Virus record (IMG/VR): IMGVR_UViG_3300013307_000042
Span: 1-29,814 of that record
Reading direction: 5' to 3' (one strand)
DNA from: a virus
DNA length: 29,814 bases
Part shown: piece by piece, positions 1 to 29,814 of the stretch
How the letters are laid out: each line of letters starts with the position of its first letter
Numbering within the stretch: position 1 is the stretch's first letter
Notes under the pieces: generated by a model
The model's input: only the letters and a program-made list of their open reading frames with translations
Database searches by the model: none
Told to the model about the DNA's origin: nothing
Position numbers and translations under genes: made by a program

Positions 1-1
1 C

Positions 2-70
2 GATGATGCTTCTTGCAAGGCGTATCAGTGCACCTGTCCGGTCTTCACCTATAAGAATGAGAAAAAGTAG
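2..70 (+). CDS. C-terminal end of a Cys-rich protein (partial)
   Basis: The reading frame is open from the left edge of the window and stops at TAG 68-70, giving 22 visible residues ending in KNEKK. It contains C-x5-C-x-C-x2-F (CKAYQCTCPVF), which matches the second half of the Cys/His motif repeated in the next two genes (C-x-C-x2-F). The next gene starts at the very next base, so the two are almost certainly co-transcribed and translationally coupled. The function is unknown; zinc binding is inferred from the motif only. The N-terminus lies outside the window. Confidence 0.6.
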   Translation, partial: DDASCKAYQCTCPVFTYKNEKK

Positions 71-760
71 ATGGAACCTCTGTGTGAATGCGGTCACTCG
101 AGCTCTCAGCATGTTAACGACCATCCTCCGATTTGTCTGATGTTGGGATGTGAGTGTAAGGGGTTCAAACCCAAGTCGATTGATCAGATCGAGGAAGAGT
201 TGAAGATTCCTTGTGAATGCAAGCATCCAGTTCTTGAGCACGTTCTCGGTCATGGAGTATGTACTCATTCACTGTGTCTGTGTACTCGGTATCGAGCGAA
301 TCAGTATCTTAAGGCCGAACCAGCTCCTTCGAAGACCTTTACGGAGACCGTAAACCCTCGATGTAAGTGTGGTCACTCCCGGGGGTCTCACGCAAGTGTT
401 TCTTCGGGCGACTGGTGTCTCATGGCTGGTTGCGACTGTATGTGTTTCGTGGAGAAAGTCGGCATGACTGCTAAAGAAAAGGATCCACTGATGGAAAACA
501 TGGAAGCTCTGGCTGGTATTGCAGACGATCAGGACCCTCCCGGAACTATTCGTGATGAATTCTCGGAGGAGGTCGACTGGGCAGCTGTCTCGCATTTCTT
601 CAACATGCTTATGGCGAAGAACGAGTACGATTCCGACATTGAGGTGACAGTGAAGGTTCCAGACCTCGGCGTTCAGTTGACAGTGACACTTCCGCATGAT
701 CGTAAGGATCAATTCATGAAGTCTCTGGCGCTGTATAATGCGAGAGTGGAGAAGCTGTGA
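71..760 (+). CDS. Protein with three Cys/His zinc-finger-like repeats
   Basis: A 229-residue protein with ATG directly after the stop of the previous gene. The N-terminal half holds three copies of a motif of the form CxC(G/K)H-x4-H-x(7-10)-C-x(3-4)-C-x-C-x2-[FY], starting near residues 5, 48 and 98 (CECGHSSSQH, CECKHPVLEH, CKCGHSRGSH). Each repeat offers enough Cys and His ligands to hold one or two metal ions. The C-terminal half is acidic, has no Cys cluster and contains a beta-rich stretch (DIEVTVKVPDLGVQLTVTL). Zinc binding is inference from ligand spacing; the partner (DNA, RNA or protein) cannot be told. It sits with a one-repeat relative downstream and a partial relative upstream, suggesting a duplicated family. 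It overlaps the next gene by 4 nt (GTGA). Confidence 0.85.
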   Translation: MEPLCECGHSSSQHVNDHPPICLMLGCECKGFKPKSIDQIEEELKIPCECKHPVLEHVLGHGVCTHSLCLCTRYRANQYLKAEPAPSKTFTETVNPRCKCGHSRGSHASVSSGDWCLMAGCDCMCFVEKVGMTAKEKDPLMENMEALAGIADDQDPPGTIRDEFSEEVDWAAVSHFFNMLMAKNEYDSDIEVTVKVPDLGVQLTVTLPHDRKDQFMKSLALYNARVEKL

Positions 761-1134
761 CTGATGGAAGTTATTTCACCTGTGCACGATGTGGTCATGA
801 CTCTCGGATGCATATTGAGGGTGCAAGGAAGTGTTCATGCGGATGTGAAGGATTTGTGAGATCGTTTGAGCTCTCTGTTGATGACCTTCCATCTAATAAA
901 GCTCCTGAAATTGACCCCACCCTTCTGAAAGAGGCCCTTTACGGTTTCCAGATGCTTGCTGCGAACATGGAGAATTGGTCATACGTCTCGACGAACGCGG
1001 AGTATTTGGACAAGAAGCAGGTGGCGGATTCTCTGGAACAGATTCTTTCTCAGCTGAAACCTTTGGTTCTTCTGCTGAGAGATCACATCGAGATTGAGGC
1101 GTTGACGAGATTGGATCCGTTTGATTTGCTATGA
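757..1134 (+). CDS. Small protein with one Cys/His zinc-finger-like repeat
   Basis: A 125-residue protein whose GTG start overlaps the upstream TGA (GTGA), indicating translational coupling. The N-terminus has one copy of the same Cys/His module as the previous gene: C-x2-CGH-x4-H, then KCSCGCEGF (residues ~9-32). The rest is helical, with a hydrophobic leucine-rich segment near the C-terminus (SQLKPLVLLLRDHIEIEAL), and may be an oligomerisation helix. No enzyme motif is visible. The shared module with its neighbours suggests paralogues diverged by tandem duplication. The function is not known. Confidence 0.82.
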   Translation: MTDGSYFTCARCGHDSRMHIEGARKCSCGCEGFVRSFELSVDDLPSNKAPEIDPTLLKEALYGFQMLAANMENWSYVSTNAEYLDKKQVADSLEQILSQLKPLVLLLRDHIEIEALTRLDPFDLL

Positions 1135-1439
1135 CCGGTAAGGATATGTCAGATCGGATTTCAAATGTACCTGTGGTTATGTCGGACCAAGGAGGCCCTG
1201 AACGAATTATTGGTGCTGCCGATATGAATTACGAGACTGGTGAGGTCACTCTTCATATTGGAATAGACACCATGGCGGTTCTTCAGGGCTCCTTTGGTTC
1301 GAAAATACATTATCTGGGTCTCTATATATTTGGAGGGAATGAGTCAGATCTTCCTATCGAGGTGAGGGAATCTGCATGGACGACCATGATGGAACGCAAA
1401 GAGATATTCGAACGGACTACTAAGGAAGAGAAAAATTGA
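1131..1439 (+). CDS. Hypothetical protein, 102 aa
   Basis: A short soluble protein in an ATGA overlap with the gene before it and with its stop overlapping the next start. It is accepted as real because of this tight coupling on both sides. It has no recognisable motif. Residues ~30-65 look beta-rich (AADMNYETGEVTLHIGIDTM), followed by an amphipathic, charged C-terminal helix ending EIFERTTKEEKN. I do not recognise the family. It is most likely an accessory protein made together with the zinc-finger-like proteins. Confidence 0.72.
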   Translation: MTGKDMSDRISNVPVVMSDQGGPERIIGAADMNYETGEVTLHIGIDTMAVLQGSFGSKIHYLGLYIFGGNESDLPIEVRESAWTTMMERKEIFERTTKEEKN

Positions 1440-1804
1440 TGAAGGAACACTTTAAGAAGCACAAGACGGCGTATCTGATCGCTGGAGCTGCGGTTGGTGG
1501 TGCTGTTCTGGGCGTGGTGGGGTATTTGATCCTCACCAAGAATGGACAGTTGGTGATCAACGAGTCCTTTCAGATGAAGCTCATTGATCGATCGGTACAT
1601 AACAACACGGTCATCACGGAGCTTGTGCGTCAGGGACATCCTGGGAACAAGGTTCGATGTGTCGAAACGGGCGTGGTTTATCCTTCGCAGAATGTTGCGG
1701 CTAAGGCAACTGGAGTGAATCCGGGGAATCTGTCCAATCACCTTAGCGGTCGTCAGGGATCTGTTGGTGGGTTGCACTTTGAGAACCTTGGCGAAATGAT
1801 GTGA
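1439..1804 (+). CDS. Membrane-anchored NUMOD1-like DNA-binding protein
   Basis: A 121-residue protein. The ATG at 1439 (TGATG overlap with the upstream stop) is preferred over the in-frame TTG at 1436; AAGGAAGAG lies just upstream. A basic start (MKEHFKKHKT) precedes one clear membrane segment (residues ~11-32, glycine/alanine/valine-rich). The C-terminal ~50 residues match the NUMOD1-type helix-turn-helix repeat found in phage homing endonucleases: V-R-C-V-E-T-G-V-V-Y-P-S-Q, then AAKATGVNPGNLSNHLSGR. There is no nuclease domain. The combination of membrane anchor and NUMOD1 motif is unusual. It could tether DNA at the membrane or be a remnant of a homing nuclease. The next HNH-type gene carries a related C-terminal repeat, so the two may share origin. 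Confidence 0.8.
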   Translation: MKEHFKKHKTAYLIAGAAVGGAVLGVVGYLILTKNGQLVINESFQMKLIDRSVHNNTVITELVRQGHPGNKVRCVETGVVYPSQNVAAKATGVNPGNLSNHLSGRQGSVGGLHFENLGEMM

Positions 1805-1827
1805 TTCGCAGTAATTACACGCCCTAT

Positions 1828-1947
1828 AATGAGGAGAACTCCTGGACGCTCTGTTTAAGAGTATCTGGCCCTAGCGACGCCCTGTCTAAGGGTATCCGCG
1901 CTGATGCGACACCCTGTTAAGGGTATCCATCGGGAGTTCTCCTCATT
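1828..1947 (+). ncRNA. Predicted multibranched structured RNA with three repeated hairpins
   Basis: This lies between two genes and has no ORF. Positions 1828-1842 and 1933-1947 form a perfect 15-bp inverted repeat, extendable to ~18 bp with two G-U pairs. Enclosed are three near-identical units (about 1844-1866, 1874-1897, 1906-1928). Each can fold as GA / 2x2 internal loop / 4-bp stem / short loop. The stems are CTCT-AGAG in unit 1 (1849-1852 with 1858-1861) and CCCT-AGGG in units 2 and 3, a compensatory base-pair change. Loops are GTTTA, GTCTA and GTTA, and each unit ends TATC. A T-rich run follows at 1951-1961, directly before the ribosome site of the next gene, so it could be an attenuator or a processed RNA. 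A TATAAT at 1825-1830 lacks a good -35. Confidence 0.6.
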
Positions 1948-1970
1948 CTCTTTATTTTTTTGGAGATTGA

Positions 1971-2474
1971 ATGAGTAAGACTGACACTGAGACGTGGGTT
2001 CCAGTTGATGGATTCCCACTATACGCCGTCTCGGATCAGGGACGAGTGATGAACGTTAAGTTCAACAGAATCGTGGAAGGTTATGTAAGAGAGGATGGGA
2101 ATCGGTATGTCTCTATTGCGAACGATACTGAGCGTCGGGTAGTTCCCATTCATGTTCTTGTGGCTGAGAACTTCTCCCTGGGTTTTGTGAATCGCAAGAG
2201 GCGACAGGTCGTTCGAAGAAAGGATGGAGACCCGGAAAACAACAGTTTTCAGAATCTTTCTTACAAGAACAATCGAGTTGTGCAGAGGGATATTCCGCCG
2301 CATGAGTCCTTGAAACGTAGGTATATTGAGATCGTAGAAACGGGTGAAAGATTCCTTACGGTCTTTGATGTGGCAGAGCATTTGGGCGTGGCTGTACCGT
2401 CGATTTACCGGGTGTTGAATGGACATCGACCCCATATTGGTGGGAGAAAACTGAAGTACGTGTGGGATTCCTGA
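1971..2474 (+). CDS. NUMOD4/HNH homing-endonuclease-like protein, catalytic His missing
   Basis: A 167-residue protein with ATG preceded by TTTGGAGATTGA. Domain order: NUMOD4 (residues ~9-27, WVPVDGFPLYAVSDQGRVMN), an HNH-like core (His61 in PIHVLVAENF, then RRKDGD at 82-87 and NNSFQNLSY), and a C-terminal NUMOD1-type repeat (YIEIVETGERFLTVFDVAEHLG ending near YRVLNGH). In active relatives the second block usually reads (N/D)H-x-DG; here His is replaced by Arg83, while the Asn of the last block is kept. That suggests a nuclease-dead or altered DNA-binding protein, though another His could substitute. Genes of this kind are typically mobile. It stands alone between a structured element and a strong terminator, consistent with an inserted 'moron'-like unit. 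Confidence 0.83.
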   Translation: MSKTDTETWVPVDGFPLYAVSDQGRVMNVKFNRIVEGYVREDGNRYVSIANDTERRVVPIHVLVAENFSLGFVNRKRRQVVRRKDGDPENNSFQNLSYKNNRVVQRDIPPHESLKRRYIEIVETGERFLTVFDVAEHLGVAVPSIYRVLNGHRPHIGGRKLKYVWDS

Positions 2475-2477
2475 ACG

Positions 2478-2516
2478 AAAAGAGAGTGGTTGAAAAGCCC
2501 CAATCACTCTCTTTTT
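2478..2516 (+). terminator. Rho-independent terminator
   Basis: Positions 2478-2492 and 2501-2515 form a 15-bp stem (one G-U pair) around an 8-nt loop, followed by a T-run. The stem begins AAAAGAGAGTG and ends CACTCTCTTTT, so it also works as a terminator in the opposite direction. It lies just after the HNH-like gene and closes that transcript. Confidence 0.9.
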
Positions 2517-2935
2517 GGATTGTTTTTTAGACAATTCACAGGAAACTCCCAGGTTTCTCGGAGGTGTTTTTGAAATTCATTTTCTGCCACTCGCACTAAT
2601 AAATGATCCAAAATCGGCGTTTTTTGGATTGTTTTTTCTGGGTTCATTTGGTCTTCGGAAGTGAAATGAACCCAGAAAAAACAATCCAAAAATGGCCCGA
2701 TTTGGATTGTTTTTTCATGCGAGTGGCAGAATCTGAAAAATCGAACTTTTGAAAAGTACCCCATTTTACCCCGGAAAATCAAGGCTTTGGATTGTTTTTT
2801 CATGCGAGTGGCAGAATCTGAACCTATTTTAAACTTCTGAAAAGTTTTGATGTTTTTATATAGCGTTTTGACAAATATTTTCAGCGAGTTGGAACTACGT
2901 TCATTTTTTGCCACTCGCACTAAAAAACAATCCAA
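2515..2935. repeat. AT-rich non-coding block of mixed-orientation repeats
   Basis: No gene is supported between 2475 and 3040. The block contains a 37-nt repeat: two identical direct copies (2701-2737 and 2786-2822) and two diverged inverted copies (2576-2612 and 2900-2935). All share the core GCGAGTGGCA. Its left part, TTGGATTGTTTTTT, recurs alone at 2515-2528 and 2624-2637, and inverted inside the right arm of the palindrome at 2621-2692. Outer copies face inner copies, so 2576-2612/2701-2737 and 2786-2822/2900-2935 can each fold back. Candidate roles are a replication origin or protein-binding array, stacked terminators, or a transposon-like remnant. Composition is visibly more AT-rich than the flanking genes. 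Confidence 0.85.
2621..2692. repeat. Perfect 29-bp inverted repeat (long hairpin)
   Basis: Arms 2621-2649 and 2664-2692 are perfectly complementary over 29 bp with a 14-nt spacer (2650-2663). Each arm contains a T6 or A6 tract, so transcripts from either side would give a hairpin with U-rich sequence. It shares its outer 14 bases with the neighbouring 37-nt repeats. It could be a bidirectional terminator or a cruciform-forming origin element. Confidence 0.9.
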
Positions 2936-2968
2936 GCGCCCAATTTTATGGGTCGCATCCGTTACAAG

Positions 2969-2977
2969 TGCTATAAT
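2969..2977 (+). promoter_or_regulatory. Extended -10 promoter for the nuclease/polymerase operon
   Basis: TG-C-TATAAT at 2969-2977 is a perfect extended -10 element; the predicted start is near 2984. The -35 region (about 2949-2954, TGGGTC) is poor, which is normal for extended -10 promoters. It lies at the end of the repeat block and ~65 nt before the start of the VRR-NUC gene, so it most likely drives genes from 3041 onward. It would use host RNA polymerase with the main sigma factor. Confidence 0.7.
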
Positions 2978-3040
2978 GAATAGAATAAGACTTTTTCAAA
3001 ACGTCTTGGTTCTGTTTTTGTTTCTTGAAAGGAGACACCT

Positions 3041-3334
3041 ATGCTTGAAAGCGCGTATCAAGCATCTCTCGTCAAGAAGCTCGAGGGGCTCTTTAACGGT
3101 TGTGTGATCATGAAGAACGATCCGAACTATCGTCAGGGCTTCCCCGACCTTCTTGTTTTGTTCAACGATCGCTGGGCTTGTCTGGAAGTGAAGGCTTCCT
3201 TCGATGCGCCCGTTCGTCCAAACCAGGAACATTGGGTTGACCGTCTTCGACTGATGTCATTCGGCGCCTTCATTTTCCCTGAGAATGAGCGAGAGGTTCT
3301 TTCCGCACTGAAAGACCACTTCGGAGTCCTCTGA
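3041..3334 (+). CDS. VRR-NUC domain nuclease (PD-(D/E)XK, Holliday-junction resolvase type)
   Basis: A 97-residue protein, the usual size for stand-alone phage VRR-NUC proteins. ATG follows GAAAGGAGACACCT, a strong ribosome site. The catalytic pattern is visible: GFPDLLVLF with Asp36, then CLEVKAS with Glu49 and Lys51, and the family's RPNQ-x2-W motif just after. VRR-NUC proteins cleave branched or flap DNA; here a role in recombination, replication or resolving packaging substrates is likely (inference). It heads the operon that continues with a Cas4-like nuclease and the polymerase-like protein. Confidence 0.9.
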   Translation: MLESAYQASLVKKLEGLFNGCVIMKNDPNYRQGFPDLLVLFNDRWACLEVKASFDAPVRPNQEHWVDRLRLMSFGAFIFPENEREVLSALKDHFGVL

Positions 3335-3360
3335 GTGACTCTGCCCGAGGAGATAAATTG

Positions 3361-3396
3361 ATGAACGATATTTGGGATCACGTCATTGCGATTTGA
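3361..3396 (+). CDS. 11-codon mini-ORF overlapping the Cas4-like gene
   Basis: ATG 3361 has a strong ribosome site (GAGGAG, 8 nt upstream) yet encodes only MNDIWDHVIAI before TGA 3394-3396. It overlaps the next gene's TTG start (3386) by 11 nt in another frame. Either it is a leader peptide that couples translation, or it is the true N-terminus of the next protein separated by a +1 shift. Joining at ATT|CGA would give MNDIWDHVI followed by RFDYHPEL. I cannot decide between these by reading. Confidence 0.45.
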   Translation: MNDIWDHVIAI

Positions 3397-3967
3397 TTAC
3401 CATCCTGAACTTGCGGGTAAGCACGCCTTCCTCTCACCGAGTAACTATTCGTGGATTCGGTATGAAGATGATAAGATGCTCGATCGCTTGGACACGTCCA
3501 TGGATGCTGCACTAGGTACTCGACTTCATGAGGTCGCTAAAGAACTCATCGAGTTGGGTATCAACCTTCCTGATGATGGAAGAACGCTAAGTCTGTACGT
3601 GAACGACGCGATTGGATTTCGTATGTCGCCTGAGGTTTCTCTCATGGCGTCGTATAATGCCTTCGGCACTGCGGATGCCATATCCTTCCGCAAAGAGCGT
3701 CCTACTGATGAACGCTTGACGTTGCGCATCCATGACTTGAAGACAGGTAAGAATACAGCTAAATTTGATCAGCTGGAAATCTACGCCGCTTTCTTCTGTC
3801 TGGAATATCAGCAGCAACCCAACGACATTGACATCGAACTTCGTCTGTACCAGAATGATGGTATTCGTGTCTATGAGCCTGATCGTGGTGATATCATGAT
3901 GATCATGGCAAAAACTCGTCACTTCGACGAACTTATCAATAACCGCCGTCTCGAGGCTCTTGGGTAA
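3386..3967 (+). CDS. Cas4/RecB-like PD-(D/E)XK exonuclease
   Basis: About 193 residues from a TTG start. The start is weakly supported because the good ribosome site belongs to the overlapping mini-ORF at 3361. RecB-family motifs are in order: GTRLHEVAKEL (motif I region, ~residues 44-54), FGTADAI (Asp97), HDLKTGK (Asp117, Lys119) and QLEIYAAFF (the Q-x3-Y motif of RecB/Cas4 nucleases). No Fe-S cysteine cluster like that of true Cas4 is seen, so 'Cas4-like' describes the fold only. It probably resects DNA ends for phage recombination or replication. It sits between VRR-NUC and the polymerase-like gene in one operon; no CRISPR array or Cas1/2 is near. Confidence 0.87.
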   Translation: MRFDYHPELAGKHAFLSPSNYSWIRYEDDKMLDRLDTSMDAALGTRLHEVAKELIELGINLPDDGRTLSLYVNDAIGFRMSPEVSLMASYNAFGTADAISFRKERPTDERLTLRIHDLKTGKNTAKFDQLEIYAAFFCLEYQQQPNDIDIELRLYQNDGIRVYEPDRGDIMMIMAKTRHFDELINNRRLEALG

Positions 3968-3999
3968 TTTAGCAAGAGTCGCTTGAACAAAGGGGAACA

Positions 4000-6783
4000 A
4001 TGGAAACCGAGTTCGAACTCGATATCTTTGACCGTCTGATGGCTGAGAAGCTGGGTGAATCCGAGCTTGCTCACTATGGAATTCTTCGAAAGAGTGGACG
4101 TTATCCTTGGGGATCTGGTGAGAACGCATATCAGCGTAACCAGACTTTCCTTCAGTACGTGGATCAGCTTCAGAAGTCGGGCATGTCCGAAGCAGAGATT
4201 GCTAAGGGTCTGTTCGGTGAGAAGGGATCTTCGTCGGATATTCGTGCACTGAAGGCGATTGCCAAATCTCAGAATCGTGAGCAGGATATTCAGACTGCCA
4301 TGAAGCTTCGTGAGAAGGGCATGTCTAACGTTGCCATCGGTAAGCAGATGGGTATTGCGGAATCTCAGGTTCGTTCGATCCTGAATCCTTCTCTGAAGGA
4401 ACGTAATGATACCCTCGTGAACACGGCCAACGAACTCAAGCGTATGCTCGGAGACGATGGTTATTTGGACGTCGGTAAGGGTACGGAGAATCATCTCCAG
4501 ATCGCCGAATCCAAGAAGAAGGTCGCTATCCGCATGTTGGAGGAAGAAGGCTATAAAGTCTACTACGTCCCTGTGGATCAGCTCGGTACCGGAAAGAAGA
4601 CCAACACCATGGTCCTCGCCCCTCCGGGATCAACCTTCCCTGAGATCATGAAGAACCAGGACAAGATTAAGTCCGTGACTTCATGGTCCGAGGATGGCGG
4701 TCGTACGTGGGAGAAGCAGAAGCCTCCTGTTCATGTGGACCTTTCTCGTGTCGGCGTTCGTTACGCTGAAGAGGGCGGCGCCAAGATGGATGGTGTCATT
4801 CAGCTTCGTCGCGGTGTCGATGATATCTCTCTCGGTGGCGCACAGTATGCGCAGGTTCGTATCGGTGTGAATGGTACGCACTATCTGAAGGGTATGGCGA
4901 TGTACGCCGACAACCTTCCCGATGGTGTGGACATGATGTTCAACACGAATAAGTCTCGTACGGGTAACAAGCTCGACGCTATGAAGGAAATCAAGAAGTC
5001 CAAGGAAACCGGCGAGGTTGACGAGGTTCTTCCCTTTGGTTCCATTGTGCGTCAGCGTATGTACACGGGCAAGGATGGTAAGCAGCACCAGTCTCCGATC
5101 AATATCGTCGGTAACGAAGGTAAGATCTCTGGTGAAGAAGGTGGATGGAACGAGTGGGGTAAGACTCTCTCTTCTCAGATGCTTTCTAAGCAGCCTCCTG
5201 CCCTGGCACGTAAGCAGCTTGGTCTGACCTACGATTCGAAGAAGGCCGAGTTCGATGAGATCATGGCTCTGTCAAATCCCGCTGTCAAGAAGCAGCTCCT
5301 CAAGGAGTTCAGTGATGGCGCCGATTCGGCAGCTAAGCATCTCAAGGCGCAGGGTCTTCCTCGTACGCGTAATCAGGTTATTCTTCCGATCAACTCGCTG
5401 AAGGATCATGAGATCTACGCCCCGAACTATCGGGATGGAGAGACGGTGGTTCTCGTGCGTCACCCCCACGGTGGTATCTTCGAGATCCCTGAACTCGTGG
5501 TGAATAACCGTAACCGCGAGGCAAACCGTGTCATCAAGAACGCAAAAGACGCTGTTGGTATTAATGCTAACGTGGCTGCTCGTCTATCTGGAGCTGATTT
5601 CGATGGGGACACCGTTCTCGTCATTCCAAACAATCATCGCCAGGTAAAGACAAAGATGCCGCTCTCTGGGCTTAAGAACTTCGATCCCCAGGCAAGATAT
5701 AAAATGCCTGAAGGTCAGAAGAATGGTCTTACGCCTAAGGGTAAGCAGAAGCAGATGGGCGACATCTCGAATCTCATTACGGACATGACCGTTAAGGGTG
5801 CGACCGATACTGAGATTGCGCGAGCTGTTCGCCATTCGATGGTGGTGATTGATGCTGAGAAGCACAACCTCAACTATCGTCAGTCTGCTGCTGATAACAA
5901 CATCGCCGAACTCAAGCGCAAATATCAGATGAAGCCGGATGGTAAGGCTGGTGGTGCAGCTACTCTGATCTCTCGTGCCAAGTCTACGAAGTATGTGGAT
6001 GAGCGCAAGGATAGGGCAGCTAAGGATGGTGGTCCTTGGGACGCCGCTACTGGACGTAAGATGTATACACCTACGGGTGCAGAATATCAGAAGTCCAGCA
6101 TCAACCAGCGTACTGGTGTGGTCACGACCAAGACCGTTCGTAAGACGACTCGATCTACTCAGATGGATGAAGCTCACGATGCACGCAGTCTGATCTCTGA
6201 CAAGAACACCCTTATCGAGAATGTTTATGCAGAGCACGCTAACAAGATGAAGTCCCTCGCTAACGCAGCACGCAAGGAGTACCTTGCTACTAAGCCCAGC
6301 CTCTACAAAGAGTCGGCTAGGAAGGCGTATGCTAAGGAAGTGGCAGACTTGAATGCTAAGCTTAGTGTTGCTCAAATGAACGCCCCCCGCGAACGACAGG
6401 CACAGTTGCTTGCTAACACCATGGTGAAGGCAAGGCTGCAGGCGAACCCGGGTCTCGATAAGGACGAGGTCAAGAAGATCAAGGGTCTTTCACTGACAGA
6501 TGCTCGTGCTAGAGTTGGCGCAAAGAAGGAAGTCATTACGTTCACACAGCGTGAATGGGATGCCATCCAGGCCGGCGCTATCACCATGAACAAACTCACC
6601 GCCATCCTGCAGAATGCTAACATGGATCAGGTAAGAGAGCTGGCTACACCACGTAAGGAACGTGAGGTCAAGCCTGCTCAGATTGCTCGAGCTAAAGCGC
6701 TGCTTGCTAATGGTTATACACAATCAGAAGTTGCTGACATGGTTGGGCTTTCGCCCTCCACTCTGTCTAGTGCACTGGGCTAA
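4000..6783 (+). CDS. Putative single-chain two-barrel RNA polymerase (YonO-like), with capsid-tag N-terminus
   Basis: A 927-residue protein; ATG follows AAAGGGGAACA. Residues 528-537 read RLSGADFDGD, matching the metal-binding DFDGD signature of the beta' subunit of cellular RNA polymerase, QDE-1 and YonO. Upstream, residues ~292-318 (HYLKGMAMYADNLPDGVD) resemble the beta-subunit barrel (KGV..I.P..DMP...G.PVDI), with Lys297 at the place of a catalytic lysine. A beta-like barrel followed by a beta'-like barrel in one chain is the layout of single-chain polymerases. Helix-turn-helix segments lie at ~60-130 and at the extreme C-terminus (AKALLANGYTQSEVADMVGL). Residues ~23-36 (ELAHYGILRKSGRYPWGSG) match the LAHYG tag on small head proteins. 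The family is widespread in phages but, to my knowledge, not functionally assigned; polymerase activity is inference from motifs. Confidence 0.75.
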   Translation: METEFELDIFDRLMAEKLGESELAHYGILRKSGRYPWGSGENAYQRNQTFLQYVDQLQKSGMSEAEIAKGLFGEKGSSSDIRALKAIAKSQNREQDIQTAMKLREKGMSNVAIGKQMGIAESQVRSILNPSLKERNDTLVNTANELKRMLGDDGYLDVGKGTENHLQIAESKKKVAIRMLEEEGYKVYYVPVDQLGTGKKTNTMVLAPPGSTFPEIMKNQDKIKSVTSWSEDGGRTWEKQKPPVHVDLSRVGVRYAEEGGAKMDGVIQLRRGVDDISLGGAQYAQVRIGVNGTHYLKGMAMYADNLPDGVDMMFNTNKSRTGNKLDAMKEIKKSKETGEVDEVLPFGSIVRQRMYTGKDGKQHQSPINIVGNEGKISGEEGGWNEWGKTLSSQMLSKQPPALARKQLGLTYDSKKAEFDEIMALSNPAVKKQLLKEFSDGADSAAKHLKAQGLPRTRNQVILPINSLKDHEIYAPNYRDGETVVLVRHPHGGIFEIPELVVNNRNREANRVIKNAKDAVGINANVAARLSGADFDGDTVLVIPNNHRQVKTKMPLSGLKNFDPQARYKMPEGQKNGLTPKGKQKQMGDISNLITDMTVKGATDTEIARAVRHSMVVIDAEKHNLNYRQSAADNNIAELKRKYQMKPDGKAGGAATLISRAKSTKYVDERKDRAAKDGGPWDAATGRKMYTPTGAEYQKSSINQRTGVVTTKTVRKTTRSTQMDEAHDARSLISDKNTLIENVYAEHANKMKSLANAARKEYLATKPSLYKESARKAYAKEVADLNAKLSVAQMNAPRERQAQLLANTMVKARLQANPGLDKDEVKKIKGLSLTDARARVGAKKEVITFTQREWDAIQAGAITMNKLTAILQNANMDQVRELATPRKEREVKPAQIARAKALLANGYTQSEVADMVGLSPSTLSSALG

Positions 6784-6797
6784 GAGAAAGGATAGAC

Positions 6798-7067
6798 ATG
6801 GATCCTGAAGATGTGATGCTCACAACGATCGACAATCCTTGGAATCCTTTCACCCATTACGATGAATGGCTAGCCTTTGACGAGGCCCAGGGTTACTATA
6901 CCAACGGCCTCCTGGCCAGGGTGGCAGTGTCGAGTGATGAACTTTCAAGTTTCGATCAGGAACTCGAACTTTCTCGAGCAATCAATGAAATTGTTAAAGA
7001 AAATGTTTCTGGAATGCATCAGAAAGTCTACCAAGACACTGTTGTTATTCCAAAAATAATTTCTTGA
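6798..7067 (+). CDS. Small acidic partner protein of the polymerase-like protein
   Basis: An 89-residue acidic protein with ATG after GAGAAAGGATAGAC, 14 nt behind the polymerase-like gene. It contains MLTTIDNPWNPFTHYDEW near the start, then LARVAVSSDELSS and an acidic C-terminal helix (RAINEIVKENVSGMHQKVY). I recall small proteins with this TIDNPxNPF...W block next to homologues of the large protein in other Gram-positive phages, so a conserved two-gene unit is likely. The charge and size would suit an accessory subunit or regulator, but no function is shown. Confidence 0.8.
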   Translation: MDPEDVMLTTIDNPWNPFTHYDEWLAFDEAQGYYTNGLLARVAVSSDELSSFDQELELSRAINEIVKENVSGMHQKVYQDTVVIPKIIS

Positions 7068-7072
7068 AGGAG

Positions 7073-7106
7073 GGGGGAGGGGGTCTCGCAAAAGGCCCCC
7101 ACCCCC
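7073..7106 (+). terminator. Strong GC hairpin, possible terminator
   Basis: Two blocks of five G (7073-7077 and 7079-7083) pair with two blocks of five C (7096-7100 and 7102-7106), separated by an A-A mismatch, around a 12-nt loop. No T-run follows, so it may slow or process transcripts, or protect the 3' end of the upstream mRNA, rather than be a classical terminator. It ends the polymerase operon and precedes the tRNA genes. The 7107-7244 stretch shows no ORF and no clear promoter. Confidence 0.55.
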
Positions 7107-7244
7107 TGCATCGCTCAGCTCCCTAAAATTCCCCCGGAGGGACAAAAATCTGAGACAATCCAGGTTTAAACCCTAAGGGAAGTCGGTGGAACTGATGGTG
7201 AAACCTTCACAAGCCCTGTCGATCTGACAAAAACTTTTCGACGA

Positions 7245-7318
7245 TGACTTCTAGCACAACCGGCAGTTGCGCCTGGCTCTGGACCAGGAGGTTCCAGGTT
7301 CGAATCCTGGGAGGTCAG
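7245..7318 (+). tRNA. tRNA-Gln (anticodon CUG)
   Basis: Acceptor TGACTTC pairs with GAGGTCA (one G-U). The anticodon stem CCTGG/CCAGG encloses loop CTCTGGA, giving anticodon CTG (reads CAG). The T arm is CCAGG-TTCGAAT-CCTGG, and the variable loop is 5 nt. The D stem is short (GCA/TGC). CCA is not encoded and must be added. The weak first pair U1-A72 and discriminator G fit glutamine tRNA. Confidence 0.92.
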
Positions 7319-7329
7319 CTCTACAACAC

Positions 7330-7407
7330 GGCGTCATGGCACAGCGGCGACTGCGCCTGACTGTAAATCAGGTATCCCACACGGAGGTTCGAGTCCTCCT
7401 GGCGCCA
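7330..7407 (+). tRNA. tRNA-Tyr (anticodon GUA)
   Basis: Acceptor GGCGTCA pairs with TGGCGCC (one G-U), discriminator A. The anticodon stem CCTGA/TCAGG encloses loop CTGTAAA, giving anticodon GTA (Tyr). The T arm is GGAGG-TTCGAGT-CCTCC. The variable region is about 10 nt (TATCCCACAC), enlarged as in bacterial tRNA-Tyr but shorter than usual. CCA is not encoded. It lies 11 nt after tRNA-Gln, so both are probably one transcript. Confidence 0.92.
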
Positions 7408-7458
7408 CTCAATTAGTACATCGAACACTGCCGATAATTTTTGGCCGGTTGGAGCATC

Positions 7459-7815
7459 ATGACGAGTTATAAGAACCTTCCGATCATCTCTCGTGATGGG
7501 GTTCCGACCAAGGTTGTTGCTCAGGCGCCTGGTCAGATCTACATCAACACTCTTGATGGTTCGGTGTATCGAGCAAAGAAGACTGAGTCCGGTTGGGACT
7601 GGGTTCCTCTCGCTGAAGGCGGCGGTTCTTCGGGACCTGTCACTCCTCCAGTGATCGTGACCGGAGGAGTTCCGGCAGACATCCCTGCCTCTGAGGCTAA
7701 GGATGGTTACTTCTATTATTTCTTGGGGACTGACGAGCTCTATCTTTGTCGGGTCCTCATTCCCGGATCGGTCAATTGGCGCCTCCTTCGTGAAGTCGCT
7801 GCTGACCCAACGTAA
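7459..7815 (+). CDS. Small beta-rich protein, likely virion or fibre associated
   Basis: 118 residues from ATG 7459 (TTGGAG 5 nt upstream); the longer in-frame TTG at 7441 is less likely. It contains two similar halves separated by a GGGSSGPVTPP linker. Each half reads roughly G-x-x-Y/F ... (S/E)-(V/L)-Y ... W-x-(V/L): DGSVYRAKKTESGWDWVPL and DELYLCRVLIPGSVNWRLL. The same pattern closes the fibre-like protein at 12601 (YLYICVATNGWARVPL). It therefore probably belongs to a small beta-domain family used on phage surface proteins. It directly precedes the endolysin gene. No catalytic motif is seen. Confidence 0.75.
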   Translation: MTSYKNLPIISRDGVPTKVVAQAPGQIYINTLDGSVYRAKKTESGWDWVPLAEGGGSSGPVTPPVIVTGGVPADIPASEAKDGYFYYFLGTDELYLCRVLIPGSVNWRLLREVAADPT

Positions 7816-7836
7816 TCTTTAAGGAGGTGAGCACCC

Positions 7837-9801
7837 ATGGGATGGGACTACACAACTCGTAACGGACAGCGTGTCCAGGTAGACGTCGCAGCAGCATTCG
7901 ATCGAATGTCTAACTGGTTCCACGAGCAGACGGGCTACTGGCTACAGATCAACGATGGTGGCGGAACTCGCACTAACGCTGAGCAGTGGGACTTGTACAA
8001 CGCCTACCTCAATGGTGGTACGCTCGCAGCGAAGCCGCCGAACTCGCTGCATGAGGAAGACAATGCGCTCGGTCCTCGTGCACTCGACATCAGTGACACC
8101 GGCCCTGATGCTGGCGTGATGACGGCTGGGTCTTGGCGAGCCAACCTCCTCAAGAACAACGCTCCAAGCTTTGGCTTCTCGCCATCAGGTTATTACTTCA
8201 GTCAGCTCGAGCCTTGGCACTATGAATACCAGGGACCACTCAATGGTTCTGGTGGTGGCAACGGATTCGATCAGACTGTTCAGAACGAGCAGGCCTGGCT
8301 GATTTCTCGGGGTTACAATCTCGGTCCGACAGGTGCTGATGGTATCGCTGGTCCGATGTATCATGATGCCGTTGCTAAGTACCAGACTTTCCTTCGCTCT
8401 TATGGTTACACCGGAGACTCCGATGGTATCTGGGGTGCGGGAACTCAGGCTGCTCACGAGAAGTATTACAATGCTGTTCAGAACCCCATCGACACGGGAC
8501 TTCAGCAACAGCAGGCATTCCTTATTTCTCGTGGCTATGACCTTGGTCCTTCCGGTGCCGATGGTATCTGGGGTGCGAAGACTGAAGCAGCGATCAAGGC
8601 ATACCAGCAGTTCCTCAAGGATAATTGGGGATACACTGGTGATGTCGATGGTCAGTGGGGTCCTGGTACTCAGGAAGCCCATGCGAAATTCTACGCATCT
8701 CTCCAGAATCAGCCCGGCGCTGCTCCGGCATATCCGCTTCCTGCAGGATCGTACTTCGGTCCCGCTGGTGGGGATGCCAATAGTGTTTCCGGTTGGTACA
8801 GCCATTCCGAGGATCTCAAGGTCTGGCAGCAGCGCATGCGCGATCGCGGTTGGCCCATCACGGTTGACGGATTGTATGGTCCGAAGGATGCGTCGACTCC
8901 GCAGGGCAACACCTATGAGATCGCTCTCGCTTTCCAGCGGGAGAAGGGTCTCCAGGCTGACGGTCTGATTGGTAAGGAAACGTGGGACGCGGCATGGACA
9001 TCTCCTGTCACGCCTGCCGATCCAACCCCGGCCGAGCCTGGTAATGGTGGGACGACCACGCCTCCGACGAGTGCGGATGAGGAAGCTGCTTCGCCGAAGC
9101 TCATCACTCCGACTGCAGCCGACTTCCCCAAGTGGATTAAGTTCGACATTAACCTCGATCTTGAGGGTATTGCTCCGGACTGGAACCTGCAGATGAATGA
9201 GTACTACGGGGTTCCTTATAATCCCGTAGAAGCTCACATGCATTGGTGGGGAGCTCCCGGTCAGGCAGGTACTCATGATGGTAACGTCCAGCACCTGAAG
9301 ACCACCAAGGATGTTTCCGCTAACTTCGTTCTCTCTGAGAACCGGATTACTCTCATGGTGCCTCTGAACAAGAATGCACTGACGACCGGAAAGCGTAATC
9401 CTTACGCATGGAAGGTTGAGAACGATCCGACGCTGAGTGACCAGCAGTACAAGACGATGGGTTACCTCGTCTATATTGTTGAGAAGCTGAATCCGACGCT
9501 CTTGAATGAGCCTCTCCGACTCCACAAGGAATTCTACTCCACGAGTTGCTCGGAGATCGATCGTCCACGCGTACGTGCATATGCTGAGCAGTTCCGTACC
9601 GGTAAGTTGGACCCTGCAACTGGTCTTCCTCCGGTGGAGAACCCGAAGCCCACGGATCCAGAACCGACTGATGACATTGACAAACTCAAGGCGCAGTTGG
9701 CAGAGGCTACTGAAAAGCTCAAGCAGCTTTCTGACTTCCTTGGGAAGTTGCCCTCTGAATTCCGTGCGTTGGCGTCCGACATCGACGAGCTTCTGAAGTA
9801 A
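7837..9801 (+). CDS. Endolysin: M15-type peptidase, peptidoglycan-binding repeats and amidase-like domain
   Basis: A 654-residue protein with ATG after TAAGGAGGTGAGC. Residues ~1-140 look like an M15/VanY-type D-Ala-D-Ala peptidase: His72 (SLHEEDN), Asp84 (ALDIS) and EPWHYEY with His128. Residues ~150-390 hold peptidoglycan-binding-like repeats (DGIAG, DGIWG twice, DGQWG, DGLYG, DGLIG). Residues ~460-580 look like an amidase_2-type domain: AHMHWWG with His467/His469, VSANFVLSENRI, and HKEFYSTSC with His563 and Cys571, the usual positions of zinc ligands. A Pro-rich linker and a C-terminal coiled coil (~615-654) finish the protein. Two catalytic domains flanking wall-binding repeats is a large lysin design. 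There is no signal peptide, so export through the holin is expected. Confidence 0.88.
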   Translation: MGWDYTTRNGQRVQVDVAAAFDRMSNWFHEQTGYWLQINDGGGTRTNAEQWDLYNAYLNGGTLAAKPPNSLHEEDNALGPRALDISDTGPDAGVMTAGSWRANLLKNNAPSFGFSPSGYYFSQLEPWHYEYQGPLNGSGGGNGFDQTVQNEQAWLISRGYNLGPTGADGIAGPMYHDAVAKYQTFLRSYGYTGDSDGIWGAGTQAAHEKYYNAVQNPIDTGLQQQQAFLISRGYDLGPSGADGIWGAKTEAAIKAYQQFLKDNWGYTGDVDGQWGPGTQEAHAKFYASLQNQPGAAPAYPLPAGSYFGPAGGDANSVSGWYSHSEDLKVWQQRMRDRGWPITVDGLYGPKDASTPQGNTYEIALAFQREKGLQADGLIGKETWDAAWTSPVTPADPTPAEPGNGGTTTPPTSADEEAASPKLITPTAADFPKWIKFDINLDLEGIAPDWNLQMNEYYGVPYNPVEAHMHWWGAPGQAGTHDGNVQHLKTTKDVSANFVLSENRITLMVPLNKNALTTGKRNPYAWKVENDPTLSDQQYKTMGYLVYIVEKLNPTLLNEPLRLHKEFYSTSCSEIDRPRVRAYAEQFRTGKLDPATGLPPVENPKPTDPEPTDDIDKLKAQLAEATEKLKQLSDFLGKLPSEFRALASDIDELLK

Positions 9802-9809
9802 GGCATGCT

Positions 9810-10130
9810 GTGATCGCGGCATACTTTCACTTCACGTCTGCCGCAACAACCATCGACAGTTCGCCCGTTCCAAGTTTCTTTAACTTCGATTGGGCGGACG
9901 TCGGTGGTTGGTCGCTGTTTATTGGATTGTGTCTATTCATAGTAGTAGGTTCAGTTCGTGAATGGTGGGTTCCGGGTCGTACACATCGCCGAGTTGTTGA
10001 TTCAGCAGCTGAACAGTCTAGGACTCTCAGTCAGGCGATGGATGCACTTCGGGAACAGACTCAGGCAAATGAGATCACTAAGCATTTCTTCGAGAAGACC
10101 GTCCCCAAGCGAGGGGAGCCGCAAGAATGA
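9810..10130 (+). CDS. Holin-like membrane protein (one membrane segment, coiled coil)
   Basis: 106 residues from GTG 9810, 8 nt after the endolysin gene. One strong membrane segment (~30-50, GGWSLFIGLCLFIVVGSV) is followed by a charged, probably cytoplasmic helix with coiled-coil character (SAAEQSRTLSQAMDALREQTQ). This single-pass plus coiled-coil plan and the position next to the lysin fit a class III-like holin or a holin partner. It overlaps the next gene by 4 nt (ATGA). Assignment rests on topology and context, not on a family motif. Confidence 0.78.
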   Translation: MIAAYFHFTSAATTIDSSPVPSFFNFDWADVGGWSLFIGLCLFIVVGSVREWWVPGRTHRRVVDSAAEQSRTLSQAMDALREQTQANEITKHFFEKTVPKRGEPQE

Positions 10131-10324
10131 TCAAAATCTTCGGTCGACGTTATACCCCAAAAGTCGACCCGGATGAGCTAGATCGGCAAACGGCAGAAGC
10201 AAACGAGTTCCTTGAGAAAGAAGGACCCCGAATGCGCTCTGTCGCTCGCTGGCTTGAAAATCGCAAGGGACAGAACGGCCTTGGCGAGGATTTCGATATT
10301 ACCTTCTACCCCAGAGGAGTGTAA
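10127..10324 (+). CDS. Hypothetical 65-aa protein in lysis cassette
   Basis: A small charged protein starting in an ATGA overlap and ending one base before the next ATG. The sequence is basic at the start (MIKIFGRRY) and helical in the middle (DELDRQTAEANEFLEKEG), with no membrane segment. The tight coupling on both sides supports it being real. Its role is unknown; the position suggests a lysis accessory or regulator. Confidence 0.7.
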   Translation: MIKIFGRRYTPKVDPDELDRQTAEANEFLEKEGPRMRSVARWLENRKGQNGLGEDFDITFYPRGV

Positions 10325-10325
10325 C

Positions 10326-10760
10326 ATGGACATCCTTAATGTTCTGAACCAAATCCTGTGGGTTTTGGGTAATGTGCTATTGATGTATAGTTCGATCGCT
10401 CTGTTGGTCTTTCTTACAGCATACCTCATTATCTTTGACCCTCGGGCAACTACCGGAGGAAAGCTGATCTTTCAGTTCATGCTTTCTCTGATTGCTGTCA
10501 TGGCAACTGTCGTCATCGGTATCTATATCGATCCGACGGCTAATCATTCGTGGCTTGTGCTTCCGGATGGTGTTGCTGTGTGGCGACCGGCCCTTCGGTT
10601 CCTTGTTTATGGATTCGTTGCATATTCCATTACATCGCTCGCTATTCTCCTGGTGATGCGACGGTGGTTTCCGCAGCGACTGAAAAAGGCGTCAGACATG
10701 TCTCTGGCGCAACCCCGTCATACCTCTGCGATCGATATTATTGTCGACTCCGAGAAGTGA
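10326..10760 (+). CDS. Four-helix membrane protein, probable holin
   Basis: 144 residues from ATG 10326, preceded by CCCAGAGGAGTGT. The longer in-frame start at 10212 would overlap the previous gene entirely and is rejected. Four hydrophobic segments are visible: ~7-36 (long, may be one or two), ~47-68, ~86-108 and a short last part of the third or fourth helix before RRWFPQR. The C-terminus is basic and soluble. A small multi-pass protein closing a lysin operon is most simply a holin or antiholin. It precedes the long-stem RNA-like element. Confidence 0.75.
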   Translation: MDILNVLNQILWVLGNVLLMYSSIALLVFLTAYLIIFDPRATTGGKLIFQFMLSLIAVMATVVIGIYIDPTANHSWLVLPDGVAVWRPALRFLVYGFVAYSITSLAILLVMRRWFPQRLKKASDMSLAQPRHTSAIDIIVDSEK

Positions 10761-10765
10761 CGAAC

Positions 10766-10905
10766 TCTGAATGGACCCTCTTATGGGTCGTCAGCTCTCA
10801 CAAGTAGTGCGTATGGGTTTCATCAGCCTTTCTCCCGCACTCTCCTTTCAAGAGCACGCCCCCAGCGTGTAGAGAACTGACGACTCTTAAGAGGGTCCAT
10901 TCAGA
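10766..10905 (+). ncRNA. Predicted structured RNA closed by a 34-nt near-perfect stem
   Basis: Arms 10766-10799 and 10872-10905 pair over 34 positions with two mismatches and one G-U. The enclosed 72 nt hold two local hairpins: AGTGCG with CGCACT (10806-10811/10836-10841) and GCACGC with GCGTGT (10854-10859/10865-10870). The arms also have competing local folds (GACCC-GGGTC in the left arm, CTCTTAAGAG in the right), which could allow a switch. CCCTTCAATTTT follows the right arm. No ORF is credible here. It sits between the lysis cassette and the first tagged head-module gene and may be a terminator/attenuator or a stable RNA. Confidence 0.6.
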
Positions 10906-10937
10906 CCCTTCAATTTTTGACGAGAAAGGATTGTCCA

Positions 10938-11273
10938 TTGACCGATGTTGACAACTTTCTCGCACACTATGGCGTGAAAGGCATGAAGTGGGGCGTTCGA
11001 ATCGCTTCCGACCTTCATGCATCATATCGTGCTGGTAAAACACCACAAGAACTTAAAGAGCGTGCTAAGAAAGAGAAGCAGCTCAAGGATCTCATTAATC
11101 AAGATCTTCATCCAGGTCGTACTTTCGTTAACGACATCATCAAAGAACATCAAGGTCAGTTGATTTCTGGTCTTGGTCTCGGCCTTTCAACTGCTGCTGG
11201 TGTTGCCTTTATGGCATGGAAACTTAAGAACCAGTTCAAGGGAATCTCGATTTCTCCGATTCCTCTTGGTTGA
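10938..11273 (+). CDS. FLAHYG-tagged small protein with C-terminal hydrophobic segment
   Basis: 111 residues from TTG 10938 (AAAGGA 7 nt upstream). The N-terminus is DVDNFLAHYGVKGMKWGVR, the tag shared with four other proteins here. It continues with a basic helix (ELKERAKKEKQLKDLINQDL), HPGRTFVNDIIKEHQGQ and a hydrophobic, Gly/Ala-rich segment (~85-103). Residues ~50-103 align with the second tagged protein at 13496 (KEKRVKELIQEDLSPGKTF), so the two are paralogues. Proteins with the HYGxKGMKWG motif are common in head modules of Gram-positive phages without a proven role. Presence in the virion is inferred from the shared tag and location. The hydrophobic segment suggests membrane contact on injection. 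Confidence 0.85.
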   Translation: MTDVDNFLAHYGVKGMKWGVRIASDLHASYRAGKTPQELKERAKKEKQLKDLINQDLHPGRTFVNDIIKEHQGQLISGLGLGLSTAAGVAFMAWKLKNQFKGISISPIPLG

Positions 11274-11320
11274 ATTAACATTGTCTAGGACTAGATCCTA
11301 CGAAGGAGGTGAATCCCATC

Positions 11321-11680
11321 ATGGTAGCGCGTAAGCACGTGGCTCCTGTCGGGTTTGAACAAAGCCCCGTCGGTCCCCCTGCCACTACCCCCGAACTTCG
11401 AAACCAGGAATTGGTTGCTTTGGCATTCGATTTGGTGGAAAAGAAGCTTCGAGATGGGACCGCATCTGCTCAGGAAACCGTCCATTTTCTTAAGATGGGC
11501 GAAGAGAAGTATCAGCTCGAGCGAGACAAACTCCGTCAGGAGAATGCTCTCCTTGCTGCTCGTGCCGAACAGATCAGTAAGAATGATCGTATGGAAGAAC
11601 TCTTTGACAAGGCCATTAAGGCGTTCAAGGGTTATTCTGGCGAAGATGTCTCCCAGGATGAGGGGGAATACTATGACTGA
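11321..11680 (+). CDS. Putative terminase small subunit
   Basis: 119 residues from ATG 11321, 8 nt after AAGGAGGTGA; the in-frame GTG at 11309 lies within the ribosome site and is rejected. It is a soluble, mostly helical protein with a central coiled-coil-like part (EKKLRDGTASAQETVHFLKM, then EEKYQLERDKLRQENALLAAR). Small terminases often have a helical oligomerisation core of this length, and the protein sits at the start of the head module before the HNH and large terminase genes. No DNA-binding helix-turn-helix is obvious, so the assignment rests on position and shape. It overlaps the HNH gene by 8 nt. Confidence 0.6.
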   Translation: MVARKHVAPVGFEQSPVGPPATTPELRNQELVALAFDLVEKKLRDGTASAQETVHFLKMGEEKYQLERDKLRQENALLAARAEQISKNDRMEELFDKAIKAFKGYSGEDVSQDEGEYYD

Positions 11681-12101
11681 GCGTTCGTATCGACAGATGC
11701 TGATGTTTGAGACGTTCGAAGATCGATTCGAGTATTTGAATCTTAAGGCTCGAGTTGGTGAAGTCACGTTCGGTTTTGAGCGTTGGATGAACCAGGACTT
11801 TTATCGATCCCGTGAATGGCGAAAGCTTCGGGATGAGATCATTATCCGAGACAATGGATGTGATCTGGCAATCCCCAATCGATTCATTTTCGATCCTCCT
11901 GTGATCCATCACATCATTCCGATGCGTCCAGAGGACTTCGATAACGGAAACCCTCTCATCCTCGACCCTGACAATCTCATTACGGTATCTCACGATACTC
12001 ATAATGCGATTCACTTCGGCGATTCTTCTCTTCTACGCACTCCGTGGGAAGAGCGTCGTCCCGGCGATGAATTCTATCTAAGTAAACCTCGCGACATCTG
12101 A
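11673..12101 (+). CDS. HNH endonuclease (packaging-associated)
   Basis: 142 residues from ATG 11673. The longer open frame extending upstream belongs to the overlap with the previous gene. HNH core: FYRSREWRKLRDEIIIRDNG, then VIHHIIPMRPEDF (His79/His80), DPDNLITVSHDTHNAIHFG with the conserved Asn and final His. No zinc Cys pairs are present. HNH genes placed next to terminases are required for packaging of cohesive-end phages such as HK97 (gp74). Here it probably nicks packaging DNA together with the large terminase. It overlaps the gene before and is followed by a connector. Confidence 0.9.
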   Translation: MTERSYRQMLMFETFEDRFEYLNLKARVGEVTFGFERWMNQDFYRSREWRKLRDEIIIRDNGCDLAIPNRFIFDPPVIHHIIPMRPEDFDNGNPLILDPDNLITVSHDTHNAIHFGDSSLLRTPWEERRPGDEFYLSKPRDI

Positions 12102-12112
12102 AAGGAGTTGAT

Positions 12113-12601
12113 GTGGCCGCTGATAACACGACGAGTATTCTTGATTCAATCAAGAAGATGATCGGCATCGATAAAGATTACGATGCGTTCGACATCGACA
12201 TCATCATCCACATCAACTCCGCCTTCTCAAAACTTACTCAGATGGGCGTCGGTCCTACTGAAGGTTACGAGATTGACACGAGCGATAATACGTGGGATGA
12301 GATTCTCGCTGGAAACAACGTCCTGAGTTGGTGTCGAACCTTTGTTTATCTCAGTGTGAAGATGATGTTCGATCCAAATCTTCCGGGCCCAGTGATCGGT
12401 GCCTATGAGCGTCAAATCGAAGAACTGACTTGGCGTATTACTGTCGCAGCTGAGACTGACAAGATTCCTGTTCCCTCGGATAGTGTTCCGGTGACGGTAT
12501 TTATGTGGACTCTCGACGCGAATGAGAATTTTCCTCCGGAGGCTGAATACGGTGATTACGGATTCAGTGCAATTACTGGAAACGTTTTTAGGAAAACCTA
12601 A
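12113..12601 (+). CDS. Head-tail connector (gp6/gp15-like adaptor)
   Basis: 162 residues from GTG 12113 (AAAGGAG just upstream). The N-terminal ~75 residues are typical of gp6-like head-tail connectors: ILDSIKKMIGIDKDYDAFD, IIIHINSAFSKLTQMGVGP, then WDEIL and YLSVKMMFDP. The C-terminal ~60 residues are a beta-type extension. Connectors of this type form a ring under the portal. Here the gene comes before the large terminase, an unusual order compared with HK97, where it follows the capsid gene. The stop overlaps the next start by one base. Confidence 0.85.
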   Translation: MAADNTTSILDSIKKMIGIDKDYDAFDIDIIIHINSAFSKLTQMGVGPTEGYEIDTSDNTWDEILAGNNVLSWCRTFVYLSVKMMFDPNLPGPVIGAYERQIEELTWRITVAAETDKIPVPSDSVPVTVFMWTLDANENFPPEAEYGDYGFSAITGNVFRKT

Positions 12602-13482
12602 TGGGAAAAGAACTAGTCACCAATATCAAGGGTGAAACGGGACCCCAAGGTCCCCCTGCGATTCCCTTTAAGTTTACCAATCTTGCCGACATCCAGAATG
12701 CTAAATCGGGACTTGTCAATCTAGTTCCCACAGAGACAATGATTCCCGCACTTCCGACTCAGGTTTTGGGATTCATTCAGCCTGATCAAGATCGTCCTGG
12801 AATTCTTTCAGTTCAGGATTACTCCTCACAGGGATTCCCTGGAGCTACCGTCTTTGAAGTAACTTTCGAACGTGGGGGAATTCTTCTCGTCGGTACAGTT
12901 TATAAGGGGTTCCCTCAGGGAATGGTTCCTGATCCTGCTTGGACATTTAGAGATTCTGGGTTGCCGTTCGTTTCCATCCCCGACATGGTTCCAGTCTCAA
13001 CGGGTATTAATGAATGGAATAATCTACAGGTAAGTGCTTCGGCACTTATCAATTCCGTGATGAAGCGTGATGGTGCTGGTAGATCTCAGGTAACCACGCC
13101 TTCCGGAACTCTCGACATCACCAATAAGAAGTTCGTCGATGATTACTTCATCAATCGGGCCCCTTTCGCTCCTTCTGCAGGAGCCAACAAGTATCTGAGT
13201 GTCACGTCCAATGCGGCTTGGCAGCAGATTCTTGTCGACACGGTTAATTCCGCGAACTCTGTGGTCCAGCGCAAGGCTGGTGGTCAGGTCGATGTAGCTC
13301 TTACGCCCTCGGCAATTACCGATGCAGCAAGTAAGAATTACGTTGACACGGGTGGTTGGGTTACAGCTCCCGCTACAGCGAGTTCTCCCGGAACCAAGGG
13401 CCAGAAGGCTTTTGATACCTCCTATCTCTACATCTGCGTGGCTACCAATGGGTGGGCTCGCGTTCCACTCACTGTTTGGTAA
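12601..13482 (+). CDS. Fibre-like virion protein with collagen-type start
   Basis: 293 residues. A short collagen-like run (GETGPQGPP) lies at ~11-19. Two fibre-type repeats follow around 140-180 and 215-250 (INSVMKRDGAGRSQV, ITNKKFVDDYF; NSVVQRKAGGQVDV, ASKNYVDT), as in trimeric phage fibres. The C-terminal ~40 residues (SPGTKGQKAF, LYICVATNGWARVPLTVW) form a small beta domain also found twice in the protein at 7459. It is probably a trimeric head or neck fibre since it is encoded in the head module, but tail attachment cannot be excluded. It starts at the last base of the connector gene. Confidence 0.8.
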   Translation: MGKELVTNIKGETGPQGPPAIPFKFTNLADIQNAKSGLVNLVPTETMIPALPTQVLGFIQPDQDRPGILSVQDYSSQGFPGATVFEVTFERGGILLVGTVYKGFPQGMVPDPAWTFRDSGLPFVSIPDMVPVSTGINEWNNLQVSASALINSVMKRDGAGRSQVTTPSGTLDITNKKFVDDYFINRAPFAPSAGANKYLSVTSNAAWQQILVDTVNSANSVVQRKAGGQVDVALTPSAITDAASKNYVDTGGWVTAPATASSPGTKGQKAFDTSYLYICVATNGWARVPLTVW

Positions 13483-13495
13483 GAAAGGACTCAAA

Positions 13496-13912
13496 ATGGC
13501 AGAAAACTCTACTGACCCTCTCGAGTCCTTTCTTGCTCACTACGGTGTGCGAGGGATGAAGTGGGGAGTTGTCAAGTCTCAGGTATCTAAACTGGGACCG
13601 CAGCGTTCTCGTAAGGAGCAGAATCTCCGAACTCAGCGTAAGGATCAGCTTAAGCGTCGTCGGACTCTCTCCGACAAGGACCTTAACAACATTCTCGATC
13701 GCATGAACAAGGAGAAGCGCGTTAAGGAGCTGATTCAGGAGGATCTTTCCCCGGGAAAGACTTTCATTAAGAGCACCTTGCGTAAGTCTGGAGCTCAGGT
13801 CGCCGGCGTCGTTGCAACGGGCGTTCTGATGTACGGAATTCGTGGCGCTCTCACTAAGAAGTGGGGTCTTGGCGACCTCGCATCAAACATTCCCAAGATC
13901 AAGGGAAAGTAA
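13496..13912 (+). CDS. FLAHYG-tagged small protein, paralogue of the one at 10938
   Basis: 138 residues from ATG 13496 (AAGAAAGGACTCAAAATGG). The tag LESFLAHYGVRGMKWGVV lies at ~9-26. A very basic segment follows (residues 32-65, many Arg/Lys), then LSDKDLNNILDRMNKEKRV, KELIQEDLSPGKTFIKSTL and a hydrophobic stretch (~105-122, AGVVATGVLMYGIRGAL). The last parts align with the protein at 10938. The basic region could bind DNA inside the head and the hydrophobic stretch could enter a membrane. No enzyme motif is seen. Confidence 0.87.
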   Translation: MAENSTDPLESFLAHYGVRGMKWGVVKSQVSKLGPQRSRKEQNLRTQRKDQLKRRRTLSDKDLNNILDRMNKEKRVKELIQEDLSPGKTFIKSTLRKSGAQVAGVVATGVLMYGIRGALTKKWGLGDLASNIPKIKGK

Positions 13913-13979
13913 AAGCTTACCCGCCGGTCAATGCCAGCAGGTAGGAACCCCGACAAGGAATAGAAGGGAGGGTCGGCGA

Positions 13980-15737
13980 TTGGCTCTGTCAAACACAGCA
14001 ACGCCAGTGCATTACGGGAAATTCCGTGATGCTGTGGTGAATGGTGAGATTCCCGTTAATGAGCAGATCTCGTTGCAGATGCTTCGTATTGACGAGCGCA
14101 TCGCCGACCCTCGCTATTTCTACGATGACCTCGCTATCGAGGGTTTCATCAAGTTCTGCGAGAACGAGTTGACGCTGACTGACGGTCAGGATCTCCGACT
14201 CCTAGACACATTTAAGCTTTGGGCTGAGGATCTTCTCAGCTGGTTCTATTTCATCGAGAAGACTGTTCCGGTATACAACCAAGAGATCCATACTACTCAT
14301 TATGAGCGTCGTATGGTCAAGGTTCGCCTTACCAAAAAGCAGTATCTCATTATCGCTCGTGGCGCAGCTAAGTCCATGTATGCCGAGTGTATGCATGCTT
14401 ACGGCTTGACTGTCGACACGGCAACAACTCATCAAATTGCGACTGCCCCGACAATGAAGCAGGCGGATGAGGTTCTTTCCCCATTCCGTACTGCAATCAC
14501 TCGGGCTAAGGGTCCTTATTTCCAACTTCTCACTGAAGGTTCTCTTCAAAATACGACCGGCTCTCGTGCATTGCGCCAGAAGCTTGTGTCGACGAAGAAG
14601 GGAATTGAGAACTTCATGACGAACTCGGTTCTCGAGATTCGTCCTATGCGCATTGATAAGCTCCAGGGTTTGCGTACTAAGTACAATACCGTGGATGAGT
14701 GGCTCTCTGGAGATGTCCGTGAGGATGTCATTGGTGCTCTTGAGCAGGGCGCCATGAAGGAAGAGGGATATTGGATCATCGCCATTTCTTCGGAAGGAAC
14801 CGTGCGTAACGGTTCTGGCGACACGATCAAGCTCGAGCTTCAGAGCATCCTTAAGGGTGAATATTCGGCACCTCAGACATCGATCTGGTGGTATCGTCTT
14901 GACAACATTGAAGAGGTCAACGACCCTAACATGTGGCCAAAGGCGCAGCCGAACCTCGGTTACACTGTTTCGTATGAGGACTATCAGGAGGAAGTTGAGC
15001 GCATGCAGAATGTGCCGGCTACTCGTAATGATATCCTTGCTAAGCGATTCGGTATTCCGATGGAAGGTTACACCTACTTCTTCCCCTATGACGAGACGGT
15101 TCCGACTCTTCCATATCACGATCCCATCCGATTCGATGGTATGCCGTGTTCGATGGGCGCCGACCTTTCTCAGGGTGATGACTTCTGTGCCTTTACCTTG
15201 CTCTTCCCGATGACCAATGGAACTTTTGGAATTAAGACTCGCTCTTACATTTCTGAATTGACATTGAAGAAGCTTCAACCGGCCATGCAGTTTAAGTATC
15301 AGGAACTGATGAAGGAAGGAACCCTTCACGTTCTGGATGGTAATATTCTGGACATGATGGTGGTGTATGAGGATCTTGATCGATTCCTTACGACACATCA
15401 GTATGATGTTAATGCCTTTGGATACGACCCATACAATGCCAAGGAGTTTGTTAATCGCTGGGAAAGCGAGAACGGACCATTTGGTATTGTCAAGGTTATT
15501 CAGGGTGCTCGTACTGAATCAGTTCCTCTTGGCGAGCTGAAGAAGCTCAGTGGAGAGAGAGCTCTCCTCTTTGATGAGCAGCTGATGCAGTTTGCCATGG
15601 GTAATGCGATCACGATCGAAGACACTAATGGTAACCGCAAACTCTTGAAGAAGCGTCAGGATCAGAAGATCGATAACGTTGCCGCTTTGATCGATGCGTG
15701 GGTTGCTTATAAACTCAACAAGGATAACTTCGAGTAA
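13980..15737 (+). CDS. Terminase large subunit
   Basis: 585 residues from TTG 13980, 7 nt after AGGGAGGG; the longer open frame to 13842 runs through the previous gene and lacks a ribosome site. It is the ATP-driven packaging motor and nuclease. The Walker A-type motif ARGAAKS is at 126-132, and Walker B (NTVDEW with Asp239-Glu240) follows. The nuclease domain begins with GADLSQGDDF (Asp395), followed by LDGNILDMMVVYEDL and GYDPYNAKEFVNRW. Lengths and motif order fit the large terminases of Gram-positive siphophages. A 67-nt gap with an imperfect hairpin precedes it. Confidence 0.95.
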   Translation: MALSNTATPVHYGKFRDAVVNGEIPVNEQISLQMLRIDERIADPRYFYDDLAIEGFIKFCENELTLTDGQDLRLLDTFKLWAEDLLSWFYFIEKTVPVYNQEIHTTHYERRMVKVRLTKKQYLIIARGAAKSMYAECMHAYGLTVDTATTHQIATAPTMKQADEVLSPFRTAITRAKGPYFQLLTEGSLQNTTGSRALRQKLVSTKKGIENFMTNSVLEIRPMRIDKLQGLRTKYNTVDEWLSGDVREDVIGALEQGAMKEEGYWIIAISSEGTVRNGSGDTIKLELQSILKGEYSAPQTSIWWYRLDNIEEVNDPNMWPKAQPNLGYTVSYEDYQEEVERMQNVPATRNDILAKRFGIPMEGYTYFFPYDETVPTLPYHDPIRFDGMPCSMGADLSQGDDFCAFTLLFPMTNGTFGIKTRSYISELTLKKLQPAMQFKYQELMKEGTLHVLDGNILDMMVVYEDLDRFLTTHQYDVNAFGYDPYNAKEFVNRWESENGPFGIVKVIQGARTESVPLGELKKLSGERALLFDEQLMQFAMGNAITIEDTNGNRKLLKKRQDQKIDNVAALIDAWVAYKLNKDNFE

Positions 15738-15745
15738 GGGACGCC

Positions 15746-16153
15746 ATGTCAAACGACGTTGATGATTTTCTTGCTCACTTTGGTATTCCTGGCATGAAGT
15801 GGGGCCGAAGGAATTCTTCGGTCTCAGTGGCTACTGATCGCCCACAACTTACTCCTGAACAAAAGCGTGAGCGAGCTAAGAAGATTGCGACTCTGACCGC
15901 CGCAGGAGCTCTTGGTGCATATTATGTGTACAAGAAGATCGATCGGAAACGAAAGATCAATGCGCTTAGCGCCAAGAACTTTGAAGAGGGTAAGAAAGCT
16001 GCTCAAGCACTGATCACGAGCGATTTCGGTAAGAATTACTTGAAGATTGCTAATGGCGGTGGAGCAGGTCCCTCTAACCTCATTAGGAACGTCGCGCCCG
16101 GCTATGCTTCTGGCATAGAGTTCCTTTCGAAGACTGCCAAGGCGAGTTTGTAA
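15746..16153 (+). CDS. FLAHFG-tagged small membrane-type protein
   Basis: 135 residues from ATG 15746 (GTAAGGGACGCC). The tag is DVDDFLAHFGIPGMKWGRR (~4-22). A hydrophobic segment (KIATLTAAGALGAYYVY, ~47-63) is followed by a basic stretch (KKIDRKRK) and a mixed C-terminus (GKKAAQALITSDFGKNYL). Apart from the tag, it does not clearly align with the other small tagged proteins. Its place directly after the terminase and before the portal suggests a head component. Membrane insertion after injection is a possibility only. Confidence 0.85.
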   Translation: MSNDVDDFLAHFGIPGMKWGRRNSSVSVATDRPQLTPEQKRERAKKIATLTAAGALGAYYVYKKIDRKRKINALSAKNFEEGKKAAQALITSDFGKNYLKIANGGGAGPSNLIRNVAPGYASGIEFLSKTAKASL

Positions 16154-16177
16154 AAACACTTTAGAAAGGTTCATATT

Positions 16178-16705
16178 ATGGATGTTGATGACTTCCTCGC
16201 TCATTACGGTACGAAGGGTATGAAGTGGGGAGTGACTCGAGCCAACGCTAAGGGTACATCTCAGCGTAGTCAGAAGATTCAGTCGGCTCGGAATCGACAG
16301 GAATCGAACGCTGCGAACGTTGCGAAAGCAAAATCTGATTTTAAATCGGCCAAGAAGACTTTCAATACCGATAAAGCCATTGCTGGAATGTCCAAGAACG
16401 GCAAGGAATTTGCTGTTGATTTGTTGTTCGGTAGTTCAGTCAAGCGTAAAGCTATGGCTGCGCCAGGTAATCGCTCACAGCAGTCCGATCGAGCTAATAA
16501 AATTGATGCTGCCCGCTCTCGTATTTCCGATAGCAAAAAGCGAGTTCTCGATGCTAAAGCCAGCCTTAAAGAGATGAAGGCTAAGCAGGATTCTGATAGT
16601 GCCGTTGCCGCTCAATTTAAGAGCGGAAAGGAATTTGCTGCCTGGTTTGCAGGTGGAGAACTTGGACAGCGGGCGTATTCTCGTAAGGCTGCTGCTTCCT
16701 CCTAA
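16178..16705 (+). CDS. FLAHYG-tagged, lysine/alanine-rich helical protein
   Basis: 175 residues from ATG 16178 (TTAGAAAGGTTC). The N-terminus is DVDDFLAHYGTKGMKWGVT. The rest is basic and strongly helical (AKSDFKSAKKTF, DAARSRISDSKKRVLDAK). It has two similar halves, each containing K-x(4)-G-K-E-F-A (MSKNGKEFAVDLLFG at ~70 and FKSGKEFAAWFAGG at ~148), which suggests an internal duplication. The composition resembles DNA-binding internal head proteins. It lies just before the portal gene. Confidence 0.86.
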   Translation: MDVDDFLAHYGTKGMKWGVTRANAKGTSQRSQKIQSARNRQESNAANVAKAKSDFKSAKKTFNTDKAIAGMSKNGKEFAVDLLFGSSVKRKAMAAPGNRSQQSDRANKIDAARSRISDSKKRVLDAKASLKEMKAKQDSDSAVAAQFKSGKEFAAWFAGGELGQRAYSRKAAASS

Positions 16706-16739
16706 TAATCGACATCTAAACTAAGAAAGGAGGTGGCAT

Positions 16740-18017
16740 GTGGGAATTCGTGATCGACTCACCCATGCATGGGATGCATTCGTAGATAATGATCGAACTG
16801 ACTATTCTGGAACCCCGGTAGATTTCCGAGGATACGGTAGTAGCTTTGGACTTCGTCCAGATCGCTCTCGGATTCGTATTTCCGGTGAGGGATCGATCAT
16901 TTCCTCCATTTACACCCGTCTCAGTATTGATGTCGCTTCTGTGTTTATTCGACATGTTCGTCAGGATGAGAACGGTCGATATTTCGCAGACGTTACGAGC
17001 GGTCTAGCTGATTGTCTGACAGTCGAGGCGAACCTTGATCAGGCGGCATCGGCATTCCGACAGGACATGGCTCTGACCCTCTTTGATAAGGGTGTCTTGG
17101 CAATTGTTCCTGTGGAGACCTCCATCGATCCTCGATATTCTAGTGGATACGACATCAAGACTCTCCAGGTTGGGGAGATCGTTGGTTGGTATCCGGATCA
17201 CGTCCGTGTGAAGTTGTGGAATCGAGTGAAGGCTCGTCATGACGAACTTGTCCTCCCTAAGCGGGTTGTGGCAATTGTAGAGAATCCTCTCTACTCCGTG
17301 ATGAACGAACCGAACTCTATTCTTCAGCGACTCATTCGAAAGCTTCAGCTTCTCGATCAGCTTGATGAAGTAGCCGCCTCTGGCAAGCTCGATATCATTA
17401 TCGGTCTTCCCTACACCATCAGGACTGACGAGAAGCGAAAGCAAGCTGAGCAGCGTCGTAGTGACATTGAGAAGCAGCTGGCGAATGGTAAGTATGGAAT
17501 TGCTTACACGGATGGTTCGGAGAAAATTACTCAGCTGAATCGACCTGCGGAAAACAACATGCTGGCTCAGGTTAAGTATCTGACAGACATGCTGTACAAC
17601 CAGCTCGGTCTCACTCAGTCCATCTTTGATGGTACTGCTGATGAGGCAACCATGCTGAATTATTACAACCGAACTATCGAGCCTGTACTTCGAGCGATTT
17701 GTGAAGCGATGACGCGAACCTTCCTGACCAAGACGGCCAGGACGCAGCGCCAGACGATCGACTTCGTTCGGGATCCATTCAAGCTCGTACCGATCAGTCA
17801 GTTGGCCGACATTGGTGAGAAGTTCTCTCGTAATGAGATTCTGACTTCCAATGAGATCCGTGGAATTATGGGCTTCAAGCCTGCCCCGGATCCTAATGCT
17901 GACAAGCTGATCAACTCCAACATGCCTGCTGAAAAGCGGCAGCTTTCCAATGTAAACCCCAACGCTAGTCTCGACCCGGCCGCAGCGCCATTCGAGCTGA
18001 AGCAGATCGCACCGTAA
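16740..18017 (+). CDS. Portal protein
   Basis: 425 residues from GTG 16740 (AAGAAAGGAGGTGG immediately upstream; an out-of-frame ATG at 16738 is ignored). Features of HK97-type portals: an N-terminal region starting GIRDRLTHAWDAF, the segment VGWYPDHVRVKLWN, QRLIRKLQLLDQLDEVAASG (stem helix), the clip or crown part with ITQLNRPAENNMLAQVKYL, the wing helices GLTQSIFDGTADEATMLNYY, and RNEILTSNEIRGIMGF near the C-terminus, a common portal ending. It forms the dodecameric DNA gate. Its position before the protease-capsid gene is classical. Confidence 0.93.
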   Translation: MGIRDRLTHAWDAFVDNDRTDYSGTPVDFRGYGSSFGLRPDRSRIRISGEGSIISSIYTRLSIDVASVFIRHVRQDENGRYFADVTSGLADCLTVEANLDQAASAFRQDMALTLFDKGVLAIVPVETSIDPRYSSGYDIKTLQVGEIVGWYPDHVRVKLWNRVKARHDELVLPKRVVAIVENPLYSVMNEPNSILQRLIRKLQLLDQLDEVAASGKLDIIIGLPYTIRTDEKRKQAEQRRSDIEKQLANGKYGIAYTDGSEKITQLNRPAENNMLAQVKYLTDMLYNQLGLTQSIFDGTADEATMLNYYNRTIEPVLRAICEAMTRTFLTKTARTQRQTIDFVRDPFKLVPISQLADIGEKFSRNEILTSNEIRGIMGFKPAPDPNADKLINSNMPAEKRQLSNVNPNASLDPAAAPFELKQIAP

Positions 18018-18034
18018 GGAAGGAGATCTTCAAA

Positions 18035-20239
18035 ATGGGAGAAAAGCAGACGCCTGACTTTAGTGGATGGGCAACTGTGAACGACCAGAAGTGCTCCGAC
18101 GGTCGAACCATCAAGTCCGGTGCCTTCGCGCACATGGACAAGAAGAAGGTTCCGCTCGTTTGGCAGCATCAGCACAATGATCCGGGATCCGTGCTTGGGC
18201 ACGCAATCCTCGAGAATCGTGCATTCGGAGTATTCTGTCACGGATACTTCAACGAGACCGAGAACGGCCAGCAGGCCAAGGCAATGGTCAAGCACCAGGA
18301 CATCGACTCTCTGTCGATCTTCGCGAACAATCTGACGGAGCGCCGTGTGAACGGTGGCCGTGAGGTTTACCACGGAGACATTCGGGAAGTCAGTCTGGTT
18401 CTTGTCGGTGCAAACCCTGGCGCCGTCATTGAGAACATTAACATTGTTCACGGTGACATGTTCGAGGAACTCCAGGATGAGGCCATCATCTGGAATGAGC
18501 AGCATCTTGCTCACTCCGATGAGGGTGATTCCGACGTCGAGAACACGGACGAAGTTGATGCTGAGGTGGAGGCAGAGGTCGAAGAGACCGACGCTGAAGT
18601 CGAGGCTGAGGTGACTGATGAGTCTGAGGACTCTGACGAGGTCGTCCAGCACTCCGCCGAGGAGATTCAGACGGTCTTTGCTTCCTTTAACGAGGATCAG
18701 GCAGAGGTTGTTCGACACATGCTTAGCGAGGCTCTCAAGGTCTCCGCTGATGAAGAGACCAAGACAAAGGATAATGTCATGACTGATGAGCTTGCTCACG
18801 CCAACGGTGACGCTACCGTTGAGGAAATCTTCAATACCTTCACGGAGGATCAGAAGAGCGTCCTTTATTACATGATCGGGGAGGCCCTTCAGGGTGCCGG
18901 CGCCGACTCCGCCCAGCACTCGGGCCTTTCCGAGGAGGACAAGGATTCCTTCCTCGCGCACATCAACAACTCCGTTAAGGATGGATTCGACGAAATGAAG
19001 AAGAACCTGTTTGAGCAGAATGGCCTCGTCGGCGACACCGCAGACAAGGGCACGAGCCTGACCCACTCCCAGACCGAGGCGATCTTCGCTGACGCGCAGA
19101 AGGAGGGCTCCCTCAAGGATGCCTTCGCTCACGCGGCTCAGAACTACGGTATCGAGGACATCGATATCCTGTTCCCGGATGCCCAGACGATCGAGAACTC
19201 GCCCAGCTTCCTGAAGCGCCGCACCGAGTGGGTGGCTGACGTCCTCGCGACGACCAAGCACTCCCCGTTCTCGCGGATCAAGTCGGTTGTGGCCGATATC
19301 ACCGCTGAAGAGGCTCGTGCCAAGGGTTACGTTAAGGGTAACCTGAAGAAGGACGAGGTCATCAAGCTCCTGAAGCGAGTGACGACCCCGACCACGATCT
19401 ACAAGAAGCAGAAGCTGGACCGCGATGACATCGTGGACATCACCTCGCTTGATGTGGTGGCGTGGCTGAAGGCTGAGATGCGGATCATGCTCGATGAGGA
19501 AATCGCCCGTGCGATCCTTATCGGTGACGGTCGCGAGCCCGACTCCGAGGACAAGATCGACGAGGACCACATCCGTCCCATCGCTTACGATGCTGAGATG
19601 TACGCCCACGCGGTCACCCTCACGGTGAACTCCGCGAACGACATCGTTGAGGGTATCCTCTACGCTCGTCGTAACTACAAGGGCACGGGTAACCCGACCC
19701 TCTACACCACGGACGAGGTTCTCACCGACCTTCTCCTGCAGAAGGACAAGGTCGGCCGTCGTCTCTACGAGACCGAGGAGTCCCTGGCTGCCGCGCTTCG
19801 CGTGTCGAAGATCGTCACTGTCGAGGTGTTCGAGGACACCCCGGAGATCCTGGCGATCATCGTCAACCTGACCGACTACACCGTTGGTGCGGACAAGGGT
19901 GGCGAGGTCTCGATGTTCGACGACTTCGACATCGACTACAACCAGTACAAGTACCTGATTGAGACGCGCATCTCCGGTGCGCTGACCAAGCCCAAGTCGG
20001 CTCTGGTCATCAAGCAGAACCTTGGTACGGTTGTGACGCCGCAGCAGCCTGCGTACAACGCGAGCACGCACGTCATCACCATCCCCTCGCAGACCGGTGT
20101 CGAGTACTACATCGACAACGTGAAGCAGACGGCTGGTCCGGGCACGGCGATCACCGAGTCCACCGAGGTCGAGGCTCGCCCCGCCACGGGCTACTCGTTC
20201 CCGCACGGCACGGACGCTGACTGGTTCTTCGCGTTCTGA
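18035..20239 (+). CDS. Fused prohead protease, scaffold region and major capsid protein
   Basis: 734 residues with ATG after GGAAGGAGATC. Residues ~1-145 are an HK97-type prohead serine protease: VPLVWQHQHNDP (His45/His47) and DSLSIFAN (Ser94), ending NINIVHG. Residues ~150-366 are an acidic, scaffold-like region (EVEAEVEETDAEVEAEV) with two copies of an EEI(Q/F)-x2-F-x(2)EDQ repeat (~208 and ~259) and seven short His motifs (H160, 206, 255, 295, 309, 344, 366). Residues ~367-660 are the major capsid domain (NYGIEDIDILFPDAQ, RIKSVVADITAEEARAKGY, MFDDFDIDYNQYKY). Residues ~661-734 are an extra beta domain like that on the tail tube protein. Processing between parts by its own protease is expected. 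The capsid part is rich in C-ending codons, typical of high expression. Confidence 0.92.
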   Translation: MGEKQTPDFSGWATVNDQKCSDGRTIKSGAFAHMDKKKVPLVWQHQHNDPGSVLGHAILENRAFGVFCHGYFNETENGQQAKAMVKHQDIDSLSIFANNLTERRVNGGREVYHGDIREVSLVLVGANPGAVIENINIVHGDMFEELQDEAIIWNEQHLAHSDEGDSDVENTDEVDAEVEAEVEETDAEVEAEVTDESEDSDEVVQHSAEEIQTVFASFNEDQAEVVRHMLSEALKVSADEETKTKDNVMTDELAHANGDATVEEIFNTFTEDQKSVLYYMIGEALQGAGADSAQHSGLSEEDKDSFLAHINNSVKDGFDEMKKNLFEQNGLVGDTADKGTSLTHSQTEAIFADAQKEGSLKDAFAHAAQNYGIEDIDILFPDAQTIENSPSFLKRRTEWVADVLATTKHSPFSRIKSVVADITAEEARAKGYVKGNLKKDEVIKLLKRVTTPTTIYKKQKLDRDDIVDITSLDVVAWLKAEMRIMLDEEIARAILIGDGREPDSEDKIDEDHIRPIAYDAEMYAHAVTLTVNSANDIVEGILYARRNYKGTGNPTLYTTDEVLTDLLLQKDKVGRRLYETEESLAAALRVSKIVTVEVFEDTPEILAIIVNLTDYTVGADKGGEVSMFDDFDIDYNQYKYLIETRISGALTKPKSALVIKQNLGTVVTPQQPAYNASTHVITIPSQTGVEYYIDNVKQTAGPGTAITESTEVEARPATGYSFPHGTDADWFFAF

Positions 20240-20260
20240 GTTAGGGAGTAATCCTTCAAA

Positions 20261-20608
20261 ATGGCAAAGATCTATAGTGTCATCGGTTTCGGTGGAACTG
20301 TAGAGACTCGGCCAGGTGTTAGAGAGGACGTCATCAGGGAGCGTAAGTTCTTTGGTGACGTCCTCTATCCCTCTCGGCAATTCCGAGAGAGTGATAAAGT
20401 TAATGCTGACGCCTATACGGGTACTCAGCTCAGTTTCGTTATCGATGACTGGGCCGCAGAAAACATCTTTGCCATCAGATTCGTCGAATGGCATGGTGAA
20501 ATGTGGTTCGTTAAGAGTCTGAGTGTGGAACGACCCCGGCTGATTCTTCGATTGGGGGATGTGTATAATGGCCCTCGAGCCACCAACACCGGTATTAACG
20601 CGCCGTGA
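20261..20608 (+). CDS. Head closure (head-tail joining) protein
   Basis: 115 residues; ATG after AGGGAGTAATCC. The mainly beta sequence includes KFFGDVLYPSRQFRES, QLSFVIDDWAAENIFAIRF and WFVKSLSVERPRLILRLG, resembling small beta-barrel head closure or stopper proteins encoded between capsid and tail terminator. Its 3' end overlaps the next gene by 41 nt. The function is inferred from order and shape; the family is not identified by a signature. Confidence 0.75.
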   Translation: MAKIYSVIGFGGTVETRPGVREDVIRERKFFGDVLYPSRQFRESDKVNADAYTGTQLSFVIDDWAAENIFAIRFVEWHGEMWFVKSLSVERPRLILRLGDVYNGPRATNTGINAP

Positions 20609-20900
20609 TGAACTAAATGAAATTTTTGTCGAGATGCTTGGAAGTCGAAATGTGTACTTCCAGCCGGACCCGAATTACATTATGGATTATCCGGCCATCG
20701 TCTATGAGATGGATGGTCAGCATGCTGCGTTCGCCGATAATTCCCCGTGGCGAAGAAAGGATCGGTATCAGGTTACGCTCATTGATCGTGACCCTGATGT
20801 TCCCGTTCGAAGGAAGATTGAGACACTCGTTGAGTGTACCTTCACCCGGTCATTCGTTTCGAGTGGTCTGAATCACTTCATTTACTCACTTTACTTCTAG
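20568..20900 (+). CDS. Tail terminator-like protein
   Basis: 110 residues. ATG 20568 is chosen because GGGGGAT lies 8-9 nt upstream; the longer ATG at 20559 sits inside that site. The sequence pattern LNEIFVEMLGSRNVYFQPDP, YPAIVYEMDG, then KDRYQVTLIDRDPD fits small tail terminator proteins, which form a ring capping the tail tube and end with a short hydrophobic tail (LNHFIYSLYF). The gene overlaps head closure upstream and is 12 nt from the tail tube gene. Confidence 0.82.
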   Translation: MALEPPTPVLTRRDELNEIFVEMLGSRNVYFQPDPNYIMDYPAIVYEMDGQHAAFADNSPWRRKDRYQVTLIDRDPDVPVRRKIETLVECTFTRSFVSSGLNHFIYSLYF

Positions 20901-20912
20901 AAAGGAAGTATA

Positions 20913-21800
20913 ATGGCTATCCTTACTTGGGATGGGACTGGTGAGCGCTTCTATGAGACCGGTGTGGATCATGGTGTGCTGTACCTTCCCAATAACGGTG
21001 TTTACGACACCGCTTACCCGTGGAACGGTCTGACGGCTGTTACTGAGTCGCCTTCGGGTGCCGAGGCAACGCCGATCTACGCCGACAACATCAAGTACCT
21101 GAACCTCGTTTCCGCTGAGGACTTCGGTGGCACCATCGAGGCATTCACATTCCCGCCCCAGTTCGCTCAGTGCGATGGTACGGCCCTTCCGTCTCCCGGT
21201 GTTTCCGTGGGTCAGCAGGCTCGTCGAACGTTCGGTTTCGTTTACCGGACGAAGAAGGGTAATGACGTTAATGCTGACCTGGGCTACAAGCTTCACCTTG
21301 TGTGGGGTGCTCTGGCGTCTCCTTCGGAGAAGGTATACAACACCGTTAACGATTCGCCTGAGGCTGTGTCGTTTAGCTGGGACTTCACGACGACTCCTCT
21401 GGGAATCACGGCTGTTGCCGGTCTTCGTCCGACGGCTCAGATGACTATCGACTCGACGGTTGTTGCGGCAGCTGCTCTGACGCAGCTTGAGAACGCCCTT
21501 TTCGGTACGGCGGGTACGAACGCTCGCCTTCCGTTGCCTGATGAGGTTATCCAGATGTTCTCTGGTACGGCCACGCAGGTGACCCCGACGGCTCCGACGG
21601 CAACGACCGCCGGTGTCATCACCATCCCGCCGGTTACTGGTGTGGTCTACCGCCGCGCCGACACCAACGCGGTGGTTACGGGTACCGTTACGATCACGAC
21701 GCTTGGTCAGTCGTTGGTCATTCGTGCTACGCCTGCAAGTGGTCTGTACTACTTCGCGCCGAACACGGACGACGACTGGTCGTTCACGAAGACCGTCTAA
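20913..21800 (+). CDS. Major tail tube protein with C-terminal decoration domain
   Basis: 295 residues; ATG after GAAAGGAAGTATA. Residues ~1-220 are the tail tube fold as in many Gram-positive siphophages: LTWDGTGERFYETGVDHGVL, WNGLTAVTESPSGAEATPIY, KLHLVWGALASPSEKVY, FSWDFTTTP and MTIDSTVV. Residues ~222-295 are a separate beta domain (VTPTAPTATTAGVITIP... ending TDDDWSF) nearly matching the last ~74 residues of the capsid protein. Codons are biased to G/C-ending forms as in the capsid gene, in line with high expression. Two further genes downstream copy the tube domain. Confidence 0.92.
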   Translation: MAILTWDGTGERFYETGVDHGVLYLPNNGVYDTAYPWNGLTAVTESPSGAEATPIYADNIKYLNLVSAEDFGGTIEAFTFPPQFAQCDGTALPSPGVSVGQQARRTFGFVYRTKKGNDVNADLGYKLHLVWGALASPSEKVYNTVNDSPEAVSFSWDFTTTPLGITAVAGLRPTAQMTIDSTVVAAAALTQLENALFGTAGTNARLPLPDEVIQMFSGTATQVTPTAPTATTAGVITIPPVTGVVYRRADTNAVVTGTVTITTLGQSLVIRATPASGLYYFAPNTDDDWSFTKTV

Positions 21801-21835
21801 CAAGAGGTGATCCACATCTGAGAGGGGACCAGAGA

Positions 21836-22378
21836 ATGCCTATTAAGATCACAGTGCCAGGCGAAGAGTTCTGGGATGAAAAGGAAGAGATCTTCCGCAC
21901 TAATCCTGGAACGGTTCTGACGCTGGAGCATTCTCTGGTCTCCCTTTCAAAATGGGAGTCATTCTTCAAGAAGCCTTTCCTAGGTCAAGAGAAGAAGACT
22001 CCCGAAGAGACCTTTGAATACATTCGAATGATGAGTCTTGACGAGGATGTCCCTGAGGTCATCTTTCATCGTCTGAGCAATGAGAATGTCGCAGAGATCA
22101 ATGCCTACATCGAAGACAAGATGACGGCCACGACTTTCCGAGAGATGCCGCGTTCTGGTAGTAGAGAAATCATTACCAATGAGATCATCCGTAACTGGAT
22201 GGTCAGCTTTAACGTACCTCTCGAGTATGAGAATCGACACCTGAACCAGCTCTTCACGCTGATCAAGGTGATTAATGAAAAGAACAAGCCTCAGAAAAAG
22301 ATGAGTAGGTCTGAATTGGCCGCTCATAATCGCTCTTTGAATGAGCGTCGTCTGAAGCAGTATGGAACCTCCGGCTAA
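21836..22378 (+). CDS. Tail assembly chaperone
   Basis: 180 residues; ATG after GAGAGGGGACCAGAG. Helical protein with LEHSLVSLSKWESFFKKPFL, IRMMSLDEDVPEVIFHRLS, MTATTFREMP and REIITNEIIRNWMVSFNVP, ending basic. The composition and position right after the tail tube gene match tail assembly chaperones of this phage type, which bind the tape measure protein. In many siphophages a -1 frameshift makes a longer second product; here a G-AAA-AAG run at ~22297 would lead to a stop after two codons, so no such extension is encoded next to it. Confidence 0.82.
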   Translation: MPIKITVPGEEFWDEKEEIFRTNPGTVLTLEHSLVSLSKWESFFKKPFLGQEKKTPEETFEYIRMMSLDEDVPEVIFHRLSNENVAEINAYIEDKMTATTFREMPRSGSREIITNEIIRNWMVSFNVPLEYENRHLNQLFTLIKVINEKNKPQKKMSRSELAAHNRSLNERRLKQYGTSG

Positions 22379-22395
22379 ACAAAGAAGGTGAAAGA

Positions 22396-25128
22396 ATGAA
22401 GCTCGCTTGGGACATTAGTGGTACTCGAGTCTATGAAGCAGGTGCCGACCGAGGCGTCCTTTATCTTTCCGGTAAGCCGGGTGTTCCGTGGAATGGTCTT
22501 GTTTCCGTTTCTGAGAGCAAGTCGGGTGGTGACCCTCGACCCTACTACGTCGACGGTGTGAAGTATTTGAACATTGCTTCTGCCGAAGAGTATCAGGCGA
22601 CAATCACTGCTCTTTCAGCTCCGGATGAGTTCATGGCTTGCAACGGATCATCCATGGTGCTCAATGGACTGTTTGCCGATCAGCAGCATCGTAATCCTTT
22701 TGGATTCACCTATCGATCGAAGATGGGTAACGATACCTTCGGAATCGATTACGGCTATAAGATTCATCTCGTTTATAACGCTCTGGCAGCACCATCATCT
22801 CGAGCATACAAGACTCTTACGGCAACTCCAGAAGCTATGGAGAAGTCTTGGGACATTACCACGGTCCCCGAGTATCTTTCTGGATTCCGTCCGACGGCAC
22901 ACTTCATTGTGGATTCAACGAAGTCCGATCCCATTGTCTTGGGATATTTGGAGTCGATTCTTTACGGAACGACTCAGCTTGATCCGAGACTTCCAACTCC
23001 GACCGAGCTGAAGAATCTGTTTGGATACGTTTCGACGCGTCCTGTTCCGCAGCCGATCAACATCATCGGTCAGATCACTACCGCTTCACAGAAGATCACC
23101 AACCTTATCACGAATCCTGATTTTGAGACTGCTGGAGCAACCACTGTTGTTTGGCAGAACCTTCTCACGAATCCTGATTTTGAGACAGCTGGGTCTGCGG
23201 TCGTGGTTCGGACCAATAGGTTCCCGAATCCACAGAATGCGGGAACTGCTGTATCTGGTCGCGCACCGAATAATAACGCATATTCTCTAGGATCACCGAC
23301 AGGTAGCTATACCATGTCGTCGGGAATTCAGTATATGACTGTTACGGCTATGGCCGCAGGTGTGGGTACTGAACGATTCGGAATCGCCGTTACGGCGTAT
23401 TCCCTTGGGTCGCTTCTCCCTTCGGGTTCTCAAATTTCCATTACAATGGATACCTATATTGGTGCACTTCCTGCTGGTGTTCGAGCACGACTCTATGTGG
23501 ATGTTCAAGATTCTACAAATGGGAATGCGACTAGAGCGAATTATAGCGGTTATTTCGATTCTTCTAGTGGGCGATTTGGTGGAACGGTAACCACTAATGG
23601 GACAGCAGACACTGTTCGATTCTATGTATGGATTGAGAACAATAATGCATCCGCTGCGTTCTCTGGTACCGCAACTGTTGGGTTTACGAACACTCTTGTT
23701 GAGGTAGGTCCTCCTACTCCCCTCGGATATTTCGACGGTGGGAATCAGCCCAGTGTTCGAGAGAATTTGGTCCTGAATCCCGTACCTCCATCTGGAAGCA
23801 CTCCGACAAGCTGGACGTCAAATCGTCCTGCGAATGGCACCATTACAGCTCCTGCTACAGGAGAAGTGCTGTATACAATCACTACCGGTGGAACTGGACT
23901 GACTGAAGGTATTGTTGCCCAGGGAATTCGGGGAGATGGTGGTGGATATTACTCTGCCCGAATCGAAGTGAAGGCCGAAGGTTCTTTGATCGGTCGAACG
24001 GCAGGTTCTGCTCAAATTTGGAACGGCGCAATGTCTCTAGGGACGGCCAATAATATTACTTATACTGGCGCTTGGCAGACAATTGAGATTCTTTCGACGG
24101 TTCCACTGACAAGTGGTGGCGGAGGATTGAGTATCTATTGTTACATTCCTGGTGCTCTAACTGGTGATATTTTGCGTTTGCGTAATCCAATTATCCAGAA
24201 GGTTTCTGGTGTGGGTGTCGCAGCAAGTCCTTTCTTCTATTCTGGATCCGTCAAGCAGGGATTTACTTATGGACTGAAGACGGTACTTGGTAGTTCTGCC
24301 CATGCAGAATTTGATGCGGATCTTCCTGTTCGTTGGCAGGGTACCGTCGGAAATAGCCTTTCCGAACTTTACGGGACTGCTCCTGCAGGATATACAGGAT
24401 CGACTTCTGGTCGCTTTGCAATTATTCAATCCGTTCGTTATACAAAGTTCGGAACGAAATCAGCTCGTTGTATTCCTCTCCCTGGAGCCACTGGGGATGA
24501 ATACATCCAGTTTGATATCCCAGCAGGGACCGGTCGAACTAACGGTGGAACTGTTCTGGTATCTCGATATCAGGAAGCTGCAATCACTATTCCTGGTGGA
24601 TCGTTTGCTGCACGTGCTTTGCGTCCCGTTGTTTACACTCCGGAGACAATTGCCCCCGGTCTTGTGAATGGTCCGGGTTGGCAGGACATGCGTATGACGT
24701 ATCCAACGCTCACATCTGTGTATCAGCTTCGTCTGTATCATGGAGGTCTTTACGGATCTGGTGACGTGTGGTATGACATGGCTGCTTTGATTCCCGGTGT
24801 GTATAACGGTTCATATTTCGATGGAGCAACACGACCAGTTCTCCGGACGAACATGGCTACATATTCCCAGCCAACAGTTAGTGCTGGATGGTCTGCTAAT
24901 AATGGCTCGCTATATTCACGATCATTTGATTCCTCGGGCGGTCGACGTCCAGGAACTGGAGCCGTCAAATATACGCGATTGGCTACCGGACCCACTGCTC
25001 AAATTGCTTCGGCATATGCGGCCGGTATTGGTGGCTGGAGTGTTGCTGGTCGAATTCCCTGCGTGGCCGGACAGCAGTCGTTGCATCTGCATATTCCAAA
25101 GCGGAATTGCCATTCAATTCGTATGTGA
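22396..25128 (+). CDS. Tail-tube-like protein fused to carbohydrate-binding-like modules (5' part)
   Basis: The open frame gives 910 residues; ATG after AAAGAAGGTGAAAGA. Residues ~1-215 are a paralogue of the tail tube protein (LAWDISGTRVYEAGADRGVL, WNGLVSVSESKSGG, IHLVYNALAAPSSRAY, SWDITTVP). Then come two short copies of NL(I/L)TNPDFETAG (236-247, 255-266) and jelly-roll-like modules, several ending in (Y/F)FDG, with a period of roughly 165-190 residues. These resemble carbohydrate-binding modules of minor tail proteins. The last ~14 residues (LHLHIPKRNCHSIRM) do not fit the pattern, and the module continues in the -1 frame at 25080-26138. The gene is therefore probably split by a frameshift around 25070-25085; the intact protein would be ~1247 residues. 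Confidence 0.82.
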   Translation: MKLAWDISGTRVYEAGADRGVLYLSGKPGVPWNGLVSVSESKSGGDPRPYYVDGVKYLNIASAEEYQATITALSAPDEFMACNGSSMVLNGLFADQQHRNPFGFTYRSKMGNDTFGIDYGYKIHLVYNALAAPSSRAYKTLTATPEAMEKSWDITTVPEYLSGFRPTAHFIVDSTKSDPIVLGYLESILYGTTQLDPRLPTPTELKNLFGYVSTRPVPQPINIIGQITTASQKITNLITNPDFETAGATTVVWQNLLTNPDFETAGSAVVVRTNRFPNPQNAGTAVSGRAPNNNAYSLGSPTGSYTMSSGIQYMTVTAMAAGVGTERFGIAVTAYSLGSLLPSGSQISITMDTYIGALPAGVRARLYVDVQDSTNGNATRANYSGYFDSSSGRFGGTVTTNGTADTVRFYVWIENNNASAAFSGTATVGFTNTLVEVGPPTPLGYFDGGNQPSVRENLVLNPVPPSGSTPTSWTSNRPANGTITAPATGEVLYTITTGGTGLTEGIVAQGIRGDGGGYYSARIEVKAEGSLIGRTAGSAQIWNGAMSLGTANNITYTGAWQTIEILSTVPLTSGGGGLSIYCYIPGALTGDILRLRNPIIQKVSGVGVAASPFFYSGSVKQGFTYGLKTVLGSSAHAEFDADLPVRWQGTVGNSLSELYGTAPAGYTGSTSGRFAIIQSVRYTKFGTKSARCIPLPGATGDEYIQFDIPAGTGRTNGGTVLVSRYQEAAITIPGGSFAARALRPVVYTPETIAPGLVNGPGWQDMRMTYPTLTSVYQLRLYHGGLYGSGDVWYDMAALIPGVYNGSYFDGATRPVLRTNMATYSQPTVSAGWSANNGSLYSRSFDSSGGRRPGTGAVKYTRLATGPTAQIASAYAAGIGGWSVAGRIPCVAGQQSLHLHIPKRNCHSIRM

Positions 25129-26138
25129 TTATTTCTTTCTATAACGATCTGAATGTTCAAGTGGGGGCTTCTATTACTGGAGCAACCATTAATGGAAATG
25201 CAAATGAGTGGATTCGTCCATTTGTTACCGCCACTGTTCCTGCTGGAGCAACATCCTACGGCATTGGTAATCAGTCTATCAACTTGCAGTCGGGCTCTAC
25301 TGTTGGTGGAGAAATTGCATGGATGACGGACGCTCAATACGAATTGGGAAGCGTCCCGACGAGTTTCTTTGACGGGGTTCTTACAAGTCCCGGATTTGAT
25401 TACTCATATACGGGCGTCGCTGGACAATCCACATCGATCGAACGCGATGCAGACCTTGCTGTTCGTTGGCAGGGTACGGCAGGTGCGAGTGTATCTGAAG
25501 TTACTGGTGTCGGTGTCGCAGGTTGGACAGCTTCGAACTGTGTTGTGATTCAGTCTGCTCGCGGTACAAAGCAGGGAGTTAAATCCGGCCGAGTCATTGC
25601 AAACCACCCAACCAATTATTCGTATGTCGAAGTGACAGGGGCTAATGTTGCTCCTGTCGGCTTGGATACTGCTATCGCTTGGATTTATTTCGAGCAAGCA
25701 TATACAGGCTTTACTCGACCACGAACAATTGGTCTTGGTTATAACACCGGAAATCCAAACGGAATTTCTGCTTCCGCACCAAACGTTCCTGGTCAGTATG
25801 AACTTCGTGTTCAGGCTACGATGGTTAATCTTGGCCGTCTTCTTCTATTCTCGGATACGAAGATGGGCGACCCGGATGTCTGGTTTGATTTGGCAGCGGT
25901 TATTTCTGGAGCATATTCCGGACCGGCATTCACGGGAGATACTCCTGGCTTCAACTACAATAATACGGAGATGAAGCCTCTATGGAATGGCGCAGCAAAT
26001 GCGTCGACGTCCTTCATTGAATACTGGATGGAATTCCTGAATCCGGCAAACCAGGGCGATGCCTACATTATTGCAGGTAATCTCTGGGTTTATAATGCCG
26101 GAGTCTGGGGTAACTACGGACCCGTTCCAACAACTTAA
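25080..26138 (+). CDS. Continuation of the module-rich tail protein in a shifted frame
   Basis: This frame continues the module broken at ~25080 (VASAYSKAELPFNSYVIISF) and adds further modules ending TSFFDGVLTS and a terminal segment NAGVWGNYGPVPTT. DADLAVRWQGTAGASVSEVTG in this part mirrors DADLPVRWQGTVGNSLSELYG in the 5' part. The only in-frame candidate starts (such as TTG 25107) have no ribosome site, so independent translation is unlikely. Joining CAG-CAG-TCG to GTT-GCA by a -1 step gives a smooth sequence. It could be a sequencing deletion, a real mutation or recoding; no classical slippery heptamer is seen. Confidence 0.8.
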   Translation, partial: VASAYSKAELPFNSYVIISFYNDLNVQVGASITGATINGNANEWIRPFVTATVPAGATSYGIGNQSINLQSGSTVGGEIAWMTDAQYELGSVPTSFFDGVLTSPGFDYSYTGVAGQSTSIERDADLAVRWQGTAGASVSEVTGVGVAGWTASNCVVIQSARGTKQGVKSGRVIANHPTNYSYVEVTGANVAPVGLDTAIAWIYFEQAYTGFTRPRTIGLGYNTGNPNGISASAPNVPGQYELRVQATMVNLGRLLLFSDTKMGDPDVWFDLAAVISGAYSGPAFTGDTPGFNYNNTEMKPLWNGAANASTSFIEYWMEFLNPANQGDAYIIAGNLWVYNAGVWGNYGPVPTT

Positions 26139-26144
26139 TAGACT

Positions 26145-26180
26145 GGAGAGGCTCCTGGGAATTATCCTGGGAGCCTCTCC
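26145..26180 (+). terminator. Hairpin terminator after the module-rich tail gene
   Basis: GGAGAGGCTCC (26145-26155) pairs perfectly with GGAGCCTCTCC (26170-26180); two G-U and two G-C pairs extend the stem inward. CCCTTCAATTTT follows within ten bases, the same 12 bases found after the RNA-like element at 10.9 kb. It is probably a transcription terminator or partial attenuator within the tail operon. Confidence 0.75.
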
Positions 26181-26225
26181 AACCAACCCTTCAATTTTAA
26201 TTCGCGTCCGGAAGGAGTCTCCCGA

Positions 26226-26999
26226 GTGTCCAGACTTGTTTGGGATGATCCTAGCGAGCGTTCCTACGAATTCGGTGTTGACCGAGGCGTTTTTTACCCT
26301 CTGAGTGGTAAGGGCGTACCGTGGAATGGACTGATCTCGGTTTCCGAGACTCCTTCCGGATCGGATATTTCCGTCTCTTACTATGACGGTAAAAAGTTTC
26401 ATCAGCGACGTCGAGATGATTCTTTCTCCGGAACAATCGAAGCGTATACCTATCCTCGAGAATTTGAGCCTTACAACGGTTTGAATGAACGAGCAGATGA
26501 ACAACATCGTTCATATTTCGGACTGTCTTATCGCTCCAAGCAAGGAACGGCTCTGAATTCCGAATTCGGATACAAGATCCATTTGGTTTGGAATGTTTTT
26601 TCTTCTCCCTCCGCAAGGAATGATAAGACAATTACGTCCTCCCTGGAGCCCATTACTTTCAGCTGGGATATTTCCACAGTTCCGAATCTTCTGTCTGATG
26701 GAACTATTTCAGCCCATTTTACCATCGATTCGACGATTTGCTATCCTTGGGCATTGACTGTTCTTGAGGATATTCTCTATGGTAATGCTAGCAATGAGCC
26801 TCGATTTCCATCGATGCAAGAAGTTCTTAACATCTTTGAGAACGCGTCTATATTCCGTGTCACTGATAATGGGGACGGAACAGCAACGATCGACGGTCCT
26901 GCCGAAGCTGTACAGATGTTGGATAGTATTACTTGGCAATTGTCATATCCATCAGTCGTACAAATCGATACTGATTCTTATCGTCTTTCGTCTCTATAG
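26226..26999 (+). CDS. Third tail-tube-like protein
   Basis: 257 residues from GTG 26226 (GGAAGGAGTCTCCCGA). The whole protein follows the tail tube fold: LVWDDPSERSYEFGVDRGVF, WNGLISVSETPSGSD, IHLVWNVFSSPSARND, FSWDISTVP, FTIDSTICY and LEDILYG. It ends with a ~45-residue beta domain (VTDNGDGTATIDGPAEAVQM) unrelated to the decoration domain of the main tube protein. Paired with the module-rich paralogue, it may form minor tube rings or the distal tail. It is less conserved in the YYDGKKFHQ region than the other two copies. Confidence 0.85.
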   Translation: MSRLVWDDPSERSYEFGVDRGVFYPLSGKGVPWNGLISVSETPSGSDISVSYYDGKKFHQRRRDDSFSGTIEAYTYPREFEPYNGLNERADEQHRSYFGLSYRSKQGTALNSEFGYKIHLVWNVFSSPSARNDKTITSSLEPITFSWDISTVPNLLSDGTISAHFTIDSTICYPWALTVLEDILYGNASNEPRFPSMQEVLNIFENASIFRVTDNGDGTATIDGPAEAVQMLDSITWQLSYPSVVQIDTDSYRLSSL

Positions 27000-27011
27000 A
27001 AAGGAGTCCCC

Positions 27012-28547
27012 ATGGCAACTGTTACCGTATTCACTGCGGCACGAATGAAAATCATTGAGGACTCTACTGTTGTTGATGGTTATGTTGACAGCGGTCATCA
27101 TCTCATTCTTGAGAAGCGTGATGGTACTCTGATTGATGCTGGCGATATTTCTGCAATTTCCACGATGTCTGTTGAAGATGGTCAGGCTATCGACTTGACT
27201 CTGACAGGTTCGGGGACTCCCGCTTCTCCTTGGAAACTTAAGGCTGAAATCATCGGGCTTACTGGTCCTCTGATGAATGCGGGGACGGTGAAGATTGAAC
27301 TTCTTCCGGATCCTACCCAGCTGGCTCTTCTTGATGGATCTTATCGTGGAGAAGGAACTGCCAAGGTTAATACGGGAAATCCCGGCGGAGCTCTTTCGAC
27401 CTTGGCATATCCTTGGATGACTCCTTACGTTCCTAATGCCGGACGTGAAGTTCGTCTGATGCGAACTGGTAATTCCTTTGCTATTGCCGGTCAAACCATG
27501 GGTGAAAGAGTTAATCTGACCCTGGCGACGAACTGGTATGTTTATGATGAAATCACCGTATCAACAGGATTCAGTCCGAAAGCCCAAGCCCATAAACTGA
27601 AGACGGGACTTGTCGTCCTTAAGGGCTTGCTTCGATATAATGGAACTCCTGCTGCGGGTAGTTTGATTACTACTCTTCCTGTAGGAATGCGTCCGGATTC
27701 TTCGATTCTTCTTCCTGCTCTTTTTAATGATCAGGTGGGGACTATCCGTATTAACCCGGATGGTCAGGTTCTGGCATATACAACCCCTCCAGCAAGCAGT
27801 TATATTAGTTTGGATGGACTCACTTTCTTCGCTGCAGGATCTGTTACATGGACGAATGTCGGTAGTGGTGGTAGCGCTTTCGGTTCCAACTTCAAGGAGC
27901 CTACTGATACTTCCGTATGGGGGAAAGTCAAGTGGTATAAGGATCCTTACGGATTCGTATGGTTCCAAGGCGTGGTAGAAATTACCTCCGCAACATCGAC
28001 CGATAATACTCCGATCATTACCATGCCTACTTCATGTGCATCTTACCTGGAACAGCATTTTCGAGGGTCCACGACTCAGTATGTGGGTTTGGGCTATAAT
28101 GATACTTCGGGAACTCCTCGATTGAATTGGAAAACGAACGATCCAGGTGCCGTTGGTAACACCTTTAGTATCTCGGGCGTTTCAGCCATTACCATGGATG
28201 CATTCAATAACAATCCTTGGTATACGCCATTCGTCCTTGCTAATTCATGGGTTCCTAATTCGAGCACACACCCCGTTCCTCGCTTCCTCCGGCGCGAAGA
28301 TGGGTTGTGTATGACAATGGGTCTTGTCCGAGCCGGAACAATGGGTACGCGTCTCATTCAAACACATCCTGAACTATGGCCTAGGCTTGGACGAATCATC
28401 CTCGCGACCATTTCGAATAATGGGAATGCCCGTATTGATGTGGGTAGCGATAATGATACGGATCAAAACATGAAGTATGGCTGGATCATGCTTCAACAAG
28501 GAAGTAATACGTGGTTTGGTATTGACGGATTGAAATGGGTGCCATAG
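27012..28547 (+). CDS. Receptor-binding or minor tail protein with repeated beta domains
   Basis: 511 residues; ATG after AGAAAGGAGTCCCC. After an N-terminal ~150-residue part with Gly-Ser turns, three related beta domains can be seen around 195-290 (LKTGLVVLKGLLRYNGTPAA then TLPVGMRPDSS), 300-400 (WYKDPYGFVWFQGVVEI then TMPTSCASYLE) and 415-505 (REDGLCMTMGLVRAGT then ILATISNNGNARIDV). This G-x-V-x-x-x-G-x(6-10)-I-x-T-(L/M)-P layout occurs in tip domains of phage fibres. It probably contacts the host surface. The position after the tail-tube-like proteins and before the tape measure is unusual. Confidence 0.8.
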   Translation: MATVTVFTAARMKIIEDSTVVDGYVDSGHHLILEKRDGTLIDAGDISAISTMSVEDGQAIDLTLTGSGTPASPWKLKAEIIGLTGPLMNAGTVKIELLPDPTQLALLDGSYRGEGTAKVNTGNPGGALSTLAYPWMTPYVPNAGREVRLMRTGNSFAIAGQTMGERVNLTLATNWYVYDEITVSTGFSPKAQAHKLKTGLVVLKGLLRYNGTPAAGSLITTLPVGMRPDSSILLPALFNDQVGTIRINPDGQVLAYTTPPASSYISLDGLTFFAAGSVTWTNVGSGGSAFGSNFKEPTDTSVWGKVKWYKDPYGFVWFQGVVEITSATSTDNTPIITMPTSCASYLEQHFRGSTTQYVGLGYNDTSGTPRLNWKTNDPGAVGNTFSISGVSAITMDAFNNNPWYTPFVLANSWVPNSSTHPVPRFLRREDGLCMTMGLVRAGTMGTRLIQTHPELWPRLGRIILATISNNGNARIDVGSDNDTDQNMKYGWIMLQQGSNTWFGIDGLKWVP

Positions 28548-28726
28548 TGAAGTATCTCATCACAGTAGAAATCCCCTCCGACCCTGGTGTCGATACTGCT
28601 TTGGTGATTCCTCAGATTATGGAAGTGTTGAAACTCCTCCCCCGAGATTTCAATGCCAACGTAGAAGAGGTTTCTGTTGAGAATCCTCCCGAGGAACTTC
28701 CTCCTTCCGAAGAGGTTCCTGTTTAA
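28535..28726 (+). CDS. Hypothetical 63-aa protein, acidic C-terminus
   Basis: A short acidic protein overlapping the end of the previous gene. ATG 28535 is possible, but GTG 28547, sharing one base with the upstream TAG, is an equally good start (VKYLITVEIPSDPG). The C-terminal part is rich in Glu and Pro (PPEELPPSEEVPV). Position between fibre and gp10-like genes supports reality, and small proteins occupy this slot in related phages. The function is unknown. Confidence 0.68.
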   Translation: MGAIVKYLITVEIPSDPGVDTALVIPQIMEVLKLLPRDFNANVEEVSVENPPEELPPSEEVPV

Positions 28727-28745
28727 ATCAAAATAGGAGAAAACT

Positions 28746-29123
28746 GTGTTCTCGATTACGCAGAGTGGAAACTTTAATAATACTGAAAGGTTCGTTAAGA
28801 ACATTCTCAGTGGTAGTTTTGGACGAACTCTGCAGTCGGCGGCACAGCGAGGGGTCGCAGCACTTGCGGCAGCCACTCCTGTTGATTCCGGATTGACCGC
28901 GGCCTCTTGGGGTTATGAGATTTCTCGATCCCGAGGGTCGTGGTCAATCCGATGGACTAATAGCCATGTGGAAAACGGCTTCCCGGTCGTTATCGGACTT
29001 CAGTACGGTCATGGTACTGGTACTGGTGGATGGGTTTCTGGGCGAGATTTCATTAATCCCGCTATGCGCCCCATCTTTGAACAAATCGCTAATGACATCT
29101 GGTTGGAGGTGACGTCCGCATGA
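28746..29123 (+). CDS. HK97 gp10-like tail completion protein
   Basis: 125 residues from GTG 28746 (ATAGGAGAAAACT). It has the pattern of gp10-like proteins: GVAALAAATPVDSGLTAASW near residue 40, then SIRWTNSHVENGFPVVIGLQ and YGHGTGTGGWVSGRDFINPA, which is the family's hallmark region. These proteins join the tail tube to the head or complete the tube. It is normally encoded between connector and tube genes; here it lies just before the tape measure, with an ATGA overlap. Its displacement downstream is notable. Confidence 0.88.
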   Translation: MFSITQSGNFNNTERFVKNILSGSFGRTLQSAAQRGVAALAAATPVDSGLTAASWGYEISRSRGSWSIRWTNSHVENGFPVVIGLQYGHGTGTGGWVSGRDFINPAMRPIFEQIANDIWLEVTSA

Positions 29124-29814
29124 GCGGTAAGATCGACGAGCGCATCGTCTCAATGAAGTTTAACGGCGACCAGTTCCAGAAGGGCGTCGCCGATACTGGC
29201 AAGTCTCTTGAGACTCTGAAGAAGAATCTCAACATGGACGACGCTGCGAAGAGCCTTAGTGGTATCGACGCAGCCGCGAAGAATTTCTCCCTGGGAGGTA
29301 TTGCTCAGGGTGTGAGTGACCTGGCTGGTAAGTTCTCAGCCATGTCGGTCATTGGTATCACCGCTCTTGCTAACATTGCATCCCGAGCTGTAGATACCGG
29401 ACTCACCATGATGCGTTCGCTCACGCTGGACCCCATCAAGGCGGGTTTTGCTGAGTATGAGCTCAAGATGGGTTCTATTCAGACTATCTTGGCAAACACG
29501 GCTCGATATGGAACTCAGCTTCCCGAAGTCGTGGCAAATCTTGACGAGCTGAACAAGTACGCAGATAAGACGATCTATAACTTCGGTGACATGACCAAGA
29601 ATATTGGTCTGTTCACGAATGCCGGAATTAGGATTGCCGACGCCACGAGCATGATTAAGGGTTTCTCTAATGAGGCAGCGGCCTCGGGAACCAATGCTCA
29701 GGGTGCTGCTAGCGCTGCTTATCAGCTTTCTCAGGCTCTTTCTGCAGGTACCATTCGACTCATGGACTGGCGTTCTCTCCAGAACGTCGGCATGGGTAAC
29801 AAGAACATGCAGCA
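29120..29814 (+). CDS. Tape measure protein, N-terminal part
   Basis: The frame starts at ATG 29120 (ATGA overlap) and is open to the end of the window (231 complete residues). It begins MSGKIDERIVSMKFNGDQFQ and continues with VADTGKSLETLKKNLN, repeated Ala/Gly-rich helical segments and a phage tape-measure-like TP901-type core (LANIASRAVDTGLTMMRSL, GFAEYELKMGSIQTILANTA, FSNEAAASGTNAQGAASAAYQ, TIRLMDWRSLQNVGM). The protein sets tail length and is bound by the assembly chaperone. The rest lies beyond the window; transmembrane parts may follow. Confidence 0.92.
   Translation, partial: MSGKIDERIVSMKFNGDQFQKGVADTGKSLETLKKNLNMDDAAKSLSGIDAAAKNFSLGGIAQGVSDLAGKFSAMSVIGITALANIASRAVDTGLTMMRSLTLDPIKAGFAEYELKMGSIQTILANTARYGTQLPEVVANLDELNKYADKTIYNFGDMTKNIGLFTNAGIRIADATSMIKGFSNEAAASGTNAQGAASAAYQLSQALSAGTIRLMDWRSLQNVGMGNKNMQ

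Follow-up and report, generated by a model that had tools for sequence, protein, structure and literature searches.

The window, as we call the whole 29.8-kb virus record analysed here, encodes a 927-amino-acid protein that we are highly confident is a polymerase of the two-barrel superfamily, a conclusion drawn in the absence of activity data. Taken jointly, the results made it rather probable that this RNA polymerase (RNAP) is a single-chain, DNA-dependent enzyme that is packaged in the virion and reads a promoter belonging to its phage lineage, with activity, promoter use and packaging all being inferred. Annotation of the family as RNA polymerase was already known; the promoter-like motif of the lineage and a peptide tag near the N-terminus of the protein are new. 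An earlier sequence-only reading had proposed a polymerase bearing helix-turn-helix (HTH) parts, to which the motif and the probable virion packaging were added by the later analysis.

The relation to known RNAPs was established computationally from the predicted fold. With an AlphaFold2 model of the whole chain (pLDDT 84.4, pTM 0.75) as query, Foldseek ranked QDE-1 top in the PDB (E 3.1e-9), then P74-26 gp62 (2.2e-7), P23-45 gp64 (4.8e-7) and maize RDR2 (8.7e-6); the matches to these four had probability 1.00 and E values of 3e-9 to 3e-5, and came ahead of everything else. The alignment to QDE-1 spanned nearly the full length of the chain. Large subunits of multisubunit RNAPs ranked lower (E about 0.01), and TM-scores to solved two-barrel RNAPs were low (0.25-0.45). 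A structure search of viral models returned phage proteins called RNA-dependent RNA polymerase. In the model, six strands at residues 251-370 and six at 457-543 fitted the two double-psi barrels that the sequence-only reading had proposed, and DFDGD lay where that reading needed it, in a loop between strands 518-521 and 538-543, ahead of the last strand of the second barrel. However, the beta-like barrel folded alone (residues 244-398) retrieved no significant RNAP hit from the PDB; its best matches were p97, formate dehydrogenase and NarG, which contain double-psi barrels themselves, at a non-significant E of 0.46-1.2.

In PHROGs, the YonO profile phrog_8308 matched at residues 463-597 only (E 3.4e-5), and together with the Foldseek matches this supported the idea of a single-chain polymerase, whose activity remains inferred. 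The comparison with YonO suggested by the sequence-only reading was borne out in register by hhalign, which placed DFDGD on DNDGD, MGDISNLIT on IGEYSNNIT and IDAEK on IDFAK, but with weak statistics (probability only 6.7%, P-value 0.0055). The Pfam RNA-dependent RNA polymerase family PF05183 gave E 0.01 and 15.0 bits, under its curated gathering cut-off of 23.8, and similarly weak matches covering DFDGD and the following helices were obtained with several relatives. Sequence-only searches of the PDB with the protein, a profile or the catalytic segment gave no RNAP above noise, the P23-45 virion RNAP (8h2n) appearing at E 0.55; for P23-45 gp64, no relatives were found from which to build a profile.

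Both motifs named by the sequence-only reading, RLSGADFDGD at 528-537 and LKGMAMYADNLPDGVD with K297, were exactly where it had put them, with 236 residues between K297 and D533. An alignment was made with 64 relatives, drawn from viral contigs and from assemblies of bacterial genomes and sharing 41-78% identity with the query; in it, K297, G298 and S530-D537 (SGADFDGD) were computed to be strictly invariant (64/64), as were Q285, K318 and, after the second barrel, S613, D618, K621 and H622. The beta-like barrel of QDE-1 (DPBB1) has three invariant residues, Q736, K743 and K767, in that order (PMC1750930), onto which Q285, K297 and K318 would map, an assignment inferred from the order of residues in the sequence. 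The helices that follow the second barrel (579-622) were in register with YonO and fell within the PF05183 match. The HTH parts claimed for both ends of the protein proved to be real matches, the C-terminal one to PF02796 at 890-923 with E 8e-10 and the N-terminal one, at about 85-130, weaker.

The protein gave a full-length match (residues 19-926; 1245 bits, E=0) to phrog_4291, which is annotated 'RNA-dependent RNA polymerase', and records of Lactococcus phage P078, Streptomyces phage Bing and Gordonia phage Untouchable carry the same label. The polymerase was therefore neither 'hidden' nor without an assigned function, as the sequence-only reading had it, since PHROGs and some GenBank records had named it beforehand. 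The phrog_4291 label looks like a carry-over from Pfam, as it resembles the name of PF05183, and no functional study of the family was found in the literature. The RNAP was encoded in 250 of 50,697 phage records (Arthrobacter 95, Gordonia 55, Streptomyces 54, Lactococcus 13, and others), the hosts of the lineage ranging from Microbacterium to Lactococcus, and no plasmid carrying the gene was found. The nearest relative among annotated phages was Microbacterium phage Count, whose RNAP is 76.6% identical.

The RNAP gene is third in a series of four, preceded by genes for a VRR-Nuc-type nuclease and a Cas4-like exonuclease and followed by one for an 89-amino-acid protein (Table 1); two tRNAs come after the series, then genes for lysis, terminase, portal and capsid. 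Count, whose genome is linear, carries this series at the extreme right and starts its late genes at the left end, so the window spans what is a genome end in Count. The exonuclease gene was directly upstream of RNAP in 145 of 147 testable loci, and that for the 89-amino-acid protein, possibly an accessory subunit, directly downstream in 104 of 115. Each of these two neighbours also occurred in 250 records, with genus counts equal to those of the RNAP. A functional link drawn from this co-occurrence was rejected, because a capsid-protease fusion gene marks the same phage groups; the pattern is a lineage signature, and against a shared backbone co-occurrence alone says little about partnership.

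Table 1. Positions in the window of the RNAP, its parts, its operon, the candidate promoters and the tagged head-region ORFs.
Feature	Position	Strand	Remarks
Candidate cognate promoter TTCGCAGTAATTACACGCCCTATAATGAGGA	1805..1835	+	intergenic
Candidate cognate promoter GTCGCATCCGTTACAAGTGCTATAATGAATA	2952..2982	+	ahead of VRR-Nuc/exonuclease/RNAP operon
Small endonuclease, phrog_93	3041..3334	+	first RNAP-operon gene; orthologue annotated VRR-Nuc in phage Count
Cas4/RecB-like exonuclease, phrog_3953	3386..3967	+	
Single-chain two-barrel RNA polymerase, phrog_4291	4000..6783	+	ATG start; 927 aa
N-terminal tag LAHYGILRKSGRYPWGSG, residues 23-40	4066..4119	+	predicted disordered; candidate virion-packaging signal
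N-terminal HTH region, residues about 85-130	4252..4389	+	
Beta-like double-psi barrel DPBB-B, residues 251-370	4750..5109	+	barrel-only PDB search not significant
Invariant residues of DPBB-B	4852 (Q285), 4888 (K297), 4951 (K318)	+	
Beta'-like double-psi barrel DPBB-A, residues 457-543	5368..5628	+	
Catalytic metal motif D533-F-D-G-D537	5596..5610	+	just ahead of last barrel strand (538-543)
Bridge-helix-like conserved helices after barrel A, residues 579-622	5734..5865	+	MGDISNLIT...HSMVVIDAEKH
C-terminal HTH, residues 890-923	6667..6768	+	
89-aa protein of unknown function, phrog_4303	6798..7067	+	
Head-region ORF, tag FLAHYGVKGMKWGV	10917..11273	+	
Head-region ORF, tag FLAHYGVRGMKWGV	13322..13912	+	
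Head-region ORF, tag variant FLAHFGIPGMKWGR	15746..16153	+	
Head-region ORF, tag FLAHYGTKGMKWGV	16178..16705	+	

By their own tests, the protein belongs neither to the YonO family nor to PF05183, but is a separate two-barrel family. It shares with YonO of Bacillus phage SPbeta (phrog_8308), a proven DNA-dependent RNAP, the single chain of about 840-930 residues with two barrels, the metal motif in register with the following MG.ISN.IT and ID..K motifs, and a gene near an exonuclease gene and adjoining the late module. However, no HTH match was obtained for YonO, which carries a C-terminal Cys4 motif; the lineage promoter is missing from SPbeta; and the full-length sequences do not retrieve each other, tblastn with each protein listing different phages. 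The non-virion enzymes P23-45 gp64 and P74-26 gp62 are likewise single-chain, two-barrel siphovirus RNAPs with their own promoters, and their structures match. The virion RNAP of P23-45, gp96, transcribes pre-early genes from its own promoters and is carried in the tail, fused to the tape measure protein (PMC10770324), whereas the window RNAP is a protein in its own right, with an HTH at either end and a candidate packaging tag. QDE-1 and the eukaryotic enzymes of PF05183 provided the best whole-chain structural match and the same order of Q, K and K before the aspartate triad; they differ in that the window RNAP is below the Pfam cut-off and QDE-1 is a eukaryotic RNAi enzyme. In the literature, gp66 of the crAss-like phage phi14:2 is described as a virion-carried, single-chain, two-barrel RNAP (PMC10770324 and its references), but it belongs to another phage group and was not among the best fold-search matches. 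By analogy with YonO and the P23-45 virion RNAP, the window protein would work as they do, its activity being inferred. A second RNAP was not noticed, though none was sought systematically.

The promoter-like motif, TCGCA-N4-TTACA-N5-TATAATGA, is repeated before early genes in the lineage. Its consensus over 58 sites was TCGCAnnaattACAcgcccTATAATGAgAc, with no conservation upstream. Repeat searches yielded a 31-mer in 12 copies in Count and a sister motif in at least 10 copies in Lactococcus phage 1706. A PWM trained solely on the 12 Count sites was scanned over both strands of other genomes and gave plus/minus hits of 7/0 in Streptomyces HotFries, 9/0 in Arthrobacter Argan, 11/0 in Gordonia Secretariat, 6/0 in Bifidobacterium BitterVaud1, 13/0 in Rhodococcus ReqiPoco6 and 2/0 in the window (Table 1), against 0-0.8 hits per strand in shuffled controls; it found no site in SPbeta or P23-45. 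The matrix trained on 1706 ranked both window sites first and re-found many actinophage sites, but not those of BitterVaud1. With a pooled matrix, lineage loci gave 125 plus-strand hits versus 1 on the minus strand, and control loci (the YonO and P23-45 loci, 715 kb) gave none on either; unrelated Gordonia, Mycobacterium and Lactococcus phages were also without the motif (0/0). When viral contigs were scanned blind for the exact pattern, 21 of the 22 recovered contigs of at least 40 kb encoded the RNAP. Both the motif and its restriction to the lineage are thus computational observations.

The sites were intergenic in 9/9 (p 8e-13), 10/11 (p 1.5e-11) and 5/7 (p 2e-5) cases in three genomes, lay within the non-structural arm, in most cases some 30 nt ahead of a start codon, and in the genomes examined preceded early rather than structural genes. 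Of 133 loci, 67 had a copy upstream of the RNAP ORF, at a distance of 0.8-2.0 kb (median 0.9 kb); the opposite strand gave 0 and shuffles gave 1. None of 46 sites had a -35 box (TTGACA, 15-19 nt before TATAAT, at least 5/6 matches), and between positions 1 and 14000 of the window sigma-70-like sites were no more frequent than in shuffles. In many Clostridial copies TTTTAT replaced TATAAT while the rest of the motif was kept. We infer that the motif is a candidate cognate promoter read by this RNAP rather than by another factor; this is favoured because the additional elements persist across host phyla without a sigma-70 counterpart, and because the only conserved enzyme of transcription that stands out is this RNAP with its DNA-binding ends. 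However, motif and RNAP share their ancestry with all core genes of the lineage, so their co-occurrence is no proof that one reads the other. The TATAAT box is identical to the -10 element of host sigma-A, and the host RNAP might use the sites.

The tag region of the RNAP was predicted to be disordered (pLDDT below 50 at 19-46), yet SGR[YF]PWGSG was present in 63 of 64 relatives. The tag, HYG..SGRYPWGSG, resembles HYGxKGMKWG and HYGVKGMKWGV peptides near the N-termini of head-region ORFs. The RNAP tag and those of the structural proteins are alike, not identical. Of 66 lineage loci, 61 had tagged ORFs, whereas 838 kb of control loci had none; no relevant paper on the tag peptides was found. 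A disordered yet invariant peptide, in a form shared with head proteins, has the look of a packaging signal, a role that is inferred. As first deposited in GenBank (EU081845), the phage 1706 record calls the RNAP orthologue, orf75, a 'structural protein'; RefSeq later renamed it, and gp106 of Rhodococcus phage ReqiPoco6 inherited this label; orf7 of 1706, also labelled structural, carries the tag LQHRGVIGMRWG. In EU081845, 11 proteins are called 'structural' and four more are putative capsid, portal or tail proteins, giving 15, and the phage 1706 paper reportedly identified 15 structural proteins by LC-MS/MS. What evidence there is for a place in the virion is a label in a database, reportedly derived from mass spectrometry. 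The RNAP is probably carried in the virion, an inference made without proteomics. As its operon sits behind a copy of the motif, a first supply of enzyme must come from elsewhere, and packaging would solve this start-up problem.

What the protein does could be explained differently. As an RNA-dependent RNA polymerase, it would make second strands on RNA templates, as the PHROGs and GenBank label implies, and QDE-1, its closest fold in the PDB, has been solved with both RNA and DNA templates. However, that label resembles the name of a Pfam family whose cut-off is not reached, the characterised phage relatives YonO and P23-45 gp64/gp96 transcribe DNA (PMC5467207, PMC10770324), and the HTH DNA-binding parts and lineage-specific DNA promoter favour DNA templates, so we regard this function as quite unlikely. 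Even harder to sustain is the idea of a catalytically dead fold reused as a structural or DNA-packaging protein of the virion; it would account for the annotation of the protein as structural in phages 1706 and ReqiPoco6, but a dead enzyme would not keep the DFDGD aspartates and the upstream Q, K and K invariant in 64/64 relatives.

Doubts of a more serious kind concern who reads the motif and when the RNAP is made. Host RNAP with sigma-A could read it as an extended -10 promoter, perhaps aided by an activator from the phage, leaving the two-barrel RNAP to serve other promoters. TATAAT followed by a purine-rich start is like bacterial -10 elements, and the distance from site to start codon is normal for a promoter. 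This is nevertheless a minority possibility in our view, as a -35 hexamer is absent at any usual spacing, TCGCA and TTACA, which are conserved in phages of two host phyla, are without a sigma-70 counterpart, TTTTAT stands in place of TATAAT in many Clostridial members that keep the rest, and unrelated phages of Gordonia, Mycobacterium and Lactococcus lack the motif. The RNAP could instead be a non-virion enzyme like YonO, made after infection, left unpackaged and transcribing middle or late genes. YonO, which by sequence profile is the closest relative to have been characterised, is produced upon induction, is essential and transcribes SPbeta late genes (PMC5467207); in both phages the RNAP gene adjoins the late module and has an exonuclease gene close by, the structural genes coming after the tRNAs in the window and after yonO/yonK in SPbeta. 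But the motif precedes early and not structural genes in the genomes examined, an enzyme reading the promoter of its own operon needs a first supply, and 1706 orf75 carries the structural label, so we give this explanation limited credence as well.

On the preferred reading, of a packaged RNAP with its own promoter, the protein would be the core transcriptase of one phage lineage, with an active site built from the two double-psi barrels. By comparison with solved enzymes, DFDGD (533-537) may hold the catalytic Mg2+ ions, and Q285, K297 and K318 of the upstream barrel the substrate and product. The putative tag would pack the RNAP into the virion, from which it would enter the cell with the DNA, read the motif that precedes early genes and the RNAP operon, its terminal HTH parts probably substituting for a sigma factor, and begin early transcription independently of the host enzyme. 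For the most specific form of this proposal, in which a siphovirus lineage of Actinobacteria and Firmicutes injects a free-standing RNAP, packaged through a short tag of the HYG..G..WG type that other internal head proteins share, and fires early genes and the RNAP operon from a -35-less promoter without host RNAP or sigma, we consider the balance even. Among known relatives of the cellular enzyme, single-chain two-barrel RNAPs are, to our knowledge, the simplest, and characterised examples are few. As of 2017, the promoter that YonO recognises had yet to be determined (PMC5467207); with a candidate cognate promoter conserved across two host phyla, sigma-free promoter recognition is directly testable. 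Should the enzyme prove to be packaged, its shared tag would amount to a transferable signal by which proteins are loaded into phage heads. The family occurs in many phages isolated on laboratory hosts, yet most SEA-PHAGES records file it as 'helix-turn-helix DNA-binding protein'.

The gene immediately downstream of the predicted RNA polymerase encodes, in almost all relatives, an 89-aa protein (phrog_4303), which is a candidate for a small subunit or specificity factor of the polymerase. On the other side, immediately upstream of the candidate promoter of the polymerase operon, AT-rich repeats (TTTGGATTGTTTTTT, ATGCGAGTGGCAGAATCTGAA) are clustered in what may be an origin of replication or a control region; in the corresponding position, the Microbacterium phage Count carries other repeats.

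Small, separate helix-turn-helix (HTH) proteins resembling the HTH regions of the polymerase were found by similarity in contig G021 (E 3.2e-7) and by fold match in Arthrobacter phage Qui (A0A5B8WIH5; TM 0.73 to the target), and it is possible that these are free-standing copies of its DNA-binding part. The promoter motif was present without a detectable polymerase in a single contig (L335, IMGVR_UViG_3300010885_029022) of the 22 motif-bearing contigs longer than 40 kb. This contig could be incomplete, or it could be an exception.

Several head-region proteins unrelated to one another carry near the N-terminus the peptide HYG/HHG[VI][KL]G[MQ][KR]WG(VRRYQN.DGSLT), the function of which has apparently not been described in the literature that we found. 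Parts of 13 PHROG families were matched by one peptide-bearing ORF of the window.

Positions of the features in the window and in compared loci
Feature	Window	Elsewhere
Repeats upstream of the operon promoter	2489-2935	L251 29208-29485
phrog_4303 protein	6798-7067	
Separate HTH protein		G021 8998-9210
HYG/HHG-type peptide	10944, 13517, 15755, 16181	L250 3969-8643; many prophage loci

Two phage RNA polymerases proven by experiment are misfiled in databases: P23-45 gp64 (L248:10291-12141) is a 'head protein' in its RefSeq record and in PHROGs (phrog_25317), and the family of YonO (L169:21357-23876), phrog_8308, is labelled 'unknown function'.
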